Below, one piece after another: positions 1-64,000 of a stretch of 64,000 nt of DNA. Made by a program: the position numbers and the translations under genes. Under the pieces are notes generated by a model. It saw only the letters and a program-made list of their open reading frames with translations. It was not told the origin of the DNA and made no database searches. This stretch comes from an uncultured Bacteroidales bacterium (lineage in GTDB: Bacteria > Bacteroidota > Bacteroidia > Bacteroidales > Paludibacteraceae). The stretch lies in NCBI GenBank assembly GCA_903901975.1, contig CAIUTB010000118.1:62001-126000 (forward strand), written 5' to 3'. How positions within the stretch are numbered: position 1 is the first letter of the stretch; each line of letters begins with the position of its first letter.

Positions 1-5
1 TATTG

Positions 6-56
6 CTATCCCAAAAGTATGGAAGAATTTCCGTACTTTTGGGATAGTTTATTTTT
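6..56 (+). terminator. Intrinsic terminator-like hairpin just upstream of rnpA
   Basis: Arms ctatcccaaaagtatggaa (6-24) and ttccgtacttttgggatag (29-47) pair fully if one G-U is allowed; loop gaat; followed by TTTATTTTT. Confidence 0.75.
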
Positions 57-63
57 ACCAGCA

Positions 64-471
64 ATGAAACATCCGAATGCATTCTCAAAAGCTGAACATT
101 TATGCGGTGAAAAGCGAATCTCAAAGCTTTTTGTTGAAGGAGAAGCATTTATTTGTTATCCACTGCGTGTCCTTTTTCGTATTGAGCCAAAATTGGATGT
201 TGAACCCGCAAGTATATTAGTTAGTGTACCAAAAAAGCGTTTCAAAAGAGCCAACAAAAGGAACCGTATAAAAAGACTTTTGCGCGAAACTTACAGGCTG
301 AATAAACAGGAAATGATTGATTTGTTAAATGAAAAACAAGTCCAGATTCATGTAGCTTTTAATTATGTTTCTGACGAAGAACTTGATTTTCCATTTATCG
401 AAAAGAAAATGAAAACAGCACTTCAAAAATTACAATCAAGAATTGAAACATATCAGGTTGAAATTTGTTGA
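64..471 (+). CDS. rnpA: Ribonuclease P protein component
   Basis: SVPKKRFKRANKRNRIKRLLRETYR matches the RnpA signature; followed by yidD. The ORF-track start at 19 lies inside the hairpin, so ATG 64 is preferred. Confidence 0.9.
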   Translation: MKHPNAFSKAEHLCGEKRISKLFVEGEAFICYPLRVLFRIEPKLDVEPASILVSVPKKRFKRANKRNRIKRLLRETYRLNKQEMIDLLNEKQVQIHVAFNYVSDEELDFPFIEKKMKTALQKLQSRIETYQVEIC

Positions 472-489
472 TGTATTAAATGCTCTGCC

Positions 490-711
490 ATGAAGAAAAT
501 CATTCGGATTATATTTTTACTCCCCGTATATTTATACCGTTACAGCATTTCACCTTTACTCCCTTCGAGTTGCCGTTACACACCTACTTGTTCGGAATAT
601 ACAATTATTGCAGTAAAAAAGCATGGCATTATTAAAGGTTGTTGGCTATCTGCAAAACGTATTAGTAGTTGTCATCCATGGGGTGGTAGCGGATTCGATC
701 CGGTACCCTAG
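490..711 (+). CDS. yidD: Membrane protein insertion efficiency factor YidD
   Basis: [31 protein letters not shown]...[12 protein letters not shown] is the YidD (PF01809) pattern; directly follows rnpA. Confidence 0.93.
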
Positions 712-757
712 CTGAAAACTCTTGCTTCATTTTATCTTAAATTTTTTAAATATTGGA

Positions 758-786
758 TTGTGTTTCTTAAATTAAATATATCTTTG
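758..786 (+). promoter_or_regulatory. Bacteroidota-type promoter (TTG-N18-TATCTTTG) upstream of lpxK
   Basis: TTG at 758-760 and TATCTTTG at 779-786 match the TTG/TAnnTTTG consensus, 33 bp before the lpxK start. Confidence 0.5.
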
Positions 787-818
787 TCCACTGCATAATT
801 CCTGAATAGTTATAGATT

Positions 819-1907
819 TTGAAAACCATTATCAAATACATTGTGCTTTATCCTATTTCACTTATCTACGGAACAGTGATTATGCTTCGCAATTGGTTAT
901 TTGATCAGGGAATACTCCACTCTACAAGTTTTGATATCCCAATAATTAGTGTTGGTAATTTATCAGTTGGTGGTACCGGTAAAACTCCTCATACCGAGTT
1001 TATTTTAAGCTGCCTAAAAGGAGAATGGAAAATTGCCATGCTCAGTCGTGGTTATAAACGGGAAACTTCCGGTTTCTTTTTTGCTGAGGAAAATACGGAT
1101 AGTCGAAAAATTGGTGACGAACCTTATCAAATTCACAGTAAATTCCCTGACATTTTGGTTGCAGTTCACGAAAAAAGAGTAGCCGGAGTTAAGAAATTAC
1201 TCGAAATTGCACCTAAATTACAAATTATTGTACTTGACGATGCTTTACAACACCGATATATTCAGGCTGGATTATCGATTTTATTAACTGATTATTCGAA
1301 TTTATATAGTCGTGATTTAGCTTTACCGGCTGGAAATTTGCGTGAATGGAAAATTGGAAGTAAGCGAGCAGATATAATTATTGTGACAAAATGTCCTGAT
1401 GAGATCAAACCAATTGAAATGCGTTTGATTGAGACTGAATTGAAACCGGAAAATAATCAGTCACTCTATTTTTCCAGCTATGTATATAATGAAATTATTC
1501 CGGTTTTCCCTGATTCAGAACCTGAAAACTGGACATTTAAACATATAAAAGAAACCAGCGCTGGTGTTTTACTCATTGCCGGAATAGTTAAACCGGAGCC
1601 AATAATAGAACAGATTAAAAAGTTCACAACTGAAGTAACCTCCATTTTTTTTGATGACCATCACACTTTTCATACAAGAGATTACAATTTGATTATGAGT
1701 AGGTTTGATGCATTCAAAGCTGGTGAAAAGTTAATAATAGTAACCGAAAAAGATGCTGCTCGAATGGTATCTGACAGAAATTTTCCTGAGATATTAAAAT
1801 CAAGAACTTTTGCTTTGCCAATTCGTGTAGAGATATTAAACAAACAAGAATCATTATTTATTCAAAAAATCAAAAATTATGTTGTTGAAAATTCAAGAAA
1901 CTGCTGA
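819..1907 (+). CDS. lpxK: Tetraacyldisaccharide 4'-kinase
   Basis: [21 protein letters not shown] Walker A and [10 protein letters not shown] are characteristic of LpxK; TTG start. Confidence 0.9.
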
Positions 1908-2685
1908 TTTCCTTCTTTCAAGAATTCCTTCAAATCCGAAAACGGCGATAATCCTGGGTACAGGATTGGGTAATCTGGTTACTCAGATTACCGACAAAAC
2001 TGAAATACCGTATGAAATTATACCAAACTTTCCTGTTTCAACTGTCGAAGGTCACAGTGGAAAGCTCATTATTGGCAAACTCGGGAATGTGGATGTGTTG
2101 GCTATGCAAGGCCGGTTTCATTATTATGAAGGTTATGACATGAAAGCCGTGACCTTTCCCGTTCGGGTAATGAAAGCATTGGGCATAGATACCTTATTAG
2201 TTTCGAATGCCTCCGGGGGTGTAAATCCAAATTTCGAAATAGGTGATTTAATGATTATTACCGACCATATTAATCTATTCCCTGAACATCCACTCAGAGG
2301 TAAAAATTACGCTGAATTAGGACCTCGATTCCCCGATATGAGTGAAGCATATTCCAAAGAACTGATCGGAAAAGCAAAACAAATTGCCGCCAAACACAAT
2401 ATCAGAGTTGTTGAAGGTGTATATGTAGGCACAACCGGTCCAACATTTGAAACTCCCGCTGAGTATCGATATTTTAGAAATATCGGAGCAGATGCCGTTG
2501 GAATGAGTACTGTTCCGGAAGTAATTGTGGCTAATCATGCCGGAATCAGGTGTTTTGGAATTTCGATTGTTACCGACCTTGGAGTACCGGGGAAAATAAT
2601 TGAAGTAACACACGAAGAAGTTCAGGAAATCGGGAATTCCGTACAACCACTTATGACTCTGATAATGAAAGAGTTAATTAATTAA
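1879..2685 (+). CDS. Purine-nucleoside phosphorylase (PNP family)
   Basis: [29 protein letters not shown] and [10 protein letters not shown] motifs; 29-bp overlap with lpxK. Confidence 0.92.
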
Positions 2686-2705
2686 ATAGTTGTTGCATTC
2701 TACAT

Positions 2706-2752
2706 ACTAGAGTAAGGCCTGCTTGGATATTCCAAACAAGCCTTACTTTAGT
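2706..2752. terminator. Long hairpin between convergent genes, probable bidirectional terminator
   Basis: actagagtaaggcctgcttgga-tat-tccaaacaagccttactttagt is a near-perfect inverted repeat between the PNP gene (+) and the ABC permease (-). Confidence 0.7.
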
Positions 2753-2786
2753 AAAAAACTATTATTCTCACACAAAAATACATTCC

Positions 2787-3899
2787 CTAGCTACTTTTCC
2801 GATAGCTCAATACCGCTAATCCATTAAATGCCACTGCGAATCCTAACAAAGCGACCAGCTCTTGGGCCAACTGACTGAAATTACTGCCTTTCAGGTAAAT
2901 GGAGCGCATTACAATCATCAGGTGTTTCAACGGATTAAAAGCTGCCAACCATTGAGCCCAGTTGGGCATACTGTCCACCGGTGTGTACAATCCGCTGAGC
3001 ATAATAAACAGCAACATAAAGAAAAATACAATAAATACCGCCTGCTGAAGGGTCTGGGCAAAGTTGGAAATTACGATTCCCATGCCCGAAATGGCAAAAA
3101 TATAAACTGCAACGAAAACATAGATTTCTAAAAAATGCCCCACCGGAATTAATCCGTAATCCAGCCAGGCAACCAAAAACCCAATTGTAATTGCAATAAA
3201 CCCGATAATCCAGAATGGAATCAGTTTTCCTAATATAAAGATAATTTTGGGGACAGGACTTACGTTCATTTGCTCCATGGTACCGATTTCTTTTTCGAAA
3301 ACAATAGACACAGCAGGTAAAAATCCGCAAAGCAAGGTTAGAATCATAACCATCAGTGCGGGAACCATAAATACCTGATAATTGAGTTCTTTGTTGAAAC
3401 GGTATTGTGAATCAATCTGAATAATGGACGAACTATTTTTGGCCATCTCCGGATATAATTCTGAAATCAGTGTAGCATTGAATTCGCCAATAATGCTGGC
3501 CAAATAGGTCATTCCTACACCAGCTTTCATTCCGTTCACAGCATTAGGTGAAATCATTACCTTTACATTTTCGTGATTGATAATACTTTTCTCAAAATTC
3601 TTAGGGATTTGAAGAATGATATCCGCTTTGTTATTTTCAATGCTTTTGAGAGCATGGTTATAATCACTTGAAATATCGGTTAACCGGAAATAGTTTGACG
3701 AAACAATAGTCTGAGTTAATCGTTGCGAGTAAGGTGTATGGTCGCTGTCAATTACACTCAGGTTCAGGTTCTTAATTTCGTAGCTTGCCGCCCAAGGAAA
3801 TACCAGCAACACCATCAGCGGAAACATAAAAATCATTTTCGGCAAAAACGGATTCCGAATGATTTGTTTAAACTCCTTTTTTAATAAGTATTTTATCAT
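2787..3899 (-). CDS. ABC-2 type transporter permease (YbhS/YbhR-like)
   Basis: MIKYLLKKEFKQIIRNPFLPKMIFMFPLMVLLVFPW N-terminus, periplasmic domain, six-TM ABC-2 topology with EKEIGTMEQMNVSP. Confidence 0.88.
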   Translation of the reverse strand: MIKYLLKKEFKQIIRNPFLPKMIFMFPLMVLLVFPWAASYEIKNLNLSVIDSDHTPYSQRLTQTIVSSNYFRLTDISSDYNHALKSIENNKADIILQIPKNFEKSIINHENVKVMISPNAVNGMKAGVGMTYLASIIGEFNATLISELYPEMAKNSSSIIQIDSQYRFNKELNYQVFMVPALMVMILTLLCGFLPAVSIVFEKEIGTMEQMNVSPVPKIIFILGKLIPFWIIGFIAITIGFLVAWLDYGLIPVGHFLEIYVFVAVYIFAISGMGIVISNFAQTLQQAVFIVFFFMLLFIMLSGLYTPVDSMPNWAQWLAAFNPLKHLMIVMRSIYLKGSNFSQLAQELVALLGFAVAFNGLAVLSYRKSS

Positions 3900-3912
3900 A
3901 TAATATTTCTAT

Positions 3913-3954
3913 TAACTATCAACTATTAACTGTCAACTATAAACTATAAACTAT
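3913..3954. repeat. Heptameric tandem array (NAACTRT)x6
   Basis: TAACTAT CAACTAT TAACTGT CAACTAT AAACTAT AAACTAT read directly; overlaps the stop codon of the 3951-5057 ORF. Confidence 0.85.
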
Positions 3955-5057
3955 TCAAGTCGTACTTTAAACTTTTTCAAACTTATTGTTACCAAAACAG
4001 TTGCCATCAGTAGCAGAACACCCACATCTTTCAATACAGCACCCAGACCAAGTCCTTTTATCATGATGGTTTTAACTGCATCGATATACCAGCGTGCCGG
4101 TACAAAATTGGATATAAAGCGAAGAAAGGCGGGCATATTTTCTATGGGGAAAATCATTCCCGAAAGCAACATCACGGGTATCATTAAACCCATCCCTGAA
4201 ATCATCATAGCAGCCAACTGTGAATTCGTAACGGTTGAAATAAGTAAGCCCAAAGCCAATGCAACAAAAATATAGAGTAACGAAACAATAAGTAAACTGA
4301 TAAAACTACCGGCAATAGGGACTTTCAGTACAAAAACCGAAAGTAACATGATGGTGGCGAAATTGATGACAGAAAGCACAAAATAAGGTGATATTTTCGA
4401 TAGAATAGTATACATCGGTTTCATCGGCGACACAAGGAGAATTTCCATTGTTCCCATTTCTTTTTCTCGTACTATCGCAATCGAAGTCATCATGGCGCAA
4501 ATTAAAATCATAATCATACCAAGAACCCCTGGCACAAAATTGAAAGCGCTCAGCATTTGTGGGTTGTAAAGCATTTTTACTTCAGGTACAATCATACCTC
4601 CACCCGATTGTGGTTGCGAAATATCCTGCTGGTAATTGCTTATGATATTCGAAGCATAAAACATAAATGAATTAGCCGCATTGGGATCAGTGGCATCGGC
4701 AATCAACTGAATATGAGATTTTCCGGTATGTTTCAAATTTTCCGAAAAATGATCCTCGAAAATCATGGCCAATTTGGCTTTCCCGTCACGAAATGCAGCG
4801 TCAATTTCATCCGAATTATGGACTGTTCCAACTACATCGAAATACTCACTGGCATCGATACGATTAATTATACGACGTGTTGCTTCATCACTAGTTGTTG
4901 AAAGCACAACCACTTTGGTGTTTTTCACCTCCTGCGACAACGCAAAACCAAATAGAATAATCTGTATGATTGGCATCATCAACAAAATCATCACTGTGGC
5001 TTTGTCGCGGAAAATATGGTGAAATTCCTTTCGGATAAAAGAAAAAAGTTGTTTCAT
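3951..5057 (-). CDS. ABC-2 type transporter permease (YbhS/YbhR-like)
   Basis: FIRKEFHHIFRDKATVMILLMMPIIQIILFGFA and REKEMGTMEILLVSPMKP; paralog of the neighbouring permease. Confidence 0.88.
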   Translation of the reverse strand: MKQLFSFIRKEFHHIFRDKATVMILLMMPIIQIILFGFALSQEVKNTKVVVLSTTSDEATRRIINRIDASEYFDVVGTVHNSDEIDAAFRDGKAKLAMIFEDHFSENLKHTGKSHIQLIADATDPNAANSFMFYASNIISNYQQDISQPQSGGGMIVPEVKMLYNPQMLSAFNFVPGVLGMIMILICAMMTSIAIVREKEMGTMEILLVSPMKPMYTILSKISPYFVLSVINFATIMLLSVFVLKVPIAGSFISLLIVSLLYIFVALALGLLISTVTNSQLAAMMISGMGLMIPVMLLSGMIFPIENMPAFLRFISNFVPARWYIDAVKTIMIKGLGLGAVLKDVGVLLLMATVLVTISLKKFKVRLE

Positions 5058-5063
5058 GTCGTT

Positions 5064-5098
5064 AGTTGACAGTTGATAGTTGAGAATTGATAGTTATT
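5064..5098. repeat. Heptameric array, inverted relative to the other copies; left arm of a 15-bp inverted repeat pair
   Basis: AGTTGAC AGTTGAT AGTTGAG AATTGAT AGTTATT; 5064-5078 (agttgacagttgata) is the exact reverse complement of 5501-5515. Confidence 0.85.
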
Positions 5099-5456
5099 TG
5101 TTTTTTATATTGTCCTTTGAAGACTTTATAATGCTTATCAACATTTTGATTAATTCCTGACAGTCTGAAACAATTGAATTAAATGACTTGTCATCCAAAT
5201 AGCCACTATCATGCAACAGCATTAACCAATACTCCGTTTCATTAGCTTCTTTAAGTGAAATACTTAGTTTGTGGATAAAATCAGCTTTTGATTCAGCATG
5301 TTCGGCCTCTCTAATTAACGCTCCAATTGCAGTACCACTTCTCAACAATTGTTTTGAAAGGACAAATTCTCGTTGCTCAGCACTTAAAAAATTATATGCT
5401 TTTATAATTCTCAATGCGAATGCATAAGATTTAAATTTTACAGTATTTTCTTCCAT
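5094..5456 (-). CDS. Four-helix bundle protein (S23 / 23S rRNA intervening-sequence family, TIGR02436-like)
   Basis: LSAEQREFVLSKQLLRSGTAIGALIREAEHAESKADFIHKLSISLKEANETEYWLMLL is the family pattern. The upstream 19 codons of the track ORF are repeat-derived, so MEEN at 5456 is preferred. Confidence 0.88.
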   Translation of the reverse strand: MEENTVKFKSYAFALRIIKAYNFLSAEQREFVLSKQLLRSGTAIGALIREAEHAESKADFIHKLSISLKEANETEYWLMLLHDSGYLDDKSFNSIVSDCQELIKMLISIIKSSKDNIKNK

Positions 5457-5490
5457 TTCTAAATTAATTATGTTTATTTTCTTCGCTGTC

Positions 5491-5518
5491 AACTGACAAT
5501 TATCAACTGTCAACTCTT
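5491..5518. repeat. Heptameric array; right arm of the inverted repeat pair around the four-helix bundle gene
   Basis: AACTGAC AATTATC AACTGTC AACTCTT; tatcaactgtcaact (5501-5515) is the exact reverse complement of 5064-5078. Confidence 0.85.
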
Positions 5519-6258
5519 TTAGCTTTTCGGGCTAACTGCTGGAAAACTTCGTCCATATTTTTTGCATTGAATTGCTTTTTGAGATTATCGGGCGAATCAA
5601 GTGCTTCAATACGTCCGTCAACCATGATGGAAACGCGGTCGCAATACTCGGCTTCATCCATATAATGCGTTGTCACAAAAACGGTTATTCCCTGAGCAGT
5701 TGCATCGTAAATCATTTCCCAGAATCGGCGGCGCGTAATCGGGTCAACACCTCCGGTTGGCTCATCCAAAAATACTACCTGTGGCTGATGAAAAATAGAA
5801 ACGGAGAAAGCAAGTTTCTGCTTAAAGCCTAATGGTAAAGACTTTACCAGCTTATCACGTTCATCTTCAAAGTTCAGTTTTATCATCAGCTCATCGGTTT
5901 TCTGTTTGATAACCTTGTCGTTCATACCGTAAATTCCGCCAAAAAGTTCCAGGTTTTCCCACACTTTCAGATCCTCGTACATCGAGAATTTCTGACTCAT
6001 GTAACCAATACTTTTCTTAATCAGTTCGGGTTGTTTGAAAATGTCGTATCCGGCTACCGTTCCTTTGCCTTCAGTGGGAATGCTGAGTCCGCAAAGCATG
6101 CGCATGGCTGTGGTTTTTCCGGCACCGTTGGCACCCAGAAACCCGAAAATTTCACCCCGCTTCACTTCAAACGAAATATTATCGACTGCCGTGAAATTGC
6201 CAAACCGTTTGGTCAGATTTTCAACTTTTATTACTGTTTCCATTGCTCTGCGCATCAA
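5503..6258 (-). CDS. ABC transporter ATP-binding protein (YbhF-like half)
   Basis: Walker A GANGAGKTT, Walker B VVFLDEPTGGVDP, MDEAEYCDR. Confidence 0.92.
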   Translation of the reverse strand: MMRRAMETVIKVENLTKRFGNFTAVDNISFEVKRGEIFGFLGANGAGKTTAMRMLCGLSIPTEGKGTVAGYDIFKQPELIKKSIGYMSQKFSMYEDLKVWENLELFGGIYGMNDKVIKQKTDELMIKLNFEDERDKLVKSLPLGFKQKLAFSVSIFHQPQVVFLDEPTGGVDPITRRRFWEMIYDATAQGITVFVTTHYMDEAEYCDRVSIMVDGRIEALDSPDNLKKQFNAKNMDEVFQQLARKAKRVDS

Positions 6259-7193
6259 ATTTGTGTAGTGGATAATTCCATAAAACAGTCCTCAATGGTT
6301 GGTTCAATCGCCTCAATTTTAATATTTTTATGGCCTTTCTCAATCAAATACTTCTTCAAACTATCAACTGTCAACTGTCCATTGTCAACTGTAACGTGTA
6401 TCGAATCTCCAAATGCAAAACTGCTTTTTACCTGTTCGTCTTTGCGCAGATCCTCCAGCAATTTGTGCATATTGTCGCTTTTGGCAGCCCAAAGCACATC
6501 GTCAAACTGACTGACAATATTCTCGGGTGTATCTATTTTCAAAAACTGTCCGTTTTGGATCAACGCAATTCGGTCGCACAGGCTGGCTTCGTCCATGTAA
6601 GGCGTGGAAACCAAAATTGTAATCCCCTGTTCCCGAAGCTTTTGAAGCATTCCCCAGAATTCCTTGCGCGAAACCGGGTCTACACCGGTAGTCGGTTCAT
6701 CCAGAAAAAGTACCGAAGGTTTATGAATCAATGCGCAACTTAAGGCTAATTTTTGCTTCATTCCACCCGAAAGTTTTCCTGCCCTACGTTTTTTGAATGG
6801 CTCAATCTGAACATAAATGTCTTTTACCAGCTCGTAATTTTCTTCAATGGTGGTATTGAAAACAGTTGCAAAAAACTCGAGATTTTCTTCTACCGTCAAA
6901 TCCTGATACAACGAGAAACGTCCCGGCATATATCCAACCCGTTTACGGATTTCCTTGTAATCTTTTAGCACGTCAAAGCCGTCGATTGCTGCGGTTCCGC
7001 TTTCGGCCAAAATCAGCGTGGTAAGTATGCGAAAGAGAGTAGTTTTTCCTGCTCCATCAGGGCCGATAATTCCGAAAATTTCTGCACGATTTACATCAAA
7101 ATTGATGTTGGAGAGTGCCTGAATTTTTCCGTAATTCTTGCTCACGGATTCACAGTGGATGGCAATGTCTGGTAGGTTTTCTGAGGTATTCAT
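6255..7193 (-). CDS. ABC transporter ATP-binding protein (YbhF-like half)
   Basis: GPDGAGKTT, KLSGGMKQKLALSCALIHKPSVLFLDEPTTGVDP, MDEASLCDR; 4-bp overlap with the next ATPase gene. Confidence 0.92.
   Translation of the reverse strand: MNTSENLPDIAIHCESVSKNYGKIQALSNINFDVNRAEIFGIIGPDGAGKTTLFRILTTLILAESGTAAIDGFDVLKDYKEIRKRVGYMPGRFSLYQDLTVEENLEFFATVFNTTIEENYELVKDIYVQIEPFKKRRAGKLSGGMKQKLALSCALIHKPSVLFLDEPTTGVDPVSRKEFWGMLQKLREQGITILVSTPYMDEASLCDRIALIQNGQFLKIDTPENIVSQFDDVLWAAKSDNMHKLLEDLRKDEQVKSSFAFGDSIHVTVDNGQLTVDSLKKYLIEKGHKNIKIEAIEPTIEDCFMELSTTQI
6359..6393. repeat. Heptameric array inside an ABC ATPase coding sequence
   Basis: AACTATC AACTGTC AACTGTC CATTGTC AACTGTA; translated in the gene frame as TVDNGQLTVDSL. 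Confidence 0.8.
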
Positions 7194-7209
7194 CTAATTT
7201 ATATAATAT

Positions 7210-7236
7210 AACTATCAACTGTCAACTATCAATTGA
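7210..7236. repeat. Heptameric array over the HlyD stop codon
   Basis: AACTATC AACTGTC AACTATC AATTGA. Confidence 0.8.
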
Positions 7237-8146
7237 ACTTCACGTTTCCGTACATGCCTATTTTTAAAATGCCATCATTTTTTACGTTGATTTTCACAGC
7301 ATATACCAGATTCGCACGTTCATCACGGGTTTCAATGGTTTTTGGAGTAAATTCTGCTTTGCTCGAAATCCAGGCAACTGTACCGCTATAATCTTTCATT
7401 TTTTCTGTTCCAAAATCACAAGCCACTTTGACTTTCTGACCTATTTTCAACTGGCTCAACTGGTCATTGGTAATATAAGCACGAAGAATCATATTTTCGG
7501 TGTCTGCAATTTTAAAAAGGGCTTTTCCGGGCATAACCAATTCGCCTTTTTCAACATATTTCACCAGCACAGTTCCGTTTATCGGACTACTGATATGACA
7601 TTTCTTCAACTGGTCTTCAATTTGTGCAACCTGAAGTTTGACACCTTCGTTGTCTTCTGTAATTCCCTGATTAGCAGTTACAAGCGTTGTTTTTTGAGCA
7701 TCGAGTTGTTTTTCCAACACAGCAATCTGAGCATTCACATCATCCAGTTGTTTTTGGTTGGTGGCATTGGCTTTCAGCAGATTTTCAATCCGCTTTTTCT
7801 CGGTTTTGGCAGTTGCAATCTGTTGGTCGATAGCTGCAATTTGTTTCTGAACATCCGGACGACGTACCTGAATTGATTTTCCTGTTGCCAGTAATTGTTT
7901 TTTGCGCAAAAAAAGTTGAATGCTGTCAATAGAACCAACAACCTCACCAACTTGCAATACCTGACCTTCAGTTATATCAAATGTAAGCAATTTTCCGGAA
8001 CCTTCAGCCGAAACGGTTATTTCAGTGGTTTCAAAAGCTCCGGTTGCATCATAATCATTAGTAGACTTTTTACAGCTTGTGAATCCGGTCAGCAATGCAA
8101 TTCCTAAAATTATCTGATATCTCATCTTAAAATTTATTGTTTTCAT
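7229..8146 (-). CDS. HlyD/MFP-family efflux adaptor lipoprotein
   Basis: GFTSCKKS lipobox, coiled-coil hairpin, SPINGTVLVKYVEKGELVMPGKALFKIAD lipoyl/barrel motif; follows the tolC-like gene. Confidence 0.87.
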   Translation of the reverse strand: MKTINFKMRYQIILGIALLTGFTSCKKSTNDYDATGAFETTEITVSAEGSGKLLTFDITEGQVLQVGEVVGSIDSIQLFLRKKQLLATGKSIQVRRPDVQKQIAAIDQQIATAKTEKKRIENLLKANATNQKQLDDVNAQIAVLEKQLDAQKTTLVTANQGITEDNEGVKLQVAQIEDQLKKCHISSPINGTVLVKYVEKGELVMPGKALFKIADTENMILRAYITNDQLSQLKIGQKVKVACDFGTEKMKDYSGTVAWISSKAEFTPKTIETRDERANLVYAVKINVKNDGILKIGMYGNVKFN

Positions 8147-8206
8147 ATCTTTTTTCTTTAAGCTCCGCAATTTATCCCGATTTATCGGGAGGTGCTTGAG
8201 GTTGAT

Positions 8207-9496
8207 TTAGTTATTAATATTATTTTTTAATTGATATACATTCATAAGTAACTGAATTTCGTGCAGCGATTTGAGTTGACGTGCCTGGCTTTCAGCATTC
8301 ACATCACGGATTAAATCACTTACAGATGCAGTTCCGTTTATTTGCTTGTTCTGTGTCGATTTTTTAATGCTTTCGCGTAAGCGTATAATTTCATCGTCAT
8401 TGCTTAGGGTCGATTGCAGTTTTTCGATTTCATTTTGCTGCTGTTTAGTTGCCAGATTATTGTTGAACAAAAAGGTTTCATTCTGGATATCAACTGATTT
8501 TTTCCCAATATCGAGCTTGTTGAGATTATCTTTCTGTGTATACAATCCGCTTATATTCCACGAAAATCGTACACCGCCAACATAAAAAGGGGAAAAACCG
8601 GTGCTGAACATATTTATTCCGGGTTGACCGTATCCACCCTGAACAAAAGCTCCAATTTTAGGCAAGTTGGCCGATAATACGAGATTTTTTTGATTATCGT
8701 ACAACTTATTTTGGGCATTAAATAAACTGATCTCCGGTCGATTATTTGTGTTGGCTTTCAATACACTCAAATTTAGCTCAGGTTTGATTAATTCCGTTTT
8801 TTCATTAATGTTCAGTCCGGTAAATGCCGTAAGCAGAATAGCATAGGTTTTGATAGATGACTTTAAATCAGATTCACGTTGAATGACATTTAACTGCTCC
8901 ACTTTTATAGCATCTAAATCGGATTGCTGAGCTACACCATTTTTAATATAAGCATCCAATCGATTATAATTCGTTAGCAAATCATTTTTTAGGATTTCGG
9001 TTTGTTTGAGTTGTTCATTCAGCAATAAAATGCCGAAAAATAACTGATTCACCCGATCTTTCAAGGTGTATAAATCCACCTCCAGTTTTTGTTTTTCGAC
9101 TTCAGTTCCAGCTTTAGTTATTTTATTTTGCGTGGAAATAACCCCTCCATCCCAGATTACCTGAGTAGCTTCCAACACAGCCTGATACTGATCTTTGGCC
9201 AATGAAGGGAATGAAAAAGGTTTACCTGTAAGTTTCGACAACACATCACCTAAACTTGAAGGAATCTGAGTTACATCCGACTGATAAGTTGCTTTAGCCG
9301 AAAGTGTAAGTTGCGGCAGATACCCACGGTTTGCATTATCAATATTGTAACGGGCAGTTTGCTCAATCAGTCCGTATTGCTTTACGAGCGGATAGTTGGC
9401 TTTTGCTTTTTCCTGGCAACTTTCAATTGTCAGACTTTGAGCAAAACCACCAACAGGAAGCAAAATCAATAGAAATTTTAAAATAATTTTGTTCAT
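8207..9496 (-). CDS. TolC-family outer membrane factor
   Basis: Signal peptide, duplicated coiled-coil repeats, VSDLIRDVNAESQARQ C-terminal pattern. Confidence 0.85.
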   Translation of the reverse strand: MNKIILKFLLILLPVGGFAQSLTIESCQEKAKANYPLVKQYGLIEQTARYNIDNANRGYLPQLTLSAKATYQSDVTQIPSSLGDVLSKLTGKPFSFPSLAKDQYQAVLEATQVIWDGGVISTQNKITKAGTEVEKQKLEVDLYTLKDRVNQLFFGILLLNEQLKQTEILKNDLLTNYNRLDAYIKNGVAQQSDLDAIKVEQLNVIQRESDLKSSIKTYAILLTAFTGLNINEKTELIKPELNLSVLKANTNNRPEISLFNAQNKLYDNQKNLVLSANLPKIGAFVQGGYGQPGINMFSTGFSPFYVGGVRFSWNISGLYTQKDNLNKLDIGKKSVDIQNETFLFNNNLATKQQQNEIEKLQSTLSNDDEIIRLRESIKKSTQNKQINGTASVSDLIRDVNAESQARQLKSLHEIQLLMNVYQLKNNINN

Positions 9497-9516
9497 ATAA
9501 TTTTAATCTAAATAAT

Positions 9517-10140
9517 TTATGGTTTAATTCCGTTTAATATAATCCGTATGTTTTCGTCGCGGCGATGATTAATAAAAATCTCCTTTTGTTGTTCGTCTAA
9601 GGAAAGAATTCCTGAAACCACAGGCAGGATTAAGAACAATGAGATGTTTGAAGAGATAACGCTGAAAATCAAATCAGTCATACTAATTTCCCGAATTCTT
9701 CCAGCTTTAATTTCGTTTTGTAGTTCTGTGTTTATTGTTGTTGTAATTTGACTTACGACTCCTGCCAGTTTGCTTTTTAAAGAACTTACCATGTCCGGAT
9801 TTCTAGTAAATTCATTAAAAATCAGTATTGGTATTTTTGGATTTTTCCTCACCATATCAAAATGAGACCCGATAATATAGGTTAGCTTTTCAGTAAAATT
9901 CAGACCTTTTACATTTTCTAATTCAAAAATAGACCTGAAAAATTCACGGAACTTTGTCTCGAAAATCACATTGAACAAATTTTCTTTAGTTCGGTAATAA
10001 TAATGAATAAGTGCCTGATTACAACCAACTTCCTTCGCAATTTCGGTAGTTGATGTCATGGAAAATCCTTTTTCAAGAAACAAGCGTTCAGCCGTTTCCA
10101 AAATAACTATTTCCATAGTTGGATTATTCTTAACTTCCAT
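9517..10140 (-). CDS. TetR-family transcriptional regulator
   Basis: ILETAERLFLEKGFSMTSTTEIAKEVGCNQALIHYYYRTKENLF is a TetR HTH; first gene of the exporter operon. Confidence 0.9.
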   Translation of the reverse strand: MEVKNNPTMEIVILETAERLFLEKGFSMTSTTEIAKEVGCNQALIHYYYRTKENLFNVIFETKFREFFRSIFELENVKGLNFTEKLTYIIGSHFDMVRKNPKIPILIFNEFTRNPDMVSSLKSKLAGVVSQITTTINTELQNEIKAGRIREISMTDLIFSVISSNISLFLILPVVSGILSLDEQQKEIFINHRRDENIRIILNGIKP

Positions 10141-10250
10141 ATTTAATAAGTATGTTTAATAGCTCTATTAATTTAATGCAAAGTAAAGTCTTTTTGTTCG
10201 GACTTTTATCCGGATACGATTCAAAAAAACATTTTTTTAGATTATTTAAC

Positions 10251-11759
10251 TCAGGAGAAGCTGAAAGTCATGAATGCAGGTCCTAAATGTTCAATAACAT
10301 CTCCTGCAATCAACGATTCTTTCGACTGACTTGCAAGGCACATATCACCAGCCAAGCCATGAATAAAAACTCCTGCTTTGGCAGCATTTTCAGGAGAATA
10401 ACTTTGAGCCAGCAAGCTAACCAGCAGACCGGTAAGCACATCACCCGTACCCGCTGTAGCCATGCCTGAATTGCCCGAACTGTTGAAGGTTAGTTTTCCA
10501 TCAGGTGTTGCTATAAGCGTGTAACGCCCTTTCAGTATAATAATCAGGTGGTGTTTCTGAGCCATTTCCTGAGCTTTCAGCATACGTTCGTAAGAGTTTT
10601 CCGAAGCTCCGAAAAGCCTTACAAATTCTTTTGGGTGGGGAGTAAGTATGCTTTTTTTGGGGATTATAGATAGAAGTTCCCTGTTTTTTCCAATCAGATT
10701 TAAGGCATCGGCATCAAGCACACAGGGCGAAATAAGTTTGCCCAGCGTTTCCTTTAAAAATGCAGCTGTCTCGTCAGATTGACCAATTCCAGGCCCGATT
10801 GCTACGGCATCGTAACTATCAACCAACTTCACTTCGGTAATGTGGTTATCTGATTTATCTGAATAATAAATAATTTCAGGCACGGTTGACTGAACAATTA
10901 TCCGGTTAGACGCCGGACCGTGTACACTTACCAATCCTGTACCCGACCGAAGTGCAGCTTTTCCTGCAAGCACCGAAGCACCTGCCATACCTTTGCTTCC
11001 GGCAATTATCAGCGCATGACCAAATGTGCCTTTATGTGAGTAATCGGGGCGGGCTTTTATCAGTTGAGCAATGTCACTGTGTGTTTGAAAATAGAAATTA
11101 CTTTTAGTTGAGGCAATTGCAATCGGATGAAGTCCAATGTCAAGCGTAATAAATTGTCCGACGAAGGAATCATTTTCAGGGAAAAGAAAAGCCAGTTTAG
11201 GAAATTGAAGCGAGAAAGTATAATCAGCTTTTACAATCGGAACGGATAAATCGGAGTTTTCTTCGCCCTGCAATCCTGACGGAATATCAATAGAAACAAC
11301 TTTTTTCCCCGAAGAATTTATCCACTGGATAGCATCTGAAAAAATACCTTCAGCCGGCCTGCTCAATCCTGATCCGAAAATTCCTTCAATGATAACCGTA
11401 TTCGCAGAAATCTCGGGGTCAATAAATTTTCGTTTAAGTTCACTGATTGAACGGGGAAACTGAATCTCCATTCGACGGTAATTTGCCTTGCAATCATTCG
11501 ATAATGAATCCGATGACAGCAGAATGGATGTGACCTGATATCCTCTTTGGAGCAACAACCTCGCAACCGCAAGCGCATCGCCACCATTATTCCCGGGTCC
11601 GGCAAAGACACAAACAGGAAGATCGGCAGCAAATAACTCAATATATTTAGTTGTGATTGCATCGGCAGCACGTTCCATTAAGTCAATGGAAGCAATCGGT
11701 TCATTTTCAATCGTGAATTTGTCCAGTTCACGAATTTGTGAGGTGCTGAAAAATTTCAT
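10251..11759 (-). CDS. nnr: Bifunctional NAD(P)H-hydrate epimerase / ADP-dependent dehydratase
   Basis: N-terminal YjeF domain (FAGPGNNGGDALAVARLL) and C-terminal dehydratase domain (NSSGNSGMATAGTGDVLTGLL). Confidence 0.92.
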   Translation of the reverse strand: MKFFSTSQIRELDKFTIENEPIASIDLMERAADAITTKYIELFAADLPVCVFAGPGNNGGDALAVARLLLQRGYQVTSILLSSDSLSNDCKANYRRMEIQFPRSISELKRKFIDPEISANTVIIEGIFGSGLSRPAEGIFSDAIQWINSSGKKVVSIDIPSGLQGEENSDLSVPIVKADYTFSLQFPKLAFLFPENDSFVGQFITLDIGLHPIAIASTKSNFYFQTHSDIAQLIKARPDYSHKGTFGHALIIAGSKGMAGASVLAGKAALRSGTGLVSVHGPASNRIIVQSTVPEIIYYSDKSDNHITEVKLVDSYDAVAIGPGIGQSDETAAFLKETLGKLISPCVLDADALNLIGKNRELLSIIPKKSILTPHPKEFVRLFGASENSYERMLKAQEMAQKHHLIIILKGRYTLIATPDGKLTFNSSGNSGMATAGTGDVLTGLLVSLLAQSYSPENAAKAGVFIHGLAGDMCLASQSKESLIAGDVIEHLGPAFMTFSFS

Positions 11760-11769
11760 AATTCGGCAA

Positions 11770-11813
11770 TATAAACTATAAATTATAAACTATAAACTAT
11801 AAACTATAAACTA
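11770..11813. repeat. Heptameric array (ATAAACT)x6
   Basis: ATAAACT ATAAATT ATAAACT x4 between nnr and rlmF, reaching the rlmF stop codon. Confidence 0.85.
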
Positions 11814-12782
11814 AAGCGCATTCCAACGGGTTTCCAACCACTTTTTCTGTTGTGTTGGAGTTAAGAAACTCCATGCCAGAATCCGGCTGATTTTCGTTCC
11901 CTGTCCCATTGCTATGGTTTTTATATCCACTGCTCCGGCCAATTTCAAAGCTTCAAGAAGTGGTGCAACATGCACCTGCTTGGCAATCAAGGTTGAAAAC
12001 CAAAAACAATTCGTCGAAAATTGTTTGCTCTGACGAATCATATTGCGCACAAAACGTTCCTCACCACCATCGCACCACAATTCATTACTTTGTCCGCCAA
12101 AATTCAACACCGGAGTAGTTACTTTTTTGTGATTCAGACTGCTCAGTTTTCGAAGTGTACCTTTTTGCGCTTCTTCCAGCGACGAATGAAAAGGCGGATT
12201 GCAAATAGCTATATCAATTGGCTCGTTACGCTCCATCACTCCATGAAAAATATCATTCGGATTTTCCTGAAAACGCAGTTCAATATTTCTTTTTAGAAAA
12301 GCATTATTGCTAATAATTTTATTGGCCGATTCCAGTGCTGCTTTATCTATCTCAGTCCCGATAAACGACCAACCATATTCTTTATTGCCAACAACTGGAT
12401 AGATACAACTGGCTCCCACACCGATATCCATGCATTTCACTTTATAGCCGGTGGGAATTTTGCCATGATTCGACTTGCCCAACAGTTCTGCTATATGGTG
12501 AAGATAATCGGCTCTTCCGGGAATGGGTGGACACAAATAACCACTCGGTACGTCCCAGTATTCAAGAGTGTAATACTGTTTAAGTAAAGCCTTGTTCAAC
12601 CATTTTACCGCTTTCGGATTGGCAAAATCAATCGATTCGTCGCCATAGGGATTCAGTTTCACATACTTGCCCAGTTCAGGACAAGCTGACTTCAGCAAGT
12701 TGAAATCATAACGCTCCCGATGCTTATTTCGTGGGTGTAAAACGGACTTTTCGGCAGGATGTTCTTTTTTATTCTCAGACAT
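11811..12782 (-). CDS. rlmF: 23S rRNA (adenine(1618)-N(6))-methyltransferase
   Basis: LHPRNKHRERYDFNLLKSACPELGKYVKLNPYGDESIDFANPKAVKWLNKALL and NPPFHSS catalytic motif. Confidence 0.92.
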   Translation of the reverse strand: MSENKKEHPAEKSVLHPRNKHRERYDFNLLKSACPELGKYVKLNPYGDESIDFANPKAVKWLNKALLKQYYTLEYWDVPSGYLCPPIPGRADYLHHIAELLGKSNHGKIPTGYKVKCMDIGVGASCIYPVVGNKEYGWSFIGTEIDKAALESANKIISNNAFLKRNIELRFQENPNDIFHGVMERNEPIDIAICNPPFHSSLEEAQKGTLRKLSSLNHKKVTTPVLNFGGQSNELWCDGGEERFVRNMIRQSKQFSTNCFWFSTLIAKQVHVAPLLEALKLAGAVDIKTIAMGQGTKISRILAWSFLTPTQQKKWLETRWNAL

Positions 12783-13001
12783 GGGAGTTTTTTTATAAAT
12801 ATATCTTGCAAAGGTAATCAATGTCGGGCGTAGTTGTTCAATTTATACCGAACTTATACAGTATGAGGAGTTTGAATTTTCTGACACACGTTAAATTAAT
12901 CTCAATTTATTGAATAAATGTTGTATAAACGTATAAATATTCTTCTAAATCAGTGTAAATCAAAACATTTAGACCACAGACTTGTTTCATAGATTACTAC
13001 T

Positions 13002-13017
13002 TGTTCCAAATGGAACA
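13002..13017. promoter_or_regulatory. Operator-like palindrome TGTTCCAAATGGAACA upstream of the acyl-CoA dehydrogenase gene
   Basis: 6-bp perfect arms, 4-bp centre, 25 bp before the ATG at 13043. Confidence 0.35.
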
Positions 13018-13042
13018 TGAATTAAATTAAAAAACAAAGAAT

Positions 13043-14599
13043 ATGCAACATTCTCAAAACACAACAAGCGCTAAATTGGAATCTTCCGTTGAAGAGGCTG
13101 AGTCCTTTTTATCCTTTGAACATTTCATTCAAAATTTTAAAAACACCCTGAAAAGAGTTTTTCATGAGGAAAATGACATTGATACAATGGGCATTACCCG
13201 TGGTATTTCGCCTGAAGTACTCGGACAAATCATGGATTGTAATCCTCTTTCAGTAGCCATCCCAACCGAATACGGTGGCCGTGGCGGAAAAGTACAGGAA
13301 AGCCTGCAACTGCTATCGGCTTCGGCTTACGAATCTCTCGCATTATCTCTGACCTTGGGGATTAACAACGCGCTTTTTCTGCAACCTTTTGCCAAATACG
13401 GACAGGAAGCTGCAAAACCCGAAGTATTTGGTCGTTTTTTGAACCAGCAGAATATGGGTGGGCTAATGATTACCGAACCGGGTTTCGGTAGCGATGCCTT
13501 GAATATGCAAACTTCCTTTACCGAACAATCCAATCATTATCACCTAAAAGGCACTAAACATTGGGCAGGATTGACGGGACAGGCTGATTATTGGTTGCTT
13601 ACAGCGCGTAAACAAACCGAGCAAGGTGGTTTGCAGCGGGACATTGACTTTTTTGTTTGTGACAACACCCTTCCCGATCAACATATTTTTGTGGAAGAAC
13701 GTTTTGAAAATCTGGGCTTATATCAAATTCCATACGGACGGAATATTCTGGACGTAAAGATTCCTAAAACACAACGACTTATTCCACAAACCAATGGCGT
13801 TCAAATGATGTTGGACTTATTGCACCGCAGCCGCCTGCATTTTCCGGGCATGGGTTTGGGTTTTGTAAAACGTATGCTCGATGAGGCTATTACGCATTGT
13901 CAGCAACGCTTGGTGGGTGGCCGCAGTTTGTTTACTTACGATCAGGTACAACAACATTTAGCCAAACTTCAGGCTAATTTTACCATTATATCTGCTTTCT
14001 GCAAACACAGTTCCGGAGTTGCCGGTATTGAAAATGATTTGACAGGTCTGGGTCTCGAAGCCAATATCATTAAAACCGTTACAACAGATTTAATGCAGGA
14101 ATCGTCGCAAACTTTGCTCACCCTGGTAGGTGCAAAAGGATATAAGTTGAATCATATTGCCGGACGTGGCACGGTGGATAGTCGTCCATTTATCATTTTC
14201 GAAGGTTCTAACGATATTCTGTACGCTCAGATTGGTGAAGCCGTAGTGAAATTAATGAAAAATGCGAAAGAAACTGCTTTTCATACGTATCTGGAAGCAC
14301 ATCGCCTGACTGAAAATGCGGCCAAACATATCAAAGATTTGGTTAGTTTCGATATTGACCTGCAAATGCCACAGCGTAAGTTGGTGGAGTTAGGCCGGCT
14401 AATGAGTCGTGTAGCCTCAATGGATTTTGTACTCAAACTGGGTGATGCCGGATTCCGAAACGATTTGGTGGATGGCGCTGTTTCGTTACTTCGTCAGGAA
14501 ATATCCACACTGGTTAGTCAATTCTCTTACCTTCAACCAACAAAAGTAATCGAAGACTATCAGGTTGATAGTAACTGGAATAATTTTCTGTTGGCATAA
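13043..14599 (+). CDS. Acyl-CoA dehydrogenase family protein
   Basis: AIPTEYGGRGGKVQESLQLLSASAYESLALSLTLGINN, MITEPGFGSDALNMQT, GTKHWAGLTG, FIIFEGSNDILYAQIGE. Confidence 0.88.
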   Translation: MQHSQNTTSAKLESSVEEAESFLSFEHFIQNFKNTLKRVFHEENDIDTMGITRGISPEVLGQIMDCNPLSVAIPTEYGGRGGKVQESLQLLSASAYESLALSLTLGINNALFLQPFAKYGQEAAKPEVFGRFLNQQNMGGLMITEPGFGSDALNMQTSFTEQSNHYHLKGTKHWAGLTGQADYWLLTARKQTEQGGLQRDIDFFVCDNTLPDQHIFVEERFENLGLYQIPYGRNILDVKIPKTQRLIPQTNGVQMMLDLLHRSRLHFPGMGLGFVKRMLDEAITHCQQRLVGGRSLFTYDQVQQHLAKLQANFTIISAFCKHSSGVAGIENDLTGLGLEANIIKTVTTDLMQESSQTLLTLVGAKGYKLNHIAGRGTVDSRPFIIFEGSNDILYAQIGEAVVKLMKNAKETAFHTYLEAHRLTENAAKHIKDLVSFDIDLQMPQRKLVELGRLMSRVASMDFVLKLGDAGFRNDLVDGAVSLLRQEISTLVSQFSYLQPTKVIEDYQVDSNWNNFLLA

Positions 14600-14824
14600 A
14601 AAATTATATGATTATCCGAAAAGTATACAGAGTAGTATTAAATGTTTGAATTTGAAAAAGAAGGGTGTATGCTACATTCCGACTTGACGGAAGCACTGAA
14701 ACCTATTGTTTTTAGATGTAAGGGCTACGCCCCTAAATATCGCATCCAAAAAAATTGAAATATTGGAAATCATTTAAAAAATCTATTCATTGCAGATAAT
14801 CTTAATAAATTTTATCTTTCAAGC

Positions 14825-14862
14825 AAAACCGCCCAAGCTGAATTTCAACTTGGGCGGTTTTT
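14825..14862. terminator. GC-rich hairpin terminator between convergent genes; second copy at 25018-25054
   Basis: aaaaccgcccaag-ctgaatttcaa-cttgggcggtttt with T tract. Confidence 0.8.
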
Positions 14863-14890
14863 AATTAATAAATTAATCAGCTCAAATTAA

Positions 14891-16072
14891 TCAGCAAGCC
14901 ATTTCCCCTGCATTTTTCTTGGCCGAAAGCAAATTATACGCTCCTTTTACTACCACTTTTGCAGCTTTGAAATTGAAGTTGTCGGGAAACGTAATTTCGG
15001 TATATCCTTCGTCGGTCACACCTTTTTTTACCTGTATCAGTTGGTATTCTGTAAATGGTTTGCCACTTTCCTGTTTGTTCCGTTCAAAAACAAAAATATA
15101 GTCTTTGTCTTCGAAACTAACAATGGATTCAGAGGGTACTGACGTTACTTTATTAGTTGTAGCCTCAATAATCGCATTGACATACATACCCGGCAAAACA
15201 TTCTTACAAGTCCCCTGAACACTTGCATACACCTTGTAGGTCTTATCGGAATCAACGGATTTAGCGGTTTGGTAAATCAATGCCATATGTTGTTCGGATT
15301 CATTGTTGATAAAGAAACGTATTTTTTGTCCGCTGGAAACCTTGTCGGCATCTTTTTCAAAAAGAGTCAATTGAAGGAAAAGTTTGCTGGTATTTACAAT
15401 TTCGAATAACACATCGGTCGCCGAAACCGATTTCCCGATATTTACATTGACGGTTTTTACATATCCCGAAATGGGTGATACCAATGTAATGGATTTACTG
15501 ATAGTATTTTCGTTCAGTTTATTCGGATTGATACCTATGATCGACAACTTTTGTTCTAATGATCTTAGCTGCACTTTCCGACTCTTGTACTCCGACGCAA
15601 CTAACTGCATATTCTTTTGGGACGAAACATCATTTTTGTACAGTTCGTTTTGACGGTTGTAATCTGCCTCAGCATATTCAAGTTTGCTTTTTGCTTCAAG
15701 GTAGTTTTGTTGAATATCAATAAATTCGGAGTTCTCAATCACGGCAAGAGCTTGACCTTTAAAAACCGAATTGCCTGGCATTAGTGATGTGCTTTTTACA
15801 AAACCACCCAGGGGCATACTTACCATAGCCATATTTTGTGGTGCTGCGGCCACTACACCGCTTACTTTCAGGGTTCCGCTTAGCGAACGCAATTCAATCA
15901 GACCCGTTTTTATATCAGCAAGTTTTACCTGATCGCTGCTCATTTCTACAATATTATCCGGTAGCACTTCTTCCTTGATAGCAGTTTCTGACTTTTTCTG
16001 TTTTCCACACGATGCAAAAGCAACCAACAGTACTGAAAATAAGATGAATGATTTGAAATTATATGTTGTCAT
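14891..16072 (-). CDS. Efflux RND transporter periplasmic adaptor (CusB/CzcB-like)
   Basis: Lipobox AFASCGK, VSMPLGGFVKSTSLMPGNSVFKGQALAVIENSEFIDIQQNYLEAKSKLEYAEADYNRQ; next to a CusA-like pump. Confidence 0.88.
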   Translation of the reverse strand: MTTYNFKSFILFSVLLVAFASCGKQKKSETAIKEEVLPDNIVEMSSDQVKLADIKTGLIELRSLSGTLKVSGVVAAAPQNMAMVSMPLGGFVKSTSLMPGNSVFKGQALAVIENSEFIDIQQNYLEAKSKLEYAEADYNRQNELYKNDVSSQKNMQLVASEYKSRKVQLRSLEQKLSIIGINPNKLNENTISKSITLVSPISGYVKTVNVNIGKSVSATDVLFEIVNTSKLFLQLTLFEKDADKVSSGQKIRFFINNESEQHMALIYQTAKSVDSDKTYKVYASVQGTCKNVLPGMYVNAIIEATTNKVTSVPSESIVSFEDKDYIFVFERNKQESGKPFTEYQLIQVKKGVTDEGYTEITFPDNFNFKAAKVVVKGAYNLLSAKKNAGEMAC

Positions 16073-16097
16073 AATTTTATTTTTTTTAATTCATAAG

Positions 16098-16116
16098 CCC
16101 CTTTAGGGGTTTGGGG
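16098..16116. repeat. Short G/C-run palindromic repeat CCCCTTTAGGGGTTTGGGG
   Basis: Related copies at 20653-20674 and 48933-48954. Confidence 0.6.
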
Positions 16117-16120
16117 TTAT

Positions 16121-19100
16121 TTAATAGGTTTTCCCTGTAATAAAGTCAATGGAAATAATGGTTTGATTGAAGCTATTTAGCGCATCGAGGTAGTTTTGTT
16201 TGATACTCAATGCCCGGTTCAGACTCAGCATATAATCCGAATAATCCATTGCACCGCCTTTGTAACTTTTCGAGGCTTGATTGATAATTAAATCAGCTTC
16301 CGGAATAGCTTGTTTTTCGTAATAATCCACACTGTTGCTGTTTTTGCTGAGCTCAAGTAATAATGAACGATAGCTACCCGAAATGGATTTGGAATAACTT
16401 TCTGCAACAGTTTGTGCTATTTTCTCCTTCAATTTTGCGGCTTTGGCTTTGGCGGAATATGGAACAAACCAGATCGGAACTGCTATGCCAGCTTGAATAC
16501 CACTAAAACGGTTGCCAATGCCAAACACACGTGGCACTCCGTTTATTTCCTGAGTTCCCTGCATGGTTTGACTGAAATATCCGATACTCAAATCGGGTAA
16601 AGCACGACTACTTTCCAGTTTTTTCTCCAGTTGCGTAACTTCAACCTGTTGATTGATATAACCAATTAATGGGTTAGCAGCTATAACCGAGTTATCAGTT
16701 GCAGGCCTAAAGTCTATTCGTTGCAAAACGGTGTCGGCAGGTAAAAGAACCATTTCTGTATTTAAAACCGTCTTCAATTTCTGATTATAAATTATCAGAT
16801 CGGCACTGATTTGTTGCAACTTATTTTTTATCTCAAGACATTCTGAGCGAGCCGAAATCATTTCAAGCCGATTGGTTTCGCCGGTTTTGGCACGGAGTTC
16901 AGCTGCTTTCTGAAAGCCTGAATACAAGCTATCCTGATATACAAACAGTTTTTGTTTTGAATACAGGTAAGCCAGTTGCCAGTATATTTGTTTTACCTGC
17001 GTGGCTGTCTCGAGTTGCGAACTTTTCAATTGCCATTCACTGCTTTTTACATTGGCGCTTGCCAGTTTATGTTGATTAGCATAAACCGTAGGAAACGCAA
17101 ACGACTGTGAAACGCTAAAGCTATTATCTTTTGAATAGGAATTAAATTGCCCGTATTGTCCTTCAATATTTGTTTTTGGAATATCCCACGAAGCCCGTTT
17201 CAAGTTTTTTTGAACTTCAACGGAATAACCGGACGAACGTACCATTAAATTACTGTCCAATGCCAGCTGAATGGCTTGTTTGAGTTGAATTGTCTTGGGT
17301 TTCTGTGCATTTATGGTGTTAAAGCCCGAAGAACAAACTACAAGGAGGAATATAATGGCTAAAGTTTTCGTAGATTTCCGTTTCAACAGCGACCTGAAAG
17401 AAACGCTGGAAAAGAAAATGTAGAACACCGGTAGTACCAAAAGCGTCAGCAAGGTAGCTGTTATCAATCCTCCAATCACTACGGTTGCCAACGGTTTCTG
17501 AACTTCGGCACCTGCAGAACTTGATAATGCCATGGGCAGAAAACCAAGCGAAGCTACAGCAGCAGTCATAATTACCGGGCGCAAACGAGTTTTCAGTCCT
17601 TTAGTCACCCGCTCATAAATGTCGGCAACACCGTCTTTTTCAAGTCGGTTGAATTCGGCAATAAGCACAATACCATTCAGCACCGCAATACCAAACAAAG
17701 CAATAAAGCCAACTCCGGCAGAAATGGAGAAATTCATGCCCCGAATCCACAGAGCCAGAATACCACCAATCAGCGACATAGGCACTGCCGTATAGATTAA
17801 TAAGGTTTGTTTTACCGAATGGAATGTGAAAAACAAGAGCACAAATATCAACAACAATGCCACCGGCACGGCAATAGCCAAACGTGCTTTTGCAGCCTGA
17901 AGGTTTTGAAACTGACCTCCATACGATACGGAATATCCCGTTGGAAGTTTAAGTTTGGTATCAAGTTGTTTGCTAACTTCGTCAATCACAGTTTGAACAT
18001 CCCTGTTGCGTACATTAAAGCCAACAGTAATTCTGCGCTTTGTGTTCTCCCGTGACACCTGCGCCGGACCCGATTTAATTTCAATGCTGGCCAATTGGTC
18101 AAACGGAACCTGCCCACCCGAAGGCAAAGCAACAGAAAGATTTTTTACATCGACCATACTTTGGCGGTAATCTTTATCTAACCTCACCACCAATCCGAAT
18201 CGTTTCTCTTCGTCGAATACAACCCCTGCCTGACTACCGGCAAAAGCAGCCCGCAGCACTTTGTTTACATCCTGAATAGACAAACCATATTGAGCCAACC
18301 GATCACGATTATATTCAATTTGCACCTGTGCCAGACCGGTTACTTTCTCCACATTAATATCTGCAACACCTGTTATAGTTCGTATTAGTTTTTCCACATC
18401 AACGGCTTTTTCGGCCAGGGTGTTGAGATTATCGCCATATATTTTTACGGCAATATCCTGTTTCGAACCGGACATCAGTTCGTTGAAACGCATTTGAATG
18501 GGTTGTTGAAACTCAAATTTTACTCCTGCCAAGGGTATCAACGCATCTTCCATTTTCGCAATAAGTTCTTCGCGTGTCTGTGCCGAAGTCCATTCGCTTT
18601 TTGGTTTCAAGGTAATAATATAATCACCTGTTTCCATGGGTGTGGGGTCGGTAGGGATTTCACCTGCTCCAATTTTACAAACAGCATGTTTGATTTCAGG
18701 AAAATTGGCGAGCAATATTTTATTCGCCTTTTCTACTTGCTCAATCGTATTACTCAGCGAACCGCCCTGCAGGGTAATCACTCCGGCAGCTAAGTCACCT
18801 TCTTCCAGTTGAGGAATAAATTCTCCACCCAGACTATTAAACACAAATAAGCTGGCAACAAAAACCATAATAACCGTAACCGAAACAAGCATTTTGTGCT
18901 GGATTGTATAGCGGATAATCGGATTAAAAATATGCTGAAACCCTTCCATCATTTTGTCCGATAGATTGGGTTTGTGTTCGGTACTTTTACTCAAAAACAG
19001 GGTTGAAATCATGGGCACATACGTCAGCGAAAGAATGGTAGCACCAATCAATGCAAAAGAAACTACCTGCGCCATGGGGCGAAACATTTTACCCTCGATA

Positions 19101-20512
19101 CCCACCAACGCCATTATGGGTACATACACTATCAGAATAATGATTTGTCCGAATGTGGCAGAGCTCATCATTCGTTTGGCCGAATCAAAAACAGTTTCGT
19201 CCATTTGTTGTTGAGATAACCGCTTTATGCCTACATGGTGATGCTTACTCAAGGTGATTCGATGTACCACACTTTCAACAATGATGACCGCTCCATCCAC
19301 AATCAACCCGAAGTCGATAGCTCCAAGACTCATTAAATTGCCCGAAATTCCAAAAAGTTGCATCATAGAAACGGCAAACAACATGGAGAGCGGAATAACC
19401 GAAGCGACTATCAGTCCGGCTCTTACATTGCCCAGAAACAATACCAGAATAAAGATAACAATTAAAGCACCCTCCAGAAGGTTGCGCGAAACGGTAGTAA
19501 TTGCCCGTCCCACCAAATCGGAACGATTAAGAAACGGTTCTATTTTTACGCCTTTAGGTAATGACTTTTGTATAGATTCAATGCGTTTTTCCACACTGCC
19601 AATCACTTCGTGAGCGTTTGCTCCTTTAAGCATCATTACCACACCACCAACTGCCTCAGTACTATCTACCACCAACGCTCCATATCGTATGGCACTGCCA
19701 TATTGTACAGTTGCCACGTCACGTATCAGCACCGGCATACCCAAAGCGGTAGATTTGACTACAATTTTTTCAATATCTTCCAATGTTTTTAGCAAACCAA
19801 TTCCCCTGATAAAATAGGCAGTTGGTTTTTTGTCGATATAGGCACTACCGGTGTTTTCGTTGTTTTTTTCCAACGCTTCAAAAATATCAGTAAGTGTCAG
19901 GTTCAGGCTTTTGAGTCTTTCCGGATTTAGGGCTATTTCATATTGTTTTATGAATCCACCATAACTATTAATCTCGGCTACCCCCGCAGTGCCAAGCATC
20001 CCGCGCCGAACCGTCCAATCCTGCAAAGTGCGCAATTCCATTGCTGTATAGCGTTGTTCGTACCCTTTCTCCAGCGCTAAGCGATATTGGAAGATTTCAC
20101 CCAAACCGGAGGATATCGGGGCAAGTTCAATTTTTGCCAGGCCTTCCGGAATAATATCTTCAGCTTCTTTTATCCGTTCGGAAAGTTGCTGCCGTGCCCA
20201 GTAAACATCTACTCCGTCTTTGAATACAACGGTTATAACCGATAATCCCAAACGGGATATGGATCGAAGTTCAGTAATATCGGGTATATTGGCAACTGCC
20301 ACTTCTACAGGAGCGGTAATGGAACTTTCCACCTCCTGCACAGCTAATGAGGGAGCAAGCGAAATAATCTGCACCTGATTATTGGTAATATCGGGAATCG
20401 CATCTATGGGTAAGTTGGTGAGCGAATAAGTACCCCAACCGATTAATGCCAATACAAAAAGTCCAACAATAAATTTATTTTTTATTGAAAAATGAATGAT
20501 ACGTTCTATCAT
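16121..20512 (-). CDS. CusA/CzcA-family RND heavy-metal pump fused to a C-terminal TolC-family outer membrane factor
   Basis: RND part (IPDITNNQVQ, SLGAIDFGLIVDGAVIIVE, FGIAVLNGIVLI) runs to about residue 1035, then a TM/signal-like segment and a TolC domain (IQLKQAIQLALDSNLMVRSSGYSVEVQKNL...). Confidence 0.9.
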   Translation of the reverse strand: MIERIIHFSIKNKFIVGLFVLALIGWGTYSLTNLPIDAIPDITNNQVQIISLAPSLAVQEVESSITAPVEVAVANIPDITELRSISRLGLSVITVVFKDGVDVYWARQQLSERIKEAEDIIPEGLAKIELAPISSGLGEIFQYRLALEKGYEQRYTAMELRTLQDWTVRRGMLGTAGVAEINSYGGFIKQYEIALNPERLKSLNLTLTDIFEALEKNNENTGSAYIDKKPTAYFIRGIGLLKTLEDIEKIVVKSTALGMPVLIRDVATVQYGSAIRYGALVVDSTEAVGGVVMMLKGANAHEVIGSVEKRIESIQKSLPKGVKIEPFLNRSDLVGRAITTVSRNLLEGALIVIFILVLFLGNVRAGLIVASVIPLSMLFAVSMMQLFGISGNLMSLGAIDFGLIVDGAVIIVESVVHRITLSKHHHVGIKRLSQQQMDETVFDSAKRMMSSATFGQIIILIVYVPIMALVGIEGKMFRPMAQVVSFALIGATILSLTYVPMISTLFLSKSTEHKPNLSDKMMEGFQHIFNPIIRYTIQHKMLVSVTVIMVFVASLFVFNSLGGEFIPQLEEGDLAAGVITLQGGSLSNTIEQVEKANKILLANFPEIKHAVCKIGAGEIPTDPTPMETGDYIITLKPKSEWTSAQTREELIAKMEDALIPLAGVKFEFQQPIQMRFNELMSGSKQDIAVKIYGDNLNTLAEKAVDVEKLIRTITGVADINVEKVTGLAQVQIEYNRDRLAQYGLSIQDVNKVLRAAFAGSQAGVVFDEEKRFGLVVRLDKDYRQSMVDVKNLSVALPSGGQVPFDQLASIEIKSGPAQVSRENTKRRITVGFNVRNRDVQTVIDEVSKQLDTKLKLPTGYSVSYGGQFQNLQAAKARLAIAVPVALLLIFVLLFFTFHSVKQTLLIYTAVPMSLIGGILALWIRGMNFSISAGVGFIALFGIAVLNGIVLIAEFNRLEKDGVADIYERVTKGLKTRLRPVIMTAAVASLGFLPMALSSSAGAEVQKPLATVVIGGLITATLLTLLVLPVFYIFFSSVSFRSLLKRKSTKTLAIIFLLVVCSSGFNTINAQKPKTIQLKQAIQLALDSNLMVRSSGYSVEVQKNLKRASWDIPKTNIEGQYGQFNSYSKDNSFSVSQSFAFPTVYANQHKLASANVKSSEWQLKSSQLETATQVKQIYWQLAYLYSKQKLFVYQDSLYSGFQKAAELRAKTGETNRLEMISARSECLEIKNKLQQISADLIIYNQKLKTVLNTEMVLLPADTVLQRIDFRPATDNSVIAANPLIGYINQQVEVTQLEKKLESSRALPDLSIGYFSQTMQGTQEINGVPRVFGIGNRFSGIQAGIAVPIWFVPYSAKAKAAKLKEKIAQTVAESYSKSISGSYRSLLLELSKNSNSVDYYEKQAIPEADLIINQASKSYKGGAMDYSDYMLSLNRALSIKQNYLDALNSFNQTIISIDFITGKTY

Positions 20513-20652
20513 ACGATAAGCTTATAAGGTGAATACAAGGATTTTAATGATTTATTGAAAACAACAAATCATTAGTGGAGAAATGAACCCATTAAACCTC
20601 AATAGATTTTAAAAAAATTGACTGATGAATGGAGTACAATCTTTCCTCAGTT

Positions 20653-20674
20653 CCCCCTTTAGGGGGTTAGGGGG
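20653..20674. repeat. Short G/C-run palindromic repeat CCCCCTTTAGGGGGTTAGGGGG
   Basis: Direct reading; same family as 16098-16116. Confidence 0.65.
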
Positions 20675-20677
20675 CTT

Positions 20678-21016
20678 TTAGCTAAGCTTTGGCGGTTGCC
20701 AGATAGACGCAAAATTGAAAGAAGAAAATTCCGAACAATAGCTTGGATATTGAACAATAGAAAATGAATCGGAAATAAAATTTAGTTGAAATAGCTCCTC
20801 ATGCGAGATGGCTGAAACACAACAAGTACAAAAACAGAAAGGCGAGCAAGTATCCGCTTCCGGAAACTCTTGATTGGCATTTGTAGTATTTTGACTTAGC
20901 TGCATATTTACACCTCCCGAAAATTCAGGTGCATCAAGGCATGGAATGGCCGTGAGTACCAAAATATAGAGGGCTAATATGTAAGCTAATAATCTCATAT
21001 TTCTATTTAACGGCAA
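20678..21016 (-). CDS. Small Cys-rich exported protein next to the metal-efflux locus (DUF6660-like)
   Basis: N-terminal hydrophobic signal and CSPFCFCTCCVSAISHEE cluster; located upstream of the cusA-like gene. Confidence 0.6.
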   Translation of the reverse strand: MPLNRNMRLLAYILALYILVLTAIPCLDAPEFSGGVNMQLSQNTTNANQEFPEADTCSPFCFCTCCVSAISHEELFQLNFISDSFSIVQYPSYCSEFSSFNFASIWQPPKLS

Positions 21017-21070
21017 AGATACATAAAAAATTTATGCAACCGGGTTGCAAACTGTCGGTTTTACTTATTC

Positions 21071-21097
21071 AGACCTAACAGCTTTTTCTTTTAGGTC
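21071..21097. repeat. Partial copy of AGACCTAACAGG palindromic repeat
   Basis: agacctaacagctttttcttttaggtc; hairpin arms gacctaa/ttaggtc. Confidence 0.6.
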
Positions 21098-21111
21098 GTT
21101 TTTCAAAAATA

Positions 21112-21498
21112 CTATTCCTGACTATTCAATAAACCCTTTTTCAACGATTCATCAAACTCGCTTGTATAAAACACTTGCCCAAAGATACCAATACCAATCA
21201 CTTTTGATTGTCCATCCACCTGTATCGACGAAGTGGAAAACAATCCGTAGCTTTTTGTACTTAGCTGATTGTCAACCAATTTATTAACCAATTCTGTGCC
21301 CAGCAATTTTCGCATGGATTCACTGATTTCTCCCCAGCTTTCATCCGTACCGGGTATTTTTGCGGTGCCTGATTCCTGCAGCCCGGAATAAAGTTTGCTT
21401 TTTAGCAGCTCTTTGTGTCTGTACCCATTCGGATTTGTAAGTGCTGCAATTACAATAATAAATAAGATAATTCCCGCTATAATATTATCCCGTTTCAT
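21112..21498 (-). CDS. Small membrane-anchored protein, possibly DUF4359
   Basis: IAGIILFIIVIAALTNPNGYRHKELL N-terminus. The first 18 codons of the track ORF are translated repeat plus overlap with the upstream gene, so the start is set at MKRDN. Confidence 0.5.
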   Translation of the reverse strand: MKRDNIIAGIILFIIVIAALTNPNGYRHKELLKSKLYSGLQESGTAKIPGTDESWGEISESMRKLLGTELVNKLVDNQLSTKSYGLFSTSSIQVDGQSKVIGIGIFGQVFYTSEFDESLKKGLLNSQE

Positions 21499-21517
21499 TT
21501 GTGTGTTTTTTTTATCC

Positions 21518-21534
21518 AGACCTAACAGGTTTTT
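21518..21534. repeat. AGACCTAACAGGTTTTT half-palindrome over the stop codon of the RM gene
   Basis: Same sequence as the left arm of 24937-24969. Confidence 0.65.
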
Positions 21535-24500
21535 AAGATTCCCCCTCCACAATCTTCACTTCCTCATCCGTCAATTCATACAGAGCATACACCATGCGGT
21601 CTATTTCACGGTCGGTATCGTCTATTTGTTTTTTGATATCGAGGGCTTTTGCTTTTTCCGTGTTGAAGTAATCTTCCCATTCAGCTTCCTGAGCAAGAGT
21701 GAGTTTTACTTTTTTCTTGCCAAGTTCAGCAATAAACTCTTTATAGCTAAGCAAGTACCAGTTTTGCAGCTTACCCGGCAATTCTTCCAACTCAAACTTT
21801 CGCTGAAGCATACGTTGGAATTTTTGAGATGATTCCTCTAAGTTTTTATTTAAAGTAATCATCATATCTACATTTTCAATTAATGATTCTTGTTCTGACA
21901 ATGATATTTTTGGAATAGGAATTTGTTGCAGTTGATTAATTTTAATGTGTAATCCTTCTTGGAAATTTGATTCAAACCATTTATTTACAAAGGTCGAATT
22001 CAATAAGGATAAAATGGTTTTCATTTTATACTCCCCATTAGTATTGTAAATTAAATTCAATGTATCATTTGATAAAATAATTTCATTACAATAACATGCA
22101 TTAATGCTTTTGGAAATATCCTGAATATAGATCTTCTCACTTAAAAAGTTTTCTAACACTCTTGGTCGTCCACCTATTTTCTCTTTAATTAGTTCAGGTT
22201 TATACCAAATCCATTCCGTATCATTCGTATAATAGTATCTTGATATGTTTCTACCTCTTAAAATCGGGAAACAATTTTCATCAATCTTTGCATTAAAAAT
22301 AAATCTGTTATCGTCACTCGTTTTAATTCCAAGGGAAAAGTCTGCAATTTCTCCTAATAATTGAGTTTTATTTTTAATGTCAATTTCGGGTAGAAAAGAA
22401 AATGTGTTAGTCGTTGAATTTGTAATTCTTTTGTAACTTAATTTATTTGTGAAAATTTTAAATTCATTGTCAATAAATTCTTTCAATACTATTTCTACCG
22501 TTTTTGAAGGGATAATTTTTGTAAATATCATTATTAATGGTGTAACAACTGCATCAGCAAACACATCATTAGGTAATTTCACCAATTCATTTACAGTAGT
22601 TTTCTCTATTAAATATTTCCTTAGTCGGGAAAAGCTCTCAGTACCCAACCATGAATTTGGAAATATAAATCCTAATTTACCCTCCTTTTTTAGTATACTA
22701 AATCCTTTTTCAATAAAGATGCTATATAAATCAGATTTGTTTCTTACAGTTTCATAAATCCTTTGATAAAAATCTCGTTCTTTATTATTTGAAATATTGA
22801 CTATATTTACATACGGCGGATTCCCAATCACCACATCAAAACCACCTTTCAACTTTTCATACTTGGGTTTTGGAGCAGAAACAGCTTCTAATTTATCGGC
22901 ATATTCTGCCAATTGTTTACTGATTTCCAATGCTTCTTTAGATAAGGCAATTCCCTGTTCGGCTTTCAGTTGAGCTTCAGCCGATTTTTCCTTAATCAGT
23001 TTCAGGTAATCAGGCGTTTTGTCTTTTTCGAGGGTAATTGCTTCAACCGCTTTCTGTTCACGTCCAAACACTTGTGGGAATTCTTTGTACCAGTCGAACG
23101 CTTTATCGCCTGCCACAGCCGGGTCATCAATCAGCGAATTACCACATTTGATATTATTATTCAGCGAACTGAGTTTGCGGTGAGGTTTGGCAGTGCGCAG
23201 CCACAACGACAGTTTGGCAATTTCCACACTTTCTTCGTTGATATCCACACCGAATAGGTTGTTTTCCAGAATGGTATTTTCAATATTCGATAAACCCATA
23301 GAAAAATGGTCTTTCAATCCCGCAATTTTATCCTGCTGATTGTCAATCCATTTATGTTCAGCTATCAAAAAATCGAGTGCGGTATTCAGGAATGCACCGC
23401 TACCACATGCCGGGTCAACAATGGTGATTTGCAACAACCATTCACGGTAGGCATCGAAAACTTTAAGGGCTTGTTTCTTTTTGTCTTCTTGTTCTTTTTT
23501 TGATTTTGCCTTAAATTCAAACAGTTCTTCACCTATACCCAGTTCTGTTTTCTTTTCTTCGCACAGTCGCCCAACAGTATTTTCAACGATGTATTGAGTA
23601 ATATAGCGTGGAGTATAAAATACGCCATCCTGTTTGCGTTTCGAAGTGGTTTTTACTCCTGTATTTATCTCATTGGTTACTTCCTCTATTTCGTTCTGGC
23701 TGTTTTCAAAAATATGTCCGAGTATGTTTACATCTACATCAGTATCATAGTCGTATTGAGCCAGTTTAAGTACATTTTCAGCCAGAATGGCATCATCAAT
23801 CCGGAGTTTATTCAGAAATTCATCGTTGGCAAACAACCCACCGTTATAAGCATAAATCTCGGTGTTTGCATCCTTATAGCCCACATCCAAGAGTTTGAAA
23901 TACTTCACAAACCGACTGTACAAACTCTGATAATCGTTCATTGGGTCGGCATTGAATTTCTTCCATTTATCTACCGTTCCCTGAATTGAATTGGCAGGAA
24001 GCAAACTTTTATCTTCGGCAAAAAACAGGAACAGAAACCGGTCAAGCAGTTTTTGTGTTTCTTTAAACAGCAGCAGTTTGTCGTGTTCCGGATTCAGCAA
24101 TACTATATTGTCAAACAGCAAGCGTTTAAAAACCGAATAATCTTTATAAAGTTTCTTGGTAATAATATCCTCGTTGCTTAACGATTGGTTTTTAATCTCC
24201 TGAGGCAGATTTTTAGCTATGCTCTCGTATGACAAGCATAACCAAAGCCTACGAAATTCGTCGAAAGTCAGATTGAATAAGTCAAACTCTATAAAATCAA
24301 CTGCATTATCTATGTAAAACCGCAGTCGTTCAAAATTGGAAGTAACAACGTAATGGCAGTTCTTGTGATTGTTTTTGTAGCCGAAAGCCTGTACCTCTAC
24401 TTTCTTTAAATCCTGCGTTTTGTGGTCTTTCAGTTCAATAACCGCAACTATCTGGTTATTGATATTAATAGCAGCATCGGCACTTTTGGCATCTGTTTCG

Positions 24501-24736
24501 TTTTTCTTTTCCCTGATAAGGTTGAAATTGGGGTGTGGTTGAGCTGTATAACCTAATATATCAACAAATAAGGCTCTGATAAATTCACCCTGATATTGCT
24601 CTTCAATTACCCCAAGTATATTTGCTTGAATGGCGGGATTGCCAAAATAATCAACGAATTTTTTGTAAATCGGAGTCAGATCGGTGCTTATATCCCCTAA
24701 AAACTGACGTTCAACCTGTGTTTGGAATAGAGACAT
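21533..24736 (-). CDS. Single-chain type IIG-like restriction endonuclease / adenine-N6 methyltransferase (Eco57I-type)
   Basis: N-terminal nuclease-like region (DAAININNQIVAVIELKDHKTQD), SAM motif DPACGSGAFLNTALDFL, catalytic NPPYVN, C-terminal TaqI-like specificity region (GRNISRYYYTNDTEWIWYKPELIKEK). Confidence 0.87.
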   Translation of the reverse strand: MSLFQTQVERQFLGDISTDLTPIYKKFVDYFGNPAIQANILGVIEEQYQGEFIRALFVDILGYTAQPHPNFNLIREKKNETDAKSADAAININNQIVAVIELKDHKTQDLKKVEVQAFGYKNNHKNCHYVVTSNFERLRFYIDNAVDFIEFDLFNLTFDEFRRLWLCLSYESIAKNLPQEIKNQSLSNEDIITKKLYKDYSVFKRLLFDNIVLLNPEHDKLLLFKETQKLLDRFLFLFFAEDKSLLPANSIQGTVDKWKKFNADPMNDYQSLYSRFVKYFKLLDVGYKDANTEIYAYNGGLFANDEFLNKLRIDDAILAENVLKLAQYDYDTDVDVNILGHIFENSQNEIEEVTNEINTGVKTTSKRKQDGVFYTPRYITQYIVENTVGRLCEEKKTELGIGEELFEFKAKSKKEQEDKKKQALKVFDAYREWLLQITIVDPACGSGAFLNTALDFLIAEHKWIDNQQDKIAGLKDHFSMGLSNIENTILENNLFGVDINEESVEIAKLSLWLRTAKPHRKLSSLNNNIKCGNSLIDDPAVAGDKAFDWYKEFPQVFGREQKAVEAITLEKDKTPDYLKLIKEKSAEAQLKAEQGIALSKEALEISKQLAEYADKLEAVSAPKPKYEKLKGGFDVVIGNPPYVNIVNISNNKERDFYQRIYETVRNKSDLYSIFIEKGFSILKKEGKLGFIFPNSWLGTESFSRLRKYLIEKTTVNELVKLPNDVFADAVVTPLIMIFTKIIPSKTVEIVLKEFIDNEFKIFTNKLSYKRITNSTTNTFSFLPEIDIKNKTQLLGEIADFSLGIKTSDDNRFIFNAKIDENCFPILRGRNISRYYYTNDTEWIWYKPELIKEKIGGRPRVLENFLSEKIYIQDISKSINACYCNEIILSNDTLNLIYNTNGEYKMKTILSLLNSTFVNKWFESNFQEGLHIKINQLQQIPIPKISLSEQESLIENVDMMITLNKNLEESSQKFQRMLQRKFELEELPGKLQNWYLLSYKEFIAELGKKKVKLTLAQEAEWEDYFNTEKAKALDIKKQIDDTDREIDRMVYALYELTDEEVKIVEGES

Positions 24737-24936
24737 ACTATATTGGTTTGTAGTCGGTGATTTATAGTTAAAGATTATCAGATACAAAACTACAAAATCA
24801 TTTTCACATTCTATCGTTATGCGTTAATTTATTTTATTTCACACTAATTTATTTCAGAATTATTTTATTTTGCTGATATAATTGATCTTGATTCCTCAGC
24901 ACGTTGACATGATTCAGCTCTGATTTCATTCTAATC

Positions 24937-24969
24937 AGACCTAACAGGTTTTAAAAATCTGTTAGGTCT
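24937..24969. repeat. Palindromic repeat AGACCTAACAGGTTTTAAAAATCTGTTAGGTCT
   Basis: Near-perfect inverted repeat; related copies at 21071 and 21518. Confidence 0.75.
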
Positions 24970-25017
24970 TAAGTTGCGCAACAACTCTAAGTTCAGCCCG
25001 TCAATTTATTAAACAGC

Positions 25018-25054
25018 AAACCGCCCAAGCTGAATTTCTTCAACTTGGGCGGTT
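25018..25054. terminator. Hairpin, second copy of the 14825 terminator, downstream of the amylase gene
   Basis: aaaccgcccaag-ctgaatttcttcaa-cttgggcggtt; differs from the first copy by 3 extra loop bases. Confidence 0.65.
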
Positions 25055-25112
25055 CTGTATTTTTAATTCAGTATTTAAAACTTTATGCTTTAAATATGAT
25101 GAATATAAATGA

Positions 25113-27863
25113 TTATTCTTTTACAATTTTATGAATGCTTCGTCCGCCGGTGGTATTTACTTCCAAAATATAAATTCCGCTACTCATTGAAGTCAAATCA
25201 ACTTCATTGGTACTTGATACAGATTTGATCTGAGCACCCTGTAGATTGTATACTCTGGCATTGAGTATGCTACTTGCTGAAGTAATATACACTTTCGAAA
25301 GAGTTGCTGTAGGGAAAACACTGCAATCAACATCAGCCTTCGGAGCACTTACTGCATTTGGCAAATTCACAATCCGATCCGTATAAATTAATAATTGTCC
25401 GGGTTGCATCGAAATGGTCATATTCGTATTGCTTACATTCAGGGTTTCTCCGGTTAGTAAGTTATACCAGGTTCCTGTACTTGGAAAAGTAGGATTGCCG
25501 GTAACGCTTATCGTTGGGTCAAAATTCCCTAAAACTATCATATTCAGACTTGAATGAGAAAGTGCAATTCTTCTTCCCTGACTCCAGTCAGCTGAACCAA
25601 CACTCGTAACATAAGAACCTTGAGTAAATGCTGTCGGGTATAGTTTCCTGAGTGTAATAATTTTGGCACAAGCATCCGCTGCAGCCTTACGTTGCGCTAA
25701 GTTTAACCAGGCCCACGCCTGTTGTTTTTCGTTTGTACGGCCTCCGTTTGAATTGATTGAATAATCATATCCCATTTCACCAAATTCATAAACCATTTTC
25801 GGTCCGGGTAATAATGTTGTAAATGCGATATTCAAAGGCACACGGTTAATGCGTGCTACTGAGTCTGTTTTCAATGATCCGGCACCATAAGTTTTTGCCT
25901 GAAAGAAATTGCGTTCTTCGTCATGACTTTCAGCATATCCAACCCATTGACGGGGTGACGAGATCATTCCTGACATATCGCTGCTGCTTTGATAGCCCAT
26001 CGCGGTTTGTGAATACACGCTATTCATATTGCGCCACAAATACATACCTTGTGAAGCCAGATAATCTTCTTCACTTCCTCCCACAAAATGTTCCAGAATA
26101 AACATGGTACTTCCTTTTACACTCTTAACCGCAGTATAATAATCATTCAAATTATTAACTCTCTGCTGATCATAGCTTGACTCTGTTCCTGAATTTTGAG
26201 TAAATCCCTTGGTTAAGTCCATACGATATCCATCAACTTTATATTCGGTTAACCAGTATTGCAATACGCGCTTAAAGTATTCTTTTGTACCGCTATAGCT
26301 GTGATTAAAGTCATTCAACACACTGAAACTATGAGGAGCAGTGACGTTCATCCATGGATTATTAGCTGCCGGGCGACTATTTGCCGCATCCCAGTAAAGC
26401 AGTGCAAATGGACAAATACCTGATGCCTGATTAAATACCATATCCAGAATCACCGCAATACCACGTTTATGACATTCGTCAATAAATTTCTTATAGGTTT
26501 CAGGCGTTCCGTAGGCCTTATCCGGAGCAAAATAATGGTTAGGATTGTAACCCCAGCTATTATTTCCATCAAATTCCTGAATTGGCATTAATTCAATAGC
26601 CGTTATTCCCAGATTCTTCAGATAATCAAGCTTTAGGATAGCAGCATCTAGCGATTTTTCTTTCGTAAAATCTCTCAATAACATTTCATAAATTACCAGA
26701 TTCTCTTTAGAAGGAACCGTGAAATTTGGAACTTCCCAGGCATAAGCCGTTTTTGCAGTCTGAAGGGTTGCCACCAGCCCATCTGTTTTTCCAACCGGAT
26801 AGGGTTTCAAATTTGGATAAATAGTATAATACTGATTAATCCATTGATCATTCCAGGGGTCAAGAACAAGTTCGGTATAGGGGTCGCTCGATTTGATAGT
26901 TCCATCCACTAAATACTGAAAACCGTACAATTTTCCGGGGGTTAATCCGCTTAGCGTTATCCACCAGTAATCACCATCTTTCTTCAACTGATACGCATTT
27001 AGTTGAGTCCAGTTATTAAAATCACCTATCAGGAAAACATTGCTTTTTCCGGGAGCTAGTAAAATTAGAGTGGCAGTTGTATTATCAATATAATTTATAC
27101 CGTCCTTCAATCCTGTCGGGCGAGCCTGACTTGTAACGGCAGCAGGTACACAAATATAGGCAGTATCATAAACAGTATTGATTCCGGCTGTTGCAGAAGC
27201 AATTAAGGTATAATCAGTTGCACTGCTGAATGTATAAGAAGTGGTGAGCGTGGTCGAATCTGTAGTAGATGATTTTATCACTGTACCATTCACTTTAATA
27301 TTTAAAGCAGCATTAACTGATGAAGCTATTTTAATGGGCGAAGTTGTTCCAATAGTTACAGCAGCATCTGCAGCCGGATTAATAAATGCAACATTTAATC
27401 CAGCCTGATACACATTGATCAGAATATCTGCACCACTGGCAGTTTTACCGGTTTTAGACCCATCCGCATTTCTGAAAACCATGGCAATTTGTTTGATGGC
27501 TTCACCTGAAGGAACGCCCAAAAAAGTCTGAATATCGGGACCAATGGTTAGTTTCCACATATTACCACTTACATAAGTCAACATATTTTTAGCTGTATTT
27601 GCTTTGGTATCACTTGCACTTGTTGGCCAGCTTGTCAGTACATATTTCCAATCGGAGGAGCTCGTACTCTTGGAAGTAATAACCCCAATATGTACATAAA
27701 CTCCACTTGTAAGACCTATTAAACCGGCAGATCCTAAGGAAGCATCATAATTTAGTACAAATGGGCAACTGGTTTGAGTAATAAAGGTGGGAGTGGTACT
27801 AACTTGTGCCCAAGTCAGGAATGTGCTAAACAATACTATAAGTGAAAAGATATTTTTTTTCAT
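25113..27863 (-). CDS. GH13 alpha-amylase-family enzyme with CBM48-like domain and T9SS C-terminal sorting signal
   Basis: VFLIGDFNNWTQLNAYQLKKDGDYWWITLSGLTPGKLYGFQYLVDG, GITAIELMPIQEFDGNNSWGYNPNHYFAPDKAYGT, VDGYRMDLTKGF, FILEHF, and tail SSGIYILEVNTTGGRSIHKIVKE. Confidence 0.9.
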   Translation of the reverse strand: MKKNIFSLIVLFSTFLTWAQVSTTPTFITQTSCPFVLNYDASLGSAGLIGLTSGVYVHIGVITSKSTSSSDWKYVLTSWPTSASDTKANTAKNMLTYVSGNMWKLTIGPDIQTFLGVPSGEAIKQIAMVFRNADGSKTGKTASGADILINVYQAGLNVAFINPAADAAVTIGTTSPIKIASSVNAALNIKVNGTVIKSSTTDSTTLTTSYTFSSATDYTLIASATAGINTVYDTAYICVPAAVTSQARPTGLKDGINYIDNTTATLILLAPGKSNVFLIGDFNNWTQLNAYQLKKDGDYWWITLSGLTPGKLYGFQYLVDGTIKSSDPYTELVLDPWNDQWINQYYTIYPNLKPYPVGKTDGLVATLQTAKTAYAWEVPNFTVPSKENLVIYEMLLRDFTKEKSLDAAILKLDYLKNLGITAIELMPIQEFDGNNSWGYNPNHYFAPDKAYGTPETYKKFIDECHKRGIAVILDMVFNQASGICPFALLYWDAANSRPAANNPWMNVTAPHSFSVLNDFNHSYSGTKEYFKRVLQYWLTEYKVDGYRMDLTKGFTQNSGTESSYDQQRVNNLNDYYTAVKSVKGSTMFILEHFVGGSEEDYLASQGMYLWRNMNSVYSQTAMGYQSSSDMSGMISSPRQWVGYAESHDEERNFFQAKTYGAGSLKTDSVARINRVPLNIAFTTLLPGPKMVYEFGEMGYDYSINSNGGRTNEKQQAWAWLNLAQRKAAADACAKIITLRKLYPTAFTQGSYVTSVGSADWSQGRRIALSHSSLNMIVLGNFDPTISVTGNPTFPSTGTWYNLLTGETLNVSNTNMTISMQPGQLLIYTDRIVNLPNAVSAPKADVDCSVFPTATLSKVYITSASSILNARVYNLQGAQIKSVSSTNEVDLTSMSSGIYILEVNTTGGRSIHKIVKE

Positions 27864-27909
27864 ACAATCGGGTTGATTTAAGTTTGTAATCGTTGTGTAT
27901 AATGTTTAG

Positions 27910-27917
27910 CAAAAATA
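27910..27917 (-). promoter_or_regulatory. -7 box TATTTTTG (minus strand) for the GH13/T9SS gene
   Basis: Plus-strand CAAAAATA; TTG complement at 27939-27941 with 21-bp spacer. Confidence 0.5.
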
Positions 27918-27972
27918 GCGTATTATTATGTTCATGTCCAATAAAATACAATTTGTTGACGTAATTTATATT

Positions 27973-27984
27973 GCAAACGTTTGC
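27973..27984. promoter_or_regulatory. LacI-family operator GCAAACGTTTGC
   Basis: Perfect 12-bp palindrome with CG centre, 63 bp from the CAAAAATA box; second copy at 33048. Confidence 0.8.
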
Positions 27985-28013
27985 GAGGCAGTTCAAATTA
28001 GAAATACATCAAA

Positions 28014-28044
28014 AAAAAAGTTGGTCAAACAGACCAACTTTTTT
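28014..28044 (-). terminator. Intrinsic terminator downstream of susD-like gene
   Basis: aaaaaagttggtc-aaaca-gaccaactttttt; perfect 13-bp arms; T-rich on the minus strand. Confidence 0.85.
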
Positions 28045-28062
28045 AAAATAGTGTACAATTAA

Positions 28063-29703
28063 TTAATAACCCGGATTCTGAGTCAGATTTGGATTAGCAT
28101 TAATATCGGTAGAAGGTAACGGGAAGATATTCAAATCAGAACTAAAGCTTGTAACTGTCGGTGTTCCATCATCCGCAGGCGCCACTCCACCTTTCCAGTC
28201 CCAATTGTAGGTATTTGTTCCACCGTACTGATTAAAGCGAATTAAATCAGAACGACGATAACCTTCAAAGAAAAACTCTTTGGCTCTTTCATCAATGATA
28301 TTTTGTAAAGTTGGAGTAATAGCTAATGTTACTGCACCTGCACGAGATCTCAATGCATTAACAGCTTGTTGAGCAGTATATCCTCCAATTACCGCTGCAC
28401 CTCTTGTTACAGCTTCAGCATAATTCAGATAAGCTTCTGCTGCCCGCATAAATGGAACATCGGTATCTGTATATTGTACATCATGTGAGGCCGCCCCATC
28501 TGCCCTGACATTACTGTATTTTATAACCTGATATCCTTCTTTAAAAGTATTCATAGGCCCGATATTTAAAGCAGTACATACTGATTTTTTATCAAACAAG
28601 GCTCTGTTGTCTTTCATTGAAGCCAATATTGCTGTTGTTAAGTTTGTTGCATCTGAAAAGAAGGTTGAACCAGTAGGGAAAAACTTCTTCACCAGGCTGG
28701 CTCTGGCTCTGTTACCACCCCATCCTGCATTTGAACCCCAGCTTACCATACCATTTGTATGCGTTGATGCTATTAAGAATAAAGACCCACCCCAGCAGGT
28801 TGTTTTTATTCCATCCTGAGCTATTGCGAAAATTATTTCATTGGGGGCTAAATTGACAGTAGATCCATCAACTACTCCGGCATTATCTGCCATAAATAAT
28901 TGTTTGTAAGCCGGACATAAAGTATAACCCGAACTTGGATCAATTACTTTTTTCGCATAAATAGCGGCTGAATCCCATTTGGCAGTACCGGTATATACTT
29001 GTGCATTGAGAAATAACCTTGAACGTAACAACCAATTCGCAACAACATTTACCCGATAATATGGTTTAGCAACTCCGGCAGCATACATATCCGGCTCACA
29101 AGCTGCCAATTCTTTATTTACATAGGCATACAAATTTGCACGTGTAATTTGAGGTGCATAACCTTGAAGTAACACTGTTTCTGTGAATGGAACAGTACCA
29201 AACATATCCAACAGGTAATAGTAATTTAATGCACGCATAAAACGGGTTTCGGCACGTTGTCTGACAGATTTTGCATCAGTAAGACTGGCAGTTTGTTGCA
29301 GGAACTGATTACAAAGAGTGATATTGAAATAGAATCGGCCATACAATCCTTTAACCTGATCATGTGATGAAGACCATTTATTAAAGTTTAATTCGGGTAT
29401 ACCCGGGTCACCCCACGAGCACATGGCCTCATCGGTCGTTAACTCATTCAAATTCCAGATTAATCTCACAAAGGCTGATGTGCCTTCGTCAATACCGGCG
29501 ACATCCCCATTACCGGAAGGTCCTTCCTGACCAGTCAATGCTAAGGATGAATAGATCTTTGCAAATACACCGTCCTGATCAAATGTTTGAATTACACTTG
29601 GATCAATAGGTTCAACATTCAAATCGTTCACACATGACGTCATGCTGATTGCAAACACAAACGACAGAATGGGGATAATCAATTTTATATTTCTATATTT
29701 CAT
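28063..29703 (-). CDS. SusD/RagB-family glycan-binding lipoprotein
   Basis: Lipobox MTSCVNDL, RAETRFMRALNYYYLLDMFGTVPFTE, FMRAAEAYLNYAEAV, ERAKEFFFEGYRRSDLIRF. Confidence 0.95.
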   Translation of the reverse strand: MKYRNIKLIIPILSFVFAISMTSCVNDLNVEPIDPSVIQTFDQDGVFAKIYSSLALTGQEGPSGNGDVAGIDEGTSAFVRLIWNLNELTTDEAMCSWGDPGIPELNFNKWSSSHDQVKGLYGRFYFNITLCNQFLQQTASLTDAKSVRQRAETRFMRALNYYYLLDMFGTVPFTETVLLQGYAPQITRANLYAYVNKELAACEPDMYAAGVAKPYYRVNVVANWLLRSRLFLNAQVYTGTAKWDSAAIYAKKVIDPSSGYTLCPAYKQLFMADNAGVVDGSTVNLAPNEIIFAIAQDGIKTTCWGGSLFLIASTHTNGMVSWGSNAGWGGNRARASLVKKFFPTGSTFFSDATNLTTAILASMKDNRALFDKKSVCTALNIGPMNTFKEGYQVIKYSNVRADGAASHDVQYTDTDVPFMRAAEAYLNYAEAVTRGAAVIGGYTAQQAVNALRSRAGAVTLAITPTLQNIIDERAKEFFFEGYRRSDLIRFNQYGGTNTYNWDWKGGVAPADDGTPTVTSFSSDLNIFPLPSTDINANPNLTQNPGY

Positions 29704-29730
29704 AATGATTCTTTTTATAATGGTTTAAAA

Positions 29731-32700
29731 TTAGAAATTAAGGCTTAATCCAACCATAGTTATCATTGGTCGTGGGTAAATACTGTTATCAATTCCACCA
29801 TATACTTCAGGATCTAATCCTTTATAACTTGTAATAACAAATGGATTTTGAACAGTAGCATAAATACGACCACTTGAAATTGCTTTAAACAGGTTCTTAA
29901 AAGAGTAACCAAAGGTTATATTATCACAGCGTATAAATGATGCATTTTGAACAAAATAGTCCGACAAATAATAGTTTGTTGCATTTTTTGTAAAATTAGT
30001 CTCCAATGCCGAGCTCGGTTTATTAGAGAAGAAACCCGAAGATGACCAAACACCGGATGAACCAACATATGCACTACGAGCTGCAACATCATTATACATG
30101 TAATTGCCTAAACTTGCACGCAAAGTAAAACCTAAATCAAAGTTCTTATAAATGATTTTACTCGAAAATCCCATGGTTATATCTGCAGCTGGATTATGAA
30201 AGAAATAACGGTCGTCGTCATTAATTACTTGTTTGGCAGAAGGTATTTTCTTGCCATCAGCATCGAGCTTAAATGTACCATCTGGATTCTTATCATAGTC
30301 TATCGATCTATTTACAAATGAGCCTTCAATTGGTTTGCTCGTTATACTATCATAAACCTGCTGATAAACATAGAATGAACTGGCAGCGTGTCCTACGGAA
30401 TGAGCTTGAATATTATTTCCTGTACCGGAAGAAATACCTCCTGTAGCTACTATATAATTAGCTTTTGTACCACTAATTAATTTTGTAATTTCATTTTTAT
30501 TGTAGGTCACATTATAACCTATCTCCCAGGTTAAATTTTTAGTTGATATGGCTTTTGCGCTGATTGAAAATTCAAGTCCCTGATTATTCAGCGAACCGAT
30601 ATTACTGATAACCTGATTACTGAAGTTTGAACCGGCTGGGAGGTCAACTTTATTTAATAAGTCATTTGTTACCCTGTAATAATAATCCAACGAACCGGAG
30701 ATCCGCGAATTCAATAATCCAAAGTCTATCCCACCATTATAAGTGGTGGTTTGTTCCCATTTAAGAATTGAATTATAAACATTGGGTCTATATGTTGTAA
30801 TATACTCATTGTTATCACCAAGGGGATAATAAGCACCTACAATATTATTTTGATAAACAGGAATATATGGATAATCTCCCTGATTAATATTTTGTTGACC
30901 CGTAACTCCATACCCTAATCTAAACTTCAAATCCGATACCGTTTTGTTGTCTTTCAAAAAGTCTTCTTCGCTAACTTTCCAGGCAACAGCAGCTGCAGGG
31001 AAAAGAGCCCAACGATTTGCAGCAGAAAATCTGGAAGAACCGTCATCACGTAACGTAAATGTGGCTAAATATTTATTATTATAGGTATAGTTTAATCTAC
31101 CAAAAAACGAAACTAAATAATTTTCAGATTTCCATTCTTTTGCTTTATAACTATAACCACCAATATGACCTGTAACTGGATCAAGTACATTTGTTTCCAA
31201 ACCCTCATAAGAATTACTTCCCTCATGATGGAATTTCTGCCATTCGTAACCAGCCATTACATCGAACTTCTGTTTATCAATCTCTTTAGAGTATTGCATA
31301 TAATAGTTTAATGATTCATTTATTTTGCTGATTTCCTCCCAACCCTGTCGTCCATGATGCGTATCACTTCCCGACAATGAGTCAATGTATAAAGTTTGTA
31401 GACCACTGGCTGATTCAATTCCCAAATTTAAGTGTAATCTGAGTTCCGGTAAAAAATGACATTTATAGTCAAATTCAGCGCTGCCAATAAAATCTTTTGA
31501 ATTAGCCACATCCATTTTTTGGTTTAAGCTTGCAACCGGATTTTTCATTGATAGAGAATTGGCTATTGTAACCCCTTTATCAGTTGTATTCCATTGCCAG
31601 TATCCGCCAAAATTCTTTCTGTAGATATCACCATACCCCATAACAGGTTCAGTAGGATCCATTGAAGCTGCTGATCCCACCACACCACCATCGGCATATC
31701 TGTTTCTTACAAGCATTCCCTTTGCATTCAAATTTATTTTCAAATGATCGTCAAAAAGCGATGGATTAAGACTGAAAGCTCCGGTATATCGTTCAAAATT
31801 AGACGTTTTTATAATACCATTCTGATTTGTATAACCTACCGAAAAACGATATGGCATATTTTTAAAACCACCCATAACATTAATATTATGATCGGTACTT
31901 AATGCTGTTTGATATATTTCACTTTGCCAGTCTGTACTGTTTGTCCATTTTCCATTTTTATCAAGCCACATATAGGTATTGTTTATTTTGGAAAGAACAT
32001 CAGGTTTACCGGCATATAATGTTTTGACTAAATCTCTGAATTGATCACCGCTTAGGACATCAAGTGTCTTTTTGATATTACTTACCGACATGTTTCCTTC
32101 GTATGATATCCGTGGTTTAGAACCTTTTTCACCTTTCTTGGTGGTTATAATGATTACACCATTCGATGCACGTGAACCGTAAATAGCAGTTGCAGAAGCA
32201 TCTTTCAAGACTGTAAAAGTCTCAATATCATTCGGGTTAATTGCACTCAAAGGGTTTGCAACACCTTTTACTCCATCATTATCCATAGCCAGTCCATCAA
32301 TTACAATTAACGGATCGTTGCTGGCATTAAGTGATGAACCACCACGAATACGAATGGTTGCTCCACCACCCGGAGTACCACCTCCTGAAGTAACATTAAC
32401 ACCGGCAATTTTACCGGTAATCATGTCCTGAGCATTCGTGGTAAGACCTTTGTTTAATTTGTCCGGTTTAATGGCAGTCAGTGAACCGGTAGCATCGTTC
32501 TTCTTAACAACACCATAACCAATTGCAACCACCTCACCTAAAGCAATTGCATTTTCTTTTAATTGAATAAGTAGATTCTTTTTACCTGATACTGGAACTT
32601 CAACAGTTAGATAACCAAGGTATTTTACGACAAGGGTTGCATTAGTTGGAACCGAAATTGTAAATTGTCCATCTAAATTCGTAATAATACCTTTCGAGGT

Positions 32701-32865
32701 TCCCTTTTCCAGAATGCTTGCGCCGAGGATAGGTTCCCCGTTGGCAGCATCTTTCACAACTCCGGATACTGATATTTGTTGGGCATTGGCTGTTAAACCA
32801 AGAACAAACATCACAAATACGGCTACTAAAGCGCGTAATTTGGGCTTAAAGTGATTGTACTTCAT
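29731..32865 (-). CDS. SusC/RagA-family TonB-dependent transporter
   Basis: Carboxypeptidase-like N-domain (VSGVVKDAANGEPILGASILEKGTSKGIITNLDGQF), plug domain (IRGGSSLNASNDPLIVIDG), beta-barrel end PRPMITMVGLSLNF. Confidence 0.96.
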   Translation of the reverse strand: MKYNHFKPKLRALVAVFVMFVLGLTANAQQISVSGVVKDAANGEPILGASILEKGTSKGIITNLDGQFTISVPTNATLVVKYLGYLTVEVPVSGKKNLLIQLKENAIALGEVVAIGYGVVKKNDATGSLTAIKPDKLNKGLTTNAQDMITGKIAGVNVTSGGGTPGGGATIRIRGGSSLNASNDPLIVIDGLAMDNDGVKGVANPLSAINPNDIETFTVLKDASATAIYGSRASNGVIIITTKKGEKGSKPRISYEGNMSVSNIKKTLDVLSGDQFRDLVKTLYAGKPDVLSKINNTYMWLDKNGKWTNSTDWQSEIYQTALSTDHNINVMGGFKNMPYRFSVGYTNQNGIIKTSNFERYTGAFSLNPSLFDDHLKINLNAKGMLVRNRYADGGVVGSAASMDPTEPVMGYGDIYRKNFGGYWQWNTTDKGVTIANSLSMKNPVASLNQKMDVANSKDFIGSAEFDYKCHFLPELRLHLNLGIESASGLQTLYIDSLSGSDTHHGRQGWEEISKINESLNYYMQYSKEIDKQKFDVMAGYEWQKFHHEGSNSYEGLETNVLDPVTGHIGGYSYKAKEWKSENYLVSFFGRLNYTYNNKYLATFTLRDDGSSRFSAANRWALFPAAAVAWKVSEEDFLKDNKTVSDLKFRLGYGVTGQQNINQGDYPYIPVYQNNIVGAYYPLGDNNEYITTYRPNVYNSILKWEQTTTYNGGIDFGLLNSRISGSLDYYYRVTNDLLNKVDLPAGSNFSNQVISNIGSLNNQGLEFSISAKAISTKNLTWEIGYNVTYNKNEITKLISGTKANYIVATGGISSGTGNNIQAHSVGHAASSFYVYQQVYDSITSKPIEGSFVNRSIDYDKNPDGTFKLDADGKKIPSAKQVINDDDRYFFHNPAADITMGFSSKIIYKNFDLGFTLRASLGNYMYNDVAARSAYVGSSGVWSSSGFFSNKPSSALETNFTKNATNYYLSDYFVQNASFIRCDNITFGYSFKNLFKAISSGRIYATVQNPFVITSYKGLDPEVYGGIDNSIYPRPMITMVGLSLNF

Positions 32866-32983
32866 GCATTAATTTTTTAAGGATTTAAAATTATTTTATT
32901 TTATTGTATCATTGAGGCATTCTGTACTTTAACTGATTTCAATTCAAATTAAAATAATCAAATGCGTTTATCAATTCATGTAG

Positions 32984-32991
32984 CAAAAATA
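32984..32991 (-). promoter_or_regulatory. -7 box TATTTTTG (minus strand) for susC-like gene
   Basis: Plus-strand tagCAAAAATAgngtatta context is nearly identical to that at 27910. Confidence 0.5.
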
Positions 32992-33047
32992 GAGTATTAA
33001 TAATTATGTGTAAACTCTGTTTAATAAATATAAATCGAAAAACCTAT

Positions 33048-33059
33048 GCAAACGTTTGC
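33048..33059. promoter_or_regulatory. LacI-family operator GCAAACGTTTGC in the divergent susC/lacI intergenic region
   Basis: Perfect palindrome, 64 bp from the susC -7 box. Confidence 0.82.
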
Positions 33060-33245
33060 GAATTATATCTTTAAAATTCGCGGAAATAATTTTTTTTTCG
33101 GATAATCTGTTTTACATTTGCATTATAATTATTTATACACAGGAAAATTGAACTTGTTCATTTTTCAATTTCAGACAATTATAATCTGATTTTCAAAACC
33201 TTACCTTAAATCACGCAGTAGTTATTTAATTTAAAGCATTTCGTA

Positions 33246-34262
33246 ATGGCTATGAAAAAAACTCCAATTACTATTAAAGACATTGCACGGGCATTGAATA
33301 TTTCCCCTTCTACTGTATCAAGAGCACTCAAGAATCACCCCGACATAAGTCAAGACACAAAAGACCGTGTTAATAAATATGCAAAGGATTATAATTATAA
33401 GCCGAACACATTGGCTTTAAGCTTAAGAATGAGCAGAAACAATACCATCGGGGTCATTGTGCCGGAAATAAATAATTATTTTTTCTCTTCTATTCTTTCC
33501 GGTATTGAACAAATTGCAAATCAGGAAGATTTCAATGTAATCATCTGCCAGTCAAGCGAGAACTACGAAAAAGAAGTTCGTGACACTAAAGCTTTAATTT
33601 CTACACGTGTTTCGGGCGTATTGGCTTCACTGTGTAAACATACTACTAACTACGACCATTTTCAGGATATAATTGACAGCGATATTCCGCTCGTGTTTTT
33701 CGACCGGATTTGTATCGGTATAAATACCGACCGCGTGGTGGTTGACGATTACGCAGGAGCTTATGCAGCGGTGGAATACCTTATTCAAACCGGTTGCAAG
33801 CGGATTGCATTCTACAGTTCACCTGTTCATTTAGAAATTTCCAAAAACAGAAAGAACGGTTATCTGGATGCACTCCGAAAATATGGTTTGCCTGTTGACG
33901 AAAGTCTCATCCGGGTTTGCGATACCCGCGAAGAAGCGATTATTATTACTCCCGAAATTCTGGATAGTCCCAACAGACCGGATGGCTTTTTTGCAATAAA
34001 TGACCATTGCGCAGCGGGAATTCTTTATTCTGTAAAATTAGCCAAACTAAGAGTGCCGGAAGATATTTCAATCTTTGGATTTTCAGATGGTGAATTGGCA
34101 AAGGCCTGTGATCCTATGCTTAGTACTGTCGAACAACATGGATTTGAGATGGGAAAACATGCTGCTAAACTCCTTCTCGACAAAATAAATGGTATCACTC
34201 ACGGACAATATTCAAATAAAATTGTGAAAACGAATTTAATTATTCGTGGAACGACAAAGTAA
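33246..34262 (+). CDS. LacI-family transcriptional regulator
   Basis: ITIKDIARALNISPSTVSRALKNHPDISQDTKDRVNKYAKDYNYKPN HTH plus periplasmic-binding-like domain. Confidence 0.95.
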   Translation: MAMKKTPITIKDIARALNISPSTVSRALKNHPDISQDTKDRVNKYAKDYNYKPNTLALSLRMSRNNTIGVIVPEINNYFFSSILSGIEQIANQEDFNVIICQSSENYEKEVRDTKALISTRVSGVLASLCKHTTNYDHFQDIIDSDIPLVFFDRICIGINTDRVVVDDYAGAYAAVEYLIQTGCKRIAFYSSPVHLEISKNRKNGYLDALRKYGLPVDESLIRVCDTREEAIIITPEILDSPNRPDGFFAINDHCAAGILYSVKLAKLRVPEDISIFGFSDGELAKACDPMLSTVEQHGFEMGKHAAKLLLDKINGITHGQYSNKIVKTNLIIRGTTK

Positions 34263-34270
34263 AACAAAAC

Positions 34271-35644
34271 ATGAAACATAAAACTCAATATAATAACACA
34301 AAACCTCATTTCAATTTCTTACAAATTCTGAGTTTGAGCATGGGATTTTTGGGAATTCAATTTGGATATGCCCTTCAGAATGCCAATGCCAGTAGAATTC
34401 TTCAAACATTCGGAGCTGATATTGAACAACTTTCGTGGTTTTGGCTGGCTGCTCCTATAACCGGTATGATAATTCAACCCATCATCGGGCATTATTCCGA
34501 TCATACCTGGACTAAGCTTGGTCGTCGTCGACCTTTTTTTCTGGTTGGCGCTATCTTGGCATCGATTGCACTAATATTAATGCCCAATGCAGGCGTTTTT
34601 GCAAACGTTTTACCGGCTATGTTTATCGGTGCTGGATTTCTTATGATTATGGATGCTTCTTTCAATGTAGCTATGGAACCCTTCCGCGCCTTGGTGGCCG
34701 ATATGCTTCCTGCCGATCAAAGTACGCTGGGTTTCTCTATCCAGACATTTTTAATCGGAGTTGGAGCAGTTTTTGGTTCATGGCTTCCTTATATTTTGGC
34801 AGAAGGATTGGGTATTTCTAAAGTTGCCGCCAACGGTGGTATACCTGACAATGTGGTCTTTTCGTTTTATATTGGTGCAGGCGTTATGATAGTAACCATA
34901 CTCTGGACTATATTCACAACCAAGGAGTATTCTCCCGAAGAACTTGCTGTATTCAATGCTGAAAATGAAACCATTAAACAAGAAGAAAGTAAATTCTCGG
35001 ACATTTTCAGAGATATTGCCACCATGCCAAAAACCATGAAACAACTTGGATTGGTTCAATTTTTCTCCTGGATAGCTTTGTTCGGCATGTGGGTTTTTAC
35101 CACTCCGGCTGTTGCACAACATGTTTATGGACTGGCTGTTAGCGATACAAAATCGGTTCTTTATCAGGATGCTGGGAATTGGGTAGGAATTATTTTTGGA
35201 GTTTACAATGGTGTGGCGATGATTTATGCGTTGCTGCTCCCTTCAATTGCTCATAAAATTGGTCGCAAAATGACGCACAGTATCTCGTTAATTGCAGGTG
35301 CAATTGGTTTAATATCAATTTATTTCATTACTAATCCAACCAACCTTATTTATTCAATGATTGGAGTTGGAATGGCATGGGGCAGTATATTATCCATGCC
35401 ATATGCCATTTTGGCTCCTGCCCTACCCCTCAAAAAAATGGGAATTTATATGGGAATTTTCAATATCTTCATTACAGTTCCACAAATTATCAATGGACTT
35501 TTTGGAGGAATGATTGTAAAACATATTTTTGATTCGCAAGCTATTTTTGCCATAATGATGTCGGGATGTTTTCTGATAATTGCTGCTATAAGTGTTTTGT
35601 GGGTCGAGGATAAAGTTCACGATGAACTTTCAACTAAAAAATGA
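34271..35644 (+). CDS. MFS sugar transporter (SLC45/maltose-type)
   Basis: GIQFGYALQNANASRILQTFGADIEQLSWFWLAAPITGMIIQPIIGHYSDHTWTKLGRRRPFFLVG. Confidence 0.92.
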   Translation: MKHKTQYNNTKPHFNFLQILSLSMGFLGIQFGYALQNANASRILQTFGADIEQLSWFWLAAPITGMIIQPIIGHYSDHTWTKLGRRRPFFLVGAILASIALILMPNAGVFANVLPAMFIGAGFLMIMDASFNVAMEPFRALVADMLPADQSTLGFSIQTFLIGVGAVFGSWLPYILAEGLGISKVAANGGIPDNVVFSFYIGAGVMIVTILWTIFTTKEYSPEELAVFNAENETIKQEESKFSDIFRDIATMPKTMKQLGLVQFFSWIALFGMWVFTTPAVAQHVYGLAVSDTKSVLYQDAGNWVGIIFGVYNGVAMIYALLLPSIAHKIGRKMTHSISLIAGAIGLISIYFITNPTNLIYSMIGVGMAWGSILSMPYAILAPALPLKKMGIYMGIFNIFITVPQIINGLFGGMIVKHIFDSQAIFAIMMSGCFLIIAAISVLWVEDKVHDELSTKK

Positions 35645-35677
35645 CAAAATAAACGAACCATTCAAATTCCACATACT

Positions 35678-36631
35678 ATGAAAGAACAAGTAGAAATTGA
35701 TCTCTGGAGTATTTCTGATGATACTTTCAGACCAGAGAAACAAGCTGAAGCTGAGCAAATTTTCTGTCTGACTAACGGAAAAATAGGCCAGCGGGCAAGC
35801 TTTGAGGAATTTTACTCAGGTGAAACTACTAACGGAACCTACCTTTCAGGCGTATATTGTTCGGAAAACGATGCAAAAACCCTTTCAAACCTTCCCAACT
35901 GGACAAGTTTAAATGTACGTTTGAATACTGAATTAGTAGACCTGGCTCAATGTGAAGTAATCCGTTTCCGTCGAACCTTGAATATGAAACAAGGCTTTTT
36001 GGAACGAAATTTTGAAATAAAAACGGCTAATAACGAGCATCTTGAAGTTTCTATACATCGATTCCTGAGTTTAGCTCAAACGGAAGTTGGAGCGATAAAA
36101 TATTCCGTAAAATCACTAGATTTTGTTGGACGCATTACGTTTTCACCTATTATTGATGGAGATTTCAATTCGTTTGAAGCAGCTGACAATGAACCTGAAT
36201 GGAATGTATTACAATCTAAAATTCAACAAGATGTGGCTCACCTTTGGATACAAACCAGAAAGACTAATTTTCAGGTTTGCGAGGCCATGACTTTTGATTT
36301 CTTTAAAAATAATGCCCAAATCAAAACAAACCCAACCAAAATTGAAAAACAAAAAGTGGCTGGATTTTCATTCGGAACGGATATGAAAGCGGGTGATTCG
36401 GTTTGCGTTTATAAATTTGTTTCGATGTTAAGTTCATTGAATTATCCATATCTGGAATTAACTACAAACGCCTGCCAAAAAGCTATTCAGGCAAAAAATA
36501 CCGGGTGGATTGATCTTTTTGAAGAAAACAATCAGGCTTGGCAACAACACTGGGATACTTTGGGTTTATTGTCCCCAAAAACCGAGCAATCGACTATTAT
36601 AAAAGCATTTAAACAACTCCAACCAGCCTGA
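35678..36631 (+). pseudogene. GH65 maltose phosphorylase-like N-terminal domain only (catalytic barrel missing)
   Basis: N-terminal super-sandwich domain (EQIFCLTNGKIGQRASFEEFYSGETTNGTYLSGVY) through the AWQQHW linker; ends after 317 aa; next gene begins 36 bp later. Confidence 0.75.
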
Positions 36632-36666
36632 ATTTCAATTTACAAACGATAAGAAATACCGGAAAA

Positions 36667-38511
36667 ATGAAGAAAATCATTTTAATAGTACTGACTTTTA
36701 TTTTTGTTTTACAACTTGAAGCTAAAAACAGTCCGTTGATTCAACGGGTTGAACCCACTTTTTGGTGGACAGAAATGAATCAACCTGAACTTCAGATTAT
36801 GTTGTATGGCACCAATATTAGTTCAGCAGTAATTTCAATCAATTATCCCGGTATTACTGTTTCACGAAAAGAACTGACTGACAATCCAAATTATCTGTTT
36901 CTGTATCTGAATATTACAAAAGAAGCACTTCCCGGAAAGTTTAATATTCAATTGACAACAGACAAGAAAAAGCAAACCATCGTTTATGAATTAAAAAAAC
37001 GTCGAGATGGTTCATCTTCCCGTAGAAGTTTTACGGAAGCCGATGCCATTTATCTGCTTATGCCCGACCGTTTTGCAAATGCGAATCCTTCAAACGATTC
37101 CATTACAGGGTATCATCAGGGCGTTCATCGCGAAATTCCGGGAGCACGACATGGTGGTGATATTGATGGAATTATCTCGAAAATTCCATACCTGGCGGAT
37201 TTGGGAATAACTGCTATATGGACCACTCCGCTTTTTGATAACAATGACACGAAGTATTCTTATCATCATTATGCCTGCTCCGATTATTACAAAATTGATT
37301 CCCGGCTGGGCAAAAATGAAGATTATCTGCGACTTTCTGAAACATGCCATAAAAACGGACTAAAACTAATTATCGACCTTGTGCCAAATCATTGTGGCTC
37401 ATCACATTGGTGGATGAACGATTTGCCGGCAAAAGACTGGTTAAATGTCTGGCCAAGTTATACTTCGTCGAATTACCGTATGACCGCCTGGACTGACCCA
37501 CATGCTTCGGAGGCCGATTTATATAAGTTGACACACGGTTGGTTTGCACCCAATATGCCCGATTTAAACCTTCAAAATCCATTGCTTTTCGACTATTTGC
37601 GACAAGTTTATACTTTTTGGATTGAATCGGCCAATATTGATGGAATGCGTGTTGATACCTATCCATATAACGACATAAAAACAGCAGCCCGCTTTATTCA
37701 GGCTATCCGGAATGAATATCCGAATATGAATGTGGTGGGCGAATGTTGGGTTAAAACACCGGCAGAAATTGCTTATTATCAATCGGGCAACCGAAATAAA
37801 AATGGGTTTGATTCACACCTGACAAGCGTTATGGATTTTTGCTTAAAAGATGTACTTTCCGCTTCATTCAACGAACGTGAAAGCTGGGATGGTGGAATGG
37901 CTCGATTCTATTCGCTTTATGCTCAGGATTTTGTATATCCGAATCCAAACCTGATAATGAATTTTTTGGATAATCATGACATTGACCGATATTCTACAGC
38001 TGTAAAGAATGATATTCAGAAATACAAAATGGCTTTGGCCATGCTGATTACAGCCCGTGGTTATCCACAAATATATTACGGAACAGAAATCATGCTCGAC
38101 GGAATTGCCGGAAGTTATGAAGGGAACCGTTTTGATTTTCCGGGTGGCTGGGCTGCTGATAAACGAAATGCATTTTCGGCTGAGAACAGAACAAATGCTG
38201 AGAATGAAGTGTTTAGTTATTTAAAATCACTTTTGAATTACCGAAAAAACAATCCGGTACTTCAAAATGGAAAAATGAAACAGTTCATTCCTGAAAGAGG
38301 AATTTACGTCAATTTTCGCTATGACAATGAAAAAACGATTATGATAATTGCCAATAACAATCAAGAATCCAACGAATTACAATTCGAAAGATTCAACGAA
38401 ATGTTGGGAGGAAAAACGGAAGGACTTGAAATCACGAATTCAAAAACCTATTCATTACAAAAGCCCCTATCAATTCCGGCAAAAACGGTATTGATGCTGG
38501 AACTAAAATAA
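36667..38511 (+). CDS. GH13 neopullulanase/cyclomaltodextrinase-like (SusA-like)
   Basis: Cyclomaltodextrinase N-terminal domain; LMPDRFANANPSND, DIDGIISKIPYLADLGITAIWTTPLFDNN, IIDLVPNHCG, IDGMRVDTYPY, VGECW, NFLDNHD. Confidence 0.93.
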   Translation: MKKIILIVLTFIFVLQLEAKNSPLIQRVEPTFWWTEMNQPELQIMLYGTNISSAVISINYPGITVSRKELTDNPNYLFLYLNITKEALPGKFNIQLTTDKKKQTIVYELKKRRDGSSSRRSFTEADAIYLLMPDRFANANPSNDSITGYHQGVHREIPGARHGGDIDGIISKIPYLADLGITAIWTTPLFDNNDTKYSYHHYACSDYYKIDSRLGKNEDYLRLSETCHKNGLKLIIDLVPNHCGSSHWWMNDLPAKDWLNVWPSYTSSNYRMTAWTDPHASEADLYKLTHGWFAPNMPDLNLQNPLLFDYLRQVYTFWIESANIDGMRVDTYPYNDIKTAARFIQAIRNEYPNMNVVGECWVKTPAEIAYYQSGNRNKNGFDSHLTSVMDFCLKDVLSASFNERESWDGGMARFYSLYAQDFVYPNPNLIMNFLDNHDIDRYSTAVKNDIQKYKMALAMLITARGYPQIYYGTEIMLDGIAGSYEGNRFDFPGGWAADKRNAFSAENRTNAENEVFSYLKSLLNYRKNNPVLQNGKMKQFIPERGIYVNFRYDNEKTIMIIANNNQESNELQFERFNEMLGGKTEGLEITNSKTYSLQKPLSIPAKTVLMLELK

Positions 38512-38590
38512 ACTATTTTGATTTAAAGTTATACTATTACTAATCAGATCTTTAAACTTAATTGGATGAAAGGTCAAAAATCAATTTATT

Positions 38591-40330
38591 ATGAAAAAGT
38601 TTTCATTTAAAACAGGAATTGAAAAAATACAGGGTGTTGCTTTACGCTTCCCTTTTACGTTGTTTTTTATATTGGGTTTGGCATGTATGTTTTTGCTTCA
38701 AATCAACAAACATGGTATTGACATTAAACCTGCCAAATGGGTATTTTTCTCGCTTGGAATCGCTCTAAGTCTTTCGGTAACATTATTTTCTGAAACTTTA
38801 AAAACATTAGTTTACAAGATTGGACTTAATCTCGTGGCAATTTTAGTATTAATGGCTTACTGCTGGCTGCTCCCCGAAAAATTTGAAGCAGTAAATTTCT
38901 ACCAGGTCATTTCCATTGGGATAGTGCTTGTTTTATCAGCTTTCGTAGTGCCATTTATCAAAAAGAATAACGACATTCCGTTTTGGGAATTCAGCAAAAC
39001 TGCTATTGTTCAATTAATTATTGCTTTCATTTTTGCTCAGGTATTATTTGCGGGTTTGAGTTTGGCGGTTTTATCCTTGAAAGAATTATTTAAAGTCGAT
39101 ATACAACCAAAAGTATACGAAGACATTGCAGTAATTTGCTATGCACTTTTTGCACCAATTTATTTTCTTACTAACATTAGAAGTTTTCAGGAAATGTATA
39201 ATCAAGAATTTAAGTTCGACAAGTTTATCAAAATACTTGGAATGTATATTTTCCTTCCGATTCTAGCACTTTACACAATGATTTTATACGTTTATCTGGC
39301 ACAGATTATAATCAAATGGCAGCTGCCGAACGGCTGGGTTTCCATGCTTGTGTCAGTTTTAGGATTGGGTGGATTCATAAGTATGCTTATCCTGTATCCA
39401 CTTAGATTGGAAAAGGAGAAGCCAAATAAAGTGGTGAATCTCCTTTCGAAATACTTTCCAGCACTATTATTACCGCTTTTAGTTTTAATGTCAGTTGGCA
39501 TATCCCGTCGCTTAGGCGATTATGGCATGACTGTTAACCGAATGTATGTCTTGATCTTAAATGTTTGGTTATATGGTATTAGCCTTTATCTATTCCTAAC
39601 AAATGCCAGGCATTTAAAATGGATTATCATTTCGTTTTCAACCGTTTTACTCATCTCGTCAGTTGGTCCTTGGAGCGTTTATAGTATTACCCGAAGAACT
39701 ATGCTGAAGGAAATTGGGCAATTACTAAATGATACTAAGTTGCTGAAAGACGGAAAAGTAATCGATAATTCAGAAAAAACAATTGTGTTAAGTCCGAAAT
39801 TATCCGAGGCTTTATCCGAAGACATTAAGTATGTTTGTACTAATTACGGTATTGAAAAGTTACAGCGTTTTTTCAAAGATTCCGTTAAATCCAAAACGAG
39901 TTCTGACATCAACGAAAAACTAGGAATAAGTGACTTACCCGTCAAAGATACTAATTTTAATGCTTGGATTGAAAAAACAAGCAATTCAGTTATTGATATT
40001 AATTCCTATCTTTCACTTGTTTTTATTCCTTCATTTAATAGCGATAAAACAGATATTTTAAATAATGACCTAGTGGAAATTTCATTAAAAGATTTGAACC
40101 TTAAGGTTAATCCAAAAGCGATGAATACTTCTGCAGTCATAATTCCATTAAAGCCAAAATTAAAAGAAATTTTGCAGTCTCATAAAACAAGAAGTTCCTA
40201 TTCTGCAAAAGAAATGACTATTACTTCTGAAAATTACAAATTAATTATCACGTCAGTTATGGGCAACTATTATTCTCAAAATGACAGCATTTACATTTCA
40301 AATTGTGATGCTCAATTATTCCTCAAATAA
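38591..40330 (+). CDS. DUF4153-like polytopic membrane protein
   Basis: Multi-TM N-terminal half with LRFPFTLFFILG and RRLGDYGMTVNRMYVLILNVWLYG motifs, soluble C-terminus. Confidence 0.7.
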   Translation: MKKFSFKTGIEKIQGVALRFPFTLFFILGLACMFLLQINKHGIDIKPAKWVFFSLGIALSLSVTLFSETLKTLVYKIGLNLVAILVLMAYCWLLPEKFEAVNFYQVISIGIVLVLSAFVVPFIKKNNDIPFWEFSKTAIVQLIIAFIFAQVLFAGLSLAVLSLKELFKVDIQPKVYEDIAVICYALFAPIYFLTNIRSFQEMYNQEFKFDKFIKILGMYIFLPILALYTMILYVYLAQIIIKWQLPNGWVSMLVSVLGLGGFISMLILYPLRLEKEKPNKVVNLLSKYFPALLLPLLVLMSVGISRRLGDYGMTVNRMYVLILNVWLYGISLYLFLTNARHLKWIIISFSTVLLISSVGPWSVYSITRRTMLKEIGQLLNDTKLLKDGKVIDNSEKTIVLSPKLSEALSEDIKYVCTNYGIEKLQRFFKDSVKSKTSSDINEKLGISDLPVKDTNFNAWIEKTSNSVIDINSYLSLVFIPSFNSDKTDILNNDLVEISLKDLNLKVNPKAMNTSAVIIPLKPKLKEILQSHKTRSSYSAKEMTITSENYKLIITSVMGNYYSQNDSIYISNCDAQLFLK

Positions 40331-40341
40331 TCAATAATTTC

Positions 40342-42708
40342 ATGAGAAAAAATCATTTATTTTTCATTTTCATCTTAGGATTTACATCTTGTCAATCCAA
40401 TCTCAATTTCCCGACTGATTCGGAAAACAACAAGAATCTGAATTCCTTACTCACATTGAAAGTTGGCGACAATAAAGTGTATTTACAGGATTTTATTCTG
40501 AATCCGGCAGAAATTGATTCAGTTACGAGTTCTTCGTCACAATTGAAATGCAAAATGGCTGCTGACAAGATGGCCGGGACTTTCACAGTAACAAAAGATA
40601 TGGAAACTTTTGTCGATGTGAAACTTTGGATAAAAGCTGTGCCCTATTCAATTCCATGTAGGAAAACCGATAAAATTGATTATAGCTTCACCTTTAATCC
40701 GCAAGGGAAAACCTTTGGTCGGGTTCAGATTGCCGGACAGATGAACGATTGGGCAGCATCGCTTTCACCTGATTTAATACTCAATAATAAGGGTTTGTAT
40801 CAGGTAACCCTGAATTTGAGTCCGGGTACCTATCTATATCAAATGGCATTGGATGGCAACCAGAATCATGATGCTAACAATCCAAATAAAGTTGACAATG
40901 GCTATGGGAAATTCAATTCCATATTACAAGTTTCAGGGAATGGTGATAGGTTTCCAAAACTTTTCACTAAACGATTTATGAGTTCTACTGTGAAGCTGAC
41001 AAGCCAAAATCAAGTAAAAAATGTTTTTGTTTACTGGCAAAATTACCTACTTCCAGCCGAATTTGTAAAAGTAAAAAGAGGAAAAATTATTTTTCATATT
41101 CCATCTGAAGCTTCTTCACTCGAGCGTTCGTATATCCGTGTATGGGCAAGTAATGAATTTGGCGTAAGCAACGATTTACTTATTCCACTTCAAAACGGAA
41201 GGGTTCTGACAGATTCAAAGCAAATTTCACGCGAGGACAAACAAGCTCAAATCATGTATTTTGCTCTGGTGGATAGATTTATGAACGGCGATAAAAAAAA
41301 TGATCACCCTATGAATCGTGTGGACGTAAACCCGAAGGTAGATTATTGGGGAGGCGACTTAGCTGGTATTAAACAAACCATTGACAATGAATATTTCAGC
41401 AAACTGGGAGTGAATACCTTGTGGATTTCTCCACTAAACCAAAATCCAACTGAACCTTATGGTTATTATAAGCCAATGAACACCAAATTCTCCGGTTATC
41501 ACGGTTATTGGCCAATTTCGTCATCCAAAGTTGATTTTCGGTTTGGGACTAATCAGGAATTCAAAGATTTGGTGACCGATGCGCACAAAAATAATATCAA
41601 TGTATTGCTGGATTATGTGGCACATCACGTTCACAAAGAACATCCATTCTATCAACAACATCCTGAGCTGACAACTTCGCTTTTTCTGCCTGATGGAAGT
41701 CTGAATACCGAGCGTTGGAATGATCAACGACTCACCACCTGGTTCGACACCTTTATGCCGACACTCGATTTAAGCAATCCCAAGGTGGTACATATCATGA
41801 CTGATTCGGCTATGTTTTGGTTGAAAGAGTTCAAGTTGGATGGTTTCCGTCACGATGCAACCAAGCACATTACCGAAGAATTCTGGCGTGAACTAACTCT
41901 AAAAATAAAAAAAGCGAACAAAGGCAAAAACCTGTATCAGATTGGCGAGACTTACGGAAGCCCGGAATTAATAAGTAGTTATCTCACAACCGGAATGTTG
42001 GATGGACAGTTTGACTTTAATGTGTATGACATTGCCAATACCACTTTTGCCGGTGTAGGAGGAAGCGATTTGAAACAAGTGTCGACAATATTAAATTCAA
42101 GTCTGTACATTTATGGAGGTCATAATCTGATGGGTAATATCTCGGGAAATCACGACAAACCGAGGTTTATGGCATTGGCTTCACACGATTTGAAGTTTGG
42201 GGAAGATTCCAAAGCGGCAGGATGGCAACGCGTAATTGGCATTACTGATTCAACTGCTTACGATAAATTGCTGCTTATGCAGACATTCAACATGACCATC
42301 CCGGGTATACCTGTCATTTTCTATGGTGACGAGATCGGTCTGACGGGTGCAAATGACCCTGACTGCCGGCGTATGATGAAGTTTGATCATTTGAATGAAC
42401 GGGAGGCAAAGCTTTTAAGTAAAGTCAGTACATTGGCACACTTGCGAACAGATAATCCGGTATTGATTTACGGTGATTTTATAAACATTCAGAGCAGCAA
42501 AGACAGTTGGGTTTATGCCCGCAAATACTTTAGGAATGAGGCAATAATCATCATCAATAATTCGGCAAAAACAAAAACGATTGAAGCTGAATTACCGGAA
42601 ATTTTGAGAGGAAGGGGATTAAAATCAACCTTCAATCATATTTTCGACATTTCCGGTCATAAACTATCCATTGAATTACCTGCATTTAGTGCAGAAATCT
42701 TACTTTAG
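40342..42708 (+). CDS. GH13 alpha-amylase lipoprotein (SusG-like role)
   Basis: Lipobox GFTSCQSN; CBM48-like region (FGRVQIAGQMNDWAASL); YFALVDRFMNGDKKND, LLDYVAHHVHKEHP, LDGFRHDATKHI, QIGETYGS, GNHDKPRFM. Confidence 0.92.
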   Translation: MRKNHLFFIFILGFTSCQSNLNFPTDSENNKNLNSLLTLKVGDNKVYLQDFILNPAEIDSVTSSSSQLKCKMAADKMAGTFTVTKDMETFVDVKLWIKAVPYSIPCRKTDKIDYSFTFNPQGKTFGRVQIAGQMNDWAASLSPDLILNNKGLYQVTLNLSPGTYLYQMALDGNQNHDANNPNKVDNGYGKFNSILQVSGNGDRFPKLFTKRFMSSTVKLTSQNQVKNVFVYWQNYLLPAEFVKVKRGKIIFHIPSEASSLERSYIRVWASNEFGVSNDLLIPLQNGRVLTDSKQISREDKQAQIMYFALVDRFMNGDKKNDHPMNRVDVNPKVDYWGGDLAGIKQTIDNEYFSKLGVNTLWISPLNQNPTEPYGYYKPMNTKFSGYHGYWPISSSKVDFRFGTNQEFKDLVTDAHKNNINVLLDYVAHHVHKEHPFYQQHPELTTSLFLPDGSLNTERWNDQRLTTWFDTFMPTLDLSNPKVVHIMTDSAMFWLKEFKLDGFRHDATKHITEEFWRELTLKIKKANKGKNLYQIGETYGSPELISSYLTTGMLDGQFDFNVYDIANTTFAGVGGSDLKQVSTILNSSLYIYGGHNLMGNISGNHDKPRFMALASHDLKFGEDSKAAGWQRVIGITDSTAYDKLLLMQTFNMTIPGIPVIFYGDEIGLTGANDPDCRRMMKFDHLNEREAKLLSKVSTLAHLRTDNPVLIYGDFINIQSSKDSWVYARKYFRNEAIIIINNSAKTKTIEAELPEILRGRGLKSTFNHIFDISGHKLSIELPAFSAEILL

Positions 42709-42734
42709 AAACTTTTAAACTTTCAAACTCAAAT

Positions 42735-43235
42735 ATGATTAAAATTAAAAACAGTTCATTAGCTACCGCAGCCGAAAAAGGGATGGATGAATTCCTGCAA
42801 GTATTTATTGATGCCTATCTGGAGGCCATTGGCAGTGAATTAAATGAAAAAACGATGCCACTATTAAATGGAAATCAGCACACGTTGCTGGCCTGGCATT
42901 TTTTCAGTTCTGAAATGCGTGATGGTGGTTTTGTGCAACTGATTCAGAATGGATATGGGGGTTATATTTTCGGAAATCCTTTTGCCAAAGCGATGAAACA
43001 GTTTGGTGCAATTGAACTTTCACGCCTCATTTACAAAGCCAAAGAGATTTATGATCCGAACAAAAAAACATTAGAACGTGAAACTACCGATGAAGAATTC
43101 AATGCACTTTATGTAGATTTTGAGGCATTTGATGAATTGGAAGAGCGTTATTTCGATATCGAAGAAGAACAAACTGCTTTATTGGCAGCTTATGTCGACG
43201 ACCATATTGTTGACTTTGCTGAAATTGAGGAATAA
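42735..43235 (+). CDS. DMP19-like (DUF4375) acidic protein, putative DNA-mimic family
   Basis: LAWHFFSSEMRDGGFVQLIQNGYGGYIFGNPFAKAMKQFGAIELSRLIYKAKEIY fits the family; strongly acidic C-terminus FEAFDELEERYFDIEEEQ...DDHIVDFAEIEE. Confidence 0.7.
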   Translation: MIKIKNSSLATAAEKGMDEFLQVFIDAYLEAIGSELNEKTMPLLNGNQHTLLAWHFFSSEMRDGGFVQLIQNGYGGYIFGNPFAKAMKQFGAIELSRLIYKAKEIYDPNKKTLERETTDEEFNALYVDFEAFDELEERYFDIEEEQTALLAAYVDDHIVDFAEIEE

Positions 43236-43262
43236 TCACCTCAATCCAATATCTTAATTTAG

Positions 43263-43295
43263 CGAAAGGATGACTTTGAGTCATCCTTTCGTTTT
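43263..43295 (+). terminator. Intrinsic terminator after the DMP19-like gene
   Basis: cgaaaggatgact-ttg-agtcatcctttcg followed by TTTT; perfect 13-bp stem. Confidence 0.9.
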
Positions 43296-43338
43296 ATCAT
43301 GAAATTGCTTAGCAATTTTTTAATTCCCCCATTCTTTC

Positions 43339-43346
43339 TATCTTTG
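43339..43346 (+). promoter_or_regulatory. -7 box TATCTTTG upstream of the methyltransferase
   Basis: Matches TAnnTTTG; no clear -33 TTG at the usual spacing. Confidence 0.4.
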
Positions 43347-43382
43347 CAATTACTTATACCAAAAAAAATAATAAAACTGCGA

Positions 43383-44273
43383 ATGAAAACCAAGTATCTT
43401 CAATTAATAAATCCTGTTAAATGGGTTAAAGCCTATCGTTCAACGAAAAAAGACGGACAGTACGACAAATCTCAAAGTGATCTGGAATTGAATCTGTATT
43501 CAAAAATACTTAAAAATGACATGCTACATTATGGTTATTTTGAAGATACTGAAATTGCACCCGAATCCATTTCAATTAAATCGGTTGAAGATGCTCAGCT
43601 AAAATATGCTCAGAATATTGTCGATTTAATTAGCGACAAAAAGGGTCTTATCTTAGATGTTGGCTGCGGAATGGGCGGCTTATCGGCTATCCTTAGTGCT
43701 CAAAAGTTTAATGTGGAAGCACTGACACCTAATCGGAATCAAATCAGACATATTCAAAACAAATACAAAACCATTCCGGTGCATAACTGCAAGTTCGAAG
43801 ATGTGGATGAAAACAAAATATATAAAACGGTTATTAATTCTGAATCGTTTCAATATATTAATCTCGAAAAAGGACTAGAAAAGATCAATGCCATTACCGA
43901 ACCTGGTGCAAAGTGGATTATCACCGATTATTTCCGCCTGCACAACGATGGAATTAATAAATCGTCTCACTTGCTAACTGATTTTATCAGCACAATCGAA
44001 AAATCGAATTGGAAAATTGTGTATCAAAAGGACATTACGCCGAACATCTTGCCAATGCTCCGCTTTCTGAATATTTATGTGGAACGGTTTCTGTTTCCAA
44101 TTAAAAACTTCGCCTTCGAAAAACTCCGTTATAAACAAGGCTTTCTGTATTACCTGACACAAGAACTTCGCGAAGGAATTGACGGAAAGATTTACAAAGA
44201 AGTGGCATCAATCGATCCTGTGAAATTTGAAAATGAAAAGAAATACATGATTTTTGCCTTGGAGCGAAAATAA
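43383..44273 (+). CDS. Class I SAM-dependent methyltransferase
   Basis: LILDVGCGMGGLSAILSAQKFNVEALTPNRNQIRHIQNKY motif I and following strand; start set after the terminator and promoter. Confidence 0.85.
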   Translation: MKTKYLQLINPVKWVKAYRSTKKDGQYDKSQSDLELNLYSKILKNDMLHYGYFEDTEIAPESISIKSVEDAQLKYAQNIVDLISDKKGLILDVGCGMGGLSAILSAQKFNVEALTPNRNQIRHIQNKYKTIPVHNCKFEDVDENKIYKTVINSESFQYINLEKGLEKINAITEPGAKWIITDYFRLHNDGINKSSHLLTDFISTIEKSNWKIVYQKDITPNILPMLRFLNIYVERFLFPIKNFAFEKLRYKQGFLYYLTQELREGIDGKIYKEVASIDPVKFENEKKYMIFALERK

Positions 44274-44279
44274 AAAGAT

Positions 44280-44465
44280 ATGAAAATACCTCAGCAAAAA
44301 AATATTATCACTGTAATAGCCGTATCACTCATTCTAGTGGCTATACTGGCCAAGCGACTTTTCATTAAAAGCTATTCGATGGAATCGACATACAGTTTTC
44401 TGGCCGGATTTGCAACGGTATTAATTGCTTACCTGATTTTTAAACGGTTTTTCAAAAAGGAATAA
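44280..44465 (+). CDS. Small two-TM membrane protein
   Basis: 61 aa, two hydrophobic segments, 6 bp after the methyltransferase. Confidence 0.5.
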   Translation: MKIPQQKNIITVIAVSLILVAILAKRLFIKSYSMESTYSFLAGFATVLIAYLIFKRFFKKE

Positions 44466-44491
44466 GTGATTAAACGAATGACAGGGCTTTT

Positions 44492-45274
44492 ATGAAAACA
44501 ACCAGCTTTTTAATTCTGATTTTATCTGCCTGCTTAACGCTGTCATGTAGAAAAGTGGCAACTGAGGATTATGGAAATAATCCCAAAGCCGGACATTATA
44601 CCCGGATAAACGGAATTAATCTGTACTACGAAACCTACGGAAAAGGGAAACCACTTGTCATGTTACACGGCAACGGTGGATCTATTGCATCGTTTAAGTA
44701 TCAGATACCCTACTTCGAAAAACACTATAAAATCATTGCCATCGACAGCCGCCTTCAGGGCAAATCGGGCGGTGCTGCGGACACACTTTCGTATGATATG
44801 ATGGCGGCTGATTTTGCAGGATTGCTTGACTATCTTAAAATCGATTCGGCATACGTGCTGGGTTGGAGCGATGGCGGAATTGACGGGCTGGTACTGGCTA
44901 TGCACTTTCCGAAAAAAGTCAGCAAGCTGGCCGTAACAGGTGCCAATATTATTCCCGACACAACTGCTATGTATGCTGTAGATATGGAACAAATGAAACA
45001 TACCGTGTTGAAAAGTACTTCGGAGAGGGAGATAACTTTAAACCGCATGATGATTTTTCAACCTCAGATTCCCTTTTCTGATTTAAAAAAAATCCATTGT
45101 CCCGTGTTGGTAATGGCAGGCGACAAGGATATGATTAAACCTGAACACACATTGAAAATATTTCAATCCTTACCCGCTGCAGCCTTGTGTATTTTCCCCG
45201 ATTCATACCATCAGGTATGCCAGCAACATCCTGAATTATTTAATCAAACTGTGCAGACTTTTTTCGGTAAATAA
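44492..45274 (+). CDS. Alpha/beta hydrolase, predicted lipoprotein
   Basis: LTLSCRK lipobox; MLHGNGGSIASF, VLGWSDGGIDGLVLAM nucleophile elbow, MAGDKDMI, YHQV histidine. Confidence 0.88.
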   Translation: MKTTSFLILILSACLTLSCRKVATEDYGNNPKAGHYTRINGINLYYETYGKGKPLVMLHGNGGSIASFKYQIPYFEKHYKIIAIDSRLQGKSGGAADTLSYDMMAADFAGLLDYLKIDSAYVLGWSDGGIDGLVLAMHFPKKVSKLAVTGANIIPDTTAMYAVDMEQMKHTVLKSTSEREITLNRMMIFQPQIPFSDLKKIHCPVLVMAGDKDMIKPEHTLKIFQSLPAAALCIFPDSYHQVCQQHPELFNQTVQTFFGK

Positions 45275-45384
45275 TAAAATAAAATAATTATTTATTGTTT
45301 AGAATCGATAATCAAAACTCTTTCAATCTGATATCAGAACCCGATAAAAAATTGACAATATAGTTGTTTGGCGAATAAAAAACT

Positions 45385-45420
45385 AAAATCAGAAAGTAGT
45401 GCCTACGCTTTCTGATTTTT
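45385..45420 (+). terminator. Intrinsic terminator after the alpha/beta hydrolase
   Basis: aaaatcagaaagtag-tgc-ctacgctttctgattttt; stem with one bulge, T tract. Confidence 0.8.
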
Positions 45421-45478
45421 ACTTTAAAAAGTTGGATAACAAATCTTTAAACAAGTAGTTGGAATTGGGTGTTGTTAG

Positions 45479-45509
45479 TTGTAGTACCAAAATATTATTT
45501 CTACATTTG
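45479..45509 (+). promoter_or_regulatory. Promoter TTG-N20-TACATTTG upstream of ptb-like gene
   Basis: TTG 45479-45481, TACATTTG 45502-45509; 30 bp to the ATG. Confidence 0.55.
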
Positions 45510-45538
45510 TGGAGTAAATCTACCCAAAACAGTACTGA

Positions 45539-46450
45539 ATGGAGTCAATTTCATCGTTTGCCGAACTGACAGCTCACCTTACCGGACTGAACTGCCGCAA
45601 GCGTATGGCTGTGGCCAATGCGGTGGATGCACACACACTCGATGCGGTTCTGCAAGCTGTTGATTTAGGAATTATCGAAGCATGGTTAATTGGTGATGTG
45701 GCTTCCATTGAATCTCCACACTTGTTCGAGGAACATACCCTCTCGCCTTTCGTTCATATTATTGATGTACCCGAAGTAAAAGAGGCTGCCATAGAAGCAG
45801 TACGAATGGTAAAAGAGGGTGAAGCCGATATTCTGATGAAAGGATTAGTCAATACGGACGTACTGCTACGTGCCATTCTGGATAAAGAAAAAGGCATTCT
45901 GAAACCCGGAACGGTAATGACCTACAATGCCGCCATGGAAATTCCGAACTACCGCAAACTGATTTTCTTTAGTGACCCGGTAGTTATTCCTTCTCCTAAT
46001 TTGCTACAACGAATAGCGATGATAAAATATGCCATTCAAACAGCGTATAAGTTTGGCTTATCTTATCCAAAAATAGCGCTGATTCATGCCACCGAAATAG
46101 CTAATCCAAAAATTCAGTATATGCAGGATTACTTAGACATTATGCAGATGTGGCGCGAAGGTGAATTTGGCGATGTGATAATGGATGGACCACTGGATAT
46201 ATTTCTGGCATTGGATGCCGAGCGAGGAAGCATTAAAAATGTGCCGAGTCCGGTGTTGGGCGACGCAGATATACTCATCTTTCCAAATTTCGAGTGTGCC
46301 AACACATTCTACAAAGGGCTGGCACTTTTTGCGGGTGCTCAAATGGGTGGATTACTTCAGGGAACTAACAATCCGGTAGTACTTACCTCACGTAGCGAAA
46401 CCACCGCTTCCAAATTCTACAGCATTGCTATGGCCTGTGTCATGGCTTAA
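45539..46450 (+). CDS. ptb: Phosphate acetyl/butyryltransferase family protein
   Basis: EGEADILMKGLVNTDVLLRAILDKEKGI, GPLDIFLALD, VGDADILIFPNFECANTFYKGLALFAGAQMGGLLQGTNNPVVLTSRSET pattern of Ptb. Confidence 0.87.
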   Translation: MESISSFAELTAHLTGLNCRKRMAVANAVDAHTLDAVLQAVDLGIIEAWLIGDVASIESPHLFEEHTLSPFVHIIDVPEVKEAAIEAVRMVKEGEADILMKGLVNTDVLLRAILDKEKGILKPGTVMTYNAAMEIPNYRKLIFFSDPVVIPSPNLLQRIAMIKYAIQTAYKFGLSYPKIALIHATEIANPKIQYMQDYLDIMQMWREGEFGDVIMDGPLDIFLALDAERGSIKNVPSPVLGDADILIFPNFECANTFYKGLALFAGAQMGGLLQGTNNPVVLTSRSETTASKFYSIAMACVMA

Positions 46451-46455
46451 CCAAA

Positions 46456-47604
46456 TCAATTCCCTTGTTTTACTTTTTTTGACAGTTCTCTAACAATGGA
46501 AGTTGCAGCACGTTTTGCAGCACCGGGTTTGCCAAGAGTTTCCAAGATTTCAGTGTAACCCACAGTAATCCTATTCCGGTAAGTTTGATGATAGATAAGT
46601 TTTTCTAATTCTTTGGCTACATTATCAACTGTAAAATGATGTGCTACCAATTCCTTCACAACTTCCTTTTCAGCGACGAGATTGACTAAAGAAAAGAACT
46701 TTACTTTGATTAAAATGTCCTTAATAGCATAAGCTAACCGTCCGAAAATGACATGATAAACCACTACTTGCGGAGTACCCACCATAGCAGTTTCAAGTGT
46801 GGCAGTTCCTGAATTTACAATAGCCGCTCTGGAATGTTGAAGTAATTGGTATGTTTTGCCAAATACAACCGGTATTTTCTTTCCATCCAATATTTTATGA
46901 TAATACTGAGGATCTATTCCGGGAGCACCTGAAATTACAGTCTGATAATTGTCAAAAATTAAAGCAGCATCAATCATGCGGGGCAGACATGCGGAAATTT
47001 CCTGCTTTCGACTACCGGCTAAAATGGCTATGATTTGTTTTTGTTTCAGGTTATTTTGATCACAAAATTCTTCGAATGTCTGGTTCTGATTCGGACGATT
47101 AAGAATCGTCTCAACAGTTGGATTGCCAACATATTCTACAGGATAATTATGTTTGGCGTAAAACTCCGTTTCGAAAGGAAAAATAGTAAACATTTTATCC
47201 ACATAGCGTTTAATATCTTTAATCCGGTATTCTTTCCACGCCCATATTTTAGGAGAAATATAATAGTAAACAGGAGTTTTCAAATTTTCCTTTACAAATT
47301 CGGCAATACGAAGATTGAAACCCGGATAGTCAATTAAAATAACCACATCGGCCTGGAAATTTATAATGGCTTTCTTGCAGTCATTTATATTTCTTAGAAC
47401 CGTTGGTGCATTTTTCAGCACCGCCCAGAAACCCATAAAAGCCATTTCACGATAATGCTTCACCAACTTTCCACCCTGTGCCAACATAAGGTCACCACCC
47501 AAAAAGCAGAATTCAGCTTCTGAATCCGCATTTCTTAACTCACACATCAAATTCGAAGCATGTAAATCACCCGAAGCCTCACCGGCTATAAGAAAGTAAC
47601 GCAT
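46456..47604 (-). CDS. lpxB: Lipid-A-disaccharide synthase
   Basis: MRYFLIAGEASGDLHASNLM, LIDYPGFNLRIAEFVKE, YYISPKIWAWKEYRIKDIKRYVDKMFTIFPFE. Confidence 0.95.
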   Translation of the reverse strand: MRYFLIAGEASGDLHASNLMCELRNADSEAEFCFLGGDLMLAQGGKLVKHYREMAFMGFWAVLKNAPTVLRNINDCKKAIINFQADVVILIDYPGFNLRIAEFVKENLKTPVYYYISPKIWAWKEYRIKDIKRYVDKMFTIFPFETEFYAKHNYPVEYVGNPTVETILNRPNQNQTFEEFCDQNNLKQKQIIAILAGSRKQEISACLPRMIDAALIFDNYQTVISGAPGIDPQYYHKILDGKKIPVVFGKTYQLLQHSRAAIVNSGTATLETAMVGTPQVVVYHVIFGRLAYAIKDILIKVKFFSLVNLVAEKEVVKELVAHHFTVDNVAKELEKLIYHQTYRNRITVGYTEILETLGKPGAAKRAATSIVRELSKKVKQGN

Positions 47605-47620
47605 TGTTGTTTAGAAGTTT

Positions 47621-47646
47621 AGATGATTAGATGATTAGATGATTAG
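47621..47646. repeat. 8-bp tandem repeat (AGATGATT)x3.25
   Basis: agatgattagatgattagatgattag upstream of lpxB. Confidence 0.85.
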
Positions 47647-47747
47647 TGGTTTATTGTGTTGATTAGAAGATGTAAAAATGAAATGAATCTCTTATTTACT
47701 GCCACTATTAACTGTCAATTGTCAATTGTCAACCGCTTACTGCTATT

Positions 47748-48032
47748 TCATAGCATAAAAAAACTCGAAATCAGATATGGCATCGCTCCCAGCATTATTC
47801 CGGTTGCAATTCTGAAACTATCGCTTTTATAAAAAACAAAAACCAGAACCAGATTTGGCATAATGGACAGTAACAGTAATTTCCCCATCAGTAAACCCGG
47901 CCAAATTTGTTTTATTGTTTCGATAAACGATATGTGGTCGGGATAAAAACGGTTCAGATAAACCCACATAAACAGTACCGGAAAGATTAATCCCGGTATC
48001 AAGCCATATATGAACTTATTGAAATGCTCCAT
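47748..48032 (-). CDS. Small membrane protein of unknown function
   Basis: 94 aa, three hydrophobic segments, located between surE and lpxB. Confidence 0.5.
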   Translation of the reverse strand: MEHFNKFIYGLIPGLIFPVLFMWVYLNRFYPDHISFIETIKQIWPGLLMGKLLLLSIMPNLVLVFVFYKSDSFRIATGIMLGAMPYLISSFFML

Positions 48033-48106
48033 GAGAATAATTATTAATGGCTAATGATTAATGCAAACCATTCAACTATAAGCACTTTGGAATCTATAAA
48101 CTCAAA

Positions 48107-48907
48107 TCAAAACTGCCACCCTTTAACAGCTTCGATTGCTTCATAAGCCGTCAAATCAATTTTGGTAGGAACGATAGAAATGAAATTGTTCAGTATCGCC
48201 CATTCGTCGGTATCTTCAGCTTCCGGTTCGTTGTTTTCAAAATAGCCTGTGAGCCAAAAATATTCCCGTCCCTGCGGATCAGTTCGTTTTTCATATTCTT
48301 TTACCCACTGACCATCAGCCTGACGGGCAATCTTCACTCCTTTAATGTTGCCATTTGGCGCATTTACATTCAGACAGGTACCATGACTTAATCCGTTCTT
48401 CAATGCTTCGCGGGTTATTTTCAACACATGCGATTCAAAATGAGAAAAATCGGCTTCCAGTGAATGTGTATCAATTGAAAACCCAATAGATAAAATACCA
48501 TTTTCACAACCTTCGAGTACCGCTCCCATTGTGCCTGAATAAATTACATTAATGGCTGAATTGGAACCATGATTTATGCCCGAAACAATCAAATCAGGTT
48601 TACGTTCCACTATTTCATTCAATGCTAACTTCACACAATCCGTCGGTGTGCCGGTACAACAATAACGTTTAAGTCCATCCTTTTCTTCCAACTTTTTGTA
48701 GCGAATCGGTTGAGTCACCGTCAGTGCATTCGACTGTGCCGATCGTGGTCCATCGGGTGCAACAACTACCACTTCACCAATTTCCATCATCAATCGGGTC
48801 AATACTTTTATACCTTTTGCCTCGTGTCCGTCATCATTGGTAATTAAAATATAGGGCTTCTGTGGCCCTTTAAATCCCTGAAATGGGGAATCAATTGTTT
48901 GTATCAT
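48107..48907 (-). CDS. surE: 5'/3'-nucleotidase SurE
   Basis: PYILITNDDGHEAKGIKVL, VAPDGPRSAQSNALT, VSGINHGSNSAINVIYSGTMGAVLEG. Confidence 0.95.
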   Translation of the reverse strand: MIQTIDSPFQGFKGPQKPYILITNDDGHEAKGIKVLTRLMMEIGEVVVVAPDGPRSAQSNALTVTQPIRYKKLEEKDGLKRYCCTGTPTDCVKLALNEIVERKPDLIVSGINHGSNSAINVIYSGTMGAVLEGCENGILSIGFSIDTHSLEADFSHFESHVLKITREALKNGLSHGTCLNVNAPNGNIKGVKIARQADGQWVKEYEKRTDPQGREYFWLTGYFENNEPEAEDTDEWAILNNFISIVPTKIDLTAYEAIEAVKGWQF

Positions 48908-48932
48908 TGTAAATTAATATTAAGTTTTAAGT

Positions 48933-48954
48933 CCCCTTTAGAAGATTTAGGAGC
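48933..48954. repeat. Degenerate CCCCTTTAG...TTTAGGAG repeat
   Basis: ccctttagaagatttaggagc, related to 16098 and 20653. Confidence 0.4.
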
Positions 48955-48956
48955 CT

Positions 48957-49679
48957 TTATTTTCGCACTCTCCAAATCGTTGCCGATAAAAATCCGCCAC
49001 TCATCAACACAAAATAAATAATATCGCGCGAATCAATCACACCACGGCTCATCGATTTATAATGTATATGTATTCCTAATTGTTCAACTACTTGTACAGA
49101 TTGTCCCGACCTAAAGAAACTCATAGTAAGCTCAAAACCATAGTAGAAAAAGAAGGAGAGTACCACAGCAACTACAAATGATACAATTTGATTGGACGAA
49201 AGTGACGAAGCAAAGCTACCGATAGCAACATACAGTGCTGCCAGAAAAATCAATCCGATAAACGATCCCCAAAATGCACCCGAATCAACATTCCCCATCG
49301 GCTCAGCCATATAAGAAATGGATAAATAATAGAGTATTGCAGGGAATAATGCAGCAATAACCAGCAACCAAGCGGCAAGATATTTACCAAGAACAATCTG
49401 TGGTTTACTGATTGGTTTTGTCACCAGCAATTCCCACGTTCCGGTTTGTTTTTCTTCAGCAAAAAGTCGCATGCTAATGGCAGGACACAAAAATAAGAAC
49501 AACCAGGGTGCAAGATAAAACAATCCGTCAAGATTAGCATAACCTGTTTCCAGCACATTGTATTCTCCCTGAATTACCCAAAGAAACAAGCCAGTAAGCG
49601 TCAGAAAAATGCCAACAACAATATAACCGGTTGCATTACTGAAAAATGCACGCAACTCTTTTTTTAAGACTGAAAACAT
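48957..49679 (-). CDS. gldF: Gliding-motility-type ABC permease GldF
   Basis: MFSVLKKELRAFFSNATGYIVVGIFLTLTGLFLWV, RLFAEEKQTGTWELLVTKPISKPQIVLGKYLA. Confidence 0.85.
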   Translation of the reverse strand: MFSVLKKELRAFFSNATGYIVVGIFLTLTGLFLWVIQGEYNVLETGYANLDGLFYLAPWLFLFLCPAISMRLFAEEKQTGTWELLVTKPISKPQIVLGKYLAAWLLVIAALFPAILYYLSISYMAEPMGNVDSGAFWGSFIGLIFLAALYVAIGSFASSLSSNQIVSFVVAVVLSFFFYYGFELTMSFFRSGQSVQVVEQLGIHIHYKSMSRGVIDSRDIIYFVLMSGGFLSATIWRVRK

Positions 49680-49782
49680 GTTTTTTGCCGAACAACTTAG
49701 ATTGATAATTATTTTGCTATTTTTGCGCTGTCAAAGGTAACCAAAATAATTGAATGAAAAACCATTTGCAATGGATGATTTT

Positions 49783-50982
49783 ATGAGAAACAAGCTACTA
49801 TTCCTACTGATTATCATATCTTCCGGCATGATTCCGGCACAGACTTATGACAACTACAGCATTAAATTACAGGGGATTTACGGGAATATTCTTCCACACG
49901 ATGCGCATGTAAAAGCTTTAGTTTTGAATTCGGTTACGGGTGCTGAGTTATCACTTGAATTTCAATCGATGAACGAAAAAAACTGGTATCAATTCAATGG
50001 TTTTCCTACCATTGGACTGGGAGCTGTGTGGCTAAATCTGGGTAATCCGGCTAAACTTGGTAACGCTTATGCTATTTATCCCTATATTTCCTACTCCATC
50101 ATCCGCACTAATTTTCTGAAAGTGAATTTTAAAGGAGGAACAGGAGTGAGTTTTCTGACCAAAAATTATTACAATACCAATACCGATTTAGCTGGGAATA
50201 TACTTCCATCTTTAACCGGGACAAATGGTGCCATAGGCTCAGTTATTAATGTGTATTTTTCTGCCGGTGCCAGTTTGGAAATACCTATAACCAGTGGACT
50301 GAGCCTAACCGGCGATTATACCTGGAATCATATGTCAAATGGAAGCGCAGTTGCTCCAAACTCAGGATTAAATTTACTGAATGGCTTTATTGGACTGAAA
50401 TACTCACCTAATTATAAGAAATACACATTCCCTCAAAAGCAACAATTAGAGGGAATTACTAAAAAATTCTATCCTGAAATTATTGTTTCGGGTGGCTTCC
50501 GACAGTTGTATTATCAGGATCAGAAAACCTTTCCGATTGCGTCTGTGATTGCCGGTGTATATCACCCTGTTACTAATTTTTATCGAATGGGGTTGGCTGT
50601 GGATGCTTTCTATGACGGCGCATTCGATGGATATACGAAATTCTCACGTTACTACATTACAACTGACGAGTTGAAAAACAAGTTCCGTGTGGGATTATCG
50701 TGGCAACATGAATTATTGTTTGGTAAATTGATTGGAGGAATGGATTTCGGAGTATATTTATACGATCCGCTTAAAAACCTTTCACCTTACGATCAGGCAA
50801 AAGTTACAACTTTGAATAAAGGATTGATTTATCCGTATAATATTGACTCTGAAGATGGGTGGTTTTATACTCGTGTCACACTGAAATATGCCATAAGTAA
50901 ACATTATTTCTTATGTGTAGGATTAAAAACTCATCTTCAAAAAGCCGAATTTATTGAATGGGGATTGGGGTATAGACTATAA
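49783..50982 (+). CDS. Acyloxyacyl hydrolase / PagL-like lipid A 3-O-deacylase family outer membrane protein
   Basis: Signal peptide; GGTGVSFL; YTWNHMSNGSAVAPNSGLNLLNGFIGLKYSP contains the HxSN-type motif and downstream pattern of the PagL family; extra C-terminal beta-barrel half. Confidence 0.75.
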   Translation: MRNKLLFLLIIISSGMIPAQTYDNYSIKLQGIYGNILPHDAHVKALVLNSVTGAELSLEFQSMNEKNWYQFNGFPTIGLGAVWLNLGNPAKLGNAYAIYPYISYSIIRTNFLKVNFKGGTGVSFLTKNYYNTNTDLAGNILPSLTGTNGAIGSVINVYFSAGASLEIPITSGLSLTGDYTWNHMSNGSAVAPNSGLNLLNGFIGLKYSPNYKKYTFPQKQQLEGITKKFYPEIIVSGGFRQLYYQDQKTFPIASVIAGVYHPVTNFYRMGLAVDAFYDGAFDGYTKFSRYYITTDELKNKFRVGLSWQHELLFGKLIGGMDFGVYLYDPLKNLSPYDQAKVTTLNKGLIYPYNIDSEDGWFYTRVTLKYAISKHYFLCVGLKTHLQKAEFIEWGLGYRL

Positions 50983-50997
50983 TTGTCTGCTTACTAC

Positions 50998-53217
50998 TTA
51001 TTGCTTATTGCTTACTGCTACTAACAATGCATCCAGCATCAACGGAATTTCATCCTTGTCAATTCCATTTGCAATCAGATAAGACTTATCTTCATTAAAA
51101 GCTCCAAGAAACAAATCGTGCTTATTCTCATGCAATTCAATGGTTTTACGATATAAGTTTATGGCTTCGGTATGTTTCTTCTGACACCAGGCTATGTGAG
51201 CTGCATTCATAAAATCCTGCACATTGGGTTCAGTCTCAATCAGCTTACTAACATAATAATCAGCCTGTTTGACATTACCCGAAACAAACGAACACCAAGT
51301 TATTGCCCGCCACACCTTCACATTTTCGCCTTCGAGGGCATCCAGTTTAAAATAAATATTCAAGGCTTCTTTGAATTTTCTCAATTCCACAAAACAATGT
51401 GCAATTTGCATCAAAACTAGGTTTTGATTAGGTTTTAGATGATCTACATGATGGTAGAATTCAAGTGCCTTCTCAAAATTACCCGACAATCTATAACAAA
51501 GTGCCATTTTGCGAACTGTCCAAATATCGTCGGGCTGAATAATATCAGCTTTATTATAAGCGTCAAGTGCTTTCTCGAATTGTGAAGTCTGCTGATATAT
51601 ATACCCAATTTTCTGATATAGGGCAGCCATTGGAGTTATTTCGTGCTGAATTTCCTCAAACAGTTCAAGTGCTGGAATAAAATGGCTTTTTGAGAAATAA
51701 TATTCGGCAATACTTATTTTAAAATCGTGGTCATTCGACAAAATATCAAATAAAAATGAGTGGTGCATCGACAGTGAATAACTAAACATATCTGCGAAAT
51801 CGCCATGTTTCGAATACAGCTTAAAAAAGCGGAACAAATCCTGGATATATTGTTTCGAAATATTTTTTGTGGCTAAATTTGGGTTAAGTATAGCTTCGTC
51901 GTTTGTCAACTCTGCCAACTGTTCAGCTTCCATTTTGAACGAATTCTTTAGCATGCCACGTTGTGATTCTGGCATTTGCAAAATACTGAGACAAAAAGAG
52001 TATTTATCCGAATTACACATAATGTTATTCCCCACAAAAGCAGAAATCAATGAATTATCATCCGGTTTAAAAAGCTCTTTTACAGTAGAGTATTTTGTGT
52101 CGAAAGGCAAAAACCAATTACTCGTTTCTGAGAAAAATGGAAAATTCTTCAGAAGTGAAAAGGTACTCATATAAACATCAGCACCTTCCATTTGCAGTTC
52201 GCTCAGTTCTTTCAGTTTATCGGATATTCCACTTTTATCAAGCATTTCCTGCCATTCAGGATTTTCTTCACCCCAGTCATCTGAATTTAAAAGTGAGTCT
52301 GGGTCCATTTTATCCTTCAGCAACGGACTGATTTTCATCATCTCAGGCAGAATTTCTTCCTGCATTTTCTTTGAAATCTTTTCAGTTTCGGCTGTTGAGA
52401 TTATCTGAATTAATATGGTTTGAAAATTATCAACCACATGATTATCGTCTGCCAATAAAACCAACCGATTTCGAATAGCAGGAAAATAGGGCAAAAAACG
52501 GTTGTATCGAGCCATCACAAAACTCAATCCAACCATGGCACGCTGTCTGACCATCTGATTCTCTGACTGACAAGCATCGAGTAGCATCATCATTTTGCGC
52601 TCGTCGAACATGCGCCACAAATTGAGCGTCAGCGCAGAAATAAGGATTGATTTTTCTAAAAAACCCGGATAAGAATCAATTAGAATCTGCTCAAAAAGTT
52701 TTTTCTCCTCCGATTCATACGAAGTTGCTAACCAGAATATGTTAAATAGCTCGGGCAAAGCAGTCTCATAATTTGATCGCAAGCGGTTCTTTTCTAACTC
52801 ATGGCTATCCTGCAGATTAGAAATTAAAATAGATTGAGAATGATAATACCGGAGCGATATCAGTAATTCAGCGGGTGATTTATATTTTTTTGTGTAAGGA
52901 AAATAACGTTTCTGAGTATATTCAAAATTTGTTGAATTACGAAATAACAGTTCTTCTCGCAATTCAGCATCCAAAACAAACAATTTGGCAATCAGCTTAT
53001 TATAAACTGATTTACGTTCAGGATCTTCAACTCCGGTAATATAGTATTGCAGGAGAAAACGGTAATTTTGATGCAGGTCATTCAATCGATCGGTATATTC
53101 TCCGAGTTGCAACTCATTAGTTAAATCTTCTATTTTTGCAATCGCAGTCGTTATCTGACCAGTAGCCAGAAAGTGTAAAACCGAATTATATGTTGAATGA
53201 ATTTGGGAAGAATCCAT
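50998..53217 (-). CDS. Tetratricopeptide-repeat protein
   Basis: C-terminal TPRs (AALYQKIGYIYQQTSQFEKALDAYNKADIIQPDDIWTVRKMALCYRLSGNFEKALEFYHHVDHLKP). Confidence 0.85.
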   Translation of the reverse strand: MDSSQIHSTYNSVLHFLATGQITTAIAKIEDLTNELQLGEYTDRLNDLHQNYRFLLQYYITGVEDPERKSVYNKLIAKLFVLDAELREELLFRNSTNFEYTQKRYFPYTKKYKSPAELLISLRYYHSQSILISNLQDSHELEKNRLRSNYETALPELFNIFWLATSYESEEKKLFEQILIDSYPGFLEKSILISALTLNLWRMFDERKMMMLLDACQSENQMVRQRAMVGLSFVMARYNRFLPYFPAIRNRLVLLADDNHVVDNFQTILIQIISTAETEKISKKMQEEILPEMMKISPLLKDKMDPDSLLNSDDWGEENPEWQEMLDKSGISDKLKELSELQMEGADVYMSTFSLLKNFPFFSETSNWFLPFDTKYSTVKELFKPDDNSLISAFVGNNIMCNSDKYSFCLSILQMPESQRGMLKNSFKMEAEQLAELTNDEAILNPNLATKNISKQYIQDLFRFFKLYSKHGDFADMFSYSLSMHHSFLFDILSNDHDFKISIAEYYFSKSHFIPALELFEEIQHEITPMAALYQKIGYIYQQTSQFEKALDAYNKADIIQPDDIWTVRKMALCYRLSGNFEKALEFYHHVDHLKPNQNLVLMQIAHCFVELRKFKEALNIYFKLDALEGENVKVWRAITWCSFVSGNVKQADYYVSKLIETEPNVQDFMNAAHIAWCQKKHTEAINLYRKTIELHENKHDLFLGAFNEDKSYLIANGIDKDEIPLMLDALLVAVSNKQ

Positions 53218-53220
53218 AAG

Positions 53221-53922
53221 TTAACCCATTTTGCTTATTTTTCGTAAGCGTTCTTCATCAATAATTTTAAGTTTCCTGCCATCCATTGCAATAACATGTT
53301 CATTTACAAACATCGACAAAGTTCGAATAGCATTTGATGTGGTCATATTGGACAAGTTAGCAAGGTCTTCGCGTGAAAGGTATATGCAAATAGTTGCACC
53401 ATCTTCTTCCATACCATAATTTTTTCTTAGCAACAATAAGGCTTCAGCAAGTCGTCCTCGAATATGTTTTTGTGTAAGATTTACAGTACGAGCATCAGAA
53501 GCTCCTAAATCTCCGGCAATTTCTTCCAAAAACCGATAACAAAATGCATTGTTATGACGTAAAATAGATAAAAAAATGTCTGCTTTTATCATGTAAACCG
53601 TCGAAGCTTCAAAAGCGGTCACATTAGTATTGTAATTTTCGTTCGCAATAATGGCTCTGTAACCAAAATGTTCTCCTGGTTTCAGCATTCTGATAATTTG
53701 CGATCGGCTTCCGACACCTTCTTTATAAACTTTCACCTTTCCACTGGCCAGTATCATCATGTGTGTAGGTATCTCACCTTCGCAATGAATCATTTCATTT
53801 TTCTTAAAATGATGAATAGAATAATTATTTTTCACAAACTGCCTTTCATCAGGAGTCAAGACATCCCAAACAGTTAGAATTTCTTCTATTGGTTTTAGCA
53901 CTGAAACATGTTTTTTTGCCAT
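53221..53922 (-). CDS. Crp/Fnr-family transcriptional regulator
   Basis: cNMP-binding-like domain (MMILASGKVKVYKEGVGSRSQIIRMLKPGEHFGYRAII) and winged HTH (LSREDLANLSNMTTSNAIRTLSMF). Confidence 0.92.
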   Translation of the reverse strand: MAKKHVSVLKPIEEILTVWDVLTPDERQFVKNNYSIHHFKKNEMIHCEGEIPTHMMILASGKVKVYKEGVGSRSQIIRMLKPGEHFGYRAIIANENYNTNVTAFEASTVYMIKADIFLSILRHNNAFCYRFLEEIAGDLGASDARTVNLTQKHIRGRLAEALLLLRKNYGMEEDGATICIYLSREDLANLSNMTTSNAIRTLSMFVNEHVIAMDGRKLKIIDEERLRKISKMG

Positions 53923-54162
53923 AAAATTTTCGCTGAAATATGTTTGACAACAATGTTATAAAGCACAAATTTAGTGATTTTCTGACAAATATATCCTAAA
54001 TAGCAAAAAAATATAAATAAATATTGAAAAAGAAATTTTTCATTTGTCATTTTTGAATAAAAGAGCTGATTATCATTGTTTTTGTAATTGTAAAAAATAT
54101 CAATCATGAAAATTCAAATAAATATGATTACTTTTGTAATATTCATTTAGCATAAAAGATCT

Positions 54163-55365
54163 ATGAAACGTATTTTCTTGTACTTTTTCATATTATTGAG
54201 TACTCTTAAACTGAATGCTCAACAATTAATGTTTAGCGATTCGACAATTGTAAGCTTAATAACCTGCTCAGCAGGCGAAGAAGTGTATGAAAAATTTGGT
54301 CATACCGCTATCCGTTTAAAAAATCCTCATTCTGCAATAGATGTAGTCTTCAATTACGGTATTTTTAGCTTTGACACTCCAGATTTTTATTATAAATTTA
54401 TCAAGGGTGAAACAGATTATGAGCTTGGGGTTTATGATACAGGCAATTTCCTGGCTTCCTACGCTCAACGTAATTCGTTGGTTTGGGAACAAATACTTAA
54501 TCTGAATTCAACTGAGAAAAGAGTTTTAATTAAAAATCTGCTAAAAAACTACGAACCTAAAAACAGAGTTTATCGCTATAATTTCGTATTCGACAATTGT
54601 TCAACCCGTCCAAGAGATAAAATATTAGGTTCTATACATGGTTATGTAAAATTCGAAGATAATGCTGATGTAAAGACCTATCGGCAGTGGATCGGCAGCT
54701 ATGTTGGAAATGACACCTGGTTAAAATTTGGAATAGATCTGTTATTCGGAAAAGATGCTGATCAGTCTCCAACTTTTAGTGAAAGTATGTTTTTACCTGA
54801 GGTACTTATGACCGGTTTTCAAACGGCTGAAATTCACTCCATAAATAATCAGAGCAGAAAATTAGTTTTAGATAAAAAACTTTTAATTGACAAAAAAGAA
54901 GTCGAACAAAAACTAAGCATTTTGTCAATAAAACCTTTAACACTTACAATATTGCTTTTCATTATTGGTCTATTAATAACAATTTGGGATTTATTTCGCA
55001 ATCATCATTATAAATTATTCGACTCATTTTTACTTATTTCAACAGGCTTAGTGGGCATATTAGTAGCCTATATGATGATATTCTCTACCCACCCCTTAGT
55101 TAAAATTAATTTAAATATATTGTGGTTAAATCCACTCAATATTATACTTGGTATTTTAATGTGGTTTCCTAAATTACGTACACCAGTTTTTTTCTACGAA
55201 ATCATAAACATTTTGCTTCTTATTGGAGGACTTTTCTCGTTTGCATTATCAACTCAGATTTTTAATCTTGCCGCTTTTCCATTAATTGTATTACTATTAT
55301 TACGTTCCACCAGTTGGTTTGTATATTTAAAAAAACGAATGTATAAAAGAAGATCTGTTATATAA
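54163..55365 (+). CDS. DUF4105 / Lnb-type periplasmic domain membrane protein
   Basis: LITCSAGEEVYEKFGHTAIRLKNPHSAIDVVFNYGIFSFDTPDFYYKFIKGETDYELGVYD and YNFVFDNCSTRPRDKI; four C-terminal TM helices. Confidence 0.85.
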   Translation: MKRIFLYFFILLSTLKLNAQQLMFSDSTIVSLITCSAGEEVYEKFGHTAIRLKNPHSAIDVVFNYGIFSFDTPDFYYKFIKGETDYELGVYDTGNFLASYAQRNSLVWEQILNLNSTEKRVLIKNLLKNYEPKNRVYRYNFVFDNCSTRPRDKILGSIHGYVKFEDNADVKTYRQWIGSYVGNDTWLKFGIDLLFGKDADQSPTFSESMFLPEVLMTGFQTAEIHSINNQSRKLVLDKKLLIDKKEVEQKLSILSIKPLTLTILLFIIGLLITIWDLFRNHHYKLFDSFLLISTGLVGILVAYMMIFSTHPLVKINLNILWLNPLNIILGILMWFPKLRTPVFFYEIINILLLIGGLFSFALSTQIFNLAAFPLIVLLLLRSTSWFVYLKKRMYKRRSVI

Positions 55366-55386
55366 ACCCGGAATTAATATTTATCA

Positions 55387-56175
55387 ATGCCATCAAAATC
55401 TTATAAAGAAAAACCGTTGAAGTTTGTAGCTATCATACCTGCACGCTTTGCGTCAACCCGTTTTCCTGGAAAACCATTGGCTAATATTGGGGGAAAAACT
55501 ATGATTCAGCGGGTTTACGATCAGGTTTCAAAAGCAGTACAAGATGTGTATGTGGCAACCGATGATCCACGAATTTTCAATGCAGTTGAGGCTTTTGGTG
55601 GAAAAGTAATTATGACATCCGACCAGCATCGTAGCGGAACTGACCGTTGTTACGAAGCATTTACAAAATTAAAAGAACACTACGATGTCATCATCAACGT
55701 TCAGGGCGACGAGCCATTTATCCAACCTGAACAAATAATGGAGTTACAGAAATGTTTCGAATATGACGAAACTCAACTGGCCACATTGGCAAAGAAAATC
55801 ACTCAGAAAGAGGATTTGGAAGTTCTGACTAATCCCAATTGCCCAAAATTAATTGTGAATAAGTGGAATGAAGCACTGTATTTCAGCCGCTCAGTTATTC
55901 CATATAAACGTGGAGCTGAACTTCAAGACTGGATTTCGCTACATCCCTATCTGAAACATATTGGTATTTATGCTTATCGTGCTGATATTTTACGAGAAAT
56001 AACACTTCTAGAGCAATCACCTCTTGAGTTGGCCGAATCCCTTGAGCAGCTTCGTTGGTTGGAAAACGGATACAGAATTAAGGTTGGCTATACAGATGTA
56101 GAATCTATTGGTATTGACACACCGGAAGATTTGGAAAAAGTTACTTATCAATTCAATTCAGCAACAACATTATAA
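55387..56175 (+). CDS. kdsB: 3-deoxy-manno-octulosonate cytidylyltransferase
   Basis: IIPARFASTRFPGKPLANIGGKTMIQRVYDQ, INVQGDEPFIQPEQI, YFSRSVIPY, IDTPEDLEKV. Confidence 0.96.
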   Translation: MPSKSYKEKPLKFVAIIPARFASTRFPGKPLANIGGKTMIQRVYDQVSKAVQDVYVATDDPRIFNAVEAFGGKVIMTSDQHRSGTDRCYEAFTKLKEHYDVIINVQGDEPFIQPEQIMELQKCFEYDETQLATLAKKITQKEDLEVLTNPNCPKLIVNKWNEALYFSRSVIPYKRGAELQDWISLHPYLKHIGIYAYRADILREITLLEQSPLELAESLEQLRWLENGYRIKVGYTDVESIGIDTPEDLEKVTYQFNSATTL

Positions 56176-56293
56176 GTGTTCAAAATAATTTACCAACCTA
56201 TTTTTTCTATCCAATTTGCAGATTTCTCTTCAAAAAAAACCAAATATTCTGCTAAAAACAAATAAATTGAATATCTAAGATTTAAAATATTCT

Positions 56294-56301
56294 TACTTTT
56301 G
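56294..56301 (+). promoter_or_regulatory. -7 box TACTTTTG upstream of the acyltransferase gene
   Basis: Matches TAnnTTTG and overlaps the track GTG start, supporting ATG 56319. Confidence 0.45.
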
Positions 56302-56318
56302 TGGAAAATTTCCGTAAT

Positions 56319-57053
56319 ATGAAAAAGTTGTTATCCTACCCATTGTCCATTCTTGCATACAGTTGGTTTATATTTTTCATTTGCCTTTTTCAGCCCATTC
56401 AATGGATTTGTTTTAATATCTTTGGATATCAGGCACATAAAAAGAGTGTTGATATTCTGAATTTTTTTACAATTCTCAGCTTATATTTTATTTTTTCTAA
56501 AGTAGAAATAGAAAACAGAGAATTGATTCCAGAAGGAAAGCCCCTCATTTTTGTAGCCAATCATCAGGGTTTGTTCGACATTATTGGAATGGGGTGGTTT
56601 TTACAAAAGTTTCATCTTAAATATGTGAGCAAAATTGAACTGGGTAAAGGCATTCCAAGCATATCATACAATCTGAATCACGGAGGTTCTGTGTTAATTG
56701 ACCGCAATGACCCAAAACAGGCATTACCAGCTTTAAAAAAGATGAGTGAATATATTGAGATGAATTGTCGTTCGGTAGTTATTTATCCCGAAGGAACCCG
56801 AACAAGAGATGGAGAACCAAAACCATTTGCAGCCAGTGGTCTGAAAATACTATGTAAATATGCTCCAAGTGCTTATGTAGTACCGGTTACTATTAACAAT
56901 TCCTGGAAGATATTTCGATATGGAAATTTTCCTCTGGGCATTGGCAACCCTGTAAAATTTAGTGTTCATGAACCCATGAAAGTAAGTGAATACGATTTTA
57001 ATACGCTGTTCGAAAAAACTGAGCAGGCAATTATTACTGATATTATCAATTAA
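56319..57053 (+). CDS. plsC: 1-acyl-sn-glycerol-3-phosphate acyltransferase
   Basis: FVANHQGLFDIIGMGW (HX4D-like) and VVIYPEGTRTRDGEPKPF motifs. Confidence 0.92.
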   Translation: MKKLLSYPLSILAYSWFIFFICLFQPIQWICFNIFGYQAHKKSVDILNFFTILSLYFIFSKVEIENRELIPEGKPLIFVANHQGLFDIIGMGWFLQKFHLKYVSKIELGKGIPSISYNLNHGGSVLIDRNDPKQALPALKKMSEYIEMNCRSVVIYPEGTRTRDGEPKPFAASGLKILCKYAPSAYVVPVTINNSWKIFRYGNFPLGIGNPVKFSVHEPMKVSEYDFNTLFEKTEQAIITDIIN

Positions 57054-57102
57054 ATTAAACTTCTACAGATACTACAAAGGAAACAATAAAACATCAGTTT
57101 TA

Positions 57103-58008
57103 TTATAAACTGTCAACAACCCCTCTGTCTTTCTTCAGCTGGTCAACTAACTCATCCAAACTATTAAATTTCCGTTCGTCGCGAATTTTTTCGAGGAATT
57201 CTACTTTTATAGTCTGATTGTAAATGTCCTGGTCGAATTTTAGAATATGCACTTCGAGGCTCGTATGATAGCTGTTGTTCAGGGTGGGGCGTGTACCGAT
57301 ATTCATCATGCCTTTGTAAACGATTTCGTTGTGATACACCCTTACAGCATACACACCAAATGGAGGAATAAGTTTATCGGAATCAAGAGCTTGTAGATTG
57401 GCAGTAGGAAAACCGATTTTTCGTCCGACACGAAAACCGTCTATCACTTTTCCCTGAAAAGAATATGGGTAGGTCAGTAATTTGTTGGCATGGACAATAT
57501 CGCCCTGACTGATTGCCAACCGAATGTCAGATGAGCTTACATGCCGGTCTTCGGGGGTTTTGTAGCGTCCGGCTTGTACCACTTCCATGCCCAACATTTC
57601 TCCATACTGTTTATATTCAAGAAAACCGTCAGCACGGCTATGTCCAAAACGGTGGTCGTGACCGACGAGTAAGGTTATGACCTTATATTGTTCTTTTAGT
57701 ACCGTTTTCAGAAAATCAAATGCAGGGAGTTGAGCCAAATCCAATGTAAAATCCATGACTACGCAACGGTCAACCCCTGTTGTTTCAAGTTGTTCGATTT
57801 TTTCATAAAGTGTATTAAGCAGTTGAGGTTGATAATCGGAATTTAGTACTTTGCGGGGGTGAATGTTGAATGTTATCAGCAAACTTTGCATATTTCTGGC
57901 CTTAGCCAGCGATTTTAGTTCCTCAATCAGGAACCTATGACCGGCATGAACTCCATCGAAAAATCCTATTGTGGCAACGTAATTTAATTCAGAATGCATA
58001 ATTTCCAA
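57103..58008 (-). CDS. ribF: Bifunctional riboflavin kinase / FAD synthetase
   Basis: TIGFFDGVHAGHRFLIEEL, GHDHRFGHSRADG, GRKIGFPTANL, GMMNIGTRPTLN. Confidence 0.95.
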   Translation of the reverse strand: MEIMHSELNYVATIGFFDGVHAGHRFLIEELKSLAKARNMQSLLITFNIHPRKVLNSDYQPQLLNTLYEKIEQLETTGVDRCVVMDFTLDLAQLPAFDFLKTVLKEQYKVITLLVGHDHRFGHSRADGFLEYKQYGEMLGMEVVQAGRYKTPEDRHVSSSDIRLAISQGDIVHANKLLTYPYSFQGKVIDGFRVGRKIGFPTANLQALDSDKLIPPFGVYAVRVYHNEIVYKGMMNIGTRPTLNNSYHTSLEVHILKFDQDIYNQTIKVEFLEKIRDERKFNSLDELVDQLKKDRGVVDSL

Positions 58009-58025
58009 TTCTCAAGTTTCATCTA

Positions 58026-58649
58026 TCAACTGTAAACAAATTTTCTCAAATCCTCCTTTACATCCACCAAAAAACTTTGAATACCGAGTTTAGTAGCTTG
58101 TTCAATGTTTTTTGGTCCGTCGTCCAGAAACAGACATTCTTCAGGCTTTACTTTTGCATCTTTCAATAGTGCCTGGAAGATTTCCGCATCCGGTTTCGCC
58201 ATTTTCATGTCGTACGACAAGTAGCTTTTTTCAAACACATCATCCATTTTCAACCCAAAACGTGAAAATTCATTGGCAGCACTGATTTCGATATGCAATG
58301 GATTAGTATTGCTCAGTAATAATAAACGATATTTCTTTTTCAGTTCGAGCAATAATTCGATTTTATAATCCGGAATATCCACCAAAAACAGACACCAGGC
58401 ATCAATAATTTGTTGGTTGGTAAGCGGTAGGGCTGTAAGTTTCCGTACATTTTCGCAAAATTCAGTAACGCCAATTTCGCCTTTTTCAAATTGCAGAAAA
58501 AACCCTTTTTGTCCAAAATTGCTAAGATTTTCTTCAAAATTCTTAACGCCCAACTCCTTGAATCGTTTAATACAACGGTCTAAATCAAGATTTATTAAAA
58601 CGCCTCCGAAATCGAAAATGATAGTGCTTATATTTTCAGTGTGAATCAT
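58026..58649 (-). CDS. HAD-superfamily hydrolase (HAD-IA)
   Basis: TIIFDFGGVLINLD, LLLLSNTNPLH, FLDDGPKNIEQATKLG. Confidence 0.92.
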   Translation of the reverse strand: MIHTENISTIIFDFGGVLINLDLDRCIKRFKELGVKNFEENLSNFGQKGFFLQFEKGEIGVTEFCENVRKLTALPLTNQQIIDAWCLFLVDIPDYKIELLLELKKKYRLLLLSNTNPLHIEISAANEFSRFGLKMDDVFEKSYLSYDMKMAKPDAEIFQALLKDAKVKPEECLFLDDGPKNIEQATKLGIQSFLVDVKEDLRKFVYS

Positions 58650-58707
58650 GTGAGCAAGTAAATTTAGCCTTTTGTCAAACCCTTGAAGTCAGTTTCTTTA
58701 GAAACAT

Positions 58708-59571
58708 CTATCGGATGCGAATCCGGGTACCTTTTTTCAGTTTGGCTTTAGTTTTCAGTCCATTTAATTTGCAAAGAGCCTTTACACTGATACCGTTTCG
58801 GGCAGCTACTTTCTTCAATGTATCTCCTTTCTTGACCTTGTAGTATTTTACTGAAGCAAATAATTTTACTTCGTGCTGATAGTAGAAGGCATTCTTTTTG
58901 GTCATCAAATAGGTTTTTGCCAAAACCTGTCCACTATTAAAATTGATAATGTGAGCCGGATTTATAGCATTTCCAATATAACGCGTTTCAAAATGAAGAT
59001 GAGGTCCGGTGGAATGACCTGTATTTCCTCCAAAGGCAATTAACTCACCGCCTTTGACGTTTTGGTTCAGTGCCACTAGTACTGCTGAAAGATGTGCATA
59101 TACTGTTTCCAGTCCATTGTCATGTCTAACAACAATGTAATTACCATACCCACGTCCTTCATAATTAATTAAACGGATTTTCCCGGAGAATGCGCAGCGA
59201 ACAGAATCGCCCACTTTTAGGCGCAGATCAATTCCATAGTGAAAACGATACCGCCTCGGTCCGAAAACCGAAGTTACCCCACCACGAACCGGAATGAAAA
59301 AGTTAGAAACGTCAATACGCACTGAATCAGGCAAGCTGTCAATCGGAATTTTGTAGGGATTCACATGGTCACTCGTCCACATATCGTTGTAGATATCATC
59401 GGCCGGGTGATTTTCCATCAAGTCATCCGAATTATCGTTCAACATTTCCTTGTAAATGTTGGTCGTGTCTTTTTTCGGAATTAATAAAAAATTATTGAGC
59501 TGAGCATAACCCCCAAAAGTTGAGAGAAAAAAGGCGAGAAAAGTAATGTGTTTTTTGAGGGAAATAAACAT
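58708..59571 (-). CDS. M23 peptidase with C-terminal LysM
   Basis: YGIDLRLKVGDSVRCAFSGKI, HSTGPHLHFETR, and YYKVKKGDTLKKVAARNGISVKALCKLNGL. Confidence 0.93.
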   Translation of the reverse strand: MFISLKKHITFLAFFLSTFGGYAQLNNFLLIPKKDTTNIYKEMLNDNSDDLMENHPADDIYNDMWTSDHVNPYKIPIDSLPDSVRIDVSNFFIPVRGGVTSVFGPRRYRFHYGIDLRLKVGDSVRCAFSGKIRLINYEGRGYGNYIVVRHDNGLETVYAHLSAVLVALNQNVKGGELIAFGGNTGHSTGPHLHFETRYIGNAINPAHIINFNSGQVLAKTYLMTKKNAFYYQHEVKLFASVKYYKVKKGDTLKKVAARNGISVKALCKLNGLKTKAKLKKGTRIRIR

Positions 59572-59585
59572 TAGTAATTAGTTGG

Positions 59586-59670
59586 CAGTTTATCGTTTAC
59601 AGTTTATAATGAATTAAATAAGCAATTTGTTGTTTAAATTTTTAACTAATAATAAACTGTCAACTATGAA
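59586..59670. repeat. Oppositely oriented heptamer-family arrays forming a possible hairpin between ndk and the M23 gene
   Basis: cagtttatcgtttacagtttat near 59586-59607 and ataaactgtcaactatgaact near 59650-59670. Confidence 0.55.
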
Positions 59671-59675
59671 CTAAT

Positions 59676-60137
59676 TTAAATTTCGTCGTTAGCGTATAAA
59701 AAATTTAAATTGTGTTGGTCAAATTCAAAGATTTCATTTTGATTGAAAAACCTTGCCAACTCAGTTTTTGCATTTTCAACGTTATCAGAGGTATGAATAA
59801 TATTTTCCTGAACACTCATACTGAAATCGCCTCTTATAGTTCCCAAAGCTGCTTCACGACCATTTGTTTTTCCAGCCATTTCGTGTACAATATGAACAGC
59901 ATCCAGTCCTTTTAAGCAACAAACAATAACCGGAGTTATCATCATCGAGTCTTTAATCCGTTTGAAAAATGGACGTTGAACCAAGTGGGCATAATGTTCA
60001 GCCAGAATCTCTTCAGTCAGTTGTGTCATTTTAATCCCACATACTTGCAGCCCTTTTCGTTCGAAACGATGAATAACTTCACCAATTAAACCACGTTGAA
60101 TTGCTCCCGGTTTGATAATGACAAGTGTTTTTTCCAT
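59676..60137 (-). CDS. ndk: Nucleoside diphosphate kinase
   Basis: EKTLVIIKPGAIQRGLIGEVIHRFERKGL; the NIIHTSDNVENAKTELARFF active-site histidine region. Confidence 0.95.
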   Translation of the reverse strand: MEKTLVIIKPGAIQRGLIGEVIHRFERKGLQVCGIKMTQLTEEILAEHYAHLVQRPFFKRIKDSMMITPVIVCCLKGLDAVHIVHEMAGKTNGREAALGTIRGDFSMSVQENIIHTSDNVENAKTELARFFNQNEIFEFDQHNLNFLYANDEI

Positions 60138-60245
60138 AATGTTAAGTAATTTTAATTGGAAATTAACTAATTGGAAATTGAGAGTTGTTTATTCCTCTCC
60201 AAAATTAAAGAAATGCGCTTAGCGGTCAAAACAAATTCAACTTTC

Positions 60246-62342
60246 TTAACTTATTGAACCCCAATTTAAGGTATTTGTCTTCAATTTACTTAATTGTGCG
60301 GCCATAACCCGATTTTCAGTTTTTTCAAGTTTCATATCGTCTTCCAAAATTTCAATGGCAGCATTTCGGGCAATCTCCAGCATTCGGCCATCCTGAGCTA
60401 AGTTGGCTATTTTTAATTCAAAAGGCATCCCGCTTTGTTGTGTTCCTTCCAGATCTCCGGGACCTCGAAGCCGTAAATCTGCTTCCGAAATTTCAAATCC
60501 GTCATTCGTTCGTACCATGATTTCCATACGTTTGCGGGTATCAGAACCTAATTTATGATCTGTCAATAATATGCAAAACGATTGTTCCGCTCCACGACCG
60601 ACACGTCCACGCAACTGATGCAATTGTGACAGTCCAAAACGCTGCGCACTTTCAATCACCATAACCGAAGCATTGGGTACATTTACACCCACTTCAATCA
60701 CCGTGGTAGCCACCATTATCTGCGTTTCGCCCGATACAAATTTCTGCATCTGAAATTCTTTTTCAGCCGCTTTCAGTTTGCCGTGAATCATACTGATTTT
60801 GTAAGTTGGAAAAACTTCGCGCATGTATACGAAACCGCTTTCGAGATTTTGCAAATCGCTTTTTTCAGATTCCTGAATAAGTGGATAAACAATGTAAATC
60901 TGTCGCCCGATTTCCACTTGTTTGGCAATAAACTGGTTGAGTCCTTGTCTCTTGTTTTCGTAATAATGATAGGTCTGAATAGGCTTTCGTCCAGGCGGAA
61001 GTTCATCAATGACCGAAACGCTCAGGTCGCCGTAGAGCGTCATAGCGAGCGTGCGGGGAATGGGCGTGGCGGTCATCACCAGAATATGAGGTGGATTAAC
61101 GTTCTTTTTCCAGAGTTTTGAGCGTTGCTCCACACCAAAGCGATGTTGTTCATCGATAACCACTAAACCCAGATTTTTAAATTGTACCACGTCTTCAATC
61201 AGGGCATGTGTACCAATCAAGATATTCAGTTCTCCGCTACGGAGTTTTTCATGCAGTTCTACACGGGCTTTGGGTTTGGTTGACCCGGTAAGTAAGGCAA
61301 CACTTACACCCAAATCGCCGAGAAATTCATTCAAACTGGCAAAATGCTGGGTTGCCAGAATTTCGGTGGGAGCCATGATACAGGTCTGAAAACCATTGTC
61401 AATTGCAATCAACATAGCCATCAATGCTACGAGTGTTTTTCCGCTACCTACGTCGCCCTGTAGCAGTCGGTTCATTTGTCTGCCCGATGCCACATCTACC
61501 CGAATCTCTCGAATAACCCTTTTTTGGGCATTAGTCAGTTCAAATGGCAGAAAATCTTTGTAAAAAGTATTGAAATAATGACCGATTTGTCCAAACACAA
61601 ACCCCCGAAAATGCTGGTCGCGCCACTTGGTTTGTTGCAGGATATTGAGTTGAATATAAAACAACTCCTCAAATTTCAGCCGCTGCCGGGCTTTTTTAAG
61701 CAGATCGGCATTCTTGGGAAAATGGATATTGACCAGCGAATCGGTGAGATTCAGCAAGGCAAATTTCTTAAGTAAATAGGCGGGAAGCGTTTCGGGAATA
61801 CCGCTTCGAATGGATTGAACGAGTGGAAAAAGAATTTTCTGAATCATTTTAGAATTCAAAAAACTGCTTTTCATCTTTTCCGACGTATTGTAAAAGGGTT
61901 GCAATCCCATTTGTTCGGGCGGTGGCAGTTGCGAAGGTAAATCTAACTCTGGGTGTTGTAAATTAAATTTTCCATTAAAAAAACTTGGTTTTCCAAAGAC
62001 AACATATTCAATACCGGTTTTATATTTATCCAGAATAAAACTAATGCCCTTAAACCATACTAACTCAATCGTATCGCGTCCGTCAGTAAATATAGCAACG
62101 AGCCGCTGCTTTGGACTTTCACCTACTTTTTCGAAGCGGATAATTTGACCTTTGACTTGAATAAACGGCATTTCTTCCGAAATCTCATGCAGGTAATAAT
62201 AGCGACTGCGGTCGATGTATTTGTAGGGGTAATGCCGCAATAAATCTTCTGCCGAATGAATGTCGAGTTCATTCGCCAGCAATTCTGCCTTTTTCGGTCC
62301 AACACCGGGCAGAAATTTTATGTCCTGATAGGAGAGATCCAT
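60246..62342 (-). CDS. recG: ATP-dependent DNA helicase RecG
   Basis: LLQGDVGSGKTLVALMAML, VIDEQHRFGVEQR, MTATPIPRTLAMTLYGDL, HQLRGRVGRG. The upstream extension of the track ORF overlaps the next gene; MDLSYQ chosen. Confidence 0.95.
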   Translation of the reverse strand: MDLSYQDIKFLPGVGPKKAELLANELDIHSAEDLLRHYPYKYIDRSRYYYLHEISEEMPFIQVKGQIIRFEKVGESPKQRLVAIFTDGRDTIELVWFKGISFILDKYKTGIEYVVFGKPSFFNGKFNLQHPELDLPSQLPPPEQMGLQPFYNTSEKMKSSFLNSKMIQKILFPLVQSIRSGIPETLPAYLLKKFALLNLTDSLVNIHFPKNADLLKKARQRLKFEELFYIQLNILQQTKWRDQHFRGFVFGQIGHYFNTFYKDFLPFELTNAQKRVIREIRVDVASGRQMNRLLQGDVGSGKTLVALMAMLIAIDNGFQTCIMAPTEILATQHFASLNEFLGDLGVSVALLTGSTKPKARVELHEKLRSGELNILIGTHALIEDVVQFKNLGLVVIDEQHRFGVEQRSKLWKKNVNPPHILVMTATPIPRTLAMTLYGDLSVSVIDELPPGRKPIQTYHYYENKRQGLNQFIAKQVEIGRQIYIVYPLIQESEKSDLQNLESGFVYMREVFPTYKISMIHGKLKAAEKEFQMQKFVSGETQIMVATTVIEVGVNVPNASVMVIESAQRFGLSQLHQLRGRVGRGAEQSFCILLTDHKLGSDTRKRMEIMVRTNDGFEISEADLRLRGPGDLEGTQQSGMPFELKIANLAQDGRMLEIARNAAIEILEDDMKLEKTENRVMAAQLSKLKTNTLNWGSIS

Positions 62343-62344
62343 GT

Positions 62345-63421
62345 TTATCCTGAAATATAATTTCCTCCCGGCACTTTTCGTAAAACAAAAATCATCCCGA
62401 ATGAACTTATCAGCACTAAACTCACAATTGCCGGCAGTGAAAGTAAGGGATGTGCCATTGTCCAAAAGATTTTATGATCAAATAATAAGTTGATAATCAG
62501 CACATGTACCAGATAAATCCCATAACTGTAATTACTCAGATTGGTTATAAACCAACGGACAATTTTGTTATTTGTTGCTATGTCTTTTAATAAAATAAAA
62601 AGTGCCACCGATTGAAGCAAGGTGTTTGGAGTCAGACTTCCGTACATGCTGGTGTCCAGTTTATGAGCTTGTTTGCTCAAAAACCAGGTAGAAACTGCTG
62701 CGATTAAAATGGTCAGAATGAAAACAAATGCAGCAAGAATTCTGATGCGATATGAAGGAATTTGAACTTTCATTAATTGATATCCCAGCACTAAATAACC
62801 GGAATACATAATATATCCAAAAAAATGCTGTAGCAAAACAGGCCAACTCGAAATTGTAAACCAATGAAAGGTTTGTGCCACGTTAATCAATATCCAAACT
62901 AACAGTATTGACCATAAAGTGGTTTTATTTAATTTACGAACAGCTTTTCCCAAAAATGGCACAAAAACATAAATAATCACTATCATATAAATATACCAGA
63001 AATGCCTTGAAATACTCTGATTTACAAACAGATTTAAAGCCCAGCTAAAGATCGAAAACAGATCGGCTGGTTGAGATTTAGTGGGCAAGTTTTGCCATAA
63101 ATAAACACAATAAATTGCCGACCAAAACAAAAAGGGAACCAAAACCCGCATAAATCGTCTCAGATAAAAATCACCCAATTTGTAGGTTTTGCTTAGCATG
63201 GTAGCTCCACTCAGCATTAAAAACATAGCAATTACAAAACGTACACAGCTGTCAATGCCGTTTCCAATCCACCAAAACTCCATGTTTCTTCCATAAGTCA
63301 TTTTCAGCACCGGCGTACTTACGTGGATAATAATAACTCCAAGTGTTGCCAATGCCCTTAATGTATCGAGAAATTGTATGTTTGCTTTATTTGACATTTT
63401 TATTTGGTAGTGACAGGTCAT
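62345..63421 (-). CDS. Acyltransferase family 3 (O-acyltransferase) membrane protein
   Basis: IQFLDTLRALATLGVIIIHVSTPVL, FYLRRFMRVLVPFLFWSAIY, YSYGIYLVHVLII. Confidence 0.9.
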   Translation of the reverse strand: MTCHYQIKMSNKANIQFLDTLRALATLGVIIIHVSTPVLKMTYGRNMEFWWIGNGIDSCVRFVIAMFLMLSGATMLSKTYKLGDFYLRRFMRVLVPFLFWSAIYCVYLWQNLPTKSQPADLFSIFSWALNLFVNQSISRHFWYIYMIVIIYVFVPFLGKAVRKLNKTTLWSILLVWILINVAQTFHWFTISSWPVLLQHFFGYIMYSGYLVLGYQLMKVQIPSYRIRILAAFVFILTILIAAVSTWFLSKQAHKLDTSMYGSLTPNTLLQSVALFILLKDIATNNKIVRWFITNLSNYSYGIYLVHVLIINLLFDHKIFWTMAHPLLSLPAIVSLVLISSFGMIFVLRKVPGGNYISG

Positions 63422-64000
63422 GACATGATTGATTCAGCCATTTTCAGATCAAATTCGGTGGTGATTTTGATGTTTTCACGATTCCCCTCTACCAACTTAA
63501 TTTTTGCTCCAAGAGCTTCTACTACTGAAGCATCATCGGTGAATAGTGGAGTATATTCCTGTTCGTAAGCTTTTTTTAATAGTTCTGCGTCAAAAACCTG
63601 TGGTGTTTGAACCAGTTTAAATGAGTTCCGGTCAACCGATTGGCTGGCATTTTCAGTCACTTGACGTATACTATCCACCAAATCAACAACAGGAATGGCT
63701 GCATCGAATTTTTCGGCAGTTTCAAAGCAGCGTGCAATAGTATCAACACTCACCAACGCACGAACACCATCGTGAACAGCCACCAATGCAGGAGCACTTA
63801 TAGCTTCGAGTCCGTTTTTTACAGAATCGAAACGGGTATTCCCTCCGGGAATAATCTCATGATTCAGGCTGAAGTTGTGTACAATACATAGCTCCTTCCA
63901 TAAATCAATCTGAACAGCCGGTAAAACCAGAATCAGTTTCATGCTTGCTTCAAATTGATGAAAAACATCGAGAGTATGCATTAATATCGGTTTTCCCTGA
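63418..64000 (-). CDS. ispD: 2-C-methyl-D-erythritol 4-phosphate cytidylyltransferase, 5' end outside the window
   Basis: VHDGVRALVS, VVDLVDSIRQV, LVQTPQVFDAELLKKAY, FTDDASVVEALG, ENIKITTEFDL; the frame continues as GKPIL upstream of the track start. Confidence 0.9.
   Translation of the reverse strand, partial: QGKPILMHTLDVFHQFEASMKLILVLPAVQIDLWKELCIVHNFSLNHEIIPGGNTRFDSVKNGLEAISAPALVAVHDGVRALVSVDTIARCFETAEKFDAAIPVVDLVDSIRQVTENASQSVDRNSFKLVQTPQVFDAELLKKAYEQEYTPLFTDDASVVEALGAKIKLVEGNRENIKITTEFDLKMAESIMS

Follow-up and report, generated by a model that had tools for sequence, protein, structure and literature searches.

A four-helix-bundle (4HB) gene lies within an ABC exporter operon of the window, that is, of the whole 64,000-nucleotide stretch analyzed here. 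With a probability of about two in three, it belongs to a copy of a widespread element resembling the intervening sequences (IVSs) of rRNA and representing their counterpart in protein operons. The best reading of this IVS-like operon element is slow mobility, or else repeated gain and loss. Since the 1990s the IVS/S23 protein has posed a puzzle, being conserved although its gene lies in an rRNA insertion that is excised and degraded. To our knowledge, the S23/4HB family has been discussed so far mainly as a passenger of ribosomal RNA genes. A search of the open full-text literature, with subscription journals outside its scope, returned no account of protein operons in which heptamer arrays flank an S23/4HB gene.

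The window element and its protein

The operon is ordered TetR-TolC-HlyD-ATPase-ATPase-4HB-permease-permease, as a preliminary description of this DNA had proposed, and the 4HB gene is indeed the sole gene between the two repeats (Table 1). The exact reverse-complement 15-mers noticed earlier are present at 5064-5078 (+) and 5501-5515 (-). They constitute the perfect core of 30-nt arms, 83% complementary to each other, both of which are 7-bp tandem arrays (TRF: 5063-5095 and 5486-5515, period 7) with a degenerate consensus of about AGTTGAY. The complete element measures roughly 0.45 kb. The array of the 5' arm supplies the last codons and the stop of ATPase 2 (VDS*), and the permease starts just outside the opposite arm, both as previously claimed. 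The element thus sits between two protein genes and not inside 23S rRNA, and an Rfam search of the window gave no match.

Table 1. Coordinates of the window element, its host genes and neighboring heptamer arrays
Feature	Position	Strand	Remarks
4HB gene (S23 / 23S rRNA-IVS protein), 120 aa from ATG	5094..5456	-	PF05635/TIGR02436 match
Alternative longer 4HB frame, TTG start	reads to 5513	-	
5' arm, upstream of the 4HB gene	5486..5515	-	AGTTGAC AGTTGAT AATTGTC AGTTGAC AG
3' arm, downstream of the 4HB gene	5064..5093	+	inverted heptamer array, 6 bp before permease ATG
Upstream host gene, ABC ATPase 2	5503..6258	-	C-terminus RVDS*; RKAD* in empty orthologues
Downstream host gene, ABC-2 permease 1	3951..5057	-	ATG at 5057
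Solo heptamer array without 4HB gene, permease 1 / permease 2 junction	3909..3957	-	
Heptamer array in frame within ATPase 1	6353..6394	-	read as VTVDNGQLTVDS
Solo heptamer array, HlyD / ATPase 1 junction	7210..7234	-	

The AGTTGAY family is not exclusive to the 4HB gene. Matches to the repeat with up to 3 mismatches number 33 in the window against 2.5 expected, and arrays of this family include the last three entries of Table 1 and another at 11767-11818. The in-frame array of ATPase 1 was considered as an insertion, and this was dropped, since close relatives carry a segment of equal length at this place. Solo period-7 arrays are also observed at or near gene ends at 11767-11818, 47703-47735 and 50986-51020, the last with a different word, CTGCTTA. 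At 59580-59672, AGTTGAC/AGTTTAT heptamers form an inverted pair with a spacing of about 40 bp and no gene, perhaps a minimal element, or a decayed one, that lacks the 4HB gene.

The window protein matches PF05635 (E 5.7e-29, 100.9 bits, cut-off 33.8) and TIGR02436 (E 4.6e-32, 110.5 bits, cut-off 24). Its AlphaFold model (pLDDT 94) has 2RLD (BT_0352) as best PDB match, with 61% identity and a TM-score of 0.9, and also superposes on XCC0516 (2GSC). Both are solved structures of the same family, with five chains in each entry, and were deposited as proteins of unknown function without any element context. Superposition on Avd (4DWL chain D) gives a TM-score of 0.76/0.85 with an E-value that is not significant. 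The window protein is Avd-like in fold and probably pentameric. At the window site the protein is under purifying selection, with a dN/dS of 0.04-0.05 for the two orthologue pairs with measurable dS; among the window-site orthologues, dN ranges from 0.07 to 0.17 and dS is mostly saturated. The window genome gives 12 TIGR02436 matches, corresponding to about 11 genes, and several of its other 4HB copies contain stop codons.

Inverted heptamer arrays around 4HB genes of Bacteroidota

Inverted short repeats surround nearly every 4HB gene of the window genome, with a different word each time; the arm words seen are GTTACRA, GTGTARTT, AGTTGAY, AAAGTTNT, GCAGTRG, AGTTTAT, GGTAAGC and others. An arm score comparing, per locus, the left flank with the reverse complement of the right flank was used to quantify this arrangement. 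For 34 loci of the same order, own pairs reached a median score of 37.5 and pairs permuted between loci one of 20; 28 of the 34 own pairs exceeded the permuted 95th percentile. The 76 loci taken from other genomes, almost all of them Bacteroidota, gave a median of 31 versus 18 for permuted pairs (p 7e-39); random places in the same loci also gave 18, and 44 loci scored above their 99th percentile. A phylum-wide sample of 29 loci had a median of 28 compared with 19 for 407 control genes, and scores of at least 30 were reached by 13/29 4HB loci against 18/407 controls. Since loci below threshold often show short tandem words by eye, these fractions are conservative. Three loci (L131, L148 and L180) showed no visible arms; a location in rRNA was rejected for them, as none had an rRNA match. 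Collectively, these data show that the inverted-array anatomy around 4HB genes is general in Bacteroidota, and almost universal.

The best period of the arms was 7 bp in 82 of 94 loci, with shuffled arms spread over 5-12, and array periods other than 7 are rare. The 74 kb surrounding 4HB genes contain 46 period-7 arrays, and 782 kb of other sequence contain 32, an enrichment of about 12-15-fold at 4HB genes. Across the different words there is a weak consensus, nnnnAGW, of 2.23 bits versus 1.62-1.71 in permuted controls. The L007 and L008 proteins are 67% identical and have unrelated words, which indicates that the protein does not determine the word. A cognate pairing of protein and word as in REP/RAYT systems was also considered, and the correlation between protein and word similarity was weak (Mantel r about 0.2) and resembles shared descent.

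These observations require a correction of the preliminary description, which had taken the perfect 15-bp repeats for fixed, transposon-like ends. This is wrong, since they are part of a degenerate 7-bp array whose word differs between copies. It had also proposed to search the flanks of other S23-family genes for AGTTGACAGTTGATA; as the word varies from locus to locus, such a search would mostly fail, although the inverted-array architecture is nearly universal.

Heptamer arrays away from any 4HB gene were found in 57 cases. Solo arrays lying a few kb from a 4HB gene often share its arm word (L119, L134, L152, L161, L168, L173, L175 and L181), which suggests local spread or homogenization of the word.

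Filled, empty and scarred junctions

4HB genes are carried by 88 of the 118 sampled high-quality Bacteroidota genomes, in 1-16 copies. Their hosts in the window genome include the sdhA/sdhB and citrate synthase/isocitrate dehydrogenase junctions; elsewhere they include fadB/fadA, fadA/acyl-CoA dehydrogenase and the methylmalonyl-CoA mutase subunits (mutA/mutB). Gene names of hosts are our own reading of the protein sequences, except where a Pfam match is cited. Residence in the same operon recurs, with 16 fadB-4HB-fadA loci and 16 fadA-4HB-acyl-CoA dehydrogenase loci. The sample of genome contigs was drawn with one 4HB subfamily (A2), which favors certain operons. The 4HB gene is co-directional with both neighbors in 72/74 loci and, in the phylum sample, in 20/25. 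The background co-directionality of adjacent gene pairs is 77%, and a randomly oriented insertion would match both neighbors in less than half of cases.

At the window junction, the 4HB gene and heptamer arrays are present in eight congeneric genomes, the window's own counted, though with a weak inverted arm match (score 14-15) in G001, G007 and G022. The preliminary description had proposed looking for an empty site in related operons, and such a site does exist: the ATPase stop, 2 bp and the permease ATG follow each other directly in G015, G017, G020, G005, G009, G008 and G011, and the outgroup G027 shows the same 2-bp junction. The ATPase ends with RKAD* in most empty alleles and with RVDS*, read from the array, in most filled ones; the insert has replaced the last codons of ATPase 2 instead of purely adding sequence. 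Scarred alleles are also found. G013 retains a remnant and its ATPase ends with RVDR*; in G019 and G002, leftover heptamers precede an unrelated palindrome about 110 bp long.

Mapped on the permease tree, the filled state implies five changes or more, three of them required by well-supported branches, and the ATPase tree rejects a single clade of empty alleles (p-AU 0.0017). Proteins encoded by the 4HB genes of the window site group in a single clade (support 100/95), indicating that much of their history is vertical and that any mobility must be slow. We conclude that the unit arrived at the window junction early in the history of the genus, after which it was repeatedly lost, replaced or exchanged. 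The resulting patchiness may reflect loss or recombination with empty alleles, both being compatible with the data. Six other 4HB sites of the window genome, compared in seven congeners, likewise have alleles without the gene; for instance, the sdhA/sdhB junction carries the unit in G016, G018, G019 and G022 but lacks it in G015 and G017. No clear target-site duplication was seen at the inspected junctions, where the divergence of the relatives precludes a strict test and blurs the exact ends of the element.

Copies at different sites show that the gene and part of the arms moved as a unit. The L056 gene is 83-84% identical to those of L050 and L104, which lie at another site, between an aldolase/dehydrogenase gene and a zinc alcohol dehydrogenase gene. 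It is only 74-79% identical to L053, L102 and L107, despite the same downstream gene, that of the methylmalonyl-CoA mutase large subunit, which all four precede. Similarity between L050 and L056 begins 45 bp ahead of the matched gene stretch and stops 4 bp short of its end, while their flanks are unrelated, bar one 59-bp match. Such near-identical units with unrelated flanks indicate joint movement of the gene and part of its arms. L050 and L056 are also sisters on the 4HB tree (support 98/93) and use the identical heptamer word. More generally, a tree of 75 4HB proteins requires no fewer than 20 switches of host context. These units, together with the empty, filled and scarred alleles of the window junction and six other sites, support the earlier proposal that a tiny element inserts an S23-family gene into an operon.

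L160 and L169, from Flavobacterium and Lentimicrobium MAGs of different orders, have near-identical 4HB proteins and DNA 86% identical over 1.8 kb, which reflects either a recent transfer or a mis-binned contig. Several other repeats occupy similar places. A gene-less palindrome, CCCCTAAATCCCC...GGGGAC, of about 110-140 bp with inverted copies at both ends, is dispersed; its pattern has 35 matches in the window genome (G000) against 0 for the reversed control. This or a similar C/G-rich palindrome lies at operon junctions that hold 4HB elements in other species, namely in G019 and G002 (L073, L078), at sdhA/sdhB of G020 (L194) and at citrate synthase/icd of G015 (L184). It resembles a MITE or REP-like element that uses the landing sites of the 4HB units. 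ACTCACTTCGTTCGTGATAT and similar repeats are found at L192 and L210 (G019, G015), where the window genome holds a 4HB element (the L008 site), and this family also flanks a frameshifted 4HB gene of the window genome (L011/L012).

Relation to known systems and rival explanations

For comparison with rRNA IVSs we relied on one paper (PMC4990558). The IVS of Coxiella 23S rRNA has 428 nt, inverted termini and an S23p ORF in transcript sense; it is excised by RNase III and carries tandem GACAGAT heptamers upstream of the ORF (PMC4990558). The heptamer repeats at the 5' end of rRNA IVSs vary in number between strains, and IVSs with an S23p ORF, known from Coxiella burnetii and Leptospira, are patchy and have been proposed to be selfish (PMC4990558). 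The operon element has in common with them the S23p family, an ORF read in the direction of the host transcript, inverted termini able to form a stem, a size of about 0.43-0.45 kb and tandem heptamers. This makes the IVS its closest known object and RNase III processing a natural prediction. The two differ in their host, which is helix 9/25/45 of 23S rRNA for the IVS and a junction of protein genes for the window element, and in their protein, decaying in the IVS and under strong purifying selection in the window. Unlike IVSs, operon elements reach 1-16 copies per genome with differing heptamer words. The operon element is thus not an rRNA IVS by location but closely IVS-like by anatomy.

Other systems share fewer traits. 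REP/RAYT systems consist of a small gene between inverted short repeats, with related gene-less repeats dispersed intergenically. The 4HB element resembles them in its small gene, inverted short repeats and gene-less relatives, but it has no HUH/Y1 transposase and its word is not set by the protein. Likewise, there is no transposase and no fixed terminal inverted repeat shared between copies, as an IS or MITE would have, and the words differ from copy to copy. Homology between Avd and the 4HB family has been noted (PMC10053308), and Avd of diversity-generating retroelements (PDB 4DWL, 8UB7) shares the four-helix-bundle fold. However, the window element has neither a template repeat nor a variable repeat, and no reverse transcriptase adjoins it, every gene of the operon being assigned to another function. 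TAACTGA heptamer direct repeats of Beggiatoaceae, Cyanobacteria and some Bacteroidetes (PMC4679880) are similar as intergenic 7-bp tandem arrays near start codons, but have one fixed word, direct orientation and no reported link with S23/4HB genes.

In the predicted RNA of the operon strand, the arms form a 15-bp closing stem (z -2.17, with 0/100 shuffles as stable). Selection on this RNA stem was sought as an excess of wobble-compatible arm differences, and none was found (187 vs 170, p 0.40). Concerted evolution of the two arms gave a null result too, complementarity within a copy being not above that between orthologous copies (p 0.14). Since both tests are negative, the stem could be a by-product of the DNA-level origin of the element. 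Dependence on a reverse transcriptase was likewise unsupported: RVT_1 (PF00078) had no match in G016, G017, G019, G020 and G022, and, since G016, G017 and G022 hold 6-14 4HB matches, a resident enzyme is not required; this result does not in itself supply another mechanism of mobility. In the IVS-like reading, the element would have no promoter of its own and would be co-transcribed with the host operon. Its two arms could then pair and fold the 4HB gene into a loop, and RNase III might cut at the paired arms, by analogy with the rRNA IVS, whose terminal repeats pair before the cut and whose excision leaves the host RNA fragmented. The 4HB protein could bind its own element, mobilizing or protecting it, or alternatively tune the host mRNA. 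The earlier remark that no role is known for an S23 copy in an exporter operon still holds.

A bolder version of the same idea, which we put forward only tentatively, is a phylum-wide family of minimal mobile elements with the 4HB gene alone, in which the inverted heptamer arrays would serve as both recognition and terminal structure and rRNA IVSs would be a special case. An Avd-like protein of 110-130 aa would then be the sole encoded factor, with no transposase or resident reverse transcriptase.

The 4HB gene could instead be a long-lived operon regulator, whose protein binds the hairpin arms of the mRNA and sets the ratio of upstream to downstream expression; the arrays would be RNA operators, and losses, not movement, would cause the patchiness. 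The strong purifying selection, the single clade of window-site proteins, the near-constant sense orientation, the Avd-like fold and the repeated residence in the same central operons (the two groups of 16 fad loci) agree with such a role. Nevertheless, we consider it unlikely, given the changes of context on the 4HB tree, the sister copies at different sites, the empty outgroup, the 2-bp junctions intact in empty relatives, the copies with stop codons and the lack of arm covariation.

It is quite improbable that the arrays are a separate dispersed repeat, slippage-prone or MITE-like, which brackets 4HB genes merely as a by-product of permissive junctions. Their enrichment at 4HB genes, the inverted match of the arms locus by locus, its rarity at control genes of the same loci and the word shared by L050 and L056 together with the gene all contradict this explanation, even if many arrays stand alone, the same words recur at neighboring junctions and other gene-less palindromes use these junctions too. 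Finally, a chance match of two unrelated repeats or an assembly artefact, conceivable for a genome of 170 contigs, has a negligible probability, since the gene recurs at this junction in seven other genomes, including the one-contig G016, with arms detectable in most of them, and about 150 further loci were examined.

The IVS-like reading has in turn to accommodate the lack of an RNA-level signature and of a clear target-site duplication, the replaced ATPase codons, the arrays without a gene and the copy-rich genomes without reverse transcriptase. An S23 protein with inverted heptamer anatomy is here seen to be frequent in protein operons, central metabolic ones included. The question is thereby shifted from rRNA to mRNA, with hundreds of comparisons between filled and empty sites on offer. 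The old proposal that IVSs are mobile and that their ORF serves this mobility becomes testable in culturable Flavobacterium or Bacteroides, and genes annotated merely as "four helix bundle protein" gain a structural context.
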